NCBI GenBank assembly: GCA_031761875.1
Contig: CP134492.1
Span: forward strand, 3,162,001-3,226,000
Source: Bacillaceae bacterium IKA-2
GTDB lineage: Bacteria > Bacillota > Bacilli > Bacillales > Anaerobacillaceae
Direction: 5' to 3'
DNA length: 64,000 nt
Shown: positions 1 through 64,000 of the stretch, in pieces
How positions within the stretch are numbered: the first letter of the stretch is position 1
Layout of the letters: the number at the start of each line of letters is the position of its first letter
Notes under the pieces: model-generated
Databases searched by the model: none
What the model was told of the DNA's origin: nothing
What the model saw: only the letters and a program-made list of their open reading frames with translations
Made by a program: the position numbers and the translations under genes

Positions 1-19
1 TTCTTTCCCTGGTACTTTT

Positions 20-223
20 TCAGTAGTTGCTAAAATCATCGTCATCTTCCTCCTTTTTTTCTTTTATCCGTTCAATTATTATTAGCACCAAAACAAACAC
101 CCAACCTAAAATGTGAAAAGCAAACAAATAAATCGCCGTTACGATATCAATAAAAAAGAAGATTAGTGCTACAACTTGCAATATTACAGTAACCATTAAA
201 ACAATTGATTTCAAATTAAGCAT
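20..223 (-). CDS. small two-helix membrane protein, function unknown
   Basis: I do not recognise the family. The 67-residue product has two hydrophobic stretches (about residues 4-24 and 28-50) that look like membrane helices, followed by a charged tail (ERIKEKKEEDDDDF). It is probably an integral membrane protein with a short hairpin fold. The start is supported by an AAGGGAG ribosome binding site about 8 bases before the ATG. It is divergent from the radical SAM gene that follows. The sequence gives no clue to its role; it could equally be a phage- or stress-type small membrane protein. Confidence 0.6.
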   Translation of the reverse strand: MLNLKSIVLMVTVILQVVALIFFFIDIVTAIYLFAFHILGWVFVLVLIIIERIKEKKEEDDDDFSNY

Positions 224-427
224 TTTACTAACTCCCTTAACTCTAGCTACTTTTATTATATTACGAAAAACACTATTCTTAAACTAGTTTTTGTTAATAG
301 CTTCCAATCATGGATATGATCAATAGTAGACATTTATTCACTTATTTTGTGTTAAAATACGATAGTGGATAGTAAGAAAACGCTTTGCTTCACAGAAAAG
401 TGTAAACATAGAATCGAGGGAACATCA

Positions 428-2185
428 TTGAAAATTGTCATAACATCATTAAACGCTAAATTTATTCATACAGCCCTTTCACTTCGACTTTTAAAAGCCT
501 ATGCTGAGCCAGAATACATGGTGGACATCAAAGAATATACGATAAACGATCCGTCAATTAACACGGTCTCTGATCTTTATGAAAGTAATCCTGATGTTAT
601 CGGCTTCGCCTGTTATATATGGAACATTGAAAAAACAATTGAGATTGTCAAAATGTTAAAAAAAGTAAAACCTTCTTTAAAAATAATTTTAGGTGGTCCT
701 GAGGTTTCCTTCGATATTCGTTATTGGATGGAACGGGTTCCAGAAATTGATTTTATCGTTGCCAATGAAGGGGAAGAAACGTTCAAGCATTTGTTAGATG
801 AGATTACTAGCTCTCAAAAATATCACCTCGTTTTTGGAGCAAGCTATCGAAAAGGTGAAGAAATCATTGTTAATCCATCCAGGCCTAATTTGAAGCTTGA
901 TATGATCCCTACTGCCTATCGTTTTCAAGAAGATACAAATGATTTAAGTAAACGAATTGTTTATTTTGAAACAAGTCGTGGCTGCCCGTTTAGCTGTTCG
1001 TTTTGTTTATCTTCAATAGAGGTTGGCGTTCGTTATTTTGATATCGAACGCGTAAAAGCTGACTTACTTTATTTAATTGAACATGGTGCTAAATTAATTA
1101 AGTTTATTGACCGTACCTTTAACATAAAACGAGACTATGCTCTTGAAATTTTTCAGTTTTTAATTGATAATCACCAAGGCTGTGTTTTCCAGTTCGAAAT
1201 TACTGCTGATATTATGCGACCAGAAGTTTTAGAATTTCTTAATACTCATGCTCCGCCTGGAATTTTTAGATTTGAAATCGGAATCCAATCAACAAATGAT
1301 GCCACGAATGAATTAGTGAAACGAAAACAAAACTTCGAAAAACTTTCACGAACGGTGCGAATGATCAAGCAAGGTGGGAAAATCGATCAGCATCTCGACT
1401 TAATTGCCGGCCTTCCTGAGGAAAATTATCAATCATTTGGAAAAACTTTTAATGACGTTTTTGCGATGCGAGCGGAAGAATTACAATTAGGCTTTTTAAA
1501 AATGCTTCGTGGCACGGGATTAAGAAATCAAGCCGCTGAATATGGCTATGTTTATATGGACAACTCACCTTATGAAATATTAGCTAATGATGTACTCTCA
1601 TTTTCTGAGGTAATCAGAATTAAACGGGTCGAAGATATTTTAGAAAAATACTGGAACGCTCATCGGATGGATCATACGATTGAATTTTTAATTAAAGAAG
1701 AGTTCGAGACCGCCTTCGATTTTTTTCAACAGTTTGGGGATTTTTGGGACAAACAAGGTTGGTCGAAAATTGGTCATCAGCTTGAAGATTTATTTTTGCG
1801 GCTTGACCAATTTTTACAAACTCGTTCAAGTGGAAACCTACCCGTTATTAGGGGCTTAATGATTTATGATTTCTTTTTAAATCATAAACATAAGCCTCGA
1901 AAAACATGGTGGGAATTCTCGCTTAGCAAAGAAATACAATCGAAATTTTTCAATCATCTTGCAGTACAGCCGGAGCTCGTCAGCCCAGATTTTGCAAACA
2001 TGAGGCTCTCGGTTAAAGAATTACACAAGCATACGATGATTGAAGTCATCCCTTTTAACCTAGATCATTATTTGCAAACAAACAAGATTGAGTATCAACA
2101 AACGCTACTAATCAGCTATTTTGATCCAAAACTACTTAAAAGTCGGCCGTTTATTTTGAAGGAAATTCAGTCAATTCTAGACTAA
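428..2185 (+). CDS. B12-binding domain radical SAM protein
   Basis: Cytoplasmic radical S-adenosylmethionine enzyme of the BchE/P-methylase-like group, substrate unknown. The N-terminal ~140 residues form a cobalamin-binding Rossmann-like domain (ALSLRLLKAYAE, IGFACYIWNIEKT, IILGGPEVSF). The radical SAM cluster motif is RGCPFSCSFC with cysteines 186, 190 and 193, counting from the TTG at 428. The C-terminal ~200 residues match the DUF4080-type extension usual in Bacillus homologues of about 580 residues. I chose the TTG at 428 because GAGGG lies 7 bases upstream and the length becomes 585. The in-frame GTG at 365 has no ribosome binding site and lies just after a TAAAAT -10-like box at 353-358. 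The gene stands alone. Confidence 0.85.
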   Translation: MKIVITSLNAKFIHTALSLRLLKAYAEPEYMVDIKEYTINDPSINTVSDLYESNPDVIGFACYIWNIEKTIEIVKMLKKVKPSLKIILGGPEVSFDIRYWMERVPEIDFIVANEGEETFKHLLDEITSSQKYHLVFGASYRKGEEIIVNPSRPNLKLDMIPTAYRFQEDTNDLSKRIVYFETSRGCPFSCSFCLSSIEVGVRYFDIERVKADLLYLIEHGAKLIKFIDRTFNIKRDYALEIFQFLIDNHQGCVFQFEITADIMRPEVLEFLNTHAPPGIFRFEIGIQSTNDATNELVKRKQNFEKLSRTVRMIKQGGKIDQHLDLIAGLPEENYQSFGKTFNDVFAMRAEELQLGFLKMLRGTGLRNQAAEYGYVYMDNSPYEILANDVLSFSEVIRIKRVEDILEKYWNAHRMDHTIEFLIKEEFETAFDFFQQFGDFWDKQGWSKIGHQLEDLFLRLDQFLQTRSSGNLPVIRGLMIYDFFLNHKHKPRKTWWEFSLSKEIQSKFFNHLAVQPELVSPDFANMRLSVKELHKHTMIEVIPFNLDHYLQTNKIEYQQTLLISYFDPKLLKSRPFILKEIQSILD

Positions 2186-2261
2186 AAATAATGTCTAATT
2201 GGACGAATGAATTTCATTCCGACATGTAAACAGAAAAAAATATAGTAGCTAATTTGAAATT

Positions 2262-2307
2262 TATATTGGTTGGAATGTCGAATATAAACGATATTTCAAC
2301 CAATATA
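2262..2307. repeat. 19-bp inverted repeat
   Basis: Arms 2262-2280 and 2289-2307 pair over all 19 positions, two of them as G-U in RNA, around an 8-base AT-rich loop. No T-run follows, so it is a poor intrinsic terminator. It lies between the radical SAM gene and the EamA gene and could be a leader structure for the latter or the relic of a small mobile repeat. Confidence 0.5.
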
Positions 2308-2319
2308 TTCATATAACAA

Positions 2320-3306
2320 GTGTTTTCGCTTTTTAGTCGCTATATAGTGCAATTATTTACTAGGTTAATGGTTTTAATATATAAGCTAGGAGGTAATTCT
2401 ATCGATAAGAGGAGTGTTTTATTTATCATTGTTGGCGCATCTTTATGGGGAACAATCGGAATCTTCGTTCAGGGTTTGTATGAGTTTGGACTTACTCCAC
2501 TTCAGGTTGTTACTGTTCGCGTCTTTTTTGCTGCAATCATTATTTTAATCTTTTTATTAATCAAAAACCCCTCTTTATTAAAGATCAAGATAAAAGACTT
2601 TAAATATTTTATTGGCACTGGAATTCTGTCAATTGTGTTTTTTAATTGGTTCTTTTTTACTGCAATCCAAGAAACTTCGCTTTCTGTTGCAGCGATTTTA
2701 TTGTATACTGGGCCAGCTTTCGTAACGATTATTTCGAGGTTTACATTTAAGGAGTATCTTACACCGCAGAAATTACTAGCATTACTGTTTACATTAATTG
2801 GCTGTGTCCTTGTTATTGGTCTGTTTCCATTAGAACAAACGAGATTAAGTCTCTATGGGGTTGTTGTCGGCATTGGCTCTGGTTTTTGTTATGCACTATA
2901 TTCAATTTTCGGCAAATACGCACTAGCAAAATATCATTCTCAAACTGTAACAGCCTATACATTTATTTTTGCTAGTGTAGCTCTTTTGCCAATAAGTGGT
3001 CTTTGGAAAATCGATAATTTACTTACCACAACGCCTATTTGGGCTTATGGAATTAGTTTAGGATTATTCCCAACGGTTTTAGCTTACTTCCTATATACAA
3101 AAGGTTTAGAAAAAGTTGAAACGAGCAAAGCGTCAATAACAGCAACAATAGAGCCTGTTGTTGCTGCCTTAATTGGAATTTTCATCTTTGGTGACCTGTT
3201 AACAAGTTGGCAATTTATCGGAATTTTTATTGTTTTATCCGCTGTCATTTTTATGGCAGCACCATCAAAAGACAAAAAATATCTTTACCCAGTAAAAACA
3301 TTTTAA
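2320..3306 (+). CDS. EamA/DMT-family transporter
   Basis: Drug/metabolite transporter superfamily exporter with about ten membrane helices in two repeated EamA halves. Recognisable blocks are ASLWGTIGIFVQGL near the start and the second-repeat pattern TKGLEKVETSKASITATIEPVVAALIG. Substrate unknown. The GTG at 2320 opens the longest frame, but the best ribosome binding site (TAGGAGGT, 2387-2394) sits six bases before an ATC codon at 2401. Starting there gives about 301 residues, the normal family length, and removes an unusual 27-residue extension. Either translation begins at a non-standard ATC or a weaker upstream start (GTG 2320, ATG 2368) is used. The gene is convergent with the MATE pump. 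Confidence 0.85.
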   Translation: MFSLFSRYIVQLFTRLMVLIYKLGGNSIDKRSVLFIIVGASLWGTIGIFVQGLYEFGLTPLQVVTVRVFFAAIIILIFLLIKNPSLLKIKIKDFKYFIGTGILSIVFFNWFFFTAIQETSLSVAAILLYTGPAFVTIISRFTFKEYLTPQKLLALLFTLIGCVLVIGLFPLEQTRLSLYGVVVGIGSGFCYALYSIFGKYALAKYHSQTVTAYTFIFASVALLPISGLWKIDNLLTTTPIWAYGISLGLFPTVLAYFLYTKGLEKVETSKASITATIEPVVAALIGIFIFGDLLTSWQFIGIFIVLSAVIFMAAPSKDKKYLYPVKTF

Positions 3307-3321
3307 CAACAGACTTTTAAA

Positions 3322-3370
3322 TTTAGGGGCCAGTTCCCCACCTAAACGAGAAGTGAAGGTGAGCACTTCT
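3322..3370. terminator. hairpins between convergent genes
   Basis: Two stem-loops lie between the converging EamA and MATE genes: TTTAGGGG (3322-3329) with a complementary arm ending at 3346 and one bulged A, and AGAAGTG (3349-3355) with CACTTCT (3364-3370). Neither has a clear T-run, so the terminator reading rests mainly on position. Confidence 0.35.
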
Positions 3371-3414
3371 AATCAAATGGAGTCTCAACACGCACTAACA
3401 GTAACTCTTCTTGT

Positions 3415-4785
3415 TTAGGTGGCCTCTGAATCCTTGTCAATAAAAGACATTTTAGTCCATTTTTTTGATTTCCAGCGTTTTAGCATTAATAGACCTCTAA
3501 GCCATTCATCAGCAATAAAAGCAATCCATACCCCGACTAAGCCAAGTCCAAATATTACTCCGAGAATGTAAGCTAGGACAACGGCTACCCCCCACATCGA
3601 TAAAATCCCGACATAAACAGGATATTTAACATCACCGGCGGCTCTTAAAGAGTTAATAACAACAAGATTAAAGGCTCTACCAGGTTCTAGGATAATTGTT
3701 AATAATATAAGGATACTCCCAAGGGCAATAATGTCAGGGTTATCAGTGAAAATCCCAAAAAGATATTTACTGAAAATTGTAAAAATCACCGCTAGGACGA
3801 ACGAAACAATAATAGCTATTTTCAAACTTTTTATACATCGCTTGTAAGCCGCATCTAATTGCTCTGCACCAATATAATGGCCAATTAAAATTTGAGTACC
3901 TTGGCCAATTGCAATGGAAAAAAGTAGAATAAACATCATTAGACTTTGTGTGTACACCTTCGTCGTTAAAGCCAATGTTCCAAAAGAAGCAATAAAGTAA
4001 GTAATTGTTATTTGAGACGTGTTATAAGCTAAATGTTCTCCCGCGGACGGTATCCCAATTTTTAATAGCTTCTTTAGTTCATTTTTCGGAAACTTCTTAA
4101 AAAGAAAGGCAACCGATAAATTTCCTTGAAGGCGGTAGTAAAGGATAATAAACATTGCTATGAGCCCAAGTGAACGACTAGCAATAGTAGCAATTGCTAC
4201 CCCTGTTACACCTAAAATAGGAAAACCAAATGAGCCAAAAATAAATAAGTAATTACCAATAACGTTAATTAAATTCATTCCGATCGTCACAAACATTGCA
4301 TCTTTTGTATACCCATGACTGCGAATAACCGCTGCGATTGTCATTATCAGTGCTTGAATAAAAGCAAATCCACCGACAATTTGTAAATAAATAAGGGATG
4401 CATCAATTAACTCTGAGGGAATGTTCATTACCTTTAAAATAAATGGTGCTAGTACGAATAAAACTAAACTTAAAATAAATCCGAAAATAAAATTTGCAGC
4501 AATAGATACGACAGCAATTTGGTTCGCAGTTTGATCCTTTTTGGCACCAACATATTGAGCGATTAAAATGCTAGTACCTGTTGCGATAAAACCAAACATG
4601 ACAATAATAACATTTAAGATCTGGTTAGAAACCCCAACAGAAGCAACTGCATTGTCATCATATCGACTGAGCATTAATGTATCGGCACTCCCCATAAGCA
4701 TATGTAAAAAAATCTCAATAAAAATCGGCCAAGTTAACGCTAGTAATGTTATTTTCGTCGCTGTCTTTGTTTTTGATTTTTTCAT
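3415..4785 (-). CDS. MATE-family efflux transporter
   Basis: Multidrug and toxic compound extrusion pump of the inner membrane, cation-coupled antiport by family knowledge. The 456 residues contain about twelve hydrophobic segments in two MatE halves, with typical blocks WPIFIEIFLHMLMGSADTLM and VGVSNQILNVIIVMFGF near the N-terminus and GQGTQILIGHYIGA in the second half. The ATG is preceded by GAGGTGAG. An AraC-type regulator starts 282 bases away on the other strand, so the pump may be its target (inference from position). The drug or metabolite exported cannot be read from sequence. Confidence 0.9.
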   Translation of the reverse strand: MKKSKTKTATKITLLALTWPIFIEIFLHMLMGSADTLMLSRYDDNAVASVGVSNQILNVIIVMFGFIATGTSILIAQYVGAKKDQTANQIAVVSIAANFIFGFILSLVLFVLAPFILKVMNIPSELIDASLIYLQIVGGFAFIQALIMTIAAVIRSHGYTKDAMFVTIGMNLINVIGNYLFIFGSFGFPILGVTGVAIATIASRSLGLIAMFIILYYRLQGNLSVAFLFKKFPKNELKKLLKIGIPSAGEHLAYNTSQITITYFIASFGTLALTTKVYTQSLMMFILLFSIAIGQGTQILIGHYIGAEQLDAAYKRCIKSLKIAIIVSFVLAVIFTIFSKYLFGIFTDNPDIIALGSILILLTIILEPGRAFNLVVINSLRAAGDVKYPVYVGILSMWGVAVVLAYILGVIFGLGLVGVWIAFIADEWLRGLLMLKRWKSKKWTKMSFIDKDSEAT

Positions 4786-5067
4786 TATTTATCTCACCTC
4801 AGTTTTCTAATAGTTAAATAATTGCTTAGATTTTTGATGAGAAAGGCAATGCGTTGAATATAGGGAATCCCTAACTTTTCACCTGCAATCTTATCGTTTT
4901 CCAACAACAATTCCACTTGTTTTATCGCTTTTAATACTTTCTTATTTGACTAAATCATATTCGATATAGCTTTAAAGATAAATACATAATATAATTAAAA
5001 CATATACTATTTTGCTATTTATTCTAAATAACGTCTAGCGCTAAACCATTATGAAAGGATTTTAAAA

Positions 5068-5835
5068 ATGAACATTGGTTTTTCTGGTTATTCTTACCAC
5101 ACAAAAGGGTATCATCACCAAAATAAATCTGGATTAACTAGTTATCTTATCCGCTTACAAACAGAGGGTTTATGTGAAATCGTCATTAATAAAAAAAAGT
5201 TAGTTTTCAAAAAAGGTGGACTTCTGTTAGCTAAACCAGGCGATTTATATGAACTACAGATCAAAGATAATCAAGAAAGTGGAGACTTTCACTTGTTTTG
5301 CGAAGGAACTTGGATCGATGATTGGTGGATTCGATCTGTCAAGCCATCTTTCTCTCAGATCATTCTTGATGAAAAACTACTCACCTTATGGCGCTATCTC
5401 ATACTAGAACAGCGTCGGCCGTCGTCCGAAGAAAATAAAGAGCTCTCTAACTATTTACTGAAATCCCTTTGCTTGTCTATTGAGCGTTCCATCAATGAAA
5501 CAACTTCAAATGTCAATCGACCTTACCCAGTGACACGAATGATGCGATACATTGAAGAACATGCAACACAAGTACTCAGGGTTGAAGATGTGGCACGGTA
5601 CGCTGGCCTAAGTGTTTCTAGGGGGGTTCACTTATTTAAAAGCAGTACCGGGAAAACAATAATTGAATATGTCCAAGAAATACGGTTATCCACTGCAATT
5701 AACCAGATGACATATACTTCAATGACACTTGAGCACATTTCTGAAAATTGCGGCTTTGGTACCTATGCTTATTTTCACAGAGTATTTAAAAAGAAATACG
5801 GTGTTGCTCCCGGAGCGTATCGCCGTCATGAATAA
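5068..5835 (+). CDS. AraC-family transcriptional regulator
   Basis: DNA-binding regulator of 255 residues. The N-terminal half is a small cupin-like sensor (LAKPGDLYEL block near residue 55). The C-terminal ~100 residues are the double helix-turn-helix AraC module (VEDVARYAGLSVSRGVHLFK and CGFGTYAYFHRVFKKKYGVAPGAYR). The start follows GAAAGGA. The divergent spacer 4786-5067 is AT-rich and holds an 8-bp palindrome TAGCGCTA at 5036-5043 just before the ribosome binding site; no ORF or clear promoter is seen there. Its likely target is the divergent MATE gene or itself. The ligand is unknown. Confidence 0.85.
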   Translation: MNIGFSGYSYHTKGYHHQNKSGLTSYLIRLQTEGLCEIVINKKKLVFKKGGLLLAKPGDLYELQIKDNQESGDFHLFCEGTWIDDWWIRSVKPSFSQIILDEKLLTLWRYLILEQRRPSSEENKELSNYLLKSLCLSIERSINETTSNVNRPYPVTRMMRYIEEHATQVLRVEDVARYAGLSVSRGVHLFKSSTGKTIIEYVQEIRLSTAINQMTYTSMTLEHISENCGFGTYAYFHRVFKKKYGVAPGAYRRHE

Positions 5836-5873
5836 CTGCTTACTAAGGGTAGCCGAATACTCTGTTCAATACG

Positions 5874-5912
5874 AAAAAGGTATCGCCAACTAAAATGGAC
5901 GACACCTTTTTT
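5874..5912. terminator. bidirectional intrinsic terminator
   Basis: Arms AAAAAGGT (5874-5881) and ACCTTTTT (5904-5911) extend inward through CG-rich pairs with one bulge. The A-run and T-run on the two sides suit termination of both the araC-type gene (+) and the M48 protease gene (-), which converge here. Confidence 0.8.
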
Positions 5913-5913
5913 A

Positions 5914-7176
5914 TTACTCAATTTTTCTTTTTTCACTATACTCTCTAATATGAGTAATTCTCTCAACCATCGGCGGATGAGTAAAACGGAGAATTTTAAT
6001 GAAAGTCGGCGGATTAAAATCTGCTAATCCTTCTACAGACAATTTATGAAAAGTTGCAATCGCAGCATCAGCATCATTAGTAAGCCCAAGCGCGTATCGA
6101 TCGCTTTCGTATTCATATGTTCTGGATATTAAATTGGATACTGGACTTGCTACAAAACTAAGCAGCGAAAAAATCAATAAAATTATTGGTAAAGCTGCTA
6201 AATCATTTCGTTTCAGAGCAAGGTTTGAACCAAGATTATTAATTGTTAAAGTATATAGCTTACTCGTAATATATAATCCAACAAATGAAGCGAGCAATGA
6301 TCCTAATAGCAGTAATGGAAGATGATTTAAATGATAATGCCCCATCTCATGGGCCATGACAAAAAGGACTTCTTCTCTTTTCAGACTCATAAGGGTTGTA
6401 TCCCATAAAACAATTCTTAAGTTAGCACCAATTCCAGTAACATAAGCATTAAGACCATTAGTTTTATCAGACATCTTAACTTCATAGACACGGTCAGCGG
6501 GAATATCAGCTTCTTGGGCTAGTCGTAAAATATCTTGCTCTAGTAACTTATCTTGAATTGGATAGAAATCATGATACAGCGGATCAATAACCACCGGCTG
6601 TATAAACATTAAAAATATCGTAAAAGGGATCGATAACAACCATGTGTAAAGCCACCATTTTTTAGGACTCTTTGAAACTAATAACATGATAACATAGGCA
6701 ATAACGGTTAAAATAATTGCCCCAATCCAGAATGAGATTAATTGATCTTTCATCCAACTTTCAAATGATTGAACAGAAATCCCAAATTTTGTACTTATCG
6801 AATAAGAAAAATAACTTAATGGAAATGTAGCGATCCAACTAAAACTTGCCAATAAAATAACATATAGCCCTGTGTAAACAAAGCGGTACCGAACGAGTTG
6901 TTTCGACCACTGACTAAACAAATGTGAAAGTCCGAAAATTAACACAAACAAGTAAATAAGCCATTCAAACGGTGTATCAATAAAATAAATTACGTTTCGC
7001 CATTTTGAAAAATCTTTTGCTAAAATGAGTTGCTCTTCTTCCATAAAAGTTTCTGGATCGGCCTCTGTACCAACAAAGTGTTCTGGTAAAGATGTTTCAA
7101 TCGTAAATAGATAGGTTGATATTGCAATTGCATAAAGAACGTATATAAATAATACTGCAAAAAAAAGCTTCCTCAT
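5914..7176 (-). CDS. M48-family (Ste24/CAAX-type) membrane metallopeptidase
   Basis: Integral membrane zinc endopeptidase resembling the CAAX prenyl protease family. Catalytic motif HEMGH at about residues 277-281 supplies two zinc-binding His and the Glu; the third ligand Glu lies in EYESDRYAL near residue 353. About six or seven hydrophobic segments surround it, and an N-terminal segment (residues 5-25) acts as signal anchor. The ATG at 7176 was preferred over the TTG at 7179 because GGAGGAGG is better spaced. Bacterial members act in membrane protein quality control; the substrate here is unknown. It stands alone as a transcription unit ending at the hairpin at 5874-5912. Confidence 0.88.
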   Translation of the reverse strand: MRKLFFAVLFIYVLYAIAISTYLFTIETSLPEHFVGTEADPETFMEEEQLILAKDFSKWRNVIYFIDTPFEWLIYLFVLIFGLSHLFSQWSKQLVRYRFVYTGLYVILLASFSWIATFPLSYFSYSISTKFGISVQSFESWMKDQLISFWIGAIILTVIAYVIMLLVSKSPKKWWLYTWLLSIPFTIFLMFIQPVVIDPLYHDFYPIQDKLLEQDILRLAQEADIPADRVYEVKMSDKTNGLNAYVTGIGANLRIVLWDTTLMSLKREEVLFVMAHEMGHYHLNHLPLLLLGSLLASFVGLYITSKLYTLTINNLGSNLALKRNDLAALPIILLIFSLLSFVASPVSNLISRTYEYESDRYALGLTNDADAAIATFHKLSVEGLADFNPPTFIKILRFTHPPMVERITHIREYSEKRKIE

Positions 7177-7256
7177 CAATTTTCCTCCTCCGTCTTCGAA
7201 AAATGGACAACATCTCCATTAATAAGCTTAGACGAAAGAACAGAATTTAGAACTTT

Positions 7257-7366
7257 AAAAGTTGGAAAGTTGAAGATTGAATGTAAACCTAAAATCAAAG
7301 ACAAAAAATCTATGAAATCAACTACACATTAGAATGCTTTTGAACTTCCTATCCAACTTTCAAACC
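7257..7366. repeat. intergenic CCAACTTT-family repeat, copy A
   Basis: The left end AAAAGTTGGAAAGTTG (7257-7272) and the right end ATCCAACTTTCAAAC (7351-7365) are inverted copies of one another with AT-rich sequence between. It fills most of the gap between the M48 gene and the chemoreceptor gene. The same words recur in copies near 12.8, 25.7, 27.9 and 39.8 kb. Confidence 0.5.
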
Positions 7367-7397
7367 TTATATTTTCTACCCTTACTCTTTGCATTAC

Positions 7398-8273
7398 TTA
7401 TTTTTCTGTATACTCTACTAATTCAGACATCGCTTTCTCCACGATTCCGATTAAATGTTCCATTTCTAACATTGAGCTTGTTTGTTCTTCAATAATTGCA
7501 GTATTAGTCTCAACTTGCTCTTGAATTGATTGAAATATTTCTTGGATTTCCGTTAAAATTGCACTAACATTAACAACGGATTTTTCACTTTCTGCTGCTA
7601 GGTTACGAATTTCTTTGGCGACTACAGCAAAACCTAAGCCAGCTTGTCCGACTCTTGCTGCTTCAATTCCAGCATTTAAACCTAAAATCTTACTTTTACT
7701 ACTAATCTGTTTAATAATATTGAGAACTTGTTCCATACTTTTCACTTTTTCTATTGATGCTTCTGTCGTGTTTTGGGTAATTAGTGTAGATCGTTCAACT
7801 TCTTTTGCCCCAGTTGTTACTTCTTCGGTTTTTTCTAACATCTCGTTTAAATTCCCATTAATTGATCCAATTGTGCCCTTCAAATGGTCAAGTATTTCTT
7901 TATTTTCTAAGTAGAGGGACACCGTTCGACTGGTTAAGCCCAGTATTGGCCTAATCGCTTCAGGATCACCACCTACACCCAAATTCGCAATCCTCTTTCC
8001 TTTATAAACAACTGGTAAATTAATCCCCGGACGAGGTGCTTTATTTCCAAGTGTTTCCTTTAATTTTTCATGTTCCGCACGAGTCACAACACCCTCTTTA
8101 ATTAGCCCGTCCATTACTTTTTTACCAACTGAATGGTCGTTACCTATCCGTTGTTTATCATAAGCAGCAAAAATTGTCCCTTCCTTATTAACAAAAATTA
8201 AATGATAGCCTGTTTCCTCACTTACAATTTGACAAATATGCTGGGCAAACTCATCAGATAACAAATTATTCAT
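7398..8273 (-). CDS. soluble chemoreceptor with sugar-diacid recognition domain
   Basis: Cytoplasmic methyl-accepting chemotaxis-like protein of 291 residues with no membrane segment. Residues ~1-130 match the sugar diacid recognition domain known from CdaR regulators (QICQIVSEETGY, GVVTRAEHEKL, APRPGINLPVVYKGKRIANLGVGGDP). Residues ~140-290 are a shortened MCP signalling hairpin with tip ILGLNAGIEAARVGQAGLGFAVVAKEI. It probably senses an intracellular organic acid and signals to CheA/CheW. The GGGGGGATGA ribosome binding site supports the ATG. It lies far from the chemosensory operon at 30-44 kb, so it may belong to the flagellar system elsewhere. The 263-base upstream gap shows no other feature. 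Confidence 0.85.
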   Translation of the reverse strand: MNNLLSDEFAQHICQIVSEETGYHLIFVNKEGTIFAAYDKQRIGNDHSVGKKVMDGLIKEGVVTRAEHEKLKETLGNKAPRPGINLPVVYKGKRIANLGVGGDPEAIRPILGLTSRTVSLYLENKEILDHLKGTIGSINGNLNEMLEKTEEVTTGAKEVERSTLITQNTTEASIEKVKSMEQVLNIIKQISSKSKILGLNAGIEAARVGQAGLGFAVVAKEIRNLAAESEKSVVNVSAILTEIQEIFQSIQEQVETNTAIIEEQTSSMLEMEHLIGIVEKAMSELVEYTEK

Positions 8274-8536
8274 TAAAAATCATCCCCCTATTATAAAACG
8301 CTTACAATTAACTTAAAAAAGACGTCCCTCATACGGTCATCATACCTGTATTTTATTTTAGCAGAAAATTAACTATTTTCTATATAAAATTCATTTTTCT
8401 CTAAATATTACTTAAATGACGCTTCCACCATCAACACTATGTTCCATTTATGAGAATTGTCTCACCAGATGTTAGAAAAAAATAGGGGATTTGTTATACC
8501 ATCTGGATTTCCTAAGCATTGGAGCGGGATCATTTT

Positions 8537-8965
8537 TTACTGCTCATCTGCATGATAGCCAGTTATATATTCCATTTGCTTTTCTCCTTCACCAGAAAAA
8601 AGAAAATCTTCAAACACTTTCGTGTCCTCATCAAACGTTACGGTCAGATTAGCATACCACTCTCCAGCCATCGATAGTGGTAACTCTAATTGATACAGAC
8701 CTTCTTCAACTCTGTTCATTGTACCCTCAATCGGGTGATTCATCATTTTCATATTCATATATAAATATACTTTATCAACATCAATCGAACTACCAGATTT
8801 GTCACTTATTTGAACGGTATATATATGAAACCCTTCTGTTGATACAGTATTTGCTTCATCTGAAAAATTTACAGTCAGATTTTTAAGCTCACTTCCACTA
8901 GAGCATCCTATTATTAACATTAACATTATCAAAAAAGTCATAAATAAGTTAAACTTTTTCACCAT
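8537..8965 (-). CDS. FixH/YtkA-like lipoprotein
   Basis: Secreted lipoprotein of 142 residues: signal peptide residues 1-20 ending in the lipobox LIIGC (Cys21). The mature part is a single beta-sandwich resembling the YtkA-like/FixH domain (LYMNMKMMNHPIEG, LSMAGEWYANLTVTFD). The Met/His-rich MNMKMMNHP stretch could bind copper, by analogy with copper-handling relatives (inference). The start has AAGGTG upstream. It is divergent from the thioredoxin-like/ccdA pair, which fits a role in cytochrome oxidase or cytochrome c assembly, but the sequence does not prove this. Confidence 0.75.
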   Translation of the reverse strand: MVKKFNLFMTFLIMLMLIIGCSSGSELKNLTVNFSDEANTVSTEGFHIYTVQISDKSGSSIDVDKVYLYMNMKMMNHPIEGTMNRVEEGLYQLELPLSMAGEWYANLTVTFDEDTKVFEDFLFSGEGEKQMEYITGYHADEQ

Positions 8966-9085
8966 TTTTTCACCTTCTTCTAGTATTATTGTAAATGACC
9001 ACTAAATAACCATATTAGTTCTGTATTTTTTACTACTTTACTATTTTAGCATTTTAAACTAACTAGGAAAAGGGGGGTTATCTAA

Positions 9086-9604
9086 ATGGTTAACAAAATT
9101 TCGATCCTGCTAATTTTATTTATTACCGCTGGGATCGGTTATACTATTTATGGATTTTTCGCAGTAGATAAGAATCCTGATATTGTTACAGTAGAGCGTT
9201 TTAACGATCAAGATCCGATCCTTCTTGACCAGTATATTGGTCAGAAAAAAACCATTTTACAGTTTGTAGCTGTCCCGTGTGAGTGTTGTAGTTTTTCAAT
9301 GCCGTTTATTAAGCAATTTTCCGAGGAGCAAGATGAAATTGAAGTCATTTCGATCATTTTTTATGGAAAACGGAACGAAATTCAAGAAAAATTTGAAGAT
9401 GAGTATCAAGCAACACATTTATATGGACTTGACTTAGATCGAAGTATTGCCAATCACTATGGTGTCAGCGTCTCACCGACTTACGTTTTCCTTGATGAAG
9501 ATGGTAATAATTTGGGCGCCTACCCGTACATTATTATTAATGCTGAGGAACTCCTTGTTCGATATAATGATGCCTATGACAAATTTCATATAGAAGGAGA
9601 GTAA
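9086..9604 (+). CDS. membrane-anchored thioredoxin-like protein with CECC motif
   Basis: Extracytoplasmic thioredoxin-fold protein of 172 residues. An N-terminal signal anchor (residues 5-27) precedes a TlpA/AhpC-TSA-like domain. The expected CxxC redox site is replaced by VPCECCSF, giving three Cys at about residues 69, 71 and 72. The cis-proline loop is present (VSVSPTYVFLDEDG). It probably transfers electrons or metal outside the membrane together with the CcdA-like protein encoded 3 bases downstream. An AGGGGGG ribosome binding site precedes the ATG. The upstream divergent region 8966-9085 must hold its promoter, though I see no convincing -35/-10 pair. Confidence 0.8.
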   Translation: MVNKISILLILFITAGIGYTIYGFFAVDKNPDIVTVERFNDQDPILLDQYIGQKKTILQFVAVPCECCSFSMPFIKQFSEEQDEIEVISIIFYGKRNEIQEKFEDEYQATHLYGLDLDRSIANHYGVSVSPTYVFLDEDGNNLGAYPYIIINAEELLVRYNDAYDKFHIEGE

Positions 9605-9607
9605 TTT

Positions 9608-10294
9608 ATGGATTATCTTCTCGCCTTTACGGCAGGGATTTTATCTTTTACATCAGCGTGTATATTACCTTTAATTCCTAGTTATTTAGCTGTGATAACT
9701 GGCCTTTCGATAACCGAACTTAACGACAATCGTCATCATCGCAAGCAAATTTTAGTGAGAATATCGATGTTTATCCTGGGCTTAATTATTCCTTTAATTT
9801 TATTAGGTCTGACGGCTTCTTCAATCGGATCAGCAGCACTAAGTTATTCGCAAAATTTCTCAAGGTTGTTTGGTTTTATTGTGATATTATTTGGACTGCA
9901 TTTATTAGGTTTATTAAAATTCCAGTTTTTAAACAGACAATTTAGGTTAGATTTCCTTTTTAAAAAGAAAAATAGCTTATGGAGTGTAGCCTTGATGGGA
10001 CTTGCTTTCGGCTTTGGCTGGACGCCTTGTATTGGTCCTATGCTAAGTTCAATCTTAATTATGGCTGCTGATTCAGATACGATGTGGCGTGGCGGACGTT
10101 TGTTATTTGTATATGGGCTAGGCTTAGGTTTACCATTTTTACTAATTGGGATCTTAAGTACGTTAGGTTTTCAATTTCTTAATGTCTTAAAAAAATATAT
10201 GCGTTTAATTTCTATTTTCAGCGGAGTACTGCTAATTATTTTAGGATTATTACTAATCACTGGAAATATGGCCTATATTACACCAGCACTATAA
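9608..10294 (+). CDS. ccdA: CcdA-like cytochrome c biogenesis / thiol transport membrane protein
   Basis: Integral membrane protein of 228 residues with six hydrophobic segments, of the DsbD-transmembrane/CcdA family. It carries reducing equivalents from cytoplasmic thioredoxin to extracytoplasmic thiol proteins. The two family Cys are visible: TSACILPLIPSYLAV in helix 1 and FGWTPCIGPML in helix 4. It follows the thioredoxin-like gene by three bases with its own GGAGAG ribosome binding site, so the two form an operon, the natural electron donor/acceptor pair. The operon ends at the strong hairpin at 10293-10331. The symbol is given by family; other CcdA paralogues may exist in the genome. Confidence 0.85.
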   Translation: MDYLLAFTAGILSFTSACILPLIPSYLAVITGLSITELNDNRHHRKQILVRISMFILGLIIPLILLGLTASSIGSAALSYSQNFSRLFGFIVILFGLHLLGLLKFQFLNRQFRLDFLFKKKNSLWSVALMGLAFGFGWTPCIGPMLSSILIMAADSDTMWRGGRLLFVYGLGLGLPFLLIGILSTLGFQFLNVLKKYMRLISIFSGVLLIILGLLLITGNMAYITPAL

Positions 10295-10331
10295 AAGCGA
10301 AAGTCATCACTCATGATGACTTTCGCTTTTT
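10293..10331. terminator. bidirectional intrinsic terminator
   Basis: Perfect 17-bp stem (10293-10309 with 10314-10330), 4-base loop CTCA and a T-run. It overlaps the 3' ends of the convergent ccdA-like (+) and EAL (-) genes. Confidence 0.9.
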
Positions 10332-11383
10332 TATATAGTAAACTTTGATATTGTTGTTGGATGTGGTTGTGGTCTTGAAAAAAAGTACCCTTGCGCTAAC
10401 GGAATTCCTATATCTTTACAAAATTGCGCTTCTTCTTTTCTTTCGATTCCTTCAGCAAGAAGGAAAATTCCATTTTCCTCAGCTATGTTAACCCATTCCG
10501 TCAACTTATCCTGTTTTTCGTTATCAAAATCACAATGGGAAATTATAGCTCGATCGATTTTTGCAAAGTTTGGTTTTAGTGCCTTTAATAATTCAGTAGT
10601 CGCATAACCTGACCCTAAATCATCTAACGCTACTTTTATGCCATTCTTTTTATAGACATCAAAGATTTTTTTTAAGTGGTCTATATTTTCAATTTTTTCA
10701 GTTTCTACTACTTCGAAAATTAAATCCCTAGGATCAACTTTATAACGTTCTGCAGCTATAAAAGTAGTTTTTAAACAGTGATCCGGATCATAAATTGATG
10801 AAGGTAAGAAGTTTATAAATCGTTTCACACCTTTTGCTAATAATTCAGCACTTTTTTCGATAGATAAAATCCTCGCTTGACTATCAAGTAAAGATTGCAA
10901 ACCTGCTTTTTGCGAGAATTGAAATAATTCCTCAGGGTTAAAGGGGATTTCTTTAGGACGAAGTAAAAACTCATATCCATAAAGGCTTAAATTTTCAAGT
11001 GACACAATCGGCTGAATAAAACTAGTATATAATTTTTCGTTTATTATTTTTAGATAATTAAGATTGTTCACACGCTCAATAAATTCAGCAAGCGTAGTCG
11101 AAATAAATTGGTTTTCAAGTTCGCTTTCGATTTTATTTTCACATCTACAAAAAATTACTTGTTTCGCTTCAACAGACAACATCTCATCCATCTCATTAAC
11201 TAATTGCTGCAATTCTTTTAATGAAGTGTAAGAAAACTTTATTTTATAATCACTCTTGAAAACGTTCTTAAATTTTTGACAATTTTCTATTATAGCTAAA
11301 ATTAGCTGTGGCGTTGTCGATTCCACAATGAGGTTTCCTTCCTCAGGGAATTCAGCTAATTTTGAACATTTAGGACAACTCAT
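10331..11383 (-). CDS. EAL-domain cyclic-di-GMP phosphodiesterase
   Basis: Probable c-di-GMP phosphodiesterase, 350 residues, cytoplasmic. The N-terminal ~115 residues begin with MSCPKC and contain FCRC near residue 104, suggesting a small metal-binding or redox-sensing region. The C-terminal ~240 residues are an EAL domain. Key positions look intact: YGYEFLLRP (EFL for EAL), FINFLPSSIY, LIFEVVETE, KVALDDLGSGYA, FAKIDRAII, LLAEGIE and AQGYFFSRP, so activity is likely. The start follows AAAGGAG. It is transcribed alone; upstream 11384-11635 is AT-rich with no gene. A PilZ receptor for the same nucleotide is encoded at 48.8 kb. Confidence 0.88.
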   Translation of the reverse strand: MSCPKCSKLAEFPEEGNLIVESTTPQLILAIIENCQKFKNVFKSDYKIKFSYTSLKELQQLVNEMDEMLSVEAKQVIFCRCENKIESELENQFISTTLAEFIERVNNLNYLKIINEKLYTSFIQPIVSLENLSLYGYEFLLRPKEIPFNPEELFQFSQKAGLQSLLDSQARILSIEKSAELLAKGVKRFINFLPSSIYDPDHCLKTTFIAAERYKVDPRDLIFEVVETEKIENIDHLKKIFDVYKKNGIKVALDDLGSGYATTELLKALKPNFAKIDRAIISHCDFDNEKQDKLTEWVNIAEENGIFLLAEGIERKEEAQFCKDIGIPLAQGYFFSRPQPHPTTISKFTI

Positions 11384-11635
11384 CTATTAATCTCCTTTCT
11401 CTGTTCATAAATATAGTACACACCCAAAAATATTTTAGATGTCATAAGATACAATATAAGATTTCCACCCCCACCTAAATAATAGATATCATAATTATTA
11501 GAGTCTGCTCAAAAAGTTAATCGCAGTAATAGCATTTAAAAAAATTCTTGTTTAAGGTTAACTAACTATATATACATATACTAATATCTTTAAATATATT
11601 TAACAACATTAATATAAGAGATCCTTCAAAAAAGT

Positions 11636-11666
11636 AAAAAGGTAATTCAAAATGAATCACCTTTTT
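11636..11666 (-). terminator. intrinsic terminator of the propionate operon
   Basis: Arms AAAAAGGT (11636-11643) and ACCTTTTT (11659-11666) continue inward through ATTCA/TGAAT after one mismatch, with a 3-base loop. It overlaps the last codons and stop of meaB, and on the minus strand ends in a T-run. Confidence 0.8.
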
Positions 11667-12682
11667 ACTGAGTTATCATACTCCTCCAACAACTTTTGCG
11701 CTGCTAATGTTACTGTCAAAGTTCCAGCTTCTATTGCCCTTTTGTATTCAGGCAAGTTTTCTTTAATTTTAGCATGTTCATAAAAGCGATTTAAAAGCTG
11801 TGATTGGACTGTTTCATTGAGCCATAAAAACTGTTGGTCTTTACGTCTTTCTTCAAAAATAGTTGCTTGTTTCGTATAATCAAAGTAATTTTCGACTACT
11901 TCCCAGATTGCATCAATACCATCACCATTTAAAGCAGAACAAGTATAAGCCTTAGTTTCCCAACCTCTCGTTGCCTTTGGTAAATAGTGGAGGATTTGAT
12001 TATATTCTTCTTTTGTTACAAGCGCTCTCATTTTGTTTTCACCGTCTGCCTTATTGATTAAAATCGCATCGGCCTGTTCCAAAACGCCTTTTTTCATTCC
12101 TTGTAGCTCATCACCAGCACCTGTTAGCATTAAGACTAAGAAAAAATCTACCATAGAACGAACTGTTGTCTCGCTTTGTCCGACTCCAACTGTTTCAACG
12201 ATAATAACATCATAACCCGCTGCCTCACAGAGGAGTATTGTTTCACGACTTTTTCTTGCTACCCCACCTAACGTTCCGCCAGTTGGTGTTGGCCGGACAA
12301 AAGCTCGCATGTTCCTACCAAGCTCTTCCATTCGTGTTTTATCACCAAGAATACTTCCCCTAGAAATTTGACTACTCGGATCAACCGCGAGGACTGCTAC
12401 CTTATGTCCCTTGTCACATAGGTATGTTCCTAAAGCCTCAATTAACGTACTTTTTCCAGCCCCTGGTACACCTGTAATCCCAATCCGAACAGACTTTCCA
12501 GTATGAGGAAGGATTCCACCAATTACTTTTTGTCCTAATTGAAGATGCTTTTCTGCATTACTTTCCACAAGGGTAATGGCCTGAGCTAAAATAGCCCGAT
12601 TACTTTCTAAAACACCAGCTACAAAATCTTCAACTGTTAACTTCCTTTTTTTTCGAGGAGTTTCTTTTTTGTCTTTATCCAT
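11657..12682 (-). CDS. meaB: methylmalonyl-CoA mutase-associated GTPase MeaB
   Basis: G3E-family GTPase chaperone (MeaB/ArgK) that guards cobalamin loading and protects methylmalonyl-CoA mutase. The P-loop GVPGAGKST lies near residue 70, followed by DPSSQISRGSILGDKTRM, the switch-like VETVGVGQSE and the guanine-specificity motif NKADG. The 341-residue length is normal. Its ATG follows GAGGAGAG. It is the last gene of the mmdA-mutA-mutB-meaB set, separated from mutB by a 289-base gap occupied by repeat copy B, which may partly uncouple its expression. The terminator at 11636-11666 follows at once. Confidence 0.93.
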   Translation of the reverse strand: MDKDKKETPRKKRKLTVEDFVAGVLESNRAILAQAITLVESNAEKHLQLGQKVIGGILPHTGKSVRIGITGVPGAGKSTLIEALGTYLCDKGHKVAVLAVDPSSQISRGSILGDKTRMEELGRNMRAFVRPTPTGGTLGGVARKSRETILLCEAAGYDVIIVETVGVGQSETTVRSMVDFFLVLMLTGAGDELQGMKKGVLEQADAILINKADGENKMRALVTKEEYNQILHYLPKATRGWETKAYTCSALNGDGIDAIWEVVENYFDYTKQATIFEERRKDQQFLWLNETVQSQLLNRFYEHAKIKENLPEYKRAIEAGTLTVTLAAQKLLEEYDNSVKR

Positions 12683-12778
12683 GCCACTCTCCTCAATCTA
12701 AAATTAATTTTCTTTACGGATATCCCAAAAAACAATTTGACCCATATAAGCTTTTCTTCTTCCATGAGTTTTGTTTTA

Positions 12779-12971
12779 AAAGCGGAAAGATGGAAAGTAT
12801 AAAGTTGGAAAAGTAGTTCAAAAGCTTTTTAAGTGCAGTTGGTTAGCCGATAGTTGGTTAGGAAAATCAAAAGCTTTCTAAGTACAGTAGGTTTTGCTTT
12901 TGAGGTTTGCTTTTATTAACCAACTAATGACTTTTGTTTTCCCTTTCCAACTTTCCAACTTTCCAACTTTT
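12779..12971. repeat. intergenic CCAACTTT-family repeat, copy B
   Basis: The right end is three tandem CCAACTTT units (12947-12970) abutting the mutB stop codon. The left end has the inverted form (GGAAAGTATAAAGTTGG around 12792). The interior repeats AAAAGCTTT..AAGT.CAGT and a GTTGGTTAG motif. This is the longest copy in the window, between mutB and meaB. Confidence 0.55.
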
Positions 12972-15125
12972 TTAAAGTTGTTCGTATATTTTCTCGATTA
13001 CTTTTTCGGCCGCGACAGGTATCACAGTTCCAGGCCCAAAGATCGCTGCTGCACCTTGCTCGTATAAAAACTCGTAATCTTTATGTGGGATAACTCCTCC
13101 AATTACAACAAGGATATCTTCACGACCAAGTTTGCGGAGTTCTTTTGTTATTTCTGGAAGTAATGTTTTATGACCGGCCGCAAGAGAGCTCATGCCAATC
13201 ACATGGACATCATTTTCTACGGCTTGAATCACTGCTTCCTCTGGGGTTTGAAACAAAGGTCCAATATCAACATCAAAGCCTAAATCTGCAAAAGCAGTTG
13301 CGATGACTTTTGCACCACGGTCATGTCCATCTTGGCCAAGCTTTGCAATCATAATCCGGGGCCGTCTTCCTTCACTTTCAGCAAATTCATCTGCCTTTTT
13401 TCTAACCTGCTCAATCTGCTCACTTTCAGCGAATTCAGCACGATATATGCCGCTAATCGAACGAATAACTGCTTTATGTCTACCGACAACCTTTTCATAG
13501 GCATCAGAAATTTCACCTAATGATGCACGCGCACGAGCGGCATCATTAGCCAGCGCTAAAAGATTACCTTGACCCGTTTCAGCGGCCTTGGTAATTGCTT
13601 CTAATGCAGCTGTAACTGCTTTTCCATCACGGTTTTGTCTTAGTTCCGCTAATCTCTTTATTTGAGAATCGCGAACTGCTGTATTATCAATATCCAACGT
13701 ATCAATTGGGTCTTCTTCTTCAAGTCGATATTTATTGACACCAATAATGATCTCTTTATTTGAATCAATATGCGCTTGTCGTCTTGCGGCCGCTTCCTCA
13801 ATCCGCATTTTCGGTAAACCTGTCTCAATTGCCTTTGACATACCACCTAATTTTTCAACTTCTTGAATATGACCCCACGCTTTTTCAGCTAATTCCTTTG
13901 TTAACGACTCAAGATAATAAGAGCCTCCCCAAGGATCTAACACATTACAAATACCTGTTTCATCTTGTAAAAATAATTGGGTATTACGCGCAATACGTGC
14001 TGAGAAATCGGTTGGTAAGGCAATTGCTTCATCAAGCGCATTTGTATGAAGAGATTGAGTGTGCCCTAGTGTTGCCGCCAACGCTTCAATACAAGTTCTT
14101 GCTACATTATTATAAGGATCTTGCTCAGTTAAACTCCAGCCTGAAGTTTGCGAGTGTGTTCGCAAGGCCAGTGATTTCTCAACTTTTGGATTAAACGGTT
14201 TTAATAACCTTGCCCACAGTAGTCTTGCTGCACGCATTTTTGCTACTTCCATAAAATAGTTTTTTCCAATTGCCCAAAAGAAAGACAACCTCGGTGCAAA
14301 AGCATCAACATCAAGTCCTGCTTCAATACCAGTACGCACGTATTCAATTCCGTCTGCTAAAGTATAGGCTAACTCAATATCAGCCGTAGCGCCTGCTTCT
14401 TGCATATGGTAGCCAGAAATACTAATGCTATTAAACTTCGGCATATTTTTTGACGTATATTCAAAAATATCAGCGATCGCTTTCATCGATGGCTTTGGTG
14501 GGTAAATATACGTATTTCGAACCATATATTCTTTTAAGATGTCATTTTGAATTGTTCCAGTAAGCTGTTCTTGTCTGACGCCTTGCTCCTCAGCCGCAAC
14601 AATGTAAAAAGCCATTATTGGTAAAACTGCACCATTCATTGTCATCGAAACACTCATTTCATCTAACGGAATTCCATCAAATAAAATTTTCATGTCTAAA
14701 ATCGAATCAACAGCTACTCCAGCACTTCCAACATCTCCAACAACACGAGGATGGTCAGAGTCATAGCCGCGATGAGTAGCTAAATCAAAAGCAATCGAAA
14801 GCCCTTTTTGACCTGCTGCTAAATTACGCCGGTAAAAAGCATTGCTATCCTCAGCGGTAGAAAATCCAGCATATTGTCTAACTGTCCAAGGACGTGATTT
14901 GTACATTGCTGGATATGGTCCTCGTAAAAAAGGCGGGATTCCTGAAACATAATCTAGATGTTCCATGCCTTCAGTATCTTTGTTTGAATAAAGCGGTTTA
15001 ACTAAGATTTGCTCAAGGGTTCGATAATGAGTGTTTTCAGAATCCACTTGCGGTGGTTCTACTTTGTTAATGTCTTGCAAACTAGCAAATGGAATTTGTG
15101 TAAAATCAGGATTATTCATCAACAT
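12972..15125 (-). CDS. mutB: methylmalonyl-CoA mutase large (catalytic) subunit
   Basis: Adenosylcobalamin-dependent isomerase interconverting methylmalonyl-CoA and succinyl-CoA, cytoplasmic. The N-terminal TIM barrel starts around residue 30 ([34 protein letters not shown]). The C-terminal B12 domain has the base-off motif [13 protein letters not shown] (DxHxxG) with downstream [10 protein letters not shown] and VVIGGVIP. A frame extending to 15194 is open, but its extra N-terminus duplicates the end of mutA. ATGs at 15125 and 15119 follow AAGGTGGGGA and give the usual ~716 residues. The start overlaps the mutA stop (15112), so the subunits are translationally coupled. Confidence 0.95.
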
Positions 15126-17214
15126 TCCCCACCTTTTCACCTTGAAGTTCGCGGAGCAACTGATAGCAATTTGTACCAACATGGATAAAACCATTTACTC
15201 CTACTTCTCTTAATTTCCCCTCAAGCACTTCGTCTTGCTTACCAGCAACAAACACTTTCATGTCTCTGGTCTGCTTTTTTAGTCCTGCTAAAATTTCAAC
15301 AGCCATTTCATTATAGCTTTGATTTTTACCACAAATAACAGCAATAGTAGCCGTAGTCTCAGTGGCAGCCGCTAATGCTGTTTCCACAGTTTCAAAGCCG
15401 TTGCTTTTCACTACTTCAAAGCCACCAGTTTCAAAAAAATTGGCGACAAAGTCAGTTCGTGGCTTATGATCTGCTAAAGCACCAATGCTTATTAAAAATA
15501 CTGAGATAGGCGCGTCTTGAGTTTTTTTCTCTTCACAGTATTGACGAAGCTTTTCAAAAGCTTCAGTGGCCCGGAAAATTTCAATTTTTTCGAGGGAAAT
15601 CCCTTTACCACTTCCAAGAGCTTTACTTATTGCCCCTATTGTTGCTCCTTGCTTAGCAGCCCTAATAACATCATTGACCACCTTACTTGGGTTTATAGAA
15701 ACAGCTACTTGCAGCCTTGCTTTAGCAGCTAATGCCTGTTTTTCTATAAGTGTATCTAAAGACTCATTATCCACTTCTACTTGATTTTCAGTCTTATTGG
15801 CATACATTGTCGCTCCAACAAAAATAAGTTTTCGTTTTTCAATATCTTCTTTTTTCTTTGCTGAGACTTCTTTAACATGTTGTTGTGGTTTTCCCTTTTG
15901 AAGCGCTTGCAACATTCCGCCTTGAGACTCAAATAACTGGAAGAGCCCCCAGCCTTTGCTTGCCAATTCGGCGGTAATCGTTTCAACATACCACGAACCA
16001 CCAACAGGGTCCGCCGTATACGTGACATGGGCTTCTTCTTGAATAACTAATTGACAATTTCTGGCTACTCGTCGTGAAAAGTCATTTGCTAACGTAAAAG
16101 CCTCATCAAAAGAACTAACATGTAACGAATCTACGCCACCAACAGCAGCAGTAAAAGCTTCTACTGTTGACCTTAATATATTCACATATGGATCATAGAC
16201 TGTTTTTGTCCATCGTGACGTGCGTGCATGAATTTTTAACTTTTGTGATGCTTCATTGCCACCAAAAGCTTCGATAATATTAGCCCAAAGCATTCTTGCT
16301 GCCCTAATTTTTGCTAACTCCATAAATAAATTTGAACCTACCGATATCGATAACTGAATCGTTGAAGCAATTTGATCAATTAATAGACCACGCTTTTGAA
16401 GTTCACGGATATAATAAACTCCGGTCGCTAACATAGATGCTAGTTCATCAACAGCACTTCCACCGCCATCATGGTAAGCATGGCTGTCAATAAAGATTGT
16501 TTTAAGTTCAGGACTATTTATTTCAGTCCATTTTAGTAATTCAGCCATCTGGTCTAAATAGCTATCCATTTCAAAAGGTAACTGCCCATTTTTGACTAAC
16601 ATTGCTAGCGGATCAGCACCGATACAACCTTTTAAGTTTGTTAATGGAAGATTGTTTTTTTGAAAATAAGCAGCCATATACGTGACAAAAGGGACGGCAC
16701 TTACTCCAGTTTGAACGACAAAAGGATTGTCTTGAACATTTATTGCGGCAAAAGTAGTCTCGATATCTTCTAGAGATGAGATCATCGTACCTACTTGACC
16801 TGCTTGTGAATTTTTTTCTGAATAATCATTTCCCATTTTTGTCGCTTCATTTAAGACGAGATTAATTGCATTGACACCTTTTTGAAGATCATTTCTTAAC
16901 CATTCATTTACCTTTTCTGGAATCGGGTGATTCATTTCTTGAGCTATTAACCAACTTTTTTTCTCATCTGCTGGCTGAGTACCTCGAACAAACGGAAATT
17001 GTCCTGGAACGGTTTTCGTGAAAGCTAAATTTTCAATGTCCTTCTTTTGATAAATTGGCTCTAGAATGATTTCTTCATACGTTTTCGTTAATAGTTTCGA
17101 AAAAGGAGCGCCTTTTAACGACTTATCTACCGCTTGCTTCCACTGTTCATACGATGGAATCGGAAAATCACAAATCTCCGCAAACAAGCTTGTTTTGTTT
17201 TCTTCAGAACGCAT
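15112..17214 (-). CDS. mutA: methylmalonyl-CoA mutase small subunit
   Basis: Non-catalytic partner of MutB in the alpha-beta heterodimer, about 700 residues. The mutase barrel is recognisable ([62 protein letters not shown]). The C-terminal domain lacks the DxHxxG cobalamin motif, as expected for this subunit. The ATG at 17214 is preferred over the GTG at 17223 because AGGTAGG is correctly spaced. It overlaps mutB by 14 bases. Upstream, a hairpin at 17270-17309 separates it from the carboxyltransferase gene. Confidence 0.93.
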
Positions 17215-17269
17215 CTTGATCACCTACCTTGTTTAAGAAATTTATATTTCTACTATTTCCTTAAAACCA

Positions 17270-17309
17270 ACTAACCAACAGTAGAAAAAGCTTGTCTACT
17301 GTTGGTAGT
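17270..17309 (-). terminator. intercistronic hairpin (possible attenuator)
   Basis: ACTAxCCAACAGTAGA (17270-17285, one bulged A) pairs with 17295-17309 around a 9-base loop. It lies between the carboxyltransferase gene and mutA in a 128-base gap. The T-run on the minus strand is weak, so it could be a leaky terminator or an mRNA processing/stability site. Confidence 0.45.
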
Positions 17310-17342
17310 TTTCTTTATTAGGGTGTTCAAAAAGTACGACAA

Positions 17343-18899
17343 TTAAAGTGGCATATTTCCGTGCTTTTTATAAGGTAATTGTTTCTTTTTATTTCTCAAC
17401 ATTTCAAGGGCGTTAATTAATGATTTTCTCGTATCTCTTGGGTCGATAACATCATCAATCATCCCGTTTGAAGAGGCAACATAAGGATTAGCAAATTTTT
17501 CGCGATATTCTTTAATTTTTGCCTGCCTTGTTGCTTCTGGATTATCACTTTCAGCAATTTCTTTTGAAAAAATAATATTTGCTGCTCCTTCAGGACCCAT
17601 TACAGCAATTTCAGCATTTGGCCAAGCAAATACTTGATCAGCGCCAATTGCTTTACTATTCAATGCTACATAAGCCCCACCGAATGCTTTTCTCGTTATA
17701 ACAGTGATTTTTGGAACAGTTGCTTCTGAATAGGCATATAATATTTTTGCGCCATGGCGAATAATTCCATTATGTTCCTGATTAATACCAGGAATAAAAC
17801 CACTAACATCTTCAAATGTAATGATTGGAATATTAAAGCAGTCACAAAAGCGTATAAACCGTGAACATTTATCAGAGGAATTAATATCAAGTCCCCCTGC
17901 CATATACTTTGGCTGGTTCGCAACGATTCCGACTGTTTCGCCATTCAGTCTTGCAAAACCAATAACAATATTTCTAGCAAATAAAGGTTGGACTTCCATG
18001 AAATTAGCGTCGTCAATAATCGCCAAAATCACTTTACGAACGTCATAAACTTTCGTTCCATCAATCGGAACTAAATCTATTAATTCATCAATTTTTTCAT
18101 CAATAGGTTTTTTGTTAATTGGCTCTTTAACTGGACTTTTTTCTAGGTTATTTTGTGGTAAGAAGGCGACTAACCTGCGAACATCTTCCAATACTTCTTC
18201 TTCAGTTGGTGCTGTGAAATGAGCATTTCCACTAAGTGTTGAATGAACTTTTGCACCACCTAAATCTTCTGTATCGATATCAGCCCCTGTTACACTTTTA
18301 ATTACTTTTGGACCTGTAATAAACATTTGACTTGTTTTCTCAACCATGAAAACAAAGTCGGTAATCGCCGGAGAGTAGACAGCTCCACCGGCACAAGGAC
18401 CTAAAATGACAGATATTTGTGGAATTACTCCAGAAAAAATTGAGTTTCGATAAAAGATATGACCATAGCCATCTAAAGAAAGAACTCCTTCTTGAATTCT
18501 TGCTCCACCAGAATCATTTAAGCCGATTATTGGTGCTCCATTTTCCGCTGCAAAATCCATGATTTTAGCAATTTTCGAAGCATGCATTTCCCCCAAAGCC
18601 CCACCAAAAACAGTGAAATCCTGGGAAAAAATAAACACTAATCTACCTTCAATTTTTCCGTACCCAGTTACAACACCTTCTCCGGGTGCCTCAGAACTAC
18701 CAGAGGCAATTGCTAGACCTCTATTCTCAATAAATGGATTGATTTCAACAAATGTTCCTTCGTCAACCAAGAGATCTATTCTTTCCCGGGCCGTCTTTTT
18801 CCCACGGTTATGTTGAGCTTCAATTCTGGCATCCCCACCACCATTTTTAACTTTCCAGCGCCGTTCTTCCATTTCTTCAATCTTATCAAACATATCCAT
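17343..18899 (-). CDS. acyl-CoA carboxylase carboxyltransferase subunit (propionyl-CoA carboxylase beta type)
   Basis: Biotin-dependent carboxyltransferase of 518 residues that moves carboxyl groups between biotin and an acyl-CoA; by context propionyl-CoA to methylmalonyl-CoA. Family blocks: KKTARERIDLLVDEGTF, GGALGEMHASKI, NDSGGARIQEGV, GPCAGGAVYSPA (oxyanion hole), FMVEKTSQMFITGP, and in the second half TFEDVSGFIPG and RKAFGGAYVALNSK. AGGAGGT precedes the ATG. It is encoded just after a biotin carrier protein and before the mutase, so the operon converts propionyl-CoA to succinyl-CoA. The homologous MmdA decarboxylase subunit is the alternative name; no membrane decarboxylase subunits are present, favouring the carboxylase. 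Confidence 0.9.
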   Translation of the reverse strand: MDMFDKIEEMEERRWKVKNGGGDARIEAQHNRGKKTARERIDLLVDEGTFVEINPFIENRGLAIASGSSEAPGEGVVTGYGKIEGRLVFIFSQDFTVFGGALGEMHASKIAKIMDFAAENGAPIIGLNDSGGARIQEGVLSLDGYGHIFYRNSIFSGVIPQISVILGPCAGGAVYSPAITDFVFMVEKTSQMFITGPKVIKSVTGADIDTEDLGGAKVHSTLSGNAHFTAPTEEEVLEDVRRLVAFLPQNNLEKSPVKEPINKKPIDEKIDELIDLVPIDGTKVYDVRKVILAIIDDANFMEVQPLFARNIVIGFARLNGETVGIVANQPKYMAGGLDINSSDKCSRFIRFCDCFNIPIITFEDVSGFIPGINQEHNGIIRHGAKILYAYSEATVPKITVITRKAFGGAYVALNSKAIGADQVFAWPNAEIAVMGPEGAANIIFSKEIAESDNPEATRQAKIKEYREKFANPYVASSNGMIDDVIDPRDTRKSLINALEMLRNKKKQLPYKKHGNMPL

Positions 18900-18991
18900 A
18901 ACAGGTAGAACCTCCTTTTCAGTTTAAAATATCAAGTTGTGATAGCAAAGTCTCGGCGCATATTCGAAACATGCAAACCAAGCTTTAAGCT

Positions 18992-19477
18992 TTAAACTTT
19001 AACTAAGAAAAGAGGTTGACCGTATTCCACTAACTGACCATTCTCTACTAAAATTTCAACAATTTCACCTTCAATTTCTGCTTCAAGTTCATTCATCAAT
19101 TTCATCGCTTCAACAATACAAACAACAGTATCAGCATTTACTTTGTCGCCTTTTTTCATATATGGACCTTCCTCTGGTGATGGAGATTCATAAAACGTTC
19201 CTACCATTGGTGATGTTATTTTATGTAATTTCTCATCTACGAGTGGTGCGGCAGCTGGCTGTTCTATTTGCGCTACTGGAGCAGGGCTTGCCAACACTTG
19301 CGGTGCAGCTAGAACTTGCGGTGTTGCCACTACTTCCATTTGTTCTTGAACGACACCTTTCGTATTTCTTTTACGAATCTCAATCTTTTCATTATTCTCG
19401 CCTTTGACGATTAGCTCATCAATATTAGAACGGTCCACGGCACGAATCAATTCTCTTAAATCATTAATTTTAAACAT
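18992..19477 (-). CDS. accB: biotin carboxyl carrier protein (AccB-like)
   Basis: Carrier subunit of 161 residues. It resembles AccB throughout: an N-terminal [22 protein letters not shown] helix region, an Ala/Pro-rich linker (residues ~50-80) and a lipoyl/biotinyl domain with the biotinylation site EAMKLMNE, Lys126. AGGAGG lies upstream of the ATG. Its position between the TetR gene and the carboxyltransferase shows it is the carrier for this acyl-CoA carboxylase; a separate AccB for fatty acid synthesis presumably exists elsewhere. The 92-base gap downstream contains only an AAGCTTTAAGCTTTAAAC repeat. Confidence 0.9.
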
Positions 19478-19489
19478 AATATTTTCCTC

Positions 19490-20113
19490 CTAGGTGTTTG
19501 TAATAGTTAATAATTCCGAGTATGTTTCTAAAGCTTCCCTTGTTAAAATTGAATGAAGAACAAAGTCAGCATAAATATTTCCGATTTCTTGAACTGAGTA
19601 CTGACCATTTGTTTTGTACCATTTATACGTCCAATTAATCATTCCAAATATCGCCATTGATGCTATCGGTACTGGCATTTCTTTTCGAAATTCTCCTTGC
19701 TCAATTCCCTCTTCAACAACTTTGAACATCATTTTCTTATACTGATCACGTTTATTTTTAATATTATCAAAATATTCTGGTGCTAAGTATAAGCTTTCTT
19801 GATAAAAAACTGTGACGTGGGGTCGATATACGTCAAACATCATTACAAACGATTTGATGATTGCATTAATTCGTTCAGTGGGGGTTTCCCACTGCTCGTA
19901 AGCCTCTGTAGCTTTATCAAGAACATAAGTAATGAAATAATCATGTATGGTGTAAAGAAGTTCGTCTTTTGATTTGAAATAGTGATAAAATGTGCCTTTG
20001 CTCGTTCCACTCATTTTTACAATTTTGTCTACGGTTACCGCATGATATCCCTTTTGTTCAAAAAGTTGGAGCGCTACTTCTGTTATTTTTTCTTTTGTAG
20101 GTTTAACTCCCAT
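19490..20113 (-). CDS. TetR-family repressor of the propionyl-CoA operon
   Basis: Dimeric DNA-binding repressor, 207 residues from the ATG at 20113 (GGAGG 8 bases upstream; a longer open frame to 20161 has no such site). The N-terminal helix-turn-helix is classic: EVALQLFEQKGYHAVTVDKIV, then GTSKGTFYHYFKSKDELLY. The C-terminal ~140 residues form the effector domain, likely sensing an acyl-CoA (inference from context). It is encoded inside the operon, between biotin carboxylase and biotin carrier. The perfect 18-bp palindrome beside the operon promoter (21587-21604) is the obvious binding site, implying autoregulation. Confidence 0.88.
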   Translation of the reverse strand: MGVKPTKEKITEVALQLFEQKGYHAVTVDKIVKMSGTSKGTFYHYFKSKDELLYTIHDYFITYVLDKATEAYEQWETPTERINAIIKSFVMMFDVYRPHVTVFYQESLYLAPEYFDNIKNKRDQYKKMMFKVVEEGIEQGEFRKEMPVPIASMAIFGMINWTYKWYKTNGQYSVQEIGNIYADFVLHSILTREALETYSELLTITNT

Positions 20114-20169
20114 AAGATTGCCTCCACTTTTCATTACTACTATTAAGATGATGCCCACCACAGAATTTT

Positions 20170-21513
20170 TTAGATGATTTTATTTACTTCTAAAAATTTC
20201 GTATTGAAATCCCCACTAATAAACTTTTCATTCTCTAGAAGTGCAAGATGGAATGGGATTGTTGTCTCAATACCTGTAATAACAAACTCCTTTAACGCTC
20301 GTTTCATTCTTGCAATTGCTTCTTCACGAGTTTTCCCATGTACAATTAGCTTTGCAATCATCGAATCGTAAAACGGTGGGATCGAATACCCTTGATACGC
20401 GGCACTGTCGACACGAACACCAAAACCACCTGGTGGATGATACATGACAATTTTTCCTGGTGACGGCATAAAATTTTTCGCCGGATTTTCAGCGTTAATA
20501 CGACATTCTATCGACCAACCACTAATAACGATATCTTCTTGCGTGATCGATAGTGGATAGCCGGCTGCTACTTTAAGCTGTTCTTTTATTAAATCAACAC
20601 CTGTAACCATTTCTGTAACTGGGTGCTCAACTTGGATACGCGTATTCATTTCCATGAAATAGAAATTTTTATGTTTATCTAATAGAAATTCAACTGTTCC
20701 AGCACCTGTGTATTGTACGGCTTTAGCTGCCTTTAACGCTGCTTCACCCATGCTTTTGCGGAGTTCATCATCTAATGCTGGTGACGGTGATTCCTCAATT
20801 AGCTTTTGATGACGTCGTTGAATCGAGCAGTCACGTTCTCCTAAATGAACAACGTTACCTTGGCTATCTCCAATAATTTGAATTTCCACATGACGTGGTT
20901 CTTCTACATATTTTTCTAAGTAAACTCCGCCATTTCCGAAAGCTGTCTCTGCTTCTTGCTGAGCCATAGATATAGCCTTTTGTAGGTCCTTTTCTGTTTC
21001 GGCTACACGCATTCCTTTTCCACCACCACCAGCAGTTGCTTTTGCGATAACTGGAAACCCTATTTCCCTTGCTGTAACAAGAGCATCTTCAAGATTTTCA
21101 ATAAGTCCATCTGTACCAGGAACAATCGGCACCCCTGCTGCTTTCATCGTTTCTCTAGCAACTGATTTTGCTCCCATTTTTTGAATTGCCTCAGGAGAAG
21201 GCCCAATAAAAGTAATATTATATGCCTCACACATCTCGGCAAATTCAGCGTTTTCTGCCAAAAATCCATAACCTGGGTGAATTGCATCGACACCAGTAAT
21301 AGTAGCTACACTTAGTATGTTCACTTGCTTTAAATAACTTTCTTTTGAAAGGTGTGGCCCAATACAATATGCTTCATCTGCTAATTGGACATGTAATGAT
21401 TCTTTGTCAGCTACAGAATAAACTGCAACAGTTGCAATACCTAGTTCCTGACAAGCACGAATAATTCTTACAGCTATTTCGCCTCTATTGGCTATCAAGA
21501 CTTTTTTAAACAT
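20170..21513 (-). CDS. accC: biotin carboxylase (AccC-like)
   Basis: ATP-dependent carboxylase of biotin, 447 residues, ATP-grasp fold. Signature blocks: [20 protein letters not shown] at the start, [14 protein letters not shown], the glycine-rich ATP loop [32 protein letters not shown], and the catalytic region [22 protein letters not shown]. First gene of the propionyl-CoA carboxylase/methylmalonyl-CoA mutase operon; its ATG follows GAGGTGAAAGG. By operon context it serves the propionyl-CoA carboxylase; paralogous to the fatty-acid AccC. Confidence 0.92.
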
Positions 21514-21586
21514 CCTTTCACCTCATCTCATAAAATGGTTAACACTAGTAGCAGTAACAGCTTACTTTTTCTCTTGTGAAATCCAC

Positions 21587-21604
21587 AGACTGACTAGTCA
21601 GTCT
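21587..21604. promoter_or_regulatory. 18-bp palindromic operator, likely TetR site
   Basis: AGACTGACTAGTCAGTCT is a perfect palindrome lying 14 bases downstream of the -10 box of the operon promoter, around +10 of the transcript. The layout resembles FadR-type TetR operators of B. subtilis, which share a TGACTAGTCA-like core (from memory). The operon-encoded TetR protein is the likely ligand. Confidence 0.75.
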
Positions 21605-21617
21605 AGTACCTATCTGA

Positions 21618-21646
21618 ATTTTACAAAAATAAAGGAATATTGTCAA
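21618..21646 (-). promoter_or_regulatory. sigma-A promoter of the propionyl-CoA operon
   Basis: On the minus strand TTGACA (21646-21641) and TAAAAT (21623-21618) are separated by 17 bases. The start codon of the biotin carboxylase is about 105 bases downstream. Confidence 0.8.
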
Positions 21647-21736
21647 TAGCCTAATTTAGAAAGCTTTTAACCATCTGTGGTTATTTGCTGATTTGCTATT
21701 GATGTTCTCCTCTGTTGTATTATTAACAGCGACTGC

Positions 21737-21785
21737 AAAAAAAAAGCTACTTATAATGATCCTGCCATTAAAAGCTACTTTTTTT
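21737..21785 (-). terminator. intrinsic terminator of the selenoprotein operon
   Basis: An imperfect hairpin (AAAAAG, CTT and TAATG pairings around ATCCTGC) ends in nine Ts on the minus strand, 20 bases beyond the stop codon of the selenoprotein gene. The two arms also form a direct repeat AAAAGCTACTT. Confidence 0.6.
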
Positions 21786-21804
21786 CTTATTTTTATTCAT
21801 CCAA

Positions 21805-22584
21805 TTATTTTTTATTTGAATTGATTTGTATTTTAATGAAGTTTGGAACCGACTTAGTTGTGTAAGGCAATTCCTTAATCATTTCATCACCTTTCATAGT
21901 TACAATCGCATCAAGCATATTTAACAAAATTTTTCTTTGCAAATCTCTTCGCCCTACCGCTCCAAAGCTTTGACCTAGCGGCAGCTTAATGTGAAGCGCT
22001 CTCGGTGGCATAACCTTTTTTGTTAAATCAGGTAAGTGTGTTAAAGAAACTGTTGCTATGCCTGCATTTTCAACTGCTTTTTGAATCAATCCCACGGATT
22101 GATGGCAAATATATCAGCCAGGTGACGCAAGTAGAACATCTACTTTTTCCTTTTTTAACTGCTCAATGATAATAGGAATAGCTTCTCTTTGTAATATTTC
22201 GATTCGAGGAATATAACCCATCATTCCGTAATGAGTTTCAGCAACCTCACCAATGGTCTCAGTCTCTCTTAACTCATGAATCATTTGTAGTGGAAAAACA
22301 CAATTAATATCTTTATCAGCGGCGGTCGTATCATAGTGTGTATGAGTAACAATAAGATTTTCATTTAATGAATCTTTTGGAATGAAATGAACGGTATGAT
22401 CACCCGCCTCAACGTCAAAAGGTTTTTGACCTTTCAAATGAACACCGGCAGTTGTTAATAGTGCTATCTTCCATTCACTCATTGACTTAGTAAGTATGAT
22501 TTTATCAGCCTGATCCTGTTGCTTTTTCATCATCAATTTTGCCTTTAGAGCATAGTACTTATGCTTTAAACCTTGATCGGACAT
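21805..22584 (-). CDS. predicted selenoprotein, GrdB/D-proline reductase selenoprotein B family (in-frame TGA = Sec)
   Basis: One gene of 259 residues interrupted by an in-frame TGA at 22116-22114. Before it: THTHYDTTAADKDINCVFP and VAETHYGMMGYIPRIE. After it: ICHQSVGLIQKAVENAGI and MPPRALHIKLPLGQSFG. These blocks together match the short glycine/betaine/sarcosine/D-proline reductase selenoprotein B family, whose redox site at this place is UxxC or CxxC; here it reads SPG-U-YICHQ. A perfect hairpin with a G-starting loop follows the TGA at the spacing expected of a bacterial SECIS (22085-22103). A GAGGTGAG site supports the ATG at 22584, which overlaps the upstream flippase gene by 19 bases. 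Probably a cytoplasmic thiol/selenol oxidoreductase; substrate unknown. Confidence 0.82.
22085..22116 (-). promoter_or_regulatory. UGA codon plus SECIS-like hairpin
   Basis: The TGA occupies 22116-22114. Ten bases later ATCAATCC (22103-22096) pairs perfectly with GGATTGAT (22092-22085) around the loop GTG. The apical loop begins 18 bases after the TGA and its first base is G, in line with the bacterial SECIS consensus. Confidence 0.75.
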
Positions 22585-23522
22585 TTACTCACCTCTTTTT
22601 TCTCTACTATCCAATATACTACACCAAAAGAAGTCCCGATTAACACGAGGATAAAAAATAAAAGTGACACTGCTACTGAAACTGTTTCGTGAACACCTAC
22701 TAATGCAAACAGATAGACATAAGCGCCTTCGCGAACTCCAATTCCGCCAATCGAAATAGGTAACATCGTTAAAAGTGATATTACTGAAACAAAACCTAAT
22801 TGCGCTAGAAATGAAACGTTAACGTCAAAAGCGCGAAACAGCATGTCTGTTACGAGAACAAATGAAAGTTGAAACAACAAAGAAAATAAGAGTACTTTAA
22901 CTAAAAGACCTCTCTCATTTTTATATGTAGAAATCGTCTCATAAAATGAGTCAAGACGACTACCAAAAATTCCAGTTAATTTTTTTTGAAAGAACGTTAC
23001 AAATAAAAAACAATAAATCAATCCGATTAAAATGAGAAAAAAAACTAGTTGAAAGAAAATATGACCACTATCGTTAACGTATAACAGTCCAATAAAAGCT
23101 GTCAGTAAAAGTGCAATCCCTGCAAATAATCTTTCGACGGTAACAGAAGCAACTGCTTTACTAATACTCACTTTTTTGCCTGCATAATAGATTCTAAAAC
23201 CGTCACCGCCAATACTCCCAGGTAAAAAACTATTAAAAAAGAATCCGATATAATACCACCGAAAGCAATCATAAAAGCTTACTTTCCGTTCTACTTTTAA
23301 TAATAAATACCATTTGTAGCCGCTAATAAAAATACATAGTAAAACAAATAAGAAGGCCATTAGTAGAAAAACTAGATTAACTGTTTTCAACTGTGTATTG
23401 AAACCTAGCCAATCAATCGTAAACACCAAAAAGAAACAAGCGACGATGGAAACTAACGCTCGAAAGATTAATTGAATTTTACCGCTCATCATTTTTTTTG
23501 TTTTACTTATTGTTGCTTCCAT
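22566..23522 (-). CDS. lysylphosphatidylglycerol synthase TM-region / flippase-like membrane protein
   Basis: Integral membrane protein of 318 residues with about eight hydrophobic segments, of the YbhN/UPF0104 family (membrane half of MprF-type flippases). Typical blocks: LPGSIGGDGFRIYYAGKK near residue 100, SVTVERLFAGIALLL, and LPISIGGIGVREGAYVYLF near residue 255. It lacks the aminoacyl-transferase half of MprF, so it may move or handle a lipid rather than modify it. It overlaps both neighbours by about 20 bases (TVP38-like upstream, selenoprotein downstream), showing translational coupling in one mRNA. Confidence 0.85.
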   Translation of the reverse strand: MEATISKTKKMMSGKIQLIFRALVSIVACFFLVFTIDWLGFNTQLKTVNLVFLLMAFLFVLLCIFISGYKWYLLLKVERKVSFYDCFRWYYIGFFFNSFLPGSIGGDGFRIYYAGKKVSISKAVASVTVERLFAGIALLLTAFIGLLYVNDSGHIFFQLVFFLILIGLIYCFLFVTFFQKKLTGIFGSRLDSFYETISTYKNERGLLVKVLLFSLLFQLSFVLVTDMLFRAFDVNVSFLAQLGFVSVISLLTMLPISIGGIGVREGAYVYLFALVGVHETVSVAVSLLFFILVLIGTSFGVVYWIVEKKEVSKCPIKV

Positions 23523-24252
23523 TAGTAGCCAACCTTTTTTCTTTTAATTTTTTATCGATACGCGGCTTCAACGCGAGCCCTAAAATCCCAAAACAAATAA
23601 CAATTAAAAATGCCCAAAAAACAATCATGACAGATTGACTTGCATTTTCTCCTAAATATGAATAAAGAATTGTAGCTGGTAATTGCCCTATCCCAGTCGC
23701 AACAAAATAGGTAAAGAAATTAACAGGAGTCAATCCAGCAGCATAGCTTACGATCGCAAAGGAATTGATCGGAAATAACCTTGCAAAAAGAACTGAATGC
23801 ATACCATAACGATCAAAAAATTGATTCATCCAATCCAAAGCTCTATTACTAACAAATTTTTCTACTGCGGGCCTACCGAGTCCTCTTGATATGTAAAAAC
23901 ATATCGCTGCGCCAACCATTGCACTACTCCAAGAAAGTACAGTACCCCATACTGCTCCAAATAACAGTCCATTCGTGAAGGTAACGACAAATGCTGGAAG
24001 TGGAGCAACAATTAACGTTAAAATCATTGCAAAAAAAGAAATAACCGGTGCCCACATTCCATATGATAGTAAATAATCCCTAAAACCTTCAATATCTCCT
24101 TCCATCAACTTTCCCGAAACTAAATGTAACCCTTCTTGAAATGGTGTTACAAGAAAATATAAGAGTGCCAATAAAATGACGAAACTAACAAGAACTCCTA
24201 CTTGTAATTTTTGATTTATTTTGCGTTGATTATCCATCAGTTTTTCAATCAT
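23503..24252 (-). CDS. TVP38/TMEM64-family membrane protein (DedA superfamily)
   Basis: Membrane protein of 249 residues with about six hydrophobic segments. The SNARE-associated/VTT domain is recognised by FVVTFTNGLLFGAVWGTVLSW, GAAICFYISRGLGR and LFPINSFAIVSYAAGLTPVNF. Relatives are implicated in lipid scrambling, and one is often found near selenium or mercury genes, but its function here is not established. The ATG at 24252 has only a weak AGG upstream; an ATG at 24237 is an alternative. First gene of the overlapping TVP38-flippase-selenoprotein unit. It follows the rhodanese lipoprotein by 67 bases, so it may share that promoter. Confidence 0.85.
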   Translation of the reverse strand: MIEKLMDNQRKINQKLQVGVLVSFVILLALLYFLVTPFQEGLHLVSGKLMEGDIEGFRDYLLSYGMWAPVISFFAMILTLIVAPLPAFVVTFTNGLLFGAVWGTVLSWSSAMVGAAICFYISRGLGRPAVEKFVSNRALDWMNQFFDRYGMHSVLFARLFPINSFAIVSYAAGLTPVNFFTYFVATGIGQLPATILYSYLGENASQSVMIVFWAFLIVICFGILGLALKPRIDKKLKEKRLATNGSNNK

Positions 24253-24319
24253 CCTTTACCTATTAATTATTAGTTAATAGAGTGAATAGTAGGAGTAGAC
24301 CTTGCTGGTTGAGTTGTGA

Positions 24320-24754
24320 TTATTTATCTGCTAATAACTCTTCATATGGCCAATCAGCTTGACCATTTTCAAGTATGAATACTCTTTCCGCAGATATACC
24401 TTGCTCCAAGTAGTAATCAACTGTTCTTGTTGCTCCACCTCCACCAGCTGGACAAACGATTACAATTGGATCTTCAGATGTATTTAACTTATCTACTAAT
24501 AGTGCGAGCTTCGCGTAATCTTCTTCTCCACTAGCAGGGTAAGCATAGGTTGCAATTGCTCCAACAATATGATGAGCATCAAACTCATCTTCTACTTGTA
24601 TGTCTACTAAGGTGATTGATTCGTTGTTTTCAATTTTGCTTTTAACTTCTTCGGCCGAAATAATGTTATAATCTCCGTCATCACCTGATGTACAGGCCCC
24701 TAAAACTAAGCTTGTAACTATAACTGCTACTGCGATTAAAAATAACTTCTTCAT
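24320..24754 (-). CDS. single-domain rhodanese lipoprotein
   Basis: Exported lipoprotein, 144 residues from the ATG at 24754 (GGGGGAAAG upstream). A signal peptide ends in LVLGAC, and one rhodanese domain follows (NIISAEEVKSKIENNESITLVDI). The active-site loop is VCPAGGGGATRT, so the sulfur-accepting Cys is present but the loop is Gly-rich and unusual. It probably handles sulfane sulfur or oxyanion reduction products outside the membrane. It has its own sigma-A promoter and may be the first gene of the unit leading to the selenoprotein. Confidence 0.82.
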   Translation of the reverse strand: MKKLFLIAVAVIVTSLVLGACTSGDDGDYNIISAEEVKSKIENNESITLVDIQVEDEFDAHHIVGAIATYAYPASGEEDYAKLALLVDKLNTSEDPIVIVCPAGGGGATRTVDYYLEQGISAERVFILENGQADWPYEELLADK

Positions 24755-24805
24755 TTTTCTTTCCCCCATCTTCTTTTAAAAAAAATTTTAATACCTATGT
24801 GGGTA

Positions 24806-24834
24806 ATTTTAGTATATTTCAATAAGTTTGTAAA
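24806..24834 (-). promoter_or_regulatory. sigma-A promoter for the rhodanese/TVP38/selenoprotein unit
   Basis: On the minus strand TTTACA (24834-24829) and TAAAAT (24811-24806) are separated by 17 bases, about 50 bases upstream of the rhodanese start codon. Confidence 0.7.
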
Positions 24835-24961
24835 CACTTTTTTTTATATTAGGCATAACTATAAGTTATTTAAAGTTACCAAAAATTCTTTTACATTATT
24901 AAAAGTTATTGTTTTTCTCCATAAAAAGGTAGCGTAATAAAATTTTTAAAAAACACAAAGG

Positions 24962-24999
24962 AAAAAAGCCCTCCAACAATTTTAGTTGAACAGCTTTTT
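24962..24999 (-). terminator. intrinsic terminator downstream of arsC
   Basis: AAAAAAGC and GCTTTTT arms with an inner CAAC/GTTG stem; on the minus strand it ends in six Ts. It lies 230 bases past arsC and just before the next promoter, so it would end the arsR-acr3-arsC transcript. Confidence 0.55.
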
Positions 25000-25106
25000 C
25001 TTTATAGGCATCTATTAGGTATTGTAAAATAATAATAGATATTTTCTGTAAACGAAGTATGGTGAAAATAGACCGTCGAGTAAATTTCTTAATATCAATT
25101 AATTAG

Positions 25107-25168
25107 CCATATAAGAGCGGAATTTAGTGAAGAATGCTTTAGCTCAACAAGATTCTGCTCTTATATGG
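25107..25168. repeat. 17-bp inverted repeat downstream of arsC
   Basis: CCATATAAGAGCGGAAT (25107-25123) pairs with 25152-25168 over 17 positions, one of them G-U, around a 28-base centre. There is no T-run. The rest of the 460-base gap between arsC and the rhodanese gene holds only the promoter and terminator listed. Confidence 0.5.
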
Positions 25169-25229
25169 TATGGCACCCTAAGATATAAGTATAAAATTTG
25201 TCATACTGATCGATTTTTTTTGAAATGCC

Positions 25230-25649
25230 TTATTTCCCAGTTTCTTTAAATAGCTTAATCCGCGCTCCAATTTCATCACGGACACGTTGGAAAAATACCC
25301 ATTTTTCTGCTTCAGTACCTTCTGCCTTTGCAGGATCATCAAAGCCCCAGTGGACACGATCTTTATTTTTCGGTGTTGCTGGACAAACATCATCTGCATG
25401 CCCACATAATGTGACGACCAAATCAGCTTTCGCTAAAATTTCAGGATCGATTTTATCAGAAGTTTGATTAGTAATATTAATCCCGGTTTCGTTCATTGCT
25501 TTTACTGCACTAGGATTTACACCATGGGCCTCGATGCCCGCTGAATAGACATCCCACTGATCTCCTAAATAATGATGACCAAATCCTTCAGCCATTTGGC
25601 TACGGCAAGAATTACCTGTACATAAGAAGTAAATTAATTTTTTTGACAT
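25230..25649 (-). CDS. arsC: arsenate reductase, thioredoxin-linked
   Basis: Cytoplasmic As(V) to As(III) reductase of the low-molecular-weight phosphatase fold, 139 residues. The catalytic loop CTGNSCR gives Cys10 and Cys15; [10 protein letters not shown] gives Cys82 and Cys89, the same numbering as B. subtilis ArsC. Recycling is therefore through thioredoxin. AAGGAG precedes the ATG. It is the third gene of arsR-acr3-arsC, separated from acr3 by a 153-base gap filled by repeat copy C, which is unusual as these genes normally abut. Confidence 0.95.
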
Positions 25650-25680
25650 TTGTGTAAAATCTCCTTTTAATAAGTTTAGT

Positions 25681-25804
25681 GTAGAAAGTTTAAATGGAAA
25701 ACATAAAAATCACTAGATAGATCTACTGCCTAAATTTTTTTGAACTCCCTAACCAACTGCTCAAAAGCTGCTTACTTATCTTTCCACCCCCCCTTTCCAA
25801 CTTT
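25681..25804. repeat. intergenic CCAACTTT-family repeat, copy C
   Basis: One CCAACTTT unit (25797-25804) abuts the acr3 stop codon. Upstream are GATCTACTGCCTAAA and TTGAACTCCCTAACCAACTG, words shared with copies A and D. It separates acr3 from arsC. Confidence 0.5.
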
Positions 25805-26870
25805 ACTTAGCTACTATTGGTTCTGGAAACCAGTGTCGGGTTTTATTTGAAATACGTACGAGCGCTAACATAATCGGAACCTCAACGAGAACTCCTACTA
25901 CCGTAACAAGTGCCGCCCCTGAAGTAAGTCCAAATAAGGCAATCGCCACTGCAACAGCAAGCTCAAAGAAGTTACTAGCGCCAATCATTCCAGCTGGAGA
26001 TGCGATTTCATGCGGCAGCTTCCAAGCTTTGGCCCAGCCATATGCAATGATAAAAATAAAAAAAGTTTGGATCGTCAATGGGATAGCTATTAAGAGAATA
26101 TGAAGCGGGTTATTCAAAATAACTTCACCTTGGAATGAAAATAGAATTATTAATGTCAATAACAAGCCAATGATCGGGATATGATCAAACTTCTTTAAAA
26201 ATACATTTGTAAAATAATCTAAACCCTTAGTACTTATCACATAAGTTCTTGATAAATAACCACCTGCAAGTGGGATAACGATAAATAACCCAACTGATAA
26301 AATTAATGTTTCATAAGGAACTATGACGTTACTAATTCCTAAAAGTAGCATCACGATTGGAGCAAAAGCAACTAATAAAATTAAATTATTGACCGAAACT
26401 TGAACAAGAGTATAGGCCGGATTCCCCTTTGTTAAATGGCTCCATACAAATACCATCGCTGTACATGGTGCAGCCCCTAAAAGAACCGCTCCAGCAATAT
26501 AACTTGTCGCAAGATCATCTGGAATAAACGGTGCAAAAATCACCTTGAAAAATAACCACGCAAAGAAAAACATCGTAAAAGGTTTAATTAACCAGTTTGT
26601 TACGGAGGTAACAATCAAACCTTTTGGCATTTTAAATGCTCCGACAATACTAGTGAAATCAATTTTCAGCATCATTGGATAAATCATCATCCAAATCAAA
26701 ATAGCGACTGGAATTGATACTTGGGCATATTCAAACTTGCTTAACGTCTCAGGAACAATAGGTAGCAATTGGCCTAATCCCACACCTACTATGATACAAG
26801 CAGCGACCCAGACTGTTAAATACCGTTCAAAAAAACTAATCCCTGCTACAGTTGATTTCTCTTTACTCAA
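25803..26870 (-). CDS. acr3: ACR3-type arsenite efflux transporter
   Basis: Inner-membrane As(III) exporter of the ACR3/BART superfamily with ten predicted helices, about 355 residues. The family Cys is in LLGAAPCTAMVFVWSHLTKG, and GASNFFELAVAVAIALFGL lies near the C-terminus. The frame is open to 26930, but that would overlap arsR. The TTG at 26870 follows AAGGGGAGA at good spacing and restores the usual length and N-terminus (SKEKSTVAGISFFERYL). It follows arsR by 28 bases. With arsA present across the divergent promoter, the pump might also be energised by ArsA, which is known mostly for ArsB (inference). Confidence 0.93.
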   Translation of the reverse strand: MSKEKSTVAGISFFERYLTVWVAACIIVGVGLGQLLPIVPETLSKFEYAQVSIPVAILIWMMIYPMMLKIDFTSIVGAFKMPKGLIVTSVTNWLIKPFTMFFFAWLFFKVIFAPFIPDDLATSYIAGAVLLGAAPCTAMVFVWSHLTKGNPAYTLVQVSVNNLILLVAFAPIVMLLLGISNVIVPYETLILSVGLFIVIPLAGGYLSRTYVISTKGLDYFTNVFLKKFDHIPIIGLLLTLIILFSFQGEVILNNPLHILLIAIPLTIQTFFIFIIAYGWAKAWKLPHEIASPAGMIGASNFFELAVAVAIALFGLTSGAALVTVVGVLVEVPIMLALVRISNKTRHWFPEPIVAK

Positions 26871-26898
26871 TACTCTCACTCTCCCCTTACATTTTTCT

Positions 26899-27237
26899 CT
26901 AGTCACAACTAATTTTTTTTCCAATCTCAATCAAGTGAATTATTTTATCGTCTTGATTTGGAAGATGATTTAAAATTGCATCAATTGTCGGAAAAAAAGC
27001 ATTTTCACGATTTAATGAATAAAAAATCCATTGGCCCTTCCTCGTTTCTGTTACTAAGTTCGCATCTTTCAATTTACGGATGTGTTGACTAATTGACGGC
27101 TGACTCATTTGGAAAATTTCAACGAATTCACAAACGCAGCAATCACTTCTTTTTAATAGGAGCAACATCGTTAACCGAGTTTTATCTCCAAGTAATTTTA
27201 AGACTGTTGCCATCTTCTCTATTGGAATGTTCTCCAT
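26899..27237 (-). CDS. arsR: arsenic-responsive ArsR/SmtB repressor
   Basis: Winged-helix dimeric repressor of 112 residues that leaves DNA on binding As(III). The recognition region is MSQPSISQHIRKLKDANLV; the metalloid site is the CVC motif within DCCVCEFVEIF (around residues 33-36), with an extra adjacent Cys. The ATG follows AAAGGAG. Its own promoter overlaps a perfect inverted repeat (27303-27322), the likely operator, which can also affect the divergent arsD-arsA. Confidence 0.93.
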   Translation of the reverse strand: MENIPIEKMATVLKLLGDKTRLTMLLLLKRSDCCVCEFVEIFQMSQPSISQHIRKLKDANLVTETRKGQWIFYSLNRENAFFPTIDAILNHLPNQDDKIIHLIEIGKKISCD

Positions 27238-27299
27238 TTTCTCAAACTCCTTTATAAGTATTGGACTTATTGAACATCCGCATATACAATATACTTATC

Positions 27300-27327
27300 A
27301 TTATATAAGTATATGCTTATATGTCAA
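27300..27327 (-). promoter_or_regulatory. sigma-A promoter of arsR-acr3-arsC
   Basis: On the minus strand TTGACA (27327-27322) and TATAAT (27305-27300) are 16 bases apart. The ArsR operator covers the spacer, so binding would block polymerase. Confidence 0.8.
27303..27322. promoter_or_regulatory. ArsR operator
   Basis: Inverted repeat ATATAAG-6-CTTATAT, typical of ArsR/SmtB sites, sits between the -35 and -10 boxes of the arsR promoter and 127 bases before arsD. Confidence 0.75.
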
Positions 27328-27448
27328 TGTAAAATATGTTAAGCTATTGTAAAGGTGATAGTAATTTATTTTCATGGTAATAATTAAGTCTAGATGCCTT
27401 GAAATTATTGTATACCTTTAGAAAACTTTATTAAAGGAGCGAATAAAA

Positions 27449-27808
27449 ATGAAAATTGAGATTTTCGACCCTGCTTTGTGCTGTTCAACAGGAGTTTGCG
27501 GACCTGAAGTAGATCCTGATTTATCAAGGATAGCCCGTGACGTAGCTACACTTAAAAATAAGGGTCATGACGTGGTTAGATATAATTTAGCTCAAAACGC
27601 CGAACCGTATGTATTAAATAAGGGAATTAATAAGTTAATGGAAGATGATGGCATAGATGCCTTACCAGCAACTGCCGTCAACGGAAAAATTTTAAAAACC
27701 GCTAGCTACCCAACAAAGAAGGAATTAGCTGAGTGGCTTAAGATTGACATTAGCGAATTGGATTTTAAAAAACCGTCGCTAACGATTGACTTGAATCAAT
27801 CAAAGTAA
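27449..27808 (+). CDS. arsD: ArsD arsenite metallochaperone
   Basis: Cytoplasmic chaperone that passes As(III) to the ArsA ATPase, 119 residues, thioredoxin-like fold. The metalloid-binding cysteines are in ALCCSTGVCG: Cys11, Cys12 and Cys17, equivalent to the essential Cys12, Cys13 and Cys18 of the E. coli plasmid protein. The distal Cys pairs of some ArsD proteins are absent. The ATG follows AAAGGAG. It starts the divergent arsDA unit; arsA follows after a 222-base gap containing repeat copy D. Confidence 0.93.
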   Translation: MKIEIFDPALCCSTGVCGPEVDPDLSRIARDVATLKNKGHDVVRYNLAQNAEPYVLNKGINKLMEDDGIDALPATAVNGKILKTASYPTKKELAEWLKIDISELDFKKPSLTIDLNQSK

Positions 27809-27841
27809 AATGATCAAAAGTTACGTCAAAAAATAGTACAT

Positions 27842-27967
27842 CAATCATTTGAGGAAGTTGGTATGTATGAAGGGGAATGGAAGGTAGGATAAAACCAAAA
27901 GATAGTTCTACGGCCTAAAATCCTTTGAACTTATTTGAACTTTTTCCAACTTTCCAACTTTCCAACT
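27842..27967. repeat. intergenic CCAACTTT-family repeat, copy D
   Basis: The right end has CCAACTTT twice plus CCAACT (27946-27967). The left part carries the inverted GAAGTTGG (about 27853). The middle GATAGTTCTACGGCCTAAAA resembles copy C. It lies between arsD and arsA. Confidence 0.5.
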
Positions 27968-28030
27968 ACCTCCCATAAGATGTCTATTATTTTTTTGAAT
28001 ATCCCTAAAAAGAGAAAGGTTGTTTTCTTA

Positions 28031-29794
28031 ATGGAACTATTTCATCCTACAAAATTAACAGAAACAAGACATCTATTTTTTACTGGTAAAGGAGGGGTTG
28101 GTAAAACCTCAGCGGCATGCGCAACAGCTGTTGCATTAGCTGAGGTTGGCAAAAAAGTATTAATTGTTAGCACAGACCCAGCCTCTAATCTTGAAGATGT
28201 TTTTGGTGAAAAGCTTTCTAACGAACCTAGGCAAATAAAAGGTGTTACAAATTTATTTGCCTCAAATTTAGACCCTGAACAAGCTGCAAAGGATTACCGT
28301 GAAAAAGTAATCGGTCCTTATCGCGGAAAACTACCTAAGGTTGCTATTGATAACATGGAAGAGCAATTATCTGGTGCATGTACCGTTGAAATTGCCGCAT
28401 TTGATGAATTTACAAATCTACTTTCGAATCGCAGTTTAACTGACAAATTTGATCATATTATTTTTGACACGGCACCAACAGGACATACATTAAGACTATT
28501 GCAATTACCAACAGCCTGGTCTTCTTTTTTAGAAGACAACACGAATGGAGCCTCTTGCTTAGGTCCATTATCTGGCCTTGCCGACAAACGTGAGTTATAT
28601 GCTAATACAGTTAAGGCTCTTGCCAACAGCTCCGAAACAACGCTTATTCTCGTCTCAAGACCTGAATACTCAGCTTTAAATGAAGCAGAACGCGCATCTC
28701 TTGAGTTACGTGAGTTAGGTATTAAAAACCAAACTTTAATTATTAACGGCGTCTTTCATGCCGAAGGCGACGATGACTTTGTTGCGAATCGATTGGTCGC
28801 AAGACAAGCAAAGGCTTTAAATGAAATGTCTGACTATCTAAAGAAACTTCAATTATTTGAACTTCCGCTTGTTCCATTTAATTTAACCGGTTTGGTGTCC
28901 TTAAAAAACTTTTTCGAACCTGTTAATATGACTGATGCGGTAAAAACTGAAGCCGTGACAGCACCCAAAATCCCACCACTTTATACGATGGTTGATCATT
29001 TCGCGCAAAAAAACAGTGGTGTGATTATGACAATGGGTAAAGGTGGAGTAGGCAAAACAACAATTGCAGCAGCAATTGCCGTGGGTCTTGCAGAACGTGG
29101 TCATAAAGTTCATTTAACAACAACCGATCCAGCTGCCCATTTAGGCCTTGTCTTAAAAGATACGGATCTAGTAGCAAATCTTTCTGTCAGTCGAATTGAC
29201 CCCAAACAAGTTGTTGAAAATTATCGCAATGAAGTTTTAAGTAAAGTCAGTGCTACATTAGATGAGGAGAGCCTAGAGTTTATTAAAGAAGATTTACGCT
29301 CACCTTGCACAGAAGAAATTGCTGTTTTCCAAGCCTTTGCCAAAATTGTCGATCAGGCAAAAGATTCATTTGTTGTCATTGATACAGCACCAACCGGTCA
29401 CACGTTACTTCTCTTAGATGCAGCAGAATCTTATCACAAAGAAGTAACTCGTTCTAGTGGTGATATGCCTGAAGCTGTTACAAAGCTTTTACCAAGACTG
29501 CGCGACCCAGAAATTACCAACGTTTTGTTAGTAACACTTCCTGAAGCAACACCGGTACTCGAAGCAAGCCGCCTACAAGACGACTTAAAAAGGGCCGGAA
29601 TTAAACCCGAGTGGTGGGTTATTAATCAAAGTTTTCAAGCTACAAATACAAAGGATCCCATCCTTCAGGGCAGAGCACAAGCTGAAGAACAGTGGATTAG
29701 CAAAGTGGATAAGGAACTATCCAACCATTGCGTAATCTTACCATGGCAAGCCGACGATACAATTGGTATTGATAGTTTAAAAAAACTTCTATAA
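28031..29794 (+). CDS. arsA: ArsA arsenite-stimulated ATPase
   Basis: Soluble ATPase that energises arsenite export, 587 residues in two homologous halves. Each half has the deviant Walker A GKGGVGKT (residues 19-26, and again near residue 335) and a DTAPTGHTL motif. The three As(III)-binding cysteines known from plasmid ArsA have counterparts in SGACTVEIAAF, NGASCLGPLSG and SPCTEEIAVF. The frame is open from 27935, but that part is repeat copy D. The ATG at 28031 restores the normal N-terminus, although its GAAAGG site is about 11 bases away. Confidence 0.93.
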   Translation: MELFHPTKLTETRHLFFTGKGGVGKTSAACATAVALAEVGKKVLIVSTDPASNLEDVFGEKLSNEPRQIKGVTNLFASNLDPEQAAKDYREKVIGPYRGKLPKVAIDNMEEQLSGACTVEIAAFDEFTNLLSNRSLTDKFDHIIFDTAPTGHTLRLLQLPTAWSSFLEDNTNGASCLGPLSGLADKRELYANTVKALANSSETTLILVSRPEYSALNEAERASLELRELGIKNQTLIINGVFHAEGDDDFVANRLVARQAKALNEMSDYLKKLQLFELPLVPFNLTGLVSLKNFFEPVNMTDAVKTEAVTAPKIPPLYTMVDHFAQKNSGVIMTMGKGGVGKTTIAAAIAVGLAERGHKVHLTTTDPAAHLGLVLKDTDLVANLSVSRIDPKQVVENYRNEVLSKVSATLDEESLEFIKEDLRSPCTEEIAVFQAFAKIVDQAKDSFVVIDTAPTGHTLLLLDAAESYHKEVTRSSGDMPEAVTKLLPRLRDPEITNVLLVTLPEATPVLEASRLQDDLKRAGIKPEWWVINQSFQATNTKDPILQGRAQAEEQWISKVDKELSNHCVILPWQADDTIGIDSLKKLL

Positions 29795-29807
29795 AAATGA
29801 TGTTTAA

Positions 29808-29856
29808 ATTGTGAAAAGATCACATGGTGTCAGACACCATGTGATCTTTTCACAAT
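29808..29856. terminator. long perfect hairpin between convergent arsA and phosphatase genes
   Basis: A 23-bp perfect stem (29808-29830 with 29834-29856) has the 3-base loop CAG. It contains TGGTGTCAGACACCA, a sequence I associate with Bacillus intergenic hairpins. The arms carry internal A/T runs that could act as bidirectional termination signals, though no T-run follows. Confidence 0.65.
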
Positions 29857-29894
29857 CATCAATAAAAAATACTTGTTAATTTTAGACTTTAGTT

Positions 29895-31910
29895 TCAAAT
29901 GGTTGTATTTTTCTTATACAAATAAACCTTATTTCCTTTTTCATTATAGGTAAAGTAATCAAACGAAGCTTTCGTATAGATGATCCCCCGACCACGCTCT
30001 TCGAAATTCATGATGTCTAACACTTTATTCATGCACGAGCGCCAATTAAAGCCTTCACCTTCATCTTCAATTGTAATTAAAATATAAACAGAATTAACTT
30101 CAATATTGATGCTAACTTTTTTTGAAAGTTCAAATTTATTGCCATGTTCAATCGCATTATAAACCATTTCATTGAATCCAACGAGAAGACAATTAACTGA
30201 ATTTGTGTATGTTTCGAGCCAACTAGTCATTTGTCCAACGATGTATTCAACAGCTTGGCAATCACTTTTCATGATAAATTGCTTTTCTTTAATAACTTTA
30301 GACGATGTTTTCAAAATAACATAGGTAATATCATCATGGCTTTTTTGTTTTTTGAAAACATTATTTAAGTCAGTATTAATAACATTTTTCAACTCTTTTG
30401 GTGGCAAGTAGTAGTGCTCTAATACTAACTGTTGAAAACGTTCTATCCCATATATATCATCATCAACTATACTTTCAACAATTCCGTCTGTTGAAATAAC
30501 GAATGTTGACGCTTCATCTAGATAGGTTGTCTCTTCTTCATATGAAAGTAATTCAATATCAATTACAGAGCTTATTGGTAATCCACCTAAATTTAGCGAT
30601 GTTAACTTTCCGTTGTTGACGATCATTGGCGGAACTTGAATTCCAGCATTACTATAAGTTAAACATTTACTTGTAAGATCTAGAGCGGCAACATAAAGAC
30701 AGATGAAATATTCTTCTGGAAACTGTTCTTTAACAAAATGCTTTGCTAAAAAATTAAGTAACTCTTTCGGAGAAACGTTATCATCGTCTTTTATTTCTAC
30801 AGATAAATAGCGATTAATCTTTTGGCGAATGAAGATGTTAATAAAGGCCCCATCAATCCCATTGCCCGAAACATCGACAACGTAAATAATCAACTGATCT
30901 TTTAAATGAACAAAATTATAGTAATCACTACCGATATTGTGGGCCGGTTCATAAAAAGCCTCTAACTCAATTCCCTCTATCTCTGGCAACTCTATTGGAA
31001 AGAAATGGCGGTGTAAACGTTTTGCTTTTTTAATATTTTTCTCAATCGCATCATAGGCTTTCTCAAGTTCATTACTTTTTTTCTCGAGCATTAACGCATA
31101 ATTTTTTAGTTTTAAGTCAGCTTCCTTTTGTTTCGTAATATCTTGATGAATTCCAACAAAATGTGTTTTTTCGCAACCATTTATTGTTATTGGACAAATT
31201 ACACTAGAGACATAATAAAGGTTGCCATCTTTTTTACGATTGCTAAATTCACCATGCCAGGTTTTTCCTGACAGAATTGTATCCCACAGTACTTCATATT
31301 CTTTTGCTTTTTTATAACCAGATTTCAGTATATTTGGAGATTTCCCTTTAACTTCATCAAATTCATATCCGGTTAGCTGAGTAAACATAGGATTAGCATA
31401 TTCAATTTTATTAGTCTGGGCTTTAGTAATAATTATTGATACAGGACTTTGCTCTACTGCTTGAAGTAACTTTTGATTTTCAAGACGCAGTTTTGCTAAT
31501 TGTTTTTGCTCTTCTCGAGTTTGTAATGCGCTATAAACGGCGTCAATAAGTTTTAAATAATCTAAGCACCCTTGAACCAAGAAATTTTCCGCCCCAGCTT
31601 TTAAGACTTCGACTGCCAAGGTTGTTTCATTACGTGTCGAAATAACGATGATTGGAATGGAAATTTCTTTTTGTTTAAAAACTTTGATCAGTTCAAGAAT
31701 ACTAAATTGTTGAAAACTATCACATAAAATAATGACATCCGTTTCATTGTTTTGAAAGAAATTAGTTAGGTTATCTGTAAAAAGATTGTCTTGATCAATA
31801 CCTTTCAAAAAAGAACAAACAATTAATGAGTCATTTTTTAATAAATGCTGGATGGGGGAATCTCCCCCCTCATCCTCACTAACAATTAATAGTCTTATTA
31901 CAGAATCCAT
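29895..31910 (-). CDS. receiver-PAS-PP2C phosphatase with C-terminal HATPase (RsbU/RsbW-like fusion)
   Basis: Cytoplasmic four-part signalling protein of 671 residues. Residues 1-120 are a receiver-like domain with an Asp in ILCDS but no conserved Lys (NFLVQG), so probably degenerate. A PAS domain (~145-265) and a coiled coil follow. The SpoIIE/RsbU-type PP2C phosphatase (~300-530) has GSDYYNF, DVSGNGIDGA, STDGIVES and DDITYVIL. The HATPase_c kinase domain (~545-671) has NAIEHGN, DEGEGF and RGRGI. The layout (phosphatase plus anti-sigma-type kinase in one chain) recalls Pseudomonas HsbR, which acts on a STAS protein; a STAS gene lies 94 bases upstream. Last gene of the chemosensory operon; paralogue of the first gene at 42.5-44.5 kb. 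GAGGAG precedes the ATG. Confidence 0.87.
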   Translation of the reverse strand: MDSVIRLLIVSEDEGGDSPIQHLLKNDSLIVCSFLKGIDQDNLFTDNLTNFFQNNETDVIILCDSFQQFSILELIKVFKQKEISIPIIVISTRNETTLAVEVLKAGAENFLVQGCLDYLKLIDAVYSALQTREEQKQLAKLRLENQKLLQAVEQSPVSIIITKAQTNKIEYANPMFTQLTGYEFDEVKGKSPNILKSGYKKAKEYEVLWDTILSGKTWHGEFSNRKKDGNLYYVSSVICPITINGCEKTHFVGIHQDITKQKEADLKLKNYALMLEKKSNELEKAYDAIEKNIKKAKRLHRHFFPIELPEIEGIELEAFYEPAHNIGSDYYNFVHLKDQLIIYVVDVSGNGIDGAFINIFIRQKINRYLSVEIKDDDNVSPKELLNFLAKHFVKEQFPEEYFICLYVAALDLTSKCLTYSNAGIQVPPMIVNNGKLTSLNLGGLPISSVIDIELLSYEEETTYLDEASTFVISTDGIVESIVDDDIYGIERFQQLVLEHYYLPPKELKNVINTDLNNVFKKQKSHDDITYVILKTSSKVIKEKQFIMKSDCQAVEYIVGQMTSWLETYTNSVNCLLVGFNEMVYNAIEHGNKFELSKKVSINIEVNSVYILITIEDEGEGFNWRSCMNKVLDIMNFEERGRGIIYTKASFDYFTYNEKGNKVYLYKKNTTI

Positions 31911-32004
31911 TTTAAAGAGCTCCTCGATTTAAAATACTACAGGCACTTAAGCCATCTCCAGGAAAATAACCTGACTATCTTTGTTCTGTTATTTTTACGA
32001 AAAC

Positions 32005-32313
32005 CTACATATTCTCAATCTTAATTACTTTATTAAGATGGATCATTTGAAACATGTTTTTAATATAATCATTGGTTACATTGATAATGCTTAATTCCCC
32101 ACCGCGCTCTTTAAGCTTTTTCTGAAATAATAGTAATTTCCCTAAACCGGAGCTATCAATGCTTGCAATTTTTGAAAAGTCGATAACGATTTCATTAATA
32201 CCTTCGTTAAACAAATTTAATAACTCTTGCTTTAAGTTTTGCGAATTTACAACATCGATTCTTCCTTCAGGTATAATCGTTACTTTCCCTTCATCATTTC
32301 TGATTTTTTCCAA
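32005..32313 (-). CDS. STAS-domain anti-sigma factor antagonist
   Basis: A 102-residue SpoIIAA/RsbV-like protein. The regulatory phosphorylation site is present as SIDSSGLGKLLLF (Ser about residue 54-55). It is a likely substrate of the kinase and phosphatase domains in the neighbouring fusion protein, acting as a partner switch toward a sigma factor, diguanylate cyclase or other target that cannot be identified here. The TTG start is supported by GGAGGG six bases upstream. It follows cheW by 13 bases in the same transcript. Confidence 0.88.
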   Translation of the reverse strand: MEKIRNDEGKVTIIPEGRIDVVNSQNLKQELLNLFNEGINEIVIDFSKIASIDSSGLGKLLLFQKKLKERGGELSIINVTNDYIKNMFQMIHLNKVIKIENM

Positions 32314-32326
32314 TTAAATCCCTCCG

Positions 32327-32881
32327 TTAAAGCTGATTTACTTCGCCTTTATCAACTAGTATTGGTCCATTTTCTGTGAGCTCAACAACTTTCTTCAGTT
32401 CATCAAAAGAAAGTAACATATTAGGGTCAAGTAACATAACCACTCTGTCCTTCGTTTCTACTAGCCCACGTAGATAATTAGTTTTCATATCTTCTGCTAA
32501 CTCATCATCAACTACTTTTATTTTATCTTTTTCAAACGTCAAAATATCCGAAATCCGATCGACAATAATACCCATTGTTTTCCCTTTTACCTCAACAACA
32601 ATAACGACAGTATATTCATCGTAGTCTTTTTGGGGGAGCCTGAATTTAACGTTCATATCAATGATCGGGATAATATCTCCCCGAAAATTAATCACACCTT
32701 TAATGACCGGAAGAGCGTTAAAGACTCTTGTTGGTTTTTTGTATCGGATAATTTCTTGAACAATCATTATCTCAATACCATAAAACTCATCACCAACTTG
32801 AAAGGTAACAAATTGGTTGTCCCTGGATGCATTCAATAGCTGGTGATTTAAAATTGCATGAGATTCCTGGTTACCGCTCAT
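32327..32881 (-). CDS. cheW: CheW coupling protein
   Basis: Adaptor of 184 residues linking chemoreceptors to CheA. The single CheW SH3-like domain shows FVTFQVGDEFYGIEIMIVQEII, INFRGDIIPIIDM and GIIVDRISDIL. It carries a 20-residue N-terminal extension and a short C-terminal tail beyond the usual ~150. AGGAGATGGG precedes the ATG. It lies directly after the operon's receptor gene, so the pair likely form the array of this pathway. Confidence 0.9.
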   Translation of the reverse strand: MSGNQESHAILNHQLLNASRDNQFVTFQVGDEFYGIEIMIVQEIIRYKKPTRVFNALPVIKGVINFRGDIIPIIDMNVKFRLPQKDYDEYTVVIVVEVKGKTMGIIVDRISDILTFEKDKIKVVDDELAEDMKTNYLRGLVETKDRVVMLLDPNMLLSFDELKKVVELTENGPILVDKGEVNQL

Positions 32882-32898
32882 GTTCCCATCTCCTTTTT

Positions 32899-34998
32899 TT
32901 AAAACTTTTCAAAGTCATCCTCATCAAAGTCAAATTCATTGTCTTGGTTGCTATCTTTTTTAGATTCTGAGCGATATTTTTTTCGCGAAGGTAGGGACTC
33001 TTTTTCTTTTTCTTTTCCTTTGTTTTTCATTGCATTACTAGTATTTAACTTTTTTGGCCCATTATTTTTACCACTATCATTGGCAAGTTTAAATACACCT
33101 ATTAAATTAGATAATTCAACTGCTTCACTTGTCATATTTTCGCTTGATGAAGCTATTTCTTCTACTAATGAAGCATTTTGCTGTGTCACTTGATTTAACT
33201 CTTCAATTGCGGTACGAATATCACTTGAGGCCATTGATTGTTCTTTCAGTGAAGATGCAATTTCACCAACAACATCTGTTGTGCGTTGTGTATTTACAAC
33301 AATTTCCTTCAGGACCTTTTCCGTTGATTTCATTAACTCGTTTCCTTTATCGACTCTGACAATACTATCTTTAATTAATTTTGAAATTTCCTTAGCTGCT
33401 TCCGCTGAGCGACCTGCTAAGTTACGAACTTCAGCAGCGACTACCGCAAACCCTCTTCCTTGTTCACCAGCTCTTGCTGCTTCAACAGCTGCATTTAAAG
33501 CGAGTAAGTTTGTTTGGAAGGCGATGTCATTAACTGTCTCAATAATTTCACTAATTTCATTACTGCCTCTTGTAATAGCGCCCATTGCTTCGCGAAGATC
33601 ACCAACAACCGCTTCCCCTGTCTCAACAATTTCCATCGTTTGCTGCGAGATGCGATCGGCTTCATTCGCATTTGCGGCAGAGCCTTCTAATGATGACGTC
33701 ATTTCTTCAATGGTTGAAGATACCTCTTCGAGTGACGAAGCTTGCTCTTCAGTACGCTGCGATAAATCTTGGTTACCTGTGGCTATTTCCTCGGCGCCAT
33801 GAGAAACCGTATCGGCTGCATTACGAACACGATAAATTGTTTCTGATAAGTTGTCTATCGTTTGATTTAAATCTCGGGCCATTTGTCCAACTTCATCATT
33901 GGAAGTGACAGGTGCTTTTTCTCTTAAATCATTTTCACCTATTAAACTAACAATTTCCTGTGTTGATTTAATTGGTTTTGAAATGCTATTGGCAATAAAG
34001 TATCCGAAGACTGCTATGATTGGAATTGCAATCAGGATTATTGTAAAGATCGCTGTTTGTAACGCGCTGACACCAGCATAGGCCTCACTTTGATAAACTT
34101 CAACCACAACTCCGGCTGCAGTATCACCTAAATTAACAACTCCAATCGAACCAATGACTGGGATTCCTTCATAGTCTAAATACTCAACTTCCGCTTCAAA
34201 GCTATAATCGGCTGAGCGAATATAAGGTGCAAGCATTCGAACCGCTTCTGTACTTAAAGAATTATTTAATGCAGCATCAATTCGGTAGTCGCCTAATAAC
34301 GTATTTGTTAAAAGTAATCCTTCAGCATCAACCATATACGAATCAGCTGTTTCACCTAATTGCTCGACACCATCATGGATAAGCGTGTCAATCCTATTCT
34401 GATCAACTACAATAGCTAATGTACCAACAATTGCTCCAGTAAGACCATTCTCTCTGACGGGTACAGCTGCTGCCATAATATTACTATTCGTAATATTTGA
34501 ATAAAAAATTTCTGACCAACGACTTTCTCCTTGTAAAGCTAGTTGAATATACTCACGATCAGCTATATTCTGTCCTATAAATTCGGGGTAATCACTAAAA
34601 ATAACGTTACTTTCATTGTCAACTAGATAAATAAACGCATAATCCATTCTTTCAACAACAGAAGTTGCGATAGCTTCTAAATCGCTGACTTGTTCAGCCC
34701 ATTCACTTGAAGATAAATCTCCGTCAACTTCATAGTAAATATTTAAGCTCTCATAAACATCTCGCGTTTCCGATAATGTTTCTGCATTGCTTTTTCTGAT
34801 ATTAAAATAGTTTGCTAATTGTACTTCCTTTAAATCTTTATATAAATCTGTTTTTGCTAAAACCTCTTCTTCAACATTACCACTAGCTATTTGAAAGCTT
34901 AGTAGACCAACTATAACTACTGGGATAATACCAATTAGTAAAAAGAAACTAATCAGTTTTACTTTTAAATTTAAATTTAGAGAAAATTTCTTTTTCAA
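32899..34998 (-). CDS. transmembrane methyl-accepting chemotaxis protein, short-hairpin class with C-terminal tether
   Basis: Receptor of 699 residues. TM1 (~12-34), a double-Cache-like extracellular sensor (~40-300), TM2 (~310-335), HAMP (~335-390) and a signalling hairpin with tip [29 protein letters not shown] in which the key Glu/Arg are kept. The hairpin aligns without gaps to the E. coli Tsr class (from memory) rather than the longer form usual in Bacillus. After a ~40-residue charged linker the protein ends in DFEKF, resembling the xWxxF pentapeptide that tethers CheR/CheB in proteobacteria. The start is TTG with GGAG 10 bases upstream. The ligand is unknown. Confidence 0.9.
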
Positions 34999-35045
34999 TT
35001 TTCTTCAGCTCCTTCTGATATCTTTTTAATGCTGTCTCCTACTCA

Positions 35046-36122
35046 CTACTGAATCGCTTTAATGATCGCTTTCGGAATTTCTAGAAGTGGTAACACCTTC
35101 TCTACCGCTCCGATGCTAATTGCTTGCTTAGGCATTCCGTGGACGATCGATGTTTTTTCATCTTGAGCAATCGTGTAAGCACCTTGATCGTGCATTTTTT
35201 TTAAGCCTTGCGAGCCATCGTTTCCCATCCCTGTTAAAATTATCCTGATACTATTGTGTTTCGCACACTTGGCTACTGATGAAAATATTACATCAACAGA
35301 TGGGCGATGACGATTAACGGGCGGCGATTCATCAAGAGTGATGTAATAGCCTTTTTGTTCATTTTTCTCCAATACCATATGCTTGCCACCTGGAGCGATA
35401 TACGCAAAACCAGTTCGGTACAATTCACCGTGGACAGCTTCTTTAACATTCATCCGACAAGTTGCATTTAATCCTTCAGCATAAGACTTTGTAAATCCAG
35501 GTGGCATATGTAAAACGATTAATATGCCAGGTAAATTGGCTGGCAATTGTTCTAAAATTGTCCGAATCGCAACAGTTCCTCCTGTTGAAGCACCAATCGT
35601 AATTACTTTGTCCGTACTTGATATTCCTCGTAGTACTTGCAGCGTTTTCTGTTCTGAATGACTGACAGATGTGACTCTTTTTCGAGCCTGTTTACGTAAT
35701 TCAACCATATTCACTTTTGCCGCATTTTTAACCTTTTCTATAATTTCTTCTTCAAGACTAACAAGAGCAGTCTGTAAAGCTGTAGATGGTTTCAAAACAA
35801 CATCGACTGCACCAAGTTCTAGCGCCTTTAAAGCAGCATCACTGCCTCTTTCTGCTCTAGAACTTATAATAATCACTGGCGTCGGAATAACCGCCATCAA
35901 TTTCCGTAAAAAAGTAAGCCCGTCCATCCTTGGCATTTCTAAATCTAGCGTAATCACATCTGGCTTTAATTCTTTCATTTTCTTGATCGCAAAAATCGGA
36001 TCAACCGTTGAACCAACAACATCTATTTCGCTACACTTTGACAGCATCCTAGTTAACAATTCACGAACTAAAGCTGAATCATCAATAATTAGTACTTTAA
36101 TTTTCTTCTCTATATAAACCAC
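35046..36122 (-). CDS. cheB: CheB methylesterase/glutamine deamidase
   Basis: Chemoreceptor methylesterase of 358 residues. The receiver domain has phospho-Asp60 (ITLDLEMPRMDG). The C-terminal esterase has the catalytic Ser in TIGASTGGTVAI, His in VLHMPPGFTKSYAEGL and Asp in TGMGNDGSQGL. The frame opens with GTG at 36122, but this lies inside the ribosome binding site AGGGGGT (36127-36121). Seven bases further is an ATA codon (36113) exactly where CheB proteins normally begin (then EKKIKVLIIDDSALVR). Initiation at ATA therefore looks possible. It follows cheD by 72 bases. Confidence 0.93.
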   Translation of the reverse strand: MVYIEKKIKVLIIDDSALVRELLTRMLSKCSEIDVVGSTVDPIFAIKKMKELKPDVITLDLEMPRMDGLTFLRKLMAVIPTPVIIISSRAERGSDAALKALELGAVDVVLKPSTALQTALVSLEEEIIEKVKNAAKVNMVELRKQARKRVTSVSHSEQKTLQVLRGISSTDKVITIGASTGGTVAIRTILEQLPANLPGILIVLHMPPGFTKSYAEGLNATCRMNVKEAVHGELYRTGFAYIAPGGKHMVLEKNEQKGYYITLDESPPVNRHRPSVDVIFSSVAKCAKHNSIRIILTGMGNDGSQGLKKMHDQGAYTIAQDEKTSIVHGMPKQAISIGAVEKVLPLLEIPKAIIKAIQ

Positions 36123-36194
36123 CCCCTGATTAATCTTGTCTAATCAGTCTTGATATCCAAATCCTGATTATCAGTTGTCTATTTCGCTTAGAAT

Positions 36195-36794
36195 TTAATC
36201 AAATAATGTTAAATTAGCATCACTTTGAGCTTTTTCTGCTTTTCTACGCTTAATTTTTTCAAGGTAGTTTTCTTCAGCGCGAACTGCTTCAGCAAGCTTT
36301 GTCGCTTGACCAATTTTCTTAACAAAAACATCAAATGTTTCTGGAACAAAAAATAACTTTCTCCCAAATTTACCGCTAACATCATAACTTATAATTGGAA
36401 TTTCTTCCATTTTCAAATATCTCATTGCAAATTCTATATTAGATTTAGATACATTGTTTATATTTGTTCCTAACACTTCACCACCACCAAAAACTTTTGC
36501 TTGTAATCCGCTTTTCCTAGCCCCAAGTTTCATCATATCATTGATCATTTTTTCCATCGCATACATTCCGTAACGGGCATCCTCACTAATAATAAACTCA
36601 TCTCTTTTTATCGCAGCCGGTAACATAAAATGATTCATCGCAACAATTCCACTTATAGTATCTTTTAGACAAACAGAAATACATGAACCTAACAGCGTAG
36701 TGAGGGCAATTTTTCGCTCATTCGTAGCATAATAGTCGCCCGCGAAAATCTCGTAAACTTCCCGATTGAACTTTTTGTTAAATGTTTTTTTCAA
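36195..36794 (-). CDS. cheD: CheD chemoreceptor glutamine deamidase
   Basis: Deamidates receptor glutamines and, in Bacillus, helps activate CheA. 199 residues. The catalytic Cys is in TTLLGSCISVCL (second helix of the fold, near residue 37) and the His in VAMNHFMLP; GGGEVLGTNINNVSKSN is the conserved loop. The C-terminal ~40 residues are a charged tail beyond the usual domain. Starts at TTG, eight bases after GAGG. It sits between cheR and cheB, the proteobacterial-style order. Confidence 0.92.
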   Translation of the reverse strand: MKKTFNKKFNREVYEIFAGDYYATNERKIALTTLLGSCISVCLKDTISGIVAMNHFMLPAAIKRDEFIISEDARYGMYAMEKMINDMMKLGARKSGLQAKVFGGGEVLGTNINNVSKSNIEFAMRYLKMEEIPIISYDVSGKFGRKLFFVPETFDVFVKKIGQATKLAEAVRAEENYLEKIKRRKAEKAQSDANLTLFD

Positions 36795-36808
36795 AAAAAT
36801 TACCTCTT

Positions 36809-37639
36809 CTAATCAGTTTTTTCATATATCGTTTTTTGGATAAGGCGCCAACCACCTTGGGATAATGGAATTGATTCTGAGTGTCCTAAAATTAATATTC
36901 CACCTTGGTGAAGGTGCTCATGAAAACGTTTTAAAATTTGCATTTGGGTATCTTTAGAAAAATAAATAAACACGTTTCTACAAAAAATAATATGTACTTT
37001 TTCTTTTATTGGATATTGTTGATCACTTACTAAATTTATTCTCTGAAAAACAATTTTCTTTTGTAAACTTTCTTTTACTTTAAGAAGCCCCTCATTATCC
37101 CCTTGACCCATTTTAAAAAAGGATTTTAATTCATCATATGGAACCCCTTCTACTTCCTCACGACGATAAATACCTAGCTTTGCTTTTTGGAGCATTTCTG
37201 TATTTATGTCAGATGCTAACAACTTATAATTTAAATTTCTATAGCTCTTTAATGCTTTTTCTAAAGACATTGCAATTGAATAAGGTTCTTCTCCTGAAGA
37301 ACAAGCTGAAGTCCATATCCTGACTACTTTATCTTGACTAGCAGCAAATTGGGGTAGGAAGTCTTTTGTAATATATTCAAAATGGTGTTGTTCACGAAAG
37401 AATTTTGTTACATTTGTTGTTATCATGTTAAACATGTTTTCTTTTTCTTGCTTATCCTCTTTTACTAGTTTTAGATATTCCGAAAATGATGAAAACCCTA
37501 GTTTCCTTACTTGCTTTGATAGTCTCGATACAACTAGTGAACGCTTTGCTTCGGTAAGATTAACACCTATTGATCGTAAAACGAACTGTCTTAAAAGTTG
37601 AAATTCTTCATTTGATAACGTTAATGTTCTATCTGTCAT
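36809..37639 (-). CDS. cheR: CheR chemoreceptor methyltransferase
   Basis: SAM-dependent methyltransferase that methylates receptor glutamates, 276 residues. The N-terminal helical domain (LSNEEFQLLRQFVLRSIGVNL) precedes the catalytic Rossmann domain with WTSACSSGEEPYSIAM and HIIFCRNVFIYFS. A tethering beta-subdomain would bind the DFEKF end of the operon's receptor (inference). The ATG overlaps the cheA stop by 11 bases with GGGTAGG upstream, so translation is coupled. Confidence 0.93.
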   Translation of the reverse strand: MTDRTLTLSNEEFQLLRQFVLRSIGVNLTEAKRSLVVSRLSKQVRKLGFSSFSEYLKLVKEDKQEKENMFNMITTNVTKFFREQHHFEYITKDFLPQFAASQDKVVRIWTSACSSGEEPYSIAMSLEKALKSYRNLNYKLLASDINTEMLQKAKLGIYRREEVEGVPYDELKSFFKMGQGDNEGLLKVKESLQKKIVFQRINLVSDQQYPIKEKVHIIFCRNVFIYFSKDTQMQILKRFHEHLHQGGILILGHSESIPLSQGGWRLIQKTIYEKTD

Positions 37640-39749
37640 GACCTACCCTCTCAACTTGCCTTGCTGAAACTTTAAATAAAGTTGGGATATCTAGAATTAG
37701 GGCAACATTGCCATCTCCTAATATCGTTGCACCAGCAATCCCTTCCGTCTGTTCCATATTTTCCTTAATACTTTTAATGACAACTTGTTCCTGACCTAAT
37801 ATTTCATCTACAAGCAGAGCGAGCTTTCTATCATTGTTTTTAACAATAATTAAAATTCCATCGGTCGGATTTAAAACTTCTGTTTCCACATCCAAAATTT
37901 TATTGAGGCCTGAATAAGGAAGGTATTCATTTCTCAAATGAATAATTGTTTCTTTTCCTTCGGCTTTAAGGATCTGTTTCTTTTCCGCCTTAATAAATTC
38001 GATGATAAAGTTAAGCGGAATAATAAAGCGCTCTTCCCCAATTCGAATCATCATGCCATCGATAATTGCCAACGTTAACGGTAACTTAATTTTAATTGTT
38101 GATCCTTTACCTCTTTCAGAATAGACGTCAACAGCACCTCGTAAATTTTTGATATTTGTCATTACAACATCAAGACCAACGCCACGACCAGAAATATCTG
38201 TTACTGATTTTGCCGTTGAAAAACCTGGCCTAAAAAGCAACAAGTAAATTTCTTCTTTCGTTAACTCTTCATCCGCAGTAATGATATTTTTTTCTACTGC
38301 CTTTGCGTAAACTGCCGCATCATCAATTCCTTTACCATCATCAATAATTTCAATGACGATACTGCCTTCTTGATGGTAAGCATTTAATTCAATTTTTCCC
38401 TGTGCCGGTTTTCCATTCGCAATCCGCTCCTCAGGCGATTCTATGCCATGATCAACGGCATTTCTGACCAAATGTTTAAGGGGATCGGTTATTTGTTCAA
38501 TTACTTTTTTATCTAAATCTGTTTCTTTGCCATTTAAGACCAGTTCGATTTCTTTGCCTTTATCAATAGCAAGGTCACGTACCATCCGTTGAAACCTCAT
38601 AAAGGTTGCCCCTATTGGGATCATGCTAGCGTTCATGACTTCTTCTTGTACAATTCGAATAATTTTATCGACTTCTTCAAAGGAGTTAATGATCTCTCTT
38701 TGGTGCTGCTCCTTTTTTCCATTTGGATTGTTCAGCGTTACTAATGACTTTACCCTTGATTGAGCTATCAACAACTCAGCTAAATGGTTTAAAATATTTT
38801 CTAGCTTTTCCGTTTCTACACGAATTGTGTTGCTAGAGTCTGATAGACTAACTTTCGTTTTTAACGTTTTCTCTGATGATGATTTTATTTCTTTTTCAAA
38901 ACTTAATAATCCAGAATTCTCTAAGTTTTCACCGAGATTTTTTAATTTCCCTACAACCCGATCAATATGTTCAGAAGCAAAAGTTCCTTGTGTAAGTAAT
39001 AGCTCTTTTGTCGCTCTGTCTCCTTTGAACCAGCTAGTAGCTATATTCGTAATTTCAGTAATTTCAATATCATTTTCATCTAAAACAAAAATGAAGATAT
39101 TGGTTATTGCTTCTATTTTTTCTTCTGACTGCAAAAATATTGTCCACTTAAGGTGAAATTGATGTGGGTCTAGATCCGCCAAATCTGGGACTGCCTCTTC
39201 ATGTACAAAAACTTCTAATAACTTTCCTACTTCCTCTAACTCATAAATAAGCATCAATGGATCAGTACCTGTCTCAAAGATTTGTTCATGAAATTTCAAC
39301 TCAATTTTATAAAACCCTGTTTTAGTTTCATTTGAAGAAGTTGCTACTTTTACCTGTTTGACTGGACTACCCTTTGTCTCAAGCTCTTTGATCATGACAT
39401 CTAATGCATTAATTTCATCCTGAACCGAACTCCCATCTAAATCTCCTTGATCAATCATTTGTTTTAGGAGATCATAGCCTTGAAGCATAGCCGACGCGAC
39501 TTCGTCTGAATAAGAACTTGAACCCTCACGGATTTGATCTAATACATTTTCAAGGTGGTGGGCAATCCCACTAATTACTTCAAAGCCCATTAAGCCTGCT
39601 CCACCTTTAATTGTATGAATTGCTCGAAATACCGAATCCATCCAATCTTTGTTATCAGGGTCTTTTTCCAATTCAATAAAACCCTCTTCAAGAACGTCTA
39701 AATTCTCCTGTGTTTCTTCTAAAAAAGTTTGAATCATATCATCACTCAT
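37629..39749 (-). CDS. cheA: CheA chemotaxis histidine kinase
   Basis: Central kinase of 706 residues. The HPt domain carries phospho-His45 (FRAIHTIKGGAGLMGF). A middle region (~130-270) with two short alpha/beta modules likely forms the CheY/CheB-docking P2. The dimerisation and HATPase domains (~310-555) have VRNAVDHGIESPEER (N box), DDGKGID (G1), GFSTAKSVTDISGRGVGLDVV (F/G2). A CheW-like domain lies at the C-terminus (IIDGMMIRIGEERFIIPL). GAGGTGAAG precedes the ATG. A 148-base repeat-containing gap separates it from cheY. Confidence 0.95.
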   Translation of the reverse strand: MSDDMIQTFLEETQENLDVLEEGFIELEKDPDNKDWMDSVFRAIHTIKGGAGLMGFEVISGIAHHLENVLDQIREGSSSYSDEVASAMLQGYDLLKQMIDQGDLDGSSVQDEINALDVMIKELETKGSPVKQVKVATSSNETKTGFYKIELKFHEQIFETGTDPLMLIYELEEVGKLLEVFVHEEAVPDLADLDPHQFHLKWTIFLQSEEKIEAITNIFIFVLDENDIEITEITNIATSWFKGDRATKELLLTQGTFASEHIDRVVGKLKNLGENLENSGLLSFEKEIKSSSEKTLKTKVSLSDSSNTIRVETEKLENILNHLAELLIAQSRVKSLVTLNNPNGKKEQHQREIINSFEEVDKIIRIVQEEVMNASMIPIGATFMRFQRMVRDLAIDKGKEIELVLNGKETDLDKKVIEQITDPLKHLVRNAVDHGIESPEERIANGKPAQGKIELNAYHQEGSIVIEIIDDGKGIDDAAVYAKAVEKNIITADEELTKEEIYLLLFRPGFSTAKSVTDISGRGVGLDVVMTNIKNLRGAVDVYSERGKGSTIKIKLPLTLAIIDGMMIRIGEERFIIPLNFIIEFIKAEKKQILKAEGKETIIHLRNEYLPYSGLNKILDVETEVLNPTDGILIIVKNNDRKLALLVDEILGQEQVVIKSIKENMEQTEGIAGATILGDGNVALILDIPTLFKVSARQVERVGHDR

Positions 39750-39771
39750 TTACTTCACCTCACTTATTAAT

Positions 39772-39897
39772 GAATAGTTGGAAGAGTGGGACGCAGGAAA
39801 AGAAAAGCACAAGTCAATCAAAAGATAAACCATTACCCCTAAAAAAGTCTTTGACCTACCTTACCCCTCCAACTTTCACGCTCTCGATCTTTCCCAC
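39772..39897. repeat. intergenic CCAACTTT-family repeat, copy E
   Basis: The left end GAATAGTTGGAAGAGTGGG and the right end CCCCTCCAACTTTCACGCTC (to about 39885) are imperfect inverted copies. The middle AAAGATAAACCATTACCCCTA resembles copies C and D. It sits between cheY and cheA. Confidence 0.45.
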
Positions 39898-40278
39898 CTA
39901 TTTAACGAATTTTTTGATCACGCCAATTAATTGATCTGGTTGAAATGGTTTTACAAGCCACCCAGCTGCTCCAGCTTGTTTTCCCTCCATCTTTTTTTTA
40001 TCTTGCGATTCCGTTGTCAAAACTAAGACGGGGACAAACTTAAATTGAGGTTTCTTTTTTACTTCTTTAATAAAACCGATACCATCTAAATTTGGCATGT
40101 TAATATCAGATATAATCATGGCTGGACGCTTGCCCTCTTTTTGAAGTTGATCTAGTTTTAAAAGACCATCTTTTCCATCCACTGCCGACTCAACTAGATA
40201 GCCACTTTTCTTTAATGTGTATTCAACAGACGCCCTCACAGTTCTTGAGTCGTCAACGATAAAAATCAATTTACTCAT
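39898..40278 (-). CDS. cheY: CheY-like single-domain response regulator
   Basis: 126-residue receiver with intact site: acidic pair Asp9-Asp10, phospho-Asp58 (MIISDINMPNLDGIGF), Thr in VLVLTTESQ and Lys in WLVKPFQP. It is the probable phospho-output of the operon's CheA. The target is not evident: no flagellar or pilus gene is in the window. Its ATG lies 4 bases after the upstream STAS stop, with AAAGGAG inside that gene's end, so the two are co-translated. Confidence 0.92.
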   Translation of the reverse strand: MSKLIFIVDDSRTVRASVEYTLKKSGYLVESAVDGKDGLLKLDQLQKEGKRPAMIISDINMPNLDGIGFIKEVKKKPQFKFVPVLVLTTESQDKKKMEGKQAGAAGWLVKPFQPDQLIGVIKKFVK

Positions 40279-40281
40279 GAG

Positions 40282-40554
40282 TTAAACATTCTCCTTTGCT
40301 AGCAATGTTTCTAAACCTAATTTACGCAATGTTCCTTCAACTTCTTCTTGAATACCAACCATTTCAAAAGCTAACGCTTGTTTATCACAATACTTTTTTA
40401 ATGAAACGAGAAGTTGTAATCCTGCTGCATCAATATCAACTAGTTCGCTAATATCTAGCAGGAACTCGTCATTACAACTACTCATGTATTCAATAAGCTC
40501 TTGCTGAATATCGATACAGTTAAAGATAGATATAGATTCACCAAGGGAATACAC
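40282..40554 (-). CDS. STAS-domain protein lacking the phosphorylatable Ser
   Basis: A 90-residue STAS domain. The usual DSSG phosphorylation motif reads DIDAAGLQLLVSLKKY, so both candidate Ser/Thr are Ala and the phospho-switch seems locked. DxAGLQLL-type STAS proteins are commonly encoded beside cheY/cheA in proteobacterial chemosensory clusters (recalled, not checked). It starts at GTG with GGAGGGG six bases upstream, just ahead of cheY. It may bind the kinase domain of the 42.5-44.5 kb fusion protein without being phosphorylated, or act as a scaffold. Confidence 0.85.
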   Translation of the reverse strand: MYSLGESISIFNCIDIQQELIEYMSSCNDEFLLDISELVDIDAAGLQLLVSLKKYCDKQALAFEMVGIQEEVEGTLRKLGLETLLAKENV

Positions 40555-40606
40555 ACTTTTCCCCTCCTTTTTTTTGTATAACTCTAACTCCTAGCTTCTA
40601 CTTTTC

Positions 40607-42451
40607 TTAAAATAGCGTTAATTCTCCGCCTTCATCACCAATATCATAGTTATCGTCTTCCAAAACTGCGCTGACTGCAACGCGGTCATAATAGGTTGTT
40701 AGTTGTTCGATAATATCATTTAAAGAAGTGTCTGTTGTCTCCCATTCTGTTAAACCTGCTTTTTGCAAAGCAGTTTCTTTCTCCCTTTGAGTCTCTTCTG
40801 CAAGTTCGCAAAGTTCATTAATGATTAACTGTAAGACCATCGGCAACTCTTTGCACTCATTCATCTTTTCGGTTAAATATTGAATTTCTTCGATTAACTT
40901 TTTTCCTGTTTCGCCTGCTGGTTGTACGGCTTTTAGCACCAGCTGTTCAATTATATCTAAGTTTTCTAGCGAACTTACAGCCGTGTTAAGCATCGCTTCG
41001 GCCATCTGCTCATTTGTTTCAAGCATTGTAAAAAAAAGATCTAAATCTTTAGAAAGAGTTTCTTTTAAGTTAATAACGAATTGTTCATTATTATTAACAT
41101 CAATAATCACTCGTTCAGAAATTCTCTCAATTTCATTTCCAAACGTCCCCACTTCACCGTCTAATCGAGCTAATTCAATTCGACTTAAAATGTTCAAACG
41201 TTGTAAGTAGCCGACTTTCTTTTTAATAAAGGTAAATTGTTGTTCGATATCACCTATTTCTTTATTGAAGTAGGTTCCAATTTCATTAAAGCTAGCAAGA
41301 TCTGCTTTTAAGGTATTTGATTCTTCTTTAAATTCTTTAATAAATGTTTTCACTTTAATAAAAATTTCCTCGATCGTATTATTGTCCTCTCGATCTTCGC
41401 CACTTAAAAATTCGGCTAGCAAACTACTTTCTTCATATGTAGAATCTAAACTAGCTTTTATACTTAGAATAGGCGATTCTACTTTTTTTACTGATGTTTC
41501 AACCTGGTCTTGAATACTTAGTAACAAGTTGATTGATAAATCGACTGCTTTTTCCACAAACGTTAAAAACTCTAACTCTACTTGAAACTCACTTTCATGA
41601 TCGGCACAATAACGGTCAACCCCATCAAAAATACTATTTAAACACTTTGTAACACTTTCCAAACTTTGTTTTATTAAGTCTTGACTTTGTATCGCCATCA
41701 TAAGCTCCTGAACAGGTTCTACTGCTAATTCAAGATTATGGTTCGCCTCTTTTAAAAGTTGACTTACAATTTTAAGTGATTCAAACACTTCCTGAAATAA
41801 CTGGTGAAATTCACCTACTTTTACATGCGATAAATGTTCACTATATGAGAGCATATGGTTTAACTTTTTTGTGAAATTTTCTTTCCAAGAAGATAAATTT
41901 AACGAGTGTTCATAAATGGTATTATACTGCCCTTCAATCTGGTTCGAGAATTCTTTAATATTTGCTGAAATAACACCAAAAGCTTTGCCACGATTACCTA
42001 AGCGTGTTGAATGAATCATCGCATTTATTGAGACCACCTCAATATCTGTAATGTGCTCCTTAATTTCCTTGATAATCATCATTAACTGTTCTAGACCAAC
42101 AGCTTTGTCATTATCATCATTAGAAAGAAAGCGCTGAATTGTCGTTCTTAGCTTTTTCTCGTCAAACATATTTAAAATTGAAGCTGAAAAATTATCTCTC
42201 ATTTCTCGCAGCAATTGAGATAAGCGGTGAGCATCATTTTCTGCTTTTTCTGATGTTTCATTATCCGTTGCATCATTATAAACAAAATAATTCAGCAAAA
42301 TTTCCATCTCTTCTGCATTGAGCTCTATTTCGGTTTCTATTTCAGGCAATCTTGCATAAATGGCACCGTATATTTCTTCTGTTTGATCAATAAACTTATA
42401 AAGTTGATTATTGATGTCAGTAATTCGGTTTGTTAGTGCTGCACTATCCAA
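40607..42451 (-). CDS. large coiled-coil protein with MCP-tip-like segment, function unknown
   Basis: Cytoplasmic protein of about 614 residues, almost entirely predicted helix and coiled coil, no membrane segment. Near residues 150-185 INAMIHSTRLGNRGKAFGVISANIKEFS matches the pattern of a receptor signalling tip ([21 protein letters not shown]) in degenerate form. It may therefore be an array-associated receptor remnant, a CheA-binding regulator or an adaptor. The TTG at 42451 was chosen because AGGAG is 9 bases upstream; the ATG at 42460 touches AGGAG directly. Second gene of the chemosensory operon. I know no named family for it. Confidence 0.7.
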   Translation of the reverse strand: MDSAALTNRITDINNQLYKFIDQTEEIYGAIYARLPEIETEIELNAEEMEILLNYFVYNDATDNETSEKAENDAHRLSQLLREMRDNFSASILNMFDEKKLRTTIQRFLSNDDNDKAVGLEQLMMIIKEIKEHITDIEVVSINAMIHSTRLGNRGKAFGVISANIKEFSNQIEGQYNTIYEHSLNLSSWKENFTKKLNHMLSYSEHLSHVKVGEFHQLFQEVFESLKIVSQLLKEANHNLELAVEPVQELMMAIQSQDLIKQSLESVTKCLNSIFDGVDRYCADHESEFQVELEFLTFVEKAVDLSINLLLSIQDQVETSVKKVESPILSIKASLDSTYEESSLLAEFLSGEDREDNNTIEEIFIKVKTFIKEFKEESNTLKADLASFNEIGTYFNKEIGDIEQQFTFIKKKVGYLQRLNILSRIELARLDGEVGTFGNEIERISERVIIDVNNNEQFVINLKETLSKDLDLFFTMLETNEQMAEAMLNTAVSSLENLDIIEQLVLKAVQPAGETGKKLIEEIQYLTEKMNECKELPMVLQLIINELCELAEETQREKETALQKAGLTEWETTDTSLNDIIEQLTTYYDRVAVSAVLEDDNYDIGDEGGELTLF

Positions 42452-42477
42452 AATTAACATCTCCTAGAAAAAATCTA

Positions 42478-44454
42478 TTATCTATTTTCAACTACACTCT
42501 TTGTGAATGTTACTTCATTACCTGTTTCGTTATAGGCAATTTCATCAAAAAATAAGTTTGAAATCATAATACCTCTACCACGTTCCTCAAAATTTTCAAT
42601 TATAAATGGTCTAGCAATTCGTTCCCGCCAGTCAAAACCAATTCCCTCATCAGTAATTGTCGCTGAAATATAAGTACGATTAACAAACAACCTAATCGTT
42701 ACTAACTGATTTTTGTCAAAATGATTACCATGTTCGATTGCATTCGTAATCATTTCATGTAAATACATCACATATTCCTCATAATTTTCTTGCAATCCGT
42801 TTAAGAAATTCTCTACTTTTGTTCGAATAAACGCAATTGACTCAATTCCACTACCACTTTGATAGTAAAACTCTTCTGTATTGCTAGGGCGATTATGGAT
42901 AATAAAATAAGTGACATCGTCATCATAATTATTTCTAGTCCCTGTAAAATCATATAAGCAATCTTGAATATGCCTGCTTACATACATTGGCTCAGGAATA
43001 ACAAGTTTATTTAAAATCTGTTCCAACCTTTCAACTCCAAATGTCTCCATTTTATCTGGAGAGGTCTGTTCTACAATCCCATCTGTCATCATTACTAAGG
43101 TTGAATCTTGTTCCATTGTAAAATTCTTGTTCTCAAATCTTAACAGCTCTAAATCAATCGCTGTAGTAATTGGTAACCCACCAATGTTCAATTGTATTGT
43201 AGGACTACCTGGGCTTTTTAGAAGTAATGGAATTTGAAAGCCTGAATTGCAATAGGTAACTTTTCTTGATTTTATTTTTAAGATTCCTAATAAAATACAA
43301 ACAAAATATTCATCAGAAAAACCTTCTTGGTGGAAGCGTTCAGCTACAAATTTAACAATATCGTTTGGCGTTAGTTTTGATCTATCTGGCTCAATTATAA
43401 AAAATTGATCAATTGTATTTTTTATAAAAATGTTAAGTATTGCTCCGTCGAGGGCATGACCGCTAACATCTGTTAAGTAAAATAATAAATGATCATCATC
43501 GATTTTAATCGCATTATAGTAATCGCCCCCTATATATTGGGCCGGTTCATAAAAAGCGCACATTGAAAGACCTTCAATAACAGGAAGATTCGCAGGGAAA
43601 AATTGTTTTTGAACAACATGAGCTTTTTCGATATTTTCCTTAATTTCTTGATAAGCAGCTGCTAACTCTAGTTGTTTTTCTTCAAGCTCTCTCGTATAGG
43701 TAGAAATTTCTACATCTCTTTTTTTTCGCTCTGAAACATTTCGAAATGCAAATATAAAACCGTAGCAAATACCATTTTTATGATCACATAGTGGATTCCC
43801 GACAGCCTCTACCCAAAGAAAATTTTCATTTACGGTTTTAAATCTAAGCTCAATCTTAACTGATTTAGCCTCTACTTGAAGGCTTTTTAAGGCTTCAGTA
43901 ACTTTAAATCGATCTTCTGGGTGAACAACTTGTTTAATATTTAAGTTATCGAGATTAAATCCAAAAACTTTGCTGGCAGAATTGCTTGTATAAATAAAGT
44001 TCCCTTTTTGATCGACTTGGACAATAACATCTAATAAATGGTCAGTAATCGTTTCGAGCATAACTCCTCTTCTATACAAACTTTCTTTTATTGCAACGTT
44101 ATTGGTCTTTTTATTGATTTCGACGATTGCTTTAGTGGTTCGCGAAATCAATTCATTGTTTGTAAAAGGCTTTGTAACGTAATCGTTAACAACCCCCTCG
44201 ACGATTAGTTCTTGCAAGCTCGAGAGATCATTACAATCTATAACAGCAATAATATAAACATCATCAACTAAATCCTTTAAGTTGCTAATTCCCTTTTTTT
44301 CTAAATCGTTTAATGTAGATACATCAACGATTATTAATTGTATCGAGAAAATGTTTTCGGTATTTGTAACTACGTTAAAGTTGGGATCAATTTTTTTTAT
44401 AATAACCGTCTTTATCCGTTCTTTTAATAGTCCCTTTACTAAAATAGTAGCCAT
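42478..44454 (-). CDS. receiver-like-PAS-PP2C phosphatase with C-terminal HATPase (paralogue of 29895-31910)
   Basis: First gene of the chemosensory operon, 658 residues. The N-terminal receiver-like domain has lost the acidic pair (begins ATILVKGLL) but keeps an Asp (IIVDVST) and Lys (DYVTKPF). PAS domain ~125-250, coiled coil, then RsbU/SpoIIE phosphatase with GGDYYNA, DVSGHALDGA, MTDGIVEQ and DDDVTYFII. The HATPase_c domain has NAIEHGN, DEGIGFDW and RGRGI. It probably both dephosphorylates and phosphorylates STAS partners, one of which is encoded at 40.3 kb. The ATG is preceded by GGGGG buried in a 19-bp hairpin (44459-44523), implying translational control. Confidence 0.87.
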   Translation of the reverse strand: MATILVKGLLKERIKTVIIKKIDPNFNVVTNTENIFSIQLIIVDVSTLNDLEKKGISNLKDLVDDVYIIAVIDCNDLSSLQELIVEGVVNDYVTKPFTNNELISRTTKAIVEINKKTNNVAIKESLYRRGVMLETITDHLLDVIVQVDQKGNFIYTSNSASKVFGFNLDNLNIKQVVHPEDRFKVTEALKSLQVEAKSVKIELRFKTVNENFLWVEAVGNPLCDHKNGICYGFIFAFRNVSERKKRDVEISTYTRELEEKQLELAAAYQEIKENIEKAHVVQKQFFPANLPVIEGLSMCAFYEPAQYIGGDYYNAIKIDDDHLLFYLTDVSGHALDGAILNIFIKNTIDQFFIIEPDRSKLTPNDIVKFVAERFHQEGFSDEYFVCILLGILKIKSRKVTYCNSGFQIPLLLKSPGSPTIQLNIGGLPITTAIDLELLRFENKNFTMEQDSTLVMMTDGIVEQTSPDKMETFGVERLEQILNKLVIPEPMYVSRHIQDCLYDFTGTRNNYDDDVTYFIIHNRPSNTEEFYYQSGSGIESIAFIRTKVENFLNGLQENYEEYVMYLHEMITNAIEHGNHFDKNQLVTIRLFVNRTYISATITDEGIGFDWRERIARPFIIENFEERGRGIMISNLFFDEIAYNETGNEVTFTKSVVENR

Positions 44455-44458
44455 TTAA

Positions 44459-44523
44459 CTGCCCCCGGTTAGCTTTAAATTATCAAATATAGGTATTTTC
44501 ATTGTAAAGCTAACCGGGGGCAG
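44459..44523 (-). promoter_or_regulatory. leader hairpin masking the ribosome binding site
   Basis: CTGCCCCCGGTTAGCTTTA (minus strand 44523-44505) pairs perfectly over 19 bp with 44477-44459, loop 27 bases. The 3' arm contains the GGGGG ribosome binding site and ends four bases before the ATG at 44454. No T-run follows on either strand, so it is not a terminator. As drawn it would block translation of the first gene of the operon. Confidence 0.7.
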
Positions 44524-44559
44524 GTAAACGTTTTAGGAACCACGCATCCCGGCTATGTT

Positions 44560-44589
44560 TTATTATTCAATTTTGACTTTTATCCTCAA
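44560..44589 (-). promoter_or_regulatory. candidate promoter of the chemosensory operon
   Basis: On the minus strand TTGAGG (44589-44584) and TAATAA (44565-44560) are 18 bases apart, giving a leader of about 100 bases that includes the hairpin. The boxes are imperfect and other AT-rich candidates exist upstream. Confidence 0.4.
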
Positions 44590-45081
44590 TCTGCTATATA
44601 AAAGCTCTGACTTCACTAAATAATAAATGCGCTATTTGCTTTGTCTCTGCACATTTAAGTCCTCTTCCATAGGTGATATCAAGGTGACACTATAATTATT
44701 TAAATATATTTTCTATTACTAGTTAGTTTACCATATTTCGCGGAATTTCAACACAATATTTGGTATTCCTGTTCATATTTCACTAATTTTAAATCAAAAT
44801 GTGTTTTTTCATATTTTTTTTAACTAATGTATACCAGCTGTACAACTTCGACTTCGTAAAAACTTCACTAAAAAAATGTTTAATTGTAATTACTACTTCT
44901 TCTTTCCTTTTAAACCTCGCTAAGTGAAATCCTTATTCTATCTTTCAAAATTCGGATTCGGAATATAATATTTCTTTAATTCCCCAATTTCTATTGTCAG
45001 TACGAACTCGCTATAATATATCTGTGTCTTTAATCCTGCTATTTTACATTAAACTTGCGGAAATTGTTTCAACACAAAATA
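44590..45081. other. non-coding AT-rich region
   Basis: No credible gene or RNA is seen in these ~490 bases. It contains a tandem AGGTGA repeat with 11-base period (AGGTGATATCAAGGTGA, from 44671) and many A/T runs, and may carry upstream control sites of the chemosensory operon. Confidence 0.5.
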
Positions 45082-45106
45082 AGACTTCCACGATGATCGC
45101 AGAAGT
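45082..45106 (-). terminator. intrinsic terminator of the IDEAL-domain gene
   Basis: An 11-bp stem (45082-45092 with 45096-45106, two G-U pairs) with a 3-base loop is followed on the minus strand by TTATTTTG, 27 bases after the stop codon. Confidence 0.65.
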
Positions 45107-45133
45107 CCTAGTTTTATATTATTTTCTATTTTG

Positions 45134-45430
45134 TTAATCTTCAAATTTAATTGTAAATTCAATACCTTCTTCAGAAAAAGTAACTCCATCTTTATAATTA
45201 GCTAAAAGCCCATTATATCTTTTGACGAGTGTAACAAATAGTTCCTTATCACCATCTTTAAGCGTTCCATCAATGTCCTCTTGAAGTTTTGATTTCTGGA
45301 ATTGAAAAATTGAAGCCTCAAGGATCATTTGCGCATACAATGAGTCAAGTATTTCAACAGAAGGCTCTCTATGGTTATTCAATAACGATAATTGTTTTAA
45401 CACCTTTTTATTGATTACGTACTTTTCCAT
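45134..45430 (-). CDS. IDEAL-domain-like small protein
   Basis: 98-residue cytoplasmic protein. Residues ~35-80 (YAQMILEASIFQFQKSKLQEDIDGTLKDGDKELFVTLVKRYN) fit the IDEAL domain of Bacillus proteins, with IDGTL in place of IDEAL. The molecular role of these proteins is poorly known; some act as small regulators or adaptors. A perfect AGGAGGT precedes the ATG and a terminator follows, so it is a single-gene unit between the chemosensory operon and the disrupted fnr. Confidence 0.7.
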   Translation of the reverse strand: MEKYVINKKVLKQLSLLNNHREPSVEILDSLYAQMILEASIFQFQKSKLQEDIDGTLKDGDKELFVTLVKRYNGLLANYKDGVTFSEEGIEFTIKFED

Positions 45431-46172
45431 ATTAAAAACCTCCTTTTTTTAATTATAATCTATTTTCTGATTTTTTTCAACTTTCAAACTTTTTAGTTAA
45501 TTTAAATAGATTACTATCATAATACGATAGTTAAACATAAAAAAATTCTACCACTAATTATATCCATCTCTTCAAATAAAAATCGCTTTATTACAACTAT
45601 TGCTGTAAAATAAATGATAGATAATTGATGGATAATTAACTGTCATCTTTATACGCACACTTTGACTCTTTGTATTCTAAGGGGGAGATTGGATGATTAG
45701 AAAACTAGAAAAAGAGACATTCTTTCATCAGTTTAGTGATGAGAACCAAAAATTTTTGTTAGCACAAGGAACTGAAATTACTTTAAAAAAAGGAAGCTCA
45801 TTATATCTAGAAGGCGATTTTCCAAAACATATATACTATGTTACGTCAGGAAAAATACGATTGAGTAAAACAACTGTTGATGGTAGAATTCTATTTTTCC
45901 AACTAATGCAAAGCGACGAATTTGTTGGCGAATTAAGTTTGTTTAATAATCTTAAACGTACTTCTAACGCAGACGTTATTAAAGATACTATTTTAATACG
46001 CTTTGATCGGACGGTGTTAGAAACTATATGTCTTCAAAATAGCGTCGTTGCTTTAGCGTGTTTATGATACTCTAAAAGTGGCCCATTAATAGAATAATAT
46101 CAATTGAAAAACGGTCCAGTACTTTAACACTAATCTCTTACTGTTATGATGGCAGTAAAGGGGTGGGATGGA

Positions 46173-47651
46173 GTGATTGAGATAATGGACAAACATGCAA
46201 TAATAAAACTAAAGCAGCAAGGTGTATCCAATAGAAAAGCTGCCAAGCTTTTAAACATCAATCGGAAAACAGTCGCAATCTATTGGAATGAGTACCAGAA
46301 GAACAATACTCTGTTGAATGCCTTAGACGTTAATAAAAAAGAAGTACAAGAAGTACAAGAAAAAATATGCGAGGCACCAAAGTATAATGCTCAAAATAGA
46401 AAGCCAAGAAAGTACACAGCAGAAATCGATACCAGATTAGACGAAATCCTAGAGAGTGAATCTGAAAAGTGTAAAGAGTTAGGTCGACATAAACAACAGC
46501 TGACTAATTTGCAAATTCACCAAATGCTAGTCAATGAAAAGTTTGATATTGGATATACAACTATTACAAATAAAATCAGAGAAAAAAGAAACAAACCTAA
46601 GGAATGCTTTATTAAACAATCATATGATTTAGGGCAAAGACTTGAATATGATTTTGGCGAAGTGAAGTTAGAAATAAACGGGGAGATCAATACCTATCAT
46701 CTAGCTGTACTATCTTCACCAGCTGCTGATTTCAGATGGGCGTATTTATATAAGAATCAAAAGCAAGACGTCTTTATGGATTCTCATGTGCGTTTCTTCG
46801 ATATGTTAGGTGGCGTTTATTCAGAGATTGTGTACGACAATATGAGAAATGTAGTATCAAAATTCATAGGTAAAACTGAAAAAGTCCTCAATGAGAATTT
46901 GCTAAAATTGTCACTCTACTACGGATTCGATATCAACGTCACTAATTGTTTCAGTGGAAACGAGAAGGGTCATGTGGAGGGCAGCGTGAAGATAATTAGG
47001 AACAAAGCATTTGCGTTAACTTATAAGTTTAAGACATTCGATGATGCACGTGAATACTTGAATACTATATTGATAGAACTCAATAAAGACAGCACTATTT
47101 CTGAAGAAATAAAACATCTTCAACCTACAAAACCAAAGCTTGATCTTGCAACAGTTACAGTGCAAAAACCAAATAAATATAGTTTTGTACGAGTTGATAA
47201 CAACCACTATTCAGTACCGGAGTATCTTGTAGGACGCTTAATAACAATCAAGAAATATTACGACACAATAGGCTTTTATTCAAACAACATACTCGTTTGT
47301 GAACACAAAAAAATAGATGGTACTAACGAGATAAGTATTAAAATTAAACATTACTTAAACTCATTAAACAAAAAACCAGGTGCAATCAAGAACTCCCACG
47401 CTCTAAAAAGCATACCAAGGTTAAAAGCCATCTATGATACTAATTTTAGCAGAAACAAGAAAAAATTCATAGAGATCATTCAAGAAAATGATGATAAACC
47501 AATCGAAGAAATACTATTGATTCTAGAAACATACAATAAATCTCATATCGATATTATTCCATCTATGCACATAGATAAAACTGCACTTAGCAACATCGCT
47601 ACAAGGCAAGTATCTAGATATAACGAATTATGTTTCTCGGAGGTGGAATAA
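46173..47651 (+). CDS. istA: IS21-family transposase IstA
   Basis: DDE transposase of about 492 residues. N-terminal helix-turn-helix (IIKLKQQGVSNRKAAKLLNINRKTVAIYW). The catalytic core has Asp in LEYDFGEVKLEI, Asp in EIVYDNMRNVV and Glu in NEKGHVEGSVKIIR. The C-terminal region continues into a beta-barrel-like part (NHYSVPEYLVG). I chose the GTG at 46173, preceded by AAAGGGGTGGGATGGA; an ATG at 46146 is also in frame. The stop codon directly abuts the istB ATG. Confidence 0.92.
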   Translation: MIEIMDKHAIIKLKQQGVSNRKAAKLLNINRKTVAIYWNEYQKNNTLLNALDVNKKEVQEVQEKICEAPKYNAQNRKPRKYTAEIDTRLDEILESESEKCKELGRHKQQLTNLQIHQMLVNEKFDIGYTTITNKIREKRNKPKECFIKQSYDLGQRLEYDFGEVKLEINGEINTYHLAVLSSPAADFRWAYLYKNQKQDVFMDSHVRFFDMLGGVYSEIVYDNMRNVVSKFIGKTEKVLNENLLKLSLYYGFDINVTNCFSGNEKGHVEGSVKIIRNKAFALTYKFKTFDDAREYLNTILIELNKDSTISEEIKHLQPTKPKLDLATVTVQKPNKYSFVRVDNNHYSVPEYLVGRLITIKKYYDTIGFYSNNILVCEHKKIDGTNEISIKIKHYLNSLNKKPGAIKNSHALKSIPRLKAIYDTNFSRNKKKFIEIIQENDDKPIEEILLILETYNKSHIDIIPSMHIDKTALSNIATRQVSRYNELCFSEVE

Positions 47652-48398
47652 ATGCAAATACAAGAAATGGCCCATATACTAAAATTACCCTATATAAAAA
47701 CCAATTATCAAATGCTTCTTGATGAAGCAAACCATACAAACATGACCCACCGAGAGCTGATAAGTCGTCTACTCGAAAGAGAATTAGAACTAAGGCTTGA
47801 GAATGGTTTAAAACATAGACTCAGAAGGGCTAAATTCCCTCTTAACAAGTACTTAGAAGACTTCGACAAGAGTAAGTACCATAAGAAATTTATACCGAAA
47901 TTCGAAGAACTAGAAACGTTGCAGTTCATTGAAAATAAAGAAAATATAATCTTAATAGGATCTCCTGGCTGCGGGAAATCACATTATAGTATTGGGCTTG
48001 GTATTAAGGCGTGTTTGGAAGGCAAAAGTGTATTGTTTATCTCTGTACCTAACTTAATAATAGAGTTAAAAGAAGCAATGAGTGAAAGCAAACTATCGCA
48101 ATATAAAACCAAATTTGAAAAGTACAGTCTTGTCGTTTTAGATGAACTGGGATACGTATCATTTGACAAAATTGGTTGTGAAATACTATTTAATTTATTA
48201 TCAAATAGAAACGATAAAGGATCAATAATCATAACAACAAACTTGGCTTTTGATCGCTGGGAAGAGATTTTTAAAGACCCGATGCTTACTGGTGCAATTG
48301 TAGATAGACTTGCTCACAAATCACATATCTTAGATATTTCACGAGAAGTAAGTCACCGATTTGAAGAGACAATGTCATGGCTAAAACCAACTAAATAA
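47652..48398 (+). CDS. istB: IS21-family helper ATPase IstB
   Basis: AAA+ ATPase of 248 residues that helps IstA choose its target. Walker A GSPGCGKSHYSIGLG near residue 103, Walker B LVVLDELGYVSFDK, then sensor region IITTNLAFDRWEEIF and a C-terminal DRLAHKSHILDI block. GGAGGTGG in the end of istA serves as its ribosome binding site. The stop lies 50 bases before the right end of the element. Confidence 0.93.
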   Translation: MQIQEMAHILKLPYIKTNYQMLLDEANHTNMTHRELISRLLERELELRLENGLKHRLRRAKFPLNKYLEDFDKSKYHKKFIPKFEELETLQFIENKENIILIGSPGCGKSHYSIGLGIKACLEGKSVLFISVPNLIIELKEAMSESKLSQYKTKFEKYSLVVLDELGYVSFDKIGCEILFNLLSNRNDKGSIIITTNLAFDRWEEIFKDPMLTGAIVDRLAHKSHILDISREVSHRFEETMSWLKPTK

Positions 48399-48822
48399 GT
48401 GGACCTTTTTTCAACTGATTCGTGGACCGCTTTTGAGTTGACAAATACATTAGCGTTCATGAAAAGGTTTGCAAACCATAATAACTCTTTGCTAGCTCAA
48501 TTTCGCGACCTTTTCTTTTGTGGAAAAAAAGGTGCCCTCTTTTCAATATTAATTCGTTTAAGCAATGCTTATGGAACAAAAACAAAAGACAGTATTTTAA
48601 TTGACATAAAGCTAACGAATCAAGAGTTAGCAAACTATATTGGCGCTACTCGCGAAAGTATTAGCCGTATTTTAAAAAACTTAATTGATCAAAAGGTTAT
48701 TTCAATCAAAACGAAATATATAACGATTCATAATATCGAGTTTTTACATGAGCATCTTCACTGTGAAACCTGTCCGTATGATAAGTGTACAATTTAAATG
48801 AAGTGAAAAAGGATGGCATAAG

Positions 48823-49191
48823 TTGAAATATAAACGGGAAGAGACATTTCGTTACGTAATTGTAGAGAAACTTAATTGTAAGTTTAAAATCATTAGTGCT
48901 AGAGGGCAACAATTCGATAGTAGCTATAGTAACGGGGATTTACTTGACATTAGTCCTAGTGGTTTAAAAATATTTTCGCCTTTGGACATTTCACCGCAAA
49001 AAAATGTCGTTTTTTACGTTGAATTCACTTTAAATAATCAGCCTATAAAGCTTAATGCAACTTTAATTTGGAAAAAAAATGTTGGTAACGGCTATCAATA
49101 CGGCCTAAAACATCATGGTTCAAAAGAAGAAGTTCGTATGTTAATTGAGGAATTAAAAATTTACGCAAAAAAACAGCCTCCATTAAAATAG
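48823..49191 (+). CDS. PilZ-domain c-di-GMP receptor
   Basis: 122-residue single-domain protein. The two c-di-GMP-binding signatures appear: KREETFRY at the N-terminus (RxxxR type) and LLDISPSGLKIFS (D/NxSxxG) near residue 40. The target of its output is not evident. TTG start with AAGGATGG upstream. It begins 25 bases after the fnr remnant and ends at a strong terminator. It may work with the EAL protein at 10.3-11.4 kb, the only c-di-GMP enzyme seen in the window. Confidence 0.85.
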   Translation: MKYKREETFRYVIVEKLNCKFKIISARGQQFDSSYSNGDLLDISPSGLKIFSPLDISPQKNVVFYVEFTLNNQPIKLNATLIWKKNVGNGYQYGLKHHGSKEEVRMLIEELKIYAKKQPPLK

Positions 49192-49252
49192 TAGCGCTTA
49201 TCGATTCTTTTGGGATAATCCTGACGGGAGTTATTATTTCACTTTCACAATA

Positions 49253-49300
49253 AAAAAAGCAGAAAAGGTATAAGAATATCTATACCTCTTCTGCTTTTTT
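49253..49300. terminator. bidirectional intrinsic terminator
   Basis: A 20-bp stem with one mismatch (49253-49272 with 49281-49300), 8-base loop, A-run and T-run on either side. It serves the converging PilZ (+) and DoxX (-) genes. Confidence 0.9.
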
Positions 49301-49302
49301 TA

Positions 49303-49803
49303 TTAAACTGAAATATTATCTTTATTGGATTTCTTTGTTACTAACTGTTTTAGATAAGGAAGAACCCAACGGTCTCCACCAAATTTCCCTGCATTTGCTC
49401 CTGCTGCTAGAATGAACATTGAGATTAAGAGCATCCATGGATTTGAAGAAACTGTTCCTGCAAACATAAACGAGAAATTCATCACTACTCCAAAGAACAC
49501 CGCTGCTGTTGTAAGGACACCCAGGATTAGTCCAAGTCCTACTAATAATTCACCCCATGCGATTAGAAAACTAAATAACTCAGCGTTTGGTAATGCGAAA
49601 TTTTCAATAAATGTATGATAGCGTGGATAACCTTCTATTACCGATTCATTATTAACAACACCATTTAAATATCCACCTGCGTTAAAAGGATCTCCTGTAA
49701 CTTTGCTCCAACCTGCAGTTAACCATGACCACCCTAAGTAAACACGTAGAAAAGTTAAAATACCGGCAGCATAGACATTAGTTCTTAAGAAATTCATAAA
49801 CAT
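49303..49803 (-). CDS. DoxX-family membrane protein
   Basis: 166-residue inner-membrane protein with four hydrophobic segments. DoxX family blocks: FLRVYLGWSWLTAGWSKV near the N-terminus, FLIAWGELLVGLGLILGVL and MNFSFMFAGTVSSNPWML. Relatives include the DoxD part of thiosulfate:quinone oxidoreductase and MhqP/CatD-type quinone-stress proteins. Given the sulfur/rhodanese genes nearby either is possible. AAGGAGTG precedes the ATG. Upstream is a 42-bp palindrome, so it is probably controlled by a dedicated repressor. Confidence 0.82.
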   Translation of the reverse strand: MFMNFLRTNVYAAGILTFLRVYLGWSWLTAGWSKVTGDPFNAGGYLNGVVNNESVIEGYPRYHTFIENFALPNAELFSFLIAWGELLVGLGLILGVLTTAAVFFGVVMNFSFMFAGTVSSNPWMLLISMFILAAGANAGKFGGDRWVLPYLKQLVTKKSNKDNISV

Positions 49804-49837
49804 AATTGCTTCACTCCTTGTATATTTTTGTTAGTTA

Positions 49838-49879
49838 TTACTAACTTACTTATAGTATACACTATAAGTAAGTTAGTAA
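49838..49879. promoter_or_regulatory. 42-bp near-perfect palindrome, likely operator of doxX gene
   Basis: Two perfectly complementary 19-base arms (49838-49856 and 49861-49879) flank ATAC. The half-site contains TTACTAACTTACTTATAGT. It ends about 35 bases before the DoxX start codon. The TTAC..GTAA layout recalls MarR/HxlR-type quinone- or redox-sensing repressors; the regulator is not in this window. Confidence 0.65.
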
Positions 49880-50028
49880 TTGTATATTTTTATGACAATT
49901 ATATGAACAATCTTTGACGACAATATAAGTGATAAATTAGAAAAGCTAGAATGTTATTTTTAATCTGCCTACCTTTAGGGGTCATAAACATTTCAAAAAA
50001 AGACTGTCTTATCTGTATTTTATCCTTC

Positions 50029-50068
50029 TAGAAAAGAAAGCACCCTGTATAGAGTGCTTTCTTTTCTA
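50029..50068 (-). terminator. intrinsic terminator
   Basis: A 15-bp perfect stem (50029-50043 with 50054-50068) with a 10-base loop lies immediately after the stop of the degenerate rhodanese gene. Confidence 0.75.
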
Positions 50069-50070
50069 GT

Positions 50071-50403
50071 CTATTTGATTAATTGGTATCCGATCACTTT
50101 AAACCCATGTCCCTTTAGAAAGCGAATGGTTAAGTTTTTAGAGACAGCGTCAGAAGCCACAACAACTACTTGAGAACTTGTAATTTGTCGATGGTGGCGT
50201 TTTAAATATGCGTAGGGGAGGTTTACTGCTCCTTGCACTGGTTTATGCGACGCATCTTGATAATCCCTAACGTCTAAGAGAACTGTATTACTACTAATAT
50301 TATTGTCTGTATCATCCATACTCGGTACATGCAATACAGGGAAATGTCTTTGATATACATACAGCAAACTAACAATTAAAAGAGCAATTAAGATCATGTA
50401 CAT
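50071..50403 (-). CDS. membrane-anchored rhodanese-like protein without active-site Cys
   Basis: 110 residues: an N-terminal membrane helix (1-16) and one rhodanese fold (NTVLLDVRDYQDASHKPVQGAVNLPYAYL). At the position of the catalytic loop it reads VVVVASDAVSKNLTI, with no Cys, so sulfur transfer is unlikely; a binding or regulatory role is more plausible. AGGGTGA lies upstream of the ATG. It is transcribed alone. Confidence 0.75.
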   Translation of the reverse strand: MYMILIALLIVSLLYVYQRHFPVLHVPSMDDTDNNISSNTVLLDVRDYQDASHKPVQGAVNLPYAYLKRHHRQITSSQVVVVASDAVSKNLTIRFLKGHGFKVIGYQLIK

Positions 50404-50580
50404 TAGCTGTCACCCTACTATTCTCTGATTTTCTCACAAAGATTATTATAGTAGAATTTTTCCTTTTAGCCAACCAAATGCACTTATTTTCCGCTTATTA
50501 TTTTTGAGAATTAGCTTGGCAAGAAAAGTGCAAAGCAGCGAGTTCTACCTAGTCATCTTCCCGCAATAAATTAATTTTTT

Positions 50581-50868
50581 TTATTGGATTGTTGCAACGT
50601 AAAAAAATGAGATCATAACCAATGTACCTATACCTAAAATCAATAAACTAGTTTGAACCCATTTTTTTGAATTAGCAGTTTTCTGATTAAATATTATTAC
50701 AGCGAGATAGATCACTAACGCCACACTCATAAACAATACCGCATCAATAATTGGACCAAATATACTCAATTCAATATTTACCCTACGATAAATGTCAATA
50801 TTTAACCCCAGGGCAGCGAGCCAAGCAAAAAAAAGAAATGTCGCAATACCAATAGAAACCCGTGTCAT
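50581..50868 (-). CDS. small three-helix membrane protein, function unknown
   Basis: 95 residues from the ATG at 50868 (GGGGACGAG upstream; a GTG at 50886 is alternative). Three hydrophobic stretches (about residues 6-22, 38-60 and 72-92). No recognised family. Its divergence from nothing obvious and its place before a two-component system give no functional hint. Confidence 0.55.
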   Translation of the reverse strand: MTRVSIGIATFLFFAWLAALGLNIDIYRRVNIELSIFGPIIDAVLFMSVALVIYLAVIIFNQKTANSKKWVQTSLLILGIGTLVMISFFYVATIQ

Positions 50869-51048
50869 TCTCGTCCCCACTTTCACATTTGTTGAGTATG
50901 TTCAAAGAGTCCGGTAATCAGACTTATCGAATCTCTTCGTCGGCTTTGATTATCCTTCACTTTGATCAGCAACTTATAGTAAGTATATTTTTTCCGAAAT
51001 ATAAAAAAACATACTTAGCAAAAAAACTGCTGAGCATGTTCAAGTATT

Positions 51049-52434
51049 TTACATATTGGTAGGAAAGACAATTTTCACTGTTGTACCTTGATTTTCTTTT
51101 GATTCGAATGTTAGCTTTGCATGATGTTTTTTTAATATTTCTGAGACTATCGATAACCCTAGTCCAGTTCCTCCTTCCTTCCTAGATCGTCCTTTATCGA
51201 CCCGATAAAATCGTTCAGTTATTTTTGGTAGTGATTCTTCCGGTATGCCTGGACCTTGATCTGAAATAATAAATTCGCAGTAATTCTCTTTACAAATTAA
51301 TGTTAATTCAATTTTTTTCCCTTTTGGTGTATACCTCAACGCATTATCCAACAGGTTCCCAATTACTTGTTCGAGGCGATCAGCATCTCCAAAAATAATT
51401 GCGTCATGATCTAAATCTTTTGTAATGATGACCTTTTTCTTTTGCGACGCTAGTTCAAACCTCTCGACAACATCTTGAATTAGTTGCGCAAATGGAAGTG
51501 GTTGGCTTCTCATTGGATATGAATCGCCTTCAAGCTGCGCTAAATCTAATAAATCATTAACGAGACGATGCATTCGATCAGACTCTTTATTAATTGTTTC
51601 AATATATCTTTTTGGGTCATCAACGACTTCGTCTAAAATCGCTTCAGTATAACCTTTGATATAACTTAATGGTGTCCGCAATTCATGGGAAACATTGCTT
51701 AGAAATTCTTGTTTTTTCAACTCTTCCTGTTCTAGAGTAGCTGAAAGAGTGTTAAACGATTTTGAGAGACTACCAATTTCATCATTACTCTGAACTTCAA
51801 TTCGTTGTGAAAAATCACCTGAAGCCATTTTTTCTGAAATGATTCTCATATTTTCAAGAGGCTGCGTAATTTTATTCATAATTCTCCGGACCGAATAGAC
51901 AATAAATATGATTAAAAAAATCAGTCCAACCCCAATCCAAATTTGGCTTGAATAAAATGGTTCAAATACTTCCAATAATGTATTATAAAGAAAAACAACT
52001 CCGAGCAGGCAACCATCTTCATCTAAAATTGGAACAGCCACACCCATAATCGGTTTTTCGGAGAAAAGTTGCCTCCTGACAATATTTATCGTTTCACCAT
52101 TTTGAAGCTGCTTACTCTCATCTATAGTGAATAAACGTTCATTTTCTCCGCTTACCAGTAATGAGGAGACATTTTCTGTAAAAAAAACATTCGCTTCAGC
52201 ACATTTATTCATCCATTCTACACGATCCAAAAAATCTTCTTTACCAGCGCTGTTATCGTCAAAATAAAGATCCGTTAATAAATCACCACGCGCTGTTAAA
52301 AGCTCAATTTGCTTATCAATATAAAAATTTTCATATAAGTAATGAGTTAATAATAGTACTCCGATTACACTTACGCTAACAACAGAAGTAATAAGCATCC
52401 ACGTTTTTTGCCTTATCGTTAATTTATTATGCAT
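51049..52434 (-). CDS. sensor histidine kinase
   Basis: Membrane sensor kinase of about 461 residues. TM1 (~12-35), an extracellular domain of about 130 residues including a lone Cys in MNKCAEANVFF, TM2 (~165-185), HAMP (~190-240), then HisKA with phospho-His in FLSNVSHELRTPLSYIKGY and HATPase with GNLLDNALRYTPKG, DQGPGI and GGTGLGLSIV. The ATG at 52434 overlaps the response-regulator stop by 8 bases, so the pair are coupled. The signal is unknown; ResE/BaeS-like architecture. Confidence 0.9.
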   Translation of the reverse strand: MHNKLTIRQKTWMLITSVVSVSVIGVLLLTHYLYENFYIDKQIELLTARGDLLTDLYFDDNSAGKEDFLDRVEWMNKCAEANVFFTENVSSLLVSGENERLFTIDESKQLQNGETINIVRRQLFSEKPIMGVAVPILDEDGCLLGVVFLYNTLLEVFEPFYSSQIWIGVGLIFLIIFIVYSVRRIMNKITQPLENMRIISEKMASGDFSQRIEVQSNDEIGSLSKSFNTLSATLEQEELKKQEFLSNVSHELRTPLSYIKGYTEAILDEVVDDPKRYIETINKESDRMHRLVNDLLDLAQLEGDSYPMRSQPLPFAQLIQDVVERFELASQKKKVIITKDLDHDAIIFGDADRLEQVIGNLLDNALRYTPKGKKIELTLICKENYCEFIISDQGPGIPEESLPKITERFYRVDKGRSRKEGGTGLGLSIVSEILKKHHAKLTFESKENQGTTVKIVFPTNM

Positions 52435-53119
52435 ATTCTGTCTCAAAACAATAGCCGACACCGTAGACAGTCTTTACCATTTGTCCATATTCTTTTAACT
52501 TAAAACGTAGTGTTTTTATATGTGTATCAACAGTCCTTAGTGTCCCTTTATGATATTCCATTCCCCACACATGATCTAGTAATTGTTCACGATTAAAAAC
52601 CTGATTTTGATTTTTAACTAGAAAAAGTAATAGATCATACTCTTTCCTTGTTAAATCAATGATTCGTTCATCTATTACTACTTTTCTGCCTTTTGTATTT
52701 ATTGTTAATTCATCTACTTGTATTAGTGACGATGGTTTAGCGTTAAAATCATAAGTTCGTCTCAGCATTGCTTCAATTCTGACGATAAGTTCTTTCGGAC
52801 TAAAAGGTTTCACAATGTAATCATCAGCACCTATTTTCATTCCATGAATTCGATCTCGTTCATCACTTTTAGCAGTGAGCATTATAATTGGTACATTAGA
52901 TAAAGTTCTAATTTTTTCACATGTCGAAAATCCATCTAAATTTGGCATAAGTACATCTAGTACAACAAGATCGACTTTTTGATTTTTAAGGATCGTTAAC
53001 ACTTGTAATCCATCTTCTGCTGGAATAACAGTATAGCCTTCTTTTATTATATATGATGAAACAAGTTCTAAAATTTCTACTTCATCATCAGCAACCAATA
53101 TTTGAAATGATTTATCCAT
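52427..53119 (-). CDS. OmpR/PhoB-family response regulator
   Basis: 230 residues. Receiver domain with acidic residues in ILVADDEVEI, phospho-Asp in DLVVLDVLMPNLDG, Thr in IIMLTAKS and Lys in DDYIVKPFSP. The C-terminal winged helix shows LTRKEYDLLLFLVKNQNQVFNREQLLDHVWG and TLRTVDTHIKTLRFKL. The ATG at 53119 follows AAGGGG. It is co-transcribed with the kinase. Target genes are not evident. Confidence 0.92.
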   Translation of the reverse strand: MDKSFQILVADDEVEILELVSSYIIKEGYTVIPAEDGLQVLTILKNQKVDLVVLDVLMPNLDGFSTCEKIRTLSNVPIIMLTAKSDERDRIHGMKIGADDYIVKPFSPKELIVRIEAMLRRTYDFNAKPSSLIQVDELTINTKGRKVVIDERIIDLTRKEYDLLLFLVKNQNQVFNREQLLDHVWGMEYHKGTLRTVDTHIKTLRFKLKEYGQMVKTVYGVGYCFETEYA

Positions 53120-53128
53120 CGAAAGCAC

Positions 53129-53465
53129 CCCTTAATAATAACTAATCATATCACATAATAAATACCCCACCGTCTATTATTTAGTTTAATTGAAAAACTC
53201 CAACTTCGGGTGGATTTAAGCAGAACGTCTAAATATCGCCATACCTCTTTGCCTTTAGATTGACACAATTTAAAATCGACTAGCCTGAATTAGCAAGGTT
53301 TTTTTAATATAAGCAATAGTGCTTTTTTTATCATAATTAGGTCATAGCAATTTCACGAATTAATTGTAAAATTAGTTTAAGATCATCAATCTTCTATTTT
53401 AGAAAATTCTTTAAATTTATTAAATATTGCTAGAAATCATTATAAGATTAGTTTAATATAGATAG
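53129..53465. other. non-coding region with a small hairpin
   Basis: 337 bases between the divergent response regulator and thioredoxin-fold genes, without a gene. AAGCA/TGCTT followed by seven Ts (53311-53329) could be a weak terminator or leader attenuator on the plus strand. The promoters of both neighbours must lie here but none stands out. Confidence 0.45.
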
Positions 53466-53480
53466 TTGGGAGCGCTTACT

Positions 53481-53711
53481 TTGCAAATCAAGATTTTAGT
53501 ATCAACAAGCATAAATTGTAAAATTTTTGAAAAACGTGTATATGAAGCAGTTTCAGCAAAAGGCATTTTTGCTGAAATTGAGCGGATCCATTACCTACCT
53601 GATATGCTAAAATACGGTGTTATTTATACACCTGCATTAGTTATAGAGGGGAAGTTAGTCTCAAGCGGAAAAATTTTAACATCTGAGGCGATTTCTCGGT
53701 TAATCCACTAA
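53481..53711 (+). CDS. small thioredoxin-fold protein with one active-site Cys
   Basis: 76 residues from the TTG at 53481 (GGGAG eight bases upstream). It matches the small archaeal-type thioredoxin/glutaredoxin-like family (pattern: Cys-containing N-terminus, IHYLPDMLKYGVIYTPALVIEGKLVSSGK with the cis-Pro in YTPAL). The usual GCxxC motif is SINCKIF, leaving one Cys, so it may bind metal or act by a monothiol mechanism. Transcribed alone. Confidence 0.72.
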   Translation: MQIKILVSTSINCKIFEKRVYEAVSAKGIFAEIERIHYLPDMLKYGVIYTPALVIEGKLVSSGKILTSEAISRLIH

Positions 53712-53888
53712 ATGATTTAGCTGCTCTTTAACCAAGAATATCACCTCTAAAACGCACTATTATTGTTTTTCCTTTTCCAAAATGGGTATACTTTTATTAA
53801 ACGATTCTAGGCTTCTCAGACAATTGAAGTCGAGTTTTTTAGCTAAACTTCGTTTAATTAACCTATTAAAAGTAAGGGAGATGAGGAA

Positions 53889-54098
53889 GTGGAAACAACA
53901 AACTTTAATTCTCAAGATATTAAATCTGCAACTTATGATGAGATAACTAGTGAGTTATACGTCCGTTTTACCAATGGCGATTATTATGTTTATTATGATG
54001 TTTTGTCCGTTGATTACATTGGATTTCTATCTTCAGAAGATCATAGTCAATATATCAAAGAGCAGCTCTCAGATAAGTACGATAAGCGAAAACTATAA
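53889..54098 (+). CDS. KTSC-domain protein
   Basis: 69 residues that fit the KTSC domain (SQDIKSATYDEITSELYVRFTNGDYYVYYDV, then YIKEQLSDKY). These domains are proposed to have nucleic-acid-linked roles from domain context, but function is not established. GTG start preceded by GGGAGATGAGG. Alanine dehydrogenase follows 34 bases later on the same strand, so they may be co-transcribed. The 177-base upstream gap has no other feature. Confidence 0.72.
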   Translation: METTNFNSQDIKSATYDEITSELYVRFTNGDYYVYYDVLSVDYIGFLSSEDHSQYIKEQLSDKYDKRKL

Positions 54099-54132
54099 TA
54101 AATAGTGGAGCGGAGAAAAGAGGAATTTAGAG

Positions 54133-55257
54133 ATGATAATTGGTGTTCCAAAAGAGATTAAGAACAATGAAAATCGGATTGCGATTACCCCGTCAGGTGT
54201 TCTTTCCTTTATTAATTCTGGTCATGAAGTTGTAATTGAAACAAATGCAGGTGTTGGAAGTGGTTTTTTAGATGAAGCATATGGTGAAGCGGGGGCACAA
54301 ATACTGGAAACTGCTGCTGATGTCTGGAGCAAAGCTGAAATGATTATGAAAGTTAAAGAGCCACTTCCATCTGAATATGAGTTGTTTAGTGAAGGTTTAA
54401 TTATATTTACATATTTACATTTAGCGGCTGAGCCGGAATTAGCAAAAGCACTAACTAGTAAAGGTGTCATTGCGATTGCCTATGAAACAGTTGAAGTTAA
54501 TCATACGTTACCACTCCTTACACCGATGAGTGAAGTGGCTGGACGGATGGCTTCGCAAATTGGTGCTCAATTTCTTGAAAAACCTAATGGTGGTAAAGGA
54601 ATTCTCCTTGCTGGAGTCCCTGGGGTTAAACGAGCAAAAGTTACCGTCATTGGTGGCGGTGTCGTTGGAACAAATGCAGCCAAAATTGCGATCGGACTTG
54701 GCGCTGATGTAACCATTATTGATTTAAGTCCAGAACGATTACGTTATCTTGATGATATTTTTGGAAACAGCATTAATACATTAATGTCGAACCCCTTAAA
54801 TATTGCCGATGCAGTCCGGGAGTCAGACCTAGTCATTGGTGCTGTACTTATTCCTGGTGCAAAAGCTCCCAAGCTTGTTTCAGAGGAGGTCATTAAAACA
54901 ATGTCTCCTGGTTCGGTTATTGTAGATGTCGCTATCGACCAAGGCGGAATATTTGAAACAGTCGACAGAATTACAACTCATAGTGATCCAACCTACGAAA
55001 AACATGGAGTTGTCCATTATGCAGTTGCAAACATGCCAGGCGCTGTTCCTCGTACATCAACAATTGCCTTAACAAATGTGACAATGCTATATGCACTTGA
55101 AATTGCTAATAAAGGTGTCTACACTGCTGTTCTCGAAAATAAAGCACTAGCGCTAGGAGTCAATGTAGCCAACGGTTCGATTACATATGATGTCGTTGCT
55201 AGAGACCTAGGATATGAATACGTTCCTGTCACCGAAGCTTTACATCATCGCATCTAA
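54133..55257 (+). CDS. ald: alanine dehydrogenase
   Basis: NAD-dependent interconversion of L-alanine with pyruvate and ammonia, 374 residues, cytoplasmic hexamer by family knowledge. Signature blocks: [23 protein letters not shown] at the N-terminus, catalytic Lys in IMKVKEPL, His in [12 protein letters not shown], the NAD-binding [17 protein letters not shown], and [13 protein letters not shown] near residue 270. GAGGAATTTAGAG precedes the ATG. In Bacillus it serves sporulation and alanine use. A clear terminator follows. Confidence 0.96.
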
Positions 55258-55278
55258 AAATAGAGAAAATGGTAATGG

Positions 55279-55314
55279 AAACGATCCAAGTATGAAAAAT
55301 TGGATCGTTTTTTT
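55279..55314. terminator. intrinsic terminator after ald
   Basis: An 11-bp perfect stem (55279-55289 with 55300-55310), 10-base loop and a seven-T run. It also faces the end of the minus-strand rhodanese operon. Confidence 0.88.
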
Positions 55315-55353
55315 ATTAATAGTAGACTTTTTTGAACTTCCACGATAATAGTT

Positions 55354-56172
55354 TTATTCTACAAGTGTACCGTTCCAGCCAGCCATCCCACCTTCATTAC
55401 CACTAACGTTTGTTACTGCTTCAAAATCTTTTTCTAAAAGAAATCCAGCGGCCTGCATGCTTCGATTTACAGTTCTACAAATAACGATAATCTCTTTGTC
55501 TGTTGGTAACTCTGCATACCTATCTTTTAGTGTACTTAATGGATAATTAATAAAACCGTCGATATGTCCTGCTTGATACTCATCAGGCTCTCTAACATCA
55601 ATATAGACAGCTCCGTCATTTGTTTGCTCTGAACTTTTCAGCCTTGCTTCCAATTCATATACAGGTAGCTGATTAACTCCTTCAATACTTGCATTCCACC
55701 CACGAAATCCTCCTGATAAGCTCACTGCATTGTAACCTGAAAAATTTAAAGCAGTTGCTGCTTGGGCAGCACTTTCACCGGTTCCACAAACAACTAGTAT
55801 TTGACTGTTTTTCGGAATTTCTTTTAACCGCTCTGAAATATCTTTTCTCGGAATATTAACGGAATTAGGAAGATGCCCTTGAACAAATTCCTCCGGAAAA
55901 CGAACATCAAGAATAAAAAAATTATCTAAAACATCTTTTACATCTGCCGCTTTAACCAAATATCGCCCCTCTGGATAAGCTGTATAAAACTGTTTTAATT
56001 TTTCTGTCAGAAATTCTACTTCCGCTTCACTAGACAACCGATCATTTTGAACTTCTTCTTGCTGCGCTTTCTCATCAGGATCATTCGTTGTTAGATTGCT
56101 AGCATCATTTGAACAGGCACTAAAAATAAGGCCTAACATTACTATAAGCAAGAACTTCAATCTATATTTCAT
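55354..56172 (-). CDS. two-domain rhodanese lipoprotein
   Basis: Exported lipoprotein, 272 residues from the ATG at 56172 (GGAGGT upstream). Signal peptide with lipobox FSACS. Two rhodanese domains (~65-160 and ~175-270), both with a catalytic Cys: LVVCGTGESAAQAA and IVICRTVNRSMQAA. Last gene of the reductase operon. A strong hairpin before it (56195-56228) would lower its expression relative to upstream genes. Probably transfers sulfane sulfur or selenium outside the membrane (inference). Confidence 0.88.
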   Translation of the reverse strand: MKYRLKFLLIVMLGLIFSACSNDASNLTTNDPDEKAQQEEVQNDRLSSEAEVEFLTEKLKQFYTAYPEGRYLVKAADVKDVLDNFFILDVRFPEEFVQGHLPNSVNIPRKDISERLKEIPKNSQILVVCGTGESAAQAATALNFSGYNAVSLSGGFRGWNASIEGVNQLPVYELEARLKSSEQTNDGAVYIDVREPDEYQAGHIDGFINYPLSTLKDRYAELPTDKEIIVICRTVNRSMQAAGFLLEKDFEAVTNVSGNEGGMAGWNGTLVE

Positions 56173-56194
56173 CAATAATACCTCCAAAATTTAT

Positions 56195-56228
56195 AAAAAA
56201 AGAGAGTGGAAAACCCGCTCTCTTTTTT
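56195..56228 (-). terminator. intrinsic terminator inside the reductase operon
   Basis: A 14-bp stem (left arm 56195-56208, right arm ending 56228, one G-U) is followed by six Ts on the minus strand. It lies just after the triple-rhodanese gene and directly before the ribosome binding site of the next gene. Confidence 0.8.
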
Positions 56229-56236
56229 CGCATTAA

Positions 56237-57487
56237 TTAAAATCCATGTGTTCCATCAGCGTTAACTTTAATTGCACTATTTAGATAAAATGTATTTTCA
56301 TAGCCTAGTTCTGCAATCTTACCAGCAACACCTGCGGCGCGCGCTCCTGATGCACAATGAATTAATATCGTCGCGTTTTTATCATTTGGCAATTGGCTTG
56401 CAATTGCCTTTGGATCGGCATTAATTTCGTTATCAGGAATATGAATAGCTCCTGTAATTAAGCCACTACTTGCAACCTCACTATCACCACGTACATCTAA
56501 TACAAACGTGTTAGCACCACTTATTTTTTCATCAAATACTTGTGGCGTTATCGCTCGGTTTACTTTTCCAGCAGCTACATCAAAACTTCCACCAGAACTT
56601 TCCAAACCAAATGTTGGAAGACCTGCTTTTTTCCAAGCGGGCATTCCACCAGCTAGTACTTTTACATTTGTATACCCGTCTCCAATAAGCAACTCTGCAA
56701 AGTGATGACTTTTGTGGCAGAAGAACCCTCCACAATAAACGACGATGTCAGCATTTTTATCTTTTGGACTAATTGCTTGATACTTCGCGTATTCATTGTC
56801 ATCTACAAAAATCGCTCCGGGAATATGCTCATTGAAATAACCTGAGTATGTTCTTGAATCGAGAATTAAATATGGTGCTCCATCTTCATTTGTTACATTC
56901 GATTCCATGATTAAATTCTCTACATACTTTTCAGTAACAACATAATAGTTACCAGCCTTTTCCCAAAATGGTGTACCCTCCTGATAAACCCAAACATTGG
57001 TGTATCCGATCTCTATCGCCTTATTAGCTGAAGCAGGACTTAAATGACAGTGCAAGCCTCCACAATAAAAAATAAGCATCTTGTCTTTATCTTCTGGTAG
57101 CATCTGAACTCTATCATCAAACTCACCATCAGGGATGTTAATTGAACCATTAATATGCCCTGCCTCAAAAACAGGTGGTGGCCTTGAGTCAATTAATACA
57201 AAATCCCATTCAGGCATATATTGGTCATATGAGGTTTTCTCCGTACTTGTTGCCAATACACCTGACATTAATGCCATTAATTCTTGAGTATCAATATAAT
57301 TTAAGTGATCCTCTAACGCTACAGGTTCTGGACCTTCACTTGGTTCTGCTTCGACAATATATAGCGATAAATCAGTTTCTACTTTTGCTTGGTGGATATC
57401 ACCTACTTTGACCTCACTGACACTTGCGCAACCAGCTGACAACAGTAAGGCTAGAAACATAGAAGAAAATAATAGTCTTTTATACAT
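56237..57487 (-). CDS. triple-rhodanese lipoprotein (SrrF-like)
   Basis: Exported lipoprotein, 416 residues from the ATG at 57487 (AGGAAGGAGTG upstream). Signal peptide ends at LLSAGC. Three rhodanese domains: the first two have an unusual loop with two Cys and a His, YCGGLHCHLS and YCGGFFCHKS; the third is standard, IHCASGARAAG. Rhodanese-domain proteins accompany the selenite reductase Srr of Bacillus selenitireducens (SrrE and SrrF, recalled), so this is a candidate equivalent. It might bind thiol-linked Se or S products. It follows the TorD-like gene by about 45 bases. Confidence 0.85.
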   Translation of the reverse strand: MYKRLLFSSMFLALLLSAGCASVSEVKVGDIHQAKVETDLSLYIVEAEPSEGPEPVALEDHLNYIDTQELMALMSGVLATSTEKTSYDQYMPEWDFVLIDSRPPPVFEAGHINGSINIPDGEFDDRVQMLPEDKDKMLIFYCGGLHCHLSPASANKAIEIGYTNVWVYQEGTPFWEKAGNYYVVTEKYVENLIMESNVTNEDGAPYLILDSRTYSGYFNEHIPGAIFVDDNEYAKYQAISPKDKNADIVVYCGGFFCHKSHHFAELLIGDGYTNVKVLAGGMPAWKKAGLPTFGLESSGGSFDVAAGKVNRAITPQVFDEKISGANTFVLDVRGDSEVASSGLITGAIHIPDNEINADPKAIASQLPNDKNATILIHCASGARAAGVAGKIAELGYENTFYLNSAIKVNADGTHGF

Positions 57488-57532
57488 GAGAAATTTCACT
57501 CCTTCCTAGCACTGCGACTAGATCTTAGATCT

Positions 57533-58141
57533 TCATTTAATATTTTGTAAAACTGACCGTACTATTCTTGTAGCATGTAAATAAAAGCTGCTACCTTCTA
57601 GTTTTTCAAGTTCATTGATAAAATCATCTAGCCAATCTAAATGTTCGTTTACAAATTGCTTACTTGCTTCTATGTTGCTTGTTTCATATAAATATGCAAG
57701 AAATTCAAGTTGTAACGTTAAATGGTCTGGCGTATTCTCGTAACCACTTGGCACTTCAATCTGAAATTGTTTATATAAATGTTGCATGTGTAATGCAGCA
57801 TCTCCCATTAGGTATCCTTTACTTTTTGCAATTGCTACTTTAGCTGAAGGATCAGTAGTCCAAATTTTATATACTGATTCTATCGGGGGAGCAAAGGGTT
57901 TTAAAATGCCCGAGAACAGATGCATAAACTGTGTTTGTAATTCTTTATGCGGCGGACAGATCAGCTTGAATTCTGTTTTAATATGAATATCTAACTTGGA
58001 AAATAAAGATGTCAGTTCCTTATCTACATTTCTAGATACTACTTCCTGATAAAAATCCTCATCTGGATATTTATAAAATTCTGCAAGTATACTTAGGACA
58101 ATTGGAAGTTCATCTTTAGATTGGATCATATCTGAGGTCAT
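57533..58141 (-). CDS. TorD/DmsD-family redox enzyme maturation chaperone (SrrD-like)
   Basis: Cytoplasmic chaperone of ~202 residues for the Tat-exported molybdoenzyme encoded upstream. The all-helical TorD fold is indicated by LAEFYKYPDEDFYQE, LQTQFMHLFSG, PPIESVYKIWTTDP and HLTLQLEFLAYLYE with the DHL-type motif. The ATG at 58141 is better placed than 58147 relative to AAGGAG. Its presence shows that the catalytic subunit needs cofactor loading before export. Confidence 0.87.
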   Translation of the reverse strand: MTSDMIQSKDELPIVLSILAEFYKYPDEDFYQEVVSRNVDKELTSLFSKLDIHIKTEFKLICPPHKELQTQFMHLFSGILKPFAPPIESVYKIWTTDPSAKVAIAKSKGYLMGDAALHMQHLYKQFQIEVPSGYENTPDHLTLQLEFLAYLYETSNIEASKQFVNEHLDWLDDFINELEKLEGSSFYLHATRIVRSVLQNIK

Positions 58142-58175
58142 CTCCATTCTCCTTTTTAATGCTACTTAAATTTTA

Positions 58176-59342
58176 TTAGCTAATTTGTTTTTCCGCGTGG
58201 TGTTCTAAACTATCATGAGGAACTGTACGCAAGTTCAAAAGCTTTTCGCCAATTAAGTACATGAGGATTACTGCCCCAACTCCACCTGACATAAGCAGCC
58301 ATTCTGCCCAAGTTATTGAAAAGGTTCTATATGGTTCAACTGTCATTCCTTTCACAATTTCAAGAGGAGCGGTTTGTCCGGCGAATACAAATGTTAATCG
58401 CATAACGAATACACCTATAATTGTCATTATCGCTGCAATAAATACTCGAATTGGTGTAAACCCTTTTGGTAAGAGTAGTATAGCTAAAGGGATTAGCATG
58501 CCTATAATGATCTCGAAAATCCAATACTGAGCAGCTAACGGCCCAACTAATACGGCCATAACGGCTTCATAGTTTCCAGGAACTGAACCATACATGCTTG
58601 TTATATTTTTCCAAACCGATATGAATAGCATCATTCCGATAAATACGGCTAATAGTTTACCTAAGCTTGAAACTACATGCTCACCTTTGTACTCAAAAAT
58701 TTCATCTTTCTTCACTTTAGAAATTATGAAAAACAATATTGAAAGTATCGCAGCACCTGATAGGAGGGCCGTGATTATAATATAAACTGACGTAAAAGCT
58801 CCAGTCCAGTAAGGGCGAGCAGTTATATAACCAAATAACGCCCCTAAGTTACTACTAGCTGCTATCGCCGTAATAAGTACAGCTATACCAAACCGCGTTG
58901 CTACTTTATGATTATCTTTCAACATGTAGAAAAATTCAAAACTGTATAGCACTAAATAAATTCCATAAAGCATACCCATCCAAAATATTCCAGACGCCAA
59001 GTTCGGAGTAAGCAATAAATAGTACATCTTAAACGGGTTACCAAGTTCTAATCCGATCATCACAAATGCTATTAACAACATACAAATTGATAATAAAACT
59101 GCTCGTTTTCCAAGAACTTCAAATCTTTTAAACTTAAATACATGACCAATCGAAGATACTAATGACAACCCCGTAGCTGATATTGCGAAAAATACATATG
59201 CAGCAATTAATGCTCCCCACGCAACAAAGTTCGAAGTTCCCATCGCATTTTTGCCATAAATGGCTATAGTGGCTCCTCCAATTATCCCCCCTACTACTAA
59301 TATAGAAGAGATAATTATCCATAGCTTACGATTTAATAACAA
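58176..59342 (-). CDS. NrfD/PsrC-type membrane anchor subunit (SrrC-like)
   Basis: Quinol-oxidising membrane subunit, ~388 residues with about ten hydrophobic helices of the polysulfide reductase NrfD family. Blocks include GISRSVHVG-like FFAISATGLSLVSSIGHVFK near residue 55 and GMLYGIYLVLYSFEFFYML. TTG at 59342 is favoured because GAGGAG lies eight bases upstream; the GTG at 59351 overlaps it. No haem is expected. It would pass electrons from menaquinol to the ferredoxin subunit encoded five bases upstream. Confidence 0.88.
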   Translation of the reverse strand: MLLNRKLWIIISSILVVGGIIGGATIAIYGKNAMGTSNFVAWGALIAAYVFFAISATGLSLVSSIGHVFKFKRFEVLGKRAVLLSICMLLIAFVMIGLELGNPFKMYYLLLTPNLASGIFWMGMLYGIYLVLYSFEFFYMLKDNHKVATRFGIAVLITAIAASSNLGALFGYITARPYWTGAFTSVYIIITALLSGAAILSILFFIISKVKKDEIFEYKGEHVVSSLGKLLAVFIGMMLFISVWKNITSMYGSVPGNYEAVMAVLVGPLAAQYWIFEIIIGMLIPLAILLLPKGFTPIRVFIAAIMTIIGVFVMRLTFVFAGQTAPLEIVKGMTVEPYRTFSITWAEWLLMSGGVGAVILMYLIGEKLLNLRTVPHDSLEHHAEKQIS

Positions 59343-59355
59343 AGAAATCACTCCT

Positions 59356-59895
59356 CTACTTTTTCACGTAATATATACGCGGTTTAGTTCCTTTTTCTGG
59401 GATTAACTGGTACGTGCTAACTGTTCCTAACTTTTTACTTAATTCACTATCAGGGTCTTCTAGATCTCCAAATAGACGAACTTCATTCATACAAGTACTT
59501 GAGCAGGGAGGCTGTTCTCCTACTGATAAATATTCAATACAAAAACGACATTTTTCAGGAACACGATCTTCATTTACCTGACGTGCATCGTATGGACAGG
59601 CAGGGATACAATAGTAACAACCAATACATTTGTTAGCATCTACTAAAACTAGTCCATCGTCACGCTTATAAGTAGCCTGTGTTGGACAAACAAGCGCACA
59701 CGGAGGATCGTCACAGTGCATACACTGCAATGGAACTATTTCCATCTTTACATTAGGATACGTCCCTTTTTCAACGAATTCTAAGCGATTAAAGTCAACT
59801 TTTGTAGATAATTGATTATGATGACTACAGGCAATACTACAAGCCATACATCCAGTACATTTTGTTGCATCTATTAATAGTCCGTATCTTGCCAT
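59356..59895 (-). CDS. four-[4Fe-4S] ferredoxin-type electron transfer subunit (SrrB-like)
   Basis: 179 residues of the DmsB/PsrB type. Four cysteine groups are visible: CTGCMACSIACSHHN, CMHCDDPPCALVCP, CIGCYYCIPACP, and CRFCIEY with CSSTC, enough for four [4Fe-4S] clusters. It links the NrfD anchor to the Mo subunit. No signal peptide of its own, so it is probably exported piggy-back with the catalytic subunit. GAAAGGTGG precedes the ATG, two bases after the SrrA-like stop. Confidence 0.93.
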   Translation of the reverse strand: MARYGLLIDATKCTGCMACSIACSHHNQLSTKVDFNRLEFVEKGTYPNVKMEIVPLQCMHCDDPPCALVCPTQATYKRDDGLVLVDANKCIGCYYCIPACPYDARQVNEDRVPEKCRFCIEYLSVGEQPPCSSTCMNEVRLFGDLEDPDSELSKKLGTVSTYQLIPEKGTKPRIYYVKK

Positions 59896-59897
59896 AA

Positions 59898-62108
59898 TTA
59901 GTTAGCCACCTTTCTGACTGTAACGATTACTTCCTGAGACATTGTTGAACCTGAATGAGGCTCCACCATAGCAGGAATGAAATCATTATAATTAACTCCG
60001 ACGTTATATGATGTTGTAAATTTCTTTGAAAATCCACCGTATGCCGCTGGAATCCAGACTGCCTCCGGGTGAATAAATTCAGTAACTCTAACTTTTACTG
60101 TCTTTTTAGCAATATCAGACTCCACTATAACTGTGTCACCATTTTTTATTCCTAAATCATTTGCTCTTTTTGTATTTAACCACATTGCAGTACCATTATA
60201 CTGCTCAGTAATAGCCATTAATTCCGGATTATTACTTGTTACACCGTGAGAATGCCATGGACACTTACCGTGAATTAAACGGAACTCTTCTTTTATGTCA
60301 GGATTCGGCATAACCATTGGCGGTATCCAAGTCGGTATACCCATTTTTCCATCTAGTCTAAATAAGTCAATTGAAAACTCGATTTTACCAGTAAAAGTAC
60401 CACAACTAGGTTTTCCGTTACTTTCAGGGAAGCCTGGCTTAACAGTTGCTGGAAACTCAATTGTACCCGCTTGTTTTAAACGCTCCGGAGTAATCCCAAG
60501 TGGTTCTACTGCCGCTTTAATTTGATCTTCTACTGTATAATCGTACAAACTGTAACCCATTTCATTGGAAATCCCTCTCATAATGTCAAGAAGTGGTTTC
60601 GTGTCATATAACGGTTTCACTACTTGTTGACGGAGCGAGATTTGCGGATGATCATGTGAAATATGACCACTCACGTTCATTGGCGCCTCTGTTCTTTCTA
60701 AATAGTAACTCTCTGGTAAAATATAGTCAGCTGCATATATGCTCGTTTCATTCCAGTCAACAGGGATCGAAACAACTAACTCGGCATTTTTTATTTTCTT
60801 TTGATATTCAGGATCTGGAGCATTCCTTAATGGATTAAAGTGATAAACGAATAACGCTTTCAACTTACCTGCTTCAATTGCATCTGGTAAACGCTGAGCA
60901 ATACCACGACCTGTTTCTACCGTTAGAAACTCTCCTTCTACACCTGCTCCATCAATTCGTGGTCCTTTTTCCGGATGGAATTGGGCCGGAAGTTCCATTG
61001 AGCCTAATGCAATACTAGCACTTGGCATTAAACCACCGCGTTTGTAGAAGTTACCTAGTAAAGCATTGAGGACAATTCCCATTTGTGCCGTTTGGGTACT
61101 GTTAATATAGTGACTGTGTAAGCCATGCCAACCTGGCTCAATAAATGATTCTGGTGCATTCTTTGCTAATTCACGGGCAATTTCACGAATTTTATCGGCT
61201 GAAATACCTGAAACTTCCGCTGCCCATTCAGGAGTATATTTTTTATTCACATTCCAAAATTCATCGAAACCTTCTACATACTTATTCACGAATACTTTAT
61301 CGTAAAGGTTTTCAGTAATCAGTACATGTGCCAAACCTAAACGAAAAGCTAAATCAGTTCCCGCACGAATTGGGATCCACTCATCAGCAATTTTGGCGAT
61401 TTCTGAGTAACGTGGGTCAATAACGATAATTTTTGCACCTTTTTCCTTAGCCTTTGTAATTTGGTTCATCCCATGAGGAATAATACCACCCGCAAAGTTC
61501 CGTCCTTCAAAAATCATATATTTTGAATTTTCATGATCTCCATTTAAACTCGATCCTACCATGTTCTGCCAAGCGTTTGTTTTCGAAGTAAAACATGTTG
61601 AGTAATGAGTAACGTAATTTGATGAGCCAATTACATCTAAAAATTGATCGGCATAATATTTCCCACGTACACCGTGCTCTAGCCACATCACACTGTTACC
61701 ACCATGAGTATTAACAATTTCCTTTGTTTTCTCACCAATTTCTTTAAAAGCCTGTTCCCACGAAATTGGTTCAAAACTCTCTTCTCCAGTACGTTTCATT
61801 GGACCAGTTACGCGACCTTTACCATATAGATCTGATGCCATTCCGTGTCCACGCGCACATAAACGTCCTCTAGATTTTAAATGAATCGGATGACCTTCGA
61901 TTTTCCATAAACGATCATTTTTTATATGGGCAAACAAGCCACACATACTAGCACAACCGTTACATGTTGTAGGGATTTTATTGATGGGAGCCTCTGAGGC
62001 TACTTTTTGATAATCATTAAAGTTAAAGTACAATGGGACCGCACTAAGTACTGCCGTTGCGGCTGAAGCTTTTAAAAACGTACGTCTTCGCATTTTAGTC
62101 ATTTTCAT
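59898..62108 (-). CDS. molybdopterin oxidoreductase catalytic subunit, Srr/Psr/Phs-like
   Basis: Exported reductase of 736 residues. Tat signal MRRRTFLKASAAT (RRxFLK). [4Fe-4S] ligands Cys49, Cys52, Cys56 and Cys84 (CNGCASMC ... GRLCARGHG). The likely Mo ligand is Cys172 (YSTCFTSK), as in polysulfide and thiosulfate reductases, not Ser or Asp. The bis-MGD C-terminal domain shows LIHGKCPWHSHGVTSNNPEL. The full neighbourhood, with rhodanese proteins, NrfD and TorD, matches the respiratory selenite reductase operon srrEABCDF recalled from Bacillus selenitireducens. Polysulfide, thiosulfate or arsenate reduction are alternatives. The ATG at 62102 has better spacing to AGGAG than 62108. Confidence 0.9.
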   Translation of the reverse strand: MKMTKMRRRTFLKASAATAVLSAVPLYFNFNDYQKVASEAPINKIPTTCNGCASMCGLFAHIKNDRLWKIEGHPIHLKSRGRLCARGHGMASDLYGKGRVTGPMKRTGEESFEPISWEQAFKEIGEKTKEIVNTHGGNSVMWLEHGVRGKYYADQFLDVIGSSNYVTHYSTCFTSKTNAWQNMVGSSLNGDHENSKYMIFEGRNFAGGIIPHGMNQITKAKEKGAKIIVIDPRYSEIAKIADEWIPIRAGTDLAFRLGLAHVLITENLYDKVFVNKYVEGFDEFWNVNKKYTPEWAAEVSGISADKIREIARELAKNAPESFIEPGWHGLHSHYINSTQTAQMGIVLNALLGNFYKRGGLMPSASIALGSMELPAQFHPEKGPRIDGAGVEGEFLTVETGRGIAQRLPDAIEAGKLKALFVYHFNPLRNAPDPEYQKKIKNAELVVSIPVDWNETSIYAADYILPESYYLERTEAPMNVSGHISHDHPQISLRQQVVKPLYDTKPLLDIMRGISNEMGYSLYDYTVEDQIKAAVEPLGITPERLKQAGTIEFPATVKPGFPESNGKPSCGTFTGKIEFSIDLFRLDGKMGIPTWIPPMVMPNPDIKEEFRLIHGKCPWHSHGVTSNNPELMAITEQYNGTAMWLNTKRANDLGIKNGDTVIVESDIAKKTVKVRVTEFIHPEAVWIPAAYGGFSKKFTTSYNVGVNYNDFIPAMVEPHSGSTMSQEVIVTVRKVAN

Positions 62109-62221
62109 TCTCCTTTCTAACTACCTATCTTTCTAACTATCTTTTTACCTTTTATTTTTTTATCTTCCTAATCAACTAACTATTTTTTTACGTACGAACT
62201 GTACGTATGCTGGTATTAGCT

Positions 62222-63298
62222 TCAGCCAGCCGCTGCGGCTTCGCCGGAAAGGTTAAAATTTAAGTTTGCCACTGGCAACTTTCCTAATGAACCCACTGGA
62301 ATACTTCCAGTTCCTGTTACTGCTGTGTCAGATGTCCAAACGCGCATACCCGAGTGCATGGCTACTGCGTTATAACCTAATTGGTTTAAAACACGATTTG
62401 CAACACTCGCATCCGTTGCATTATAACCAATAATGATAATTTGTTTATCTAATGGAAGCTTTGCTAAGTTTTCTTTGTTAGCTAGAGTTTCCACTGGAAT
62501 ATTAAGTGCAGTTTGTACATGACCGTTTTGATAATGATTCTCTTGTCGAATATCAAGTAAAAAGACATCATCTGCTTCCTCTTGCACTTTTTCCATTACT
62601 GTCGGTGCCGGAATAACTGCGCTTTTACCAGACGATAAGTATTCTTTAGATTGAGCCAAAATTAACTCACTAAAATTTGCTACTGTTTCTGTTTCAAGTG
62701 TTGGAAGTTCGTAACTACCCGTTTCTTGAACTGGGTTATTTACGACTTCAAAGTCAAATGGTTGTTTAATAAATGGTGCTCCTAAACCGTCAGCTGTACT
62801 CCAGCCACCCATACCATATTCCATCGTTACTGCGTCATACCCTAACATGCTCCATAAAGCCACTGTTTGCGCTGCAGTATGACCCGAGAAACATACAACG
62901 ATTAACTTCTTATCTTTTGGTAAATCTTGAAGATAATTAGCATCTGCTGTATTTGCATATGGAATATTTACAGAACCTTCAATATTTCCAATTGCGAATG
63001 CCTCTACATCTCTTACATCGACAATTAAAAATTCTTCCTCTGAACCAAATATGAACTTGTTATACACGTCATTTGGCAGAACAGACTCAATTGTGACATT
63101 TTTCAAGTATTCCTCCGATGCTTGTTGTAAAAGTTCAAAATGATCTCCTTCAAATTGTTCAACTTCAACCTCGACTCTTTCTTTTCCAGGTCCGATGTTG
63201 TCTATATTTGTATTCGCACTTTCTGAACAGGCTCCGAGAAATAACACCATCAAAACACTGCTTGACAACGATAGTAATTTTTTGTGAAACAATTTCAT
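62222..63298 (-). CDS. two-domain rhodanese lipoprotein (SrrE-like)
   Basis: Exported lipoprotein, 358 residues, signal peptide ending MVLFLGACS. First rhodanese domain (~75-170) has catalytic Cys in LIVVCFSGHTAAQT; the second (~235-335) has IIIIGYNATDASVANRVL, so its Cys is replaced by Gly and it is likely non-catalytic. It sits immediately upstream of the Mo subunit, the place of SrrE. GAGAGGTG precedes the ATG. The 113-base gap to the Mo gene has a 7-bp inverted repeat (TACGTAC/GTACGTA, 62195-62213). Confidence 0.87.
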   Translation of the reverse strand: MKLFHKKLLSLSSSVLMVLFLGACSESANTNIDNIGPGKERVEVEVEQFEGDHFELLQQASEEYLKNVTIESVLPNDVYNKFIFGSEEEFLIVDVRDVEAFAIGNIEGSVNIPYANTADANYLQDLPKDKKLIVVCFSGHTAAQTVALWSMLGYDAVTMEYGMGGWSTADGLGAPFIKQPFDFEVVNNPVQETGSYELPTLETETVANFSELILAQSKEYLSSGKSAVIPAPTVMEKVQEEADDVFLLDIRQENHYQNGHVQTALNIPVETLANKENLAKLPLDKQIIIIGYNATDASVANRVLNQLGYNAVAMHSGMRVWTSDTAVTGTGSIPVGSLGKLPVANLNFNLSGEAAAAG

Positions 63299-63345
63299 AA
63301 TTCACCTCTCCCATCCCTAATCTTCTTTATTTCTAGTTTAAAAAA

Positions 63346-64000
63346 TCAACTTGTAAAAAAACGACTTGGATCTTTTTCCTTTTTTGCTTTACAGAAAAAG
63401 CAAGTTACCTCAGTTTCCTGAGTTGTTTTAAATGTTGTACCGCAATCTGAACACTCGGCTATATTCATCGAAATAAGTTCTTTTTTAAAATCTATTTCTT
63501 CTTTTTTAGGATCAGATTTAGTGAGAGCTCCAATAGGACAAGCAAGACATTTATCGCACTCCACACATAAACGGCTATCAAAAATTAACTGCGCTACCTT
63601 CTCATTAGTTTTCCAAGAAATTGCTTTTGTTGGACAAATTTTTTCGCAGACATTGCAGCCATTACAGCTGTCATTGACAGCGAAAGAAAAGGAAGCGTTA
63701 GAATTTTGATACTCAACTTCATTCAATCGCTTTTCACCCATATAAAAGTCATTTAAAAGCTTTTTCTTAAATTGAATTCGTTCCACTATCGATAGGCTTT
63801 CAAATTTTTCATCTGCAACTGTTTGAGTATCATCCTTTTTACTTGTTGGCAATATCAATTCTTTAATACTTGATATTGAGAACCTACTCAACAGCTCTCT
63901 TCTTGAAACAGCATTAACGGTTTGTTCGCTACTACTTTGTGGAAGTTGATGCTTTGTTTTTATTTTGAAAATAGCACCTGAATTTTCAAACTGCCATTGG
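63346..64000 (-). CDS. iron-sulfur protein with two ferredoxin-like motifs and zinc-ribbon tail (partial, runs off window)
   Basis: The C-terminal part is 181 residues from a TTG at 63891, but the frame stays open upstream to the window edge (reading AVSRRELLSRF across the TTG), so the 5' end is outside. Cysteine groups CNGCNVCEKICP and CVECDKCLACP suggest two [4Fe-4S] clusters; the second has one residue fewer than normal before its last Cys. The C-terminal CSDCGTTF..CFFC looks like a zinc ribbon or rubredoxin-like knuckle. It is probably the first visible gene of the reductase operon, ending 48 bases before the SrrE-like gene. Role unknown. Confidence 0.8.
   Translation of the reverse strand, partial: QWQFENSGAIFKIKTKHQLPQSSSEQTVNAVSRRELLSRFSISSIKELILPTSKKDDTQTVADEKFESLSIVERIQFKKKLLNDFYMGEKRLNEVEYQNSNASFSFAVNDSCNGCNVCEKICPTKAISWKTNEKVAQLIFDSRLCVECDKCLACPIGALTKSDPKKEEIDFKKELISMNIAECSDCGTTFKTTQETEVTCFFCKAKKEKDPSRFFTS

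Follow-up and report, generated by a model that had tools for sequence, protein, structure and literature searches.

A PrdB-like selenoprotein gene of Bacillales, split by an in-frame TGA, keeps company with homologues of the Escherichia coli ydjXYZ-ynjABCDEF genes

PrdA is the pyruvoyl partner subunit of D-proline reductase. The available text of PMC13188914 describes that enzyme as carrying out a reductive ring cleavage with a selenocysteine (Sec) subunit, PrdB, and a title cited with it names PrdA. "Proline reductase PrdB" is likewise a UxxC selenoprotein family in the Sargasso Sea and GOS surveys, which in their accessible portions count 42 and 235 sequences, respectively (PMC1088965, PMC2398784). 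In the available text of PMC3688515, FNR activates the E. coli operon ydjXYZ-ynjABCD under anoxic conditions, and the operon is said to encode predicted proteins and a predicted transporter. A title cited in PMC3836016 links a DedA protein to selenite resistance. A search of open-licence papers, as far as their accessible text goes, gave none linking a PrdB-like selenoprotein to ydj/ynj or TVP38 genes. The locus described here represents a PrdB-related subfamily whose occurrence follows that of homologues of E. coli ydjXYZ-ynjABCDEF, an association that is new here.

The window, meaning the whole stretch of DNA that was analysed, comprises 64,000 nucleotides of Bacillaceae bacterium IKA-2 (contig CP134492.1, 3,162,001 to 3,226,000). 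On its minus strand an ATG, preceded by what by eye is a good ribosome-binding site (GAGGTG), opens a frame of 156 codons that continues through a TGA into 102 more codons and a TAA. This TGA is the sole stop between two in-phase open reading frames, in the position and phase given by the original prediction, which had also foreseen that a standard gene caller would return two truncated proteins; the ORF list indeed gives 22584-22114 (156 aa) and 22095-21805 (96 aa). Read through as Sec, the product would have 259 residues, with Sec157 in the motif SPGUYICHQSVG, and the G-U-Y-I-C-H surroundings claimed for it are present. The features to which the text refers are these:

21805..22584, minus strand: PrdB-like selenoprotein gene, predicted 259 aa with Sec157 (PGUYICHQSVG), from ORFs, profile matches, TGA-bearing relatives and a structure model with pLDDT 90.4
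22114..22116, minus strand: in-frame TGA, almost certainly read as selenocysteine, aligned with TGC (3 genes, L068-L070) or TGT (1 gene, L110) in homologues; Sec machinery in the genome
22085..22103, minus strand: SECIS-like hairpin, 8 bp, loop GTG, 10 nt after the TGA, from pairing and conservation across relatives
22566..23522, minus strand: flippase-like membrane protein (PF03706/TIGR00374), a profile match, overlapping the selenoprotein start by 19 nt
23503..24252, minus strand: TVP38/DedA-type membrane protein (VTT domain), 88.7 bits against a cut-off of 33.9
24320..24769, minus strand: rhodanese-domain protein with a lipoprotein-like signal LGAC (by eye), 40.4 bits against a cut-off of 22.2

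The AlphaFold model of the selenoprotein is an alpha/beta protein with Sec157 in the link from a strand (150-154) to a helix (160-173). A fold search of the PDB with this model returned nothing at E <= 0.001, so the mechanism proposed below is not drawn from structure; the PDB sequence search gave a single match, at E 0.11. Elsewhere in the window there are five other in-frame TGA codons with a Sec-like motif, all on the plus strand, four of them opposite long listed ORFs and the fifth at 63141.

Sequence comparison makes it nearly certain that the TGA is decoded as selenocysteine. Both outcomes that the original prediction had named as fatal to this idea, namely a genome lacking selB or selC and homologues with an unrelated residue or a gap at the TGA, were sought and neither was found. 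The source genome (4.42 Mb in one contig, 99.99% complete) carries selA (558.9 bits), selB (336.9 bits, cut-off 242.25), a tRNA-Sec gene (58.7 bits, gathering 47; tRNA-SeC with anticodon tca by ARAGORN), and two selD genes, both of which themselves contain an in-frame TGA, at a GUxCK site. About 110 nt downstream of the tRNA-Sec gene (L034 2098-2193), on the other strand, lies a phage-type integrase-like gene (by eye, 2306-3508), as if selC were an integration site. Across 397 genomes of the order, the profile of A1 matched 53. The window's subfamily is present in 17 of them, 32 have TGA members of other subfamilies only (the TGA position was read in 14 of these, the stop count only in 18), 3 have Cys members, and 1 has a broken member (G252). 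The subfamily thus amounts to 18 genes in 17 genomes, with TGA in all 18; genes with extra stops were kept (one TAA in the window gene, beyond its start, two TAA in G025, two TGA each in G366 and G123). Use of either Sec or Cys at the site, as had been stated for the family, holds among the 44 members read (41 TGA, 3 Cys), and in an alignment of 33 members that takes in the window gene, the Cys three residues on is invariant, as is the Sec column when Cys is counted as standing in for Sec. The Cys homologues all have the PrdB-type motif, and none was seen inside the subfamily.

The distribution of SelB is in keeping with this pattern. It occurs in 179 of the 397 genomes, but in 48 of 49 with a TGA member of the family, in none of the three Cys genomes and not in G252 (p 1e-17, uncorrected for kinship); the one TGA genome in which it was not found, G203, is a draft in 480 contigs. 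The broken member of G252 (G252:C20:50861-51491), in a genome with no SelB match, is likely a relic after loss of Sec decoding. Homologous protein extends on both sides of the TGA, and the part after it is under purifying selection, with dN/dS of 0.03-0.16 in six pairs: about 0.03 for L052/L053, 0.16 for L058/L060, and, in four pairs for which dS exceeds 1.4, 0.10 for L061/L062, 0.11 for window against L051, 0.15 for window against L050 and 0.12 for L050/L051.

Ten nucleotides past the TGA there begins, as originally described, a perfect 8-bp stem (ATCAATCC/GGATTGAT) with the loop GTG (GUG in RNA), a SECIS-like hairpin of the kind sought in bacterial selenoproteins. Among 1000 synonymous recodings of the same peptide, 0.8% had a stem this long and 1.9% reached an energy this low, under a null that applies the codon usage of eight window ORFs to all 21 genes compared, those of other species too. 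By dinucleotide shuffling of a 63-nt stretch, the window gene alone is not striking (z -1.02; 28 of 200 shuffles fold as well). Of 21 relatives compared (18 subfamily genes and 3 more distant ones), 20 have the hairpin in the corresponding position and only L046 lacks it, with per-gene p values under recoding of 0.000-0.059 for energy and 0.000-0.25 for stem length (0.94 in L046). In the hairpin alignment 92.9% of 168 cells pair, and three of the eight stem pairs show changes on both sides, a result matched by 3 of 500 shuffles that ignore relatedness; moving the partners by -1 gave 9 cells changed on both sides against 5, but only 60% paired against 93%. The closing pair fails in 8 genes, leaving a 7-bp stem and a 5-nt loop, and the G and T of the loop (GU) are invariant across the aligned genes. 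Between pairs of the 18 genes, synonymous codons are identical in 67% of cases over codons +4 to +11; the figure is 40% ahead of the TGA and 38% beyond +12. Single codons elsewhere are also constant in all 18 order-level genes, namely the Gly codon ahead of the TGA (22119-22117) and that of the Glu at +15.

On sequence grounds the protein is PrdB-related but is neither the PrdB of D-proline reductase nor a full GrdB. The original prediction had seen in it all blocks of the GrdB/PrdB family. This went too far: PrdB (TIGR04483) is the best NCBIfam match and is covered almost end to end (3.3e-50, profile 23-233 of 238), but the score of 170.8 bits lies below the cut-off of 300, and PF07355 (GrdB) is matched only in its C-terminal part (205-341 of 347; 37.1 bits, gathering 22). 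In a tree of 44 rows the 18 subfamily genes form one group with support of 94/92, which is below the starred level; a set of 17 of them reaches 99/96, and four known PrdB rows form a separate clade (100/99) in which the order's three Cys genes nest; L067, L071, L046 and L048 are long branches. PrdA adjoins three of the four PrdB rows (L049 by profile, L106 and L107 by annotation; L108 is unannotated). A search for proteins of the PrdA/GrdE type (PF09338) found none in the source genome or in 15 others of the 17 subfamily genomes, the exception being G128 with three; the positive control, plasmid record W01, gave three matches, one of them just before its prdB. Since the PrdA-type pyruvoyl subunit is missing, the reaction must differ from that of D-proline reductase. 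What the original prediction missed is thus that the protein is, by the tests made here, no subunit of D-proline or glycine reductase, and which genes are its partners in the genome. The prdB of a Ligilactobacillus salivarius plasmid (L106 2920-3642) also has an in-frame TGA at the Sec site, and so seems to need Sec decoding too.

The window gene closes a run of rhodanese, TVP38/YdjZ-like, flippase-like and selenoprotein genes, in which the coding sequences overlap at the last two junctions. Of the E. coli proteins used as queries, YdjZ is the best match to the TVP38/DedA-type protein (phmmer 6e-53); the flippase-like protein presumably answers to the label UPF0104, and a homologue of it stands beside the relative's gene in G004, G319 and G154. 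A promoter scan, with 12 sites against 14.4 expected, gave no evidence. The YdjZ-like and rhodanese genes, which share the run with the flippase-like gene, are the only ydj/ynj-type genes beside the window gene; the ABC genes lie 0.46 Mb away, near a paralogue of 60% identity (G000:C1:3642122). There, in the same direction, are found MerA-like, ynjF, ydjX, ynjD, ynjC, ynjC, ynjB and ydjZ homologues, with one insertion-sequence-like gene (by eye) in between; the distance to the paralogue is about 4 to 9 kb for ynjF and the ABC genes. The same neighbourhood (L032 2837-6417 and ~11278-11860; G000:C1 ~3632836-3641860) holds other TGA-split selenoprotein genes, for SelD (GUACK) and for Trx-like (WURC), AhpD-like (CHYU) and DsbA-like (UPFC) proteins. 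The source genome has, further, a third PrdB-like selenoprotein with the motif GUPLCHRT (L035 7449-8500), which follows a peroxiredoxin gene with a TPVU active site, a pair kept in three genomes of the genus examined and in G128 and G313 (loci including L037, L038, L096 and L097).

Similar company is kept in other genomes. Homologues of ynjB, ynjC, ynjD and ynjF lie beside the selenoprotein gene in G004 (where the YnjB-type protein scores 453 bits against a cut-off of 203), G128, G319 and G154, with ydjY as well in the last two, and G154 has the whole on one strand in the order ydjY-ydjZ-flippase-PrdB-like-ynjB-C-C-D-F. Rhodanese (ynjE) and ydjX homologues are close by in G023 and G067, and MerA-like and TVP38 (ydjZ-like) genes in G296. 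Altogether 8 of the 17 subfamily genomes have ydj/ynj homologues in a stretch of about 20 kb, being all 7 outside family f26 (the Salipaludibacillus/Alkalicoccus type) and 1 of the 10 within it, and the adjacency spans six genera of five families; in the other nine f26 genomes YnjB occurs only elsewhere. Comparison loci of other subfamilies (L035, L037, L038, L095-L099) have such neighbours in 1 of 8 cases (L095, a rhodanese), matches to the general ABC ATPase ynjD alone being left out of both counts. In G319 the genes for the flippase-like protein and the selenoprotein are directly preceded by a selA homologue (L085 7125-8531), the second gene upstream of the selenoprotein.

Co-occurrence over the order points the same way, in tests that ignore the tree. 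YnjB (NF008633) is present in 125 of 397 genomes. All 17 genomes that carry the subfamily have it, compared with 52 of the 162 SelB-positive genomes in which the subfamily is absent (p 2e-8, with no correction for kinship); counted by genus, the figures are 8 of 8 and 41 of 135 (p 4e-5). Among genomes that lack SelB, 56 of 218 have YnjB. Where the subfamily is absent, SelB is no predictor of YnjB (p 0.21), and genomes with only other TGA subfamilies have YnjB in 16 of 31 cases (p 0.08). In five of the 17 (G000, by its second copy, G004, G128, G319 and G154) ynjB lies within 10 kb of a subfamily gene, for which a rough binomial with p 0.005 gives 2e-8. In 108 of the 125 genomes YnjB occurs without the selenoprotein, which the pathway can thus do without in some organisms, E. 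coli among them.

Relatives are carried by ten named contigs, with TGA in all ten, at least six of which are probably the same records as counted order genomes and about four additional (L041, L046-L048). The additional ones include a Desulfobacterales MAG, in which TVP38, MerA-like and (by eye) radical-SAM genes follow further along, a Dehalococcoidia MAG, and an Atopococcus MAG whose gene has rhodanese and radical-SAM genes next to it. In a survey of 398 genomes over the phylum, a family member occurred in 89, often with the length of GrdB. Of 30 loci from this survey, 26 yielded a readable motif, three had none and the string at L138 is no motif; among these loci the window motif recurred only as the source genome's own copy. 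The near form PGUPLCHQSVG (L121) has only a weak rhodanese match nearby.

The reading put forward, to which about even odds are given as a whole, is that of a Sec-decoded, PrdB-related UxxC oxidoreductase acting in a pathway of the ydjXYZ-ynjABCDEF type; its best role is the selenol reductase step, for which we infer a chemistry, an electron path and a class of substrate. Decoding of TGA as Sec would yield one 259-residue, presumably cytosolic, UxxC oxidoreductase, working here without a pyruvoyl (PrdA/GrdE) partner. An ABC importer (YnjB, two YnjC, YnjD) would bring the substrate in, and the selenol of Sec157 might attack it, or its thiol or selenol adduct, leaving Sec157 as a selenenyl-sulfide with Cys160. 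Re-reduction could come from the MerA-like flavin disulfide reductase or the YdjY ferredoxin, and rhodaneses may take up the released sulfane sulfur or selenium, although E. coli YnjE is annotated as a molybdopterin synthase sulfurtransferase and the rhodanese may therefore serve another end. YdjX/YdjZ, the flippase-like protein and the CDP-alcohol phosphatidyltransferase would make up a membrane part. More tentatively, and on balance doubtfully, the distinct, PrdA-free selenoenzyme may supply the reduction in a widespread, poorly understood ydjXYZ-ynjABCDEF pathway for the uptake and degradation, partly at the membrane, of a compound that bears sulfur or selenium; in E. coli the same job would fall to other redox parts, YdjY and YnjA.

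Several other accounts of the gene deserve to be weighed against this one. That it is a pseudogene, or encodes two proteins parted by a true stop, is scarcely credible: the ORF list does show two ORFs, and a GTG start is available at 22095, but no ribosome-binding site is seen ahead of it (by eye), the TGA stands at the same codon in every subfamily gene read, selection persists downstream and the genome's Sec machinery is complete. Very improbable, too, is a subunit of D-proline (or glycine/betaine) reductase in the classical sense, for which the best NCBIfam match and a Sec-bearing UxxC as in PrdB would speak; it was rejected on the sub-cut-off score, on the lack of PF09338 proteins in 16 of 17 subfamily genomes under a search whose control matched, and on the separate clade of known PrdB genes. 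An ars cluster, arsR-ACR3-arsC with divergent arsD-arsA (names by eye), adjoins the window run at 25230-29794, and ArsR and ArsC homologues lie within about 4 kb in L089, L090 and L094, which might suggest a part in arsenic detoxification. This is improbable nonetheless: 460 nt separate arsC from the rhodanese gene, the three loci represent one syntenic place (pcp-arsR-arsC-...-PCD-gene) that shows no ars match in L086, L087 and L088, and the stretches of G004, G128, G319 and G154 have none either. On comparison of neighbourhoods the arsenic link is weak.

The account that competes most seriously sees a general UxxC thiol oxidoreductase, whose ydj/ynj company reflects a shared habitat and neighbourhood drift, and it is plausible without being probable. 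The f26 genomes, nine in ten of which lack such neighbours, would fit it, as would the other redox selenoproteins around the paralogue. Against it stand YnjB in every subfamily genome compared with about half of those having only other TGA subfamilies, adjacency across so many genera and families, and the one-strand order in G154. The selenol reductase role remains the main reading. The selenoprotein is an added subfamily of a known family, in which an ordinary ORF list splits the gene in two, and a selenoenzyme tied to the ydj/ynj set suggests a reductive step of thiol or selenol type there, giving a handle on the function of the selenoprotein and of a poorly understood E. coli cluster alike. 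Protein labelled with 75Se, together with simple mutants, offers a route to the substrate of the pathway.

Set beside the described systems, the window protein is homologous to PrdB (TIGR04483) over nearly its whole length and has Sec at the aligned position, but its motif is PGUYICHQSVG where PrdB has TAGUGTCHRS, and it differs in the absence of PrdA from its genome, in its clade and in its gene neighbours. With GrdB (PF07355) it shares a superfamily by the Pfam cut-off, but it is shorter, its match is confined to the C-terminal portion of that profile, and it has no GrdE-type partner. The selenoproteins of the Sargasso Sea and GOS surveys resemble it as a UxxC family of PrdB type, although subfamilies and gene context are not given in the available text of those papers (PMC1088965, PMC2398784). 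Finally, E. coli ydjXYZ-ynjABCDEF offers the same TVP38/DedA, ABC, rhodanese and CDP-alcohol phosphatidyltransferase homologues that lie beside the subfamily genes; the K-12 stretch has no PrdB-like gene among its annotated genes, and to this set the Bacillales loci add the selenoprotein, often a flippase-like protein and sometimes a MerA-like flavoprotein.
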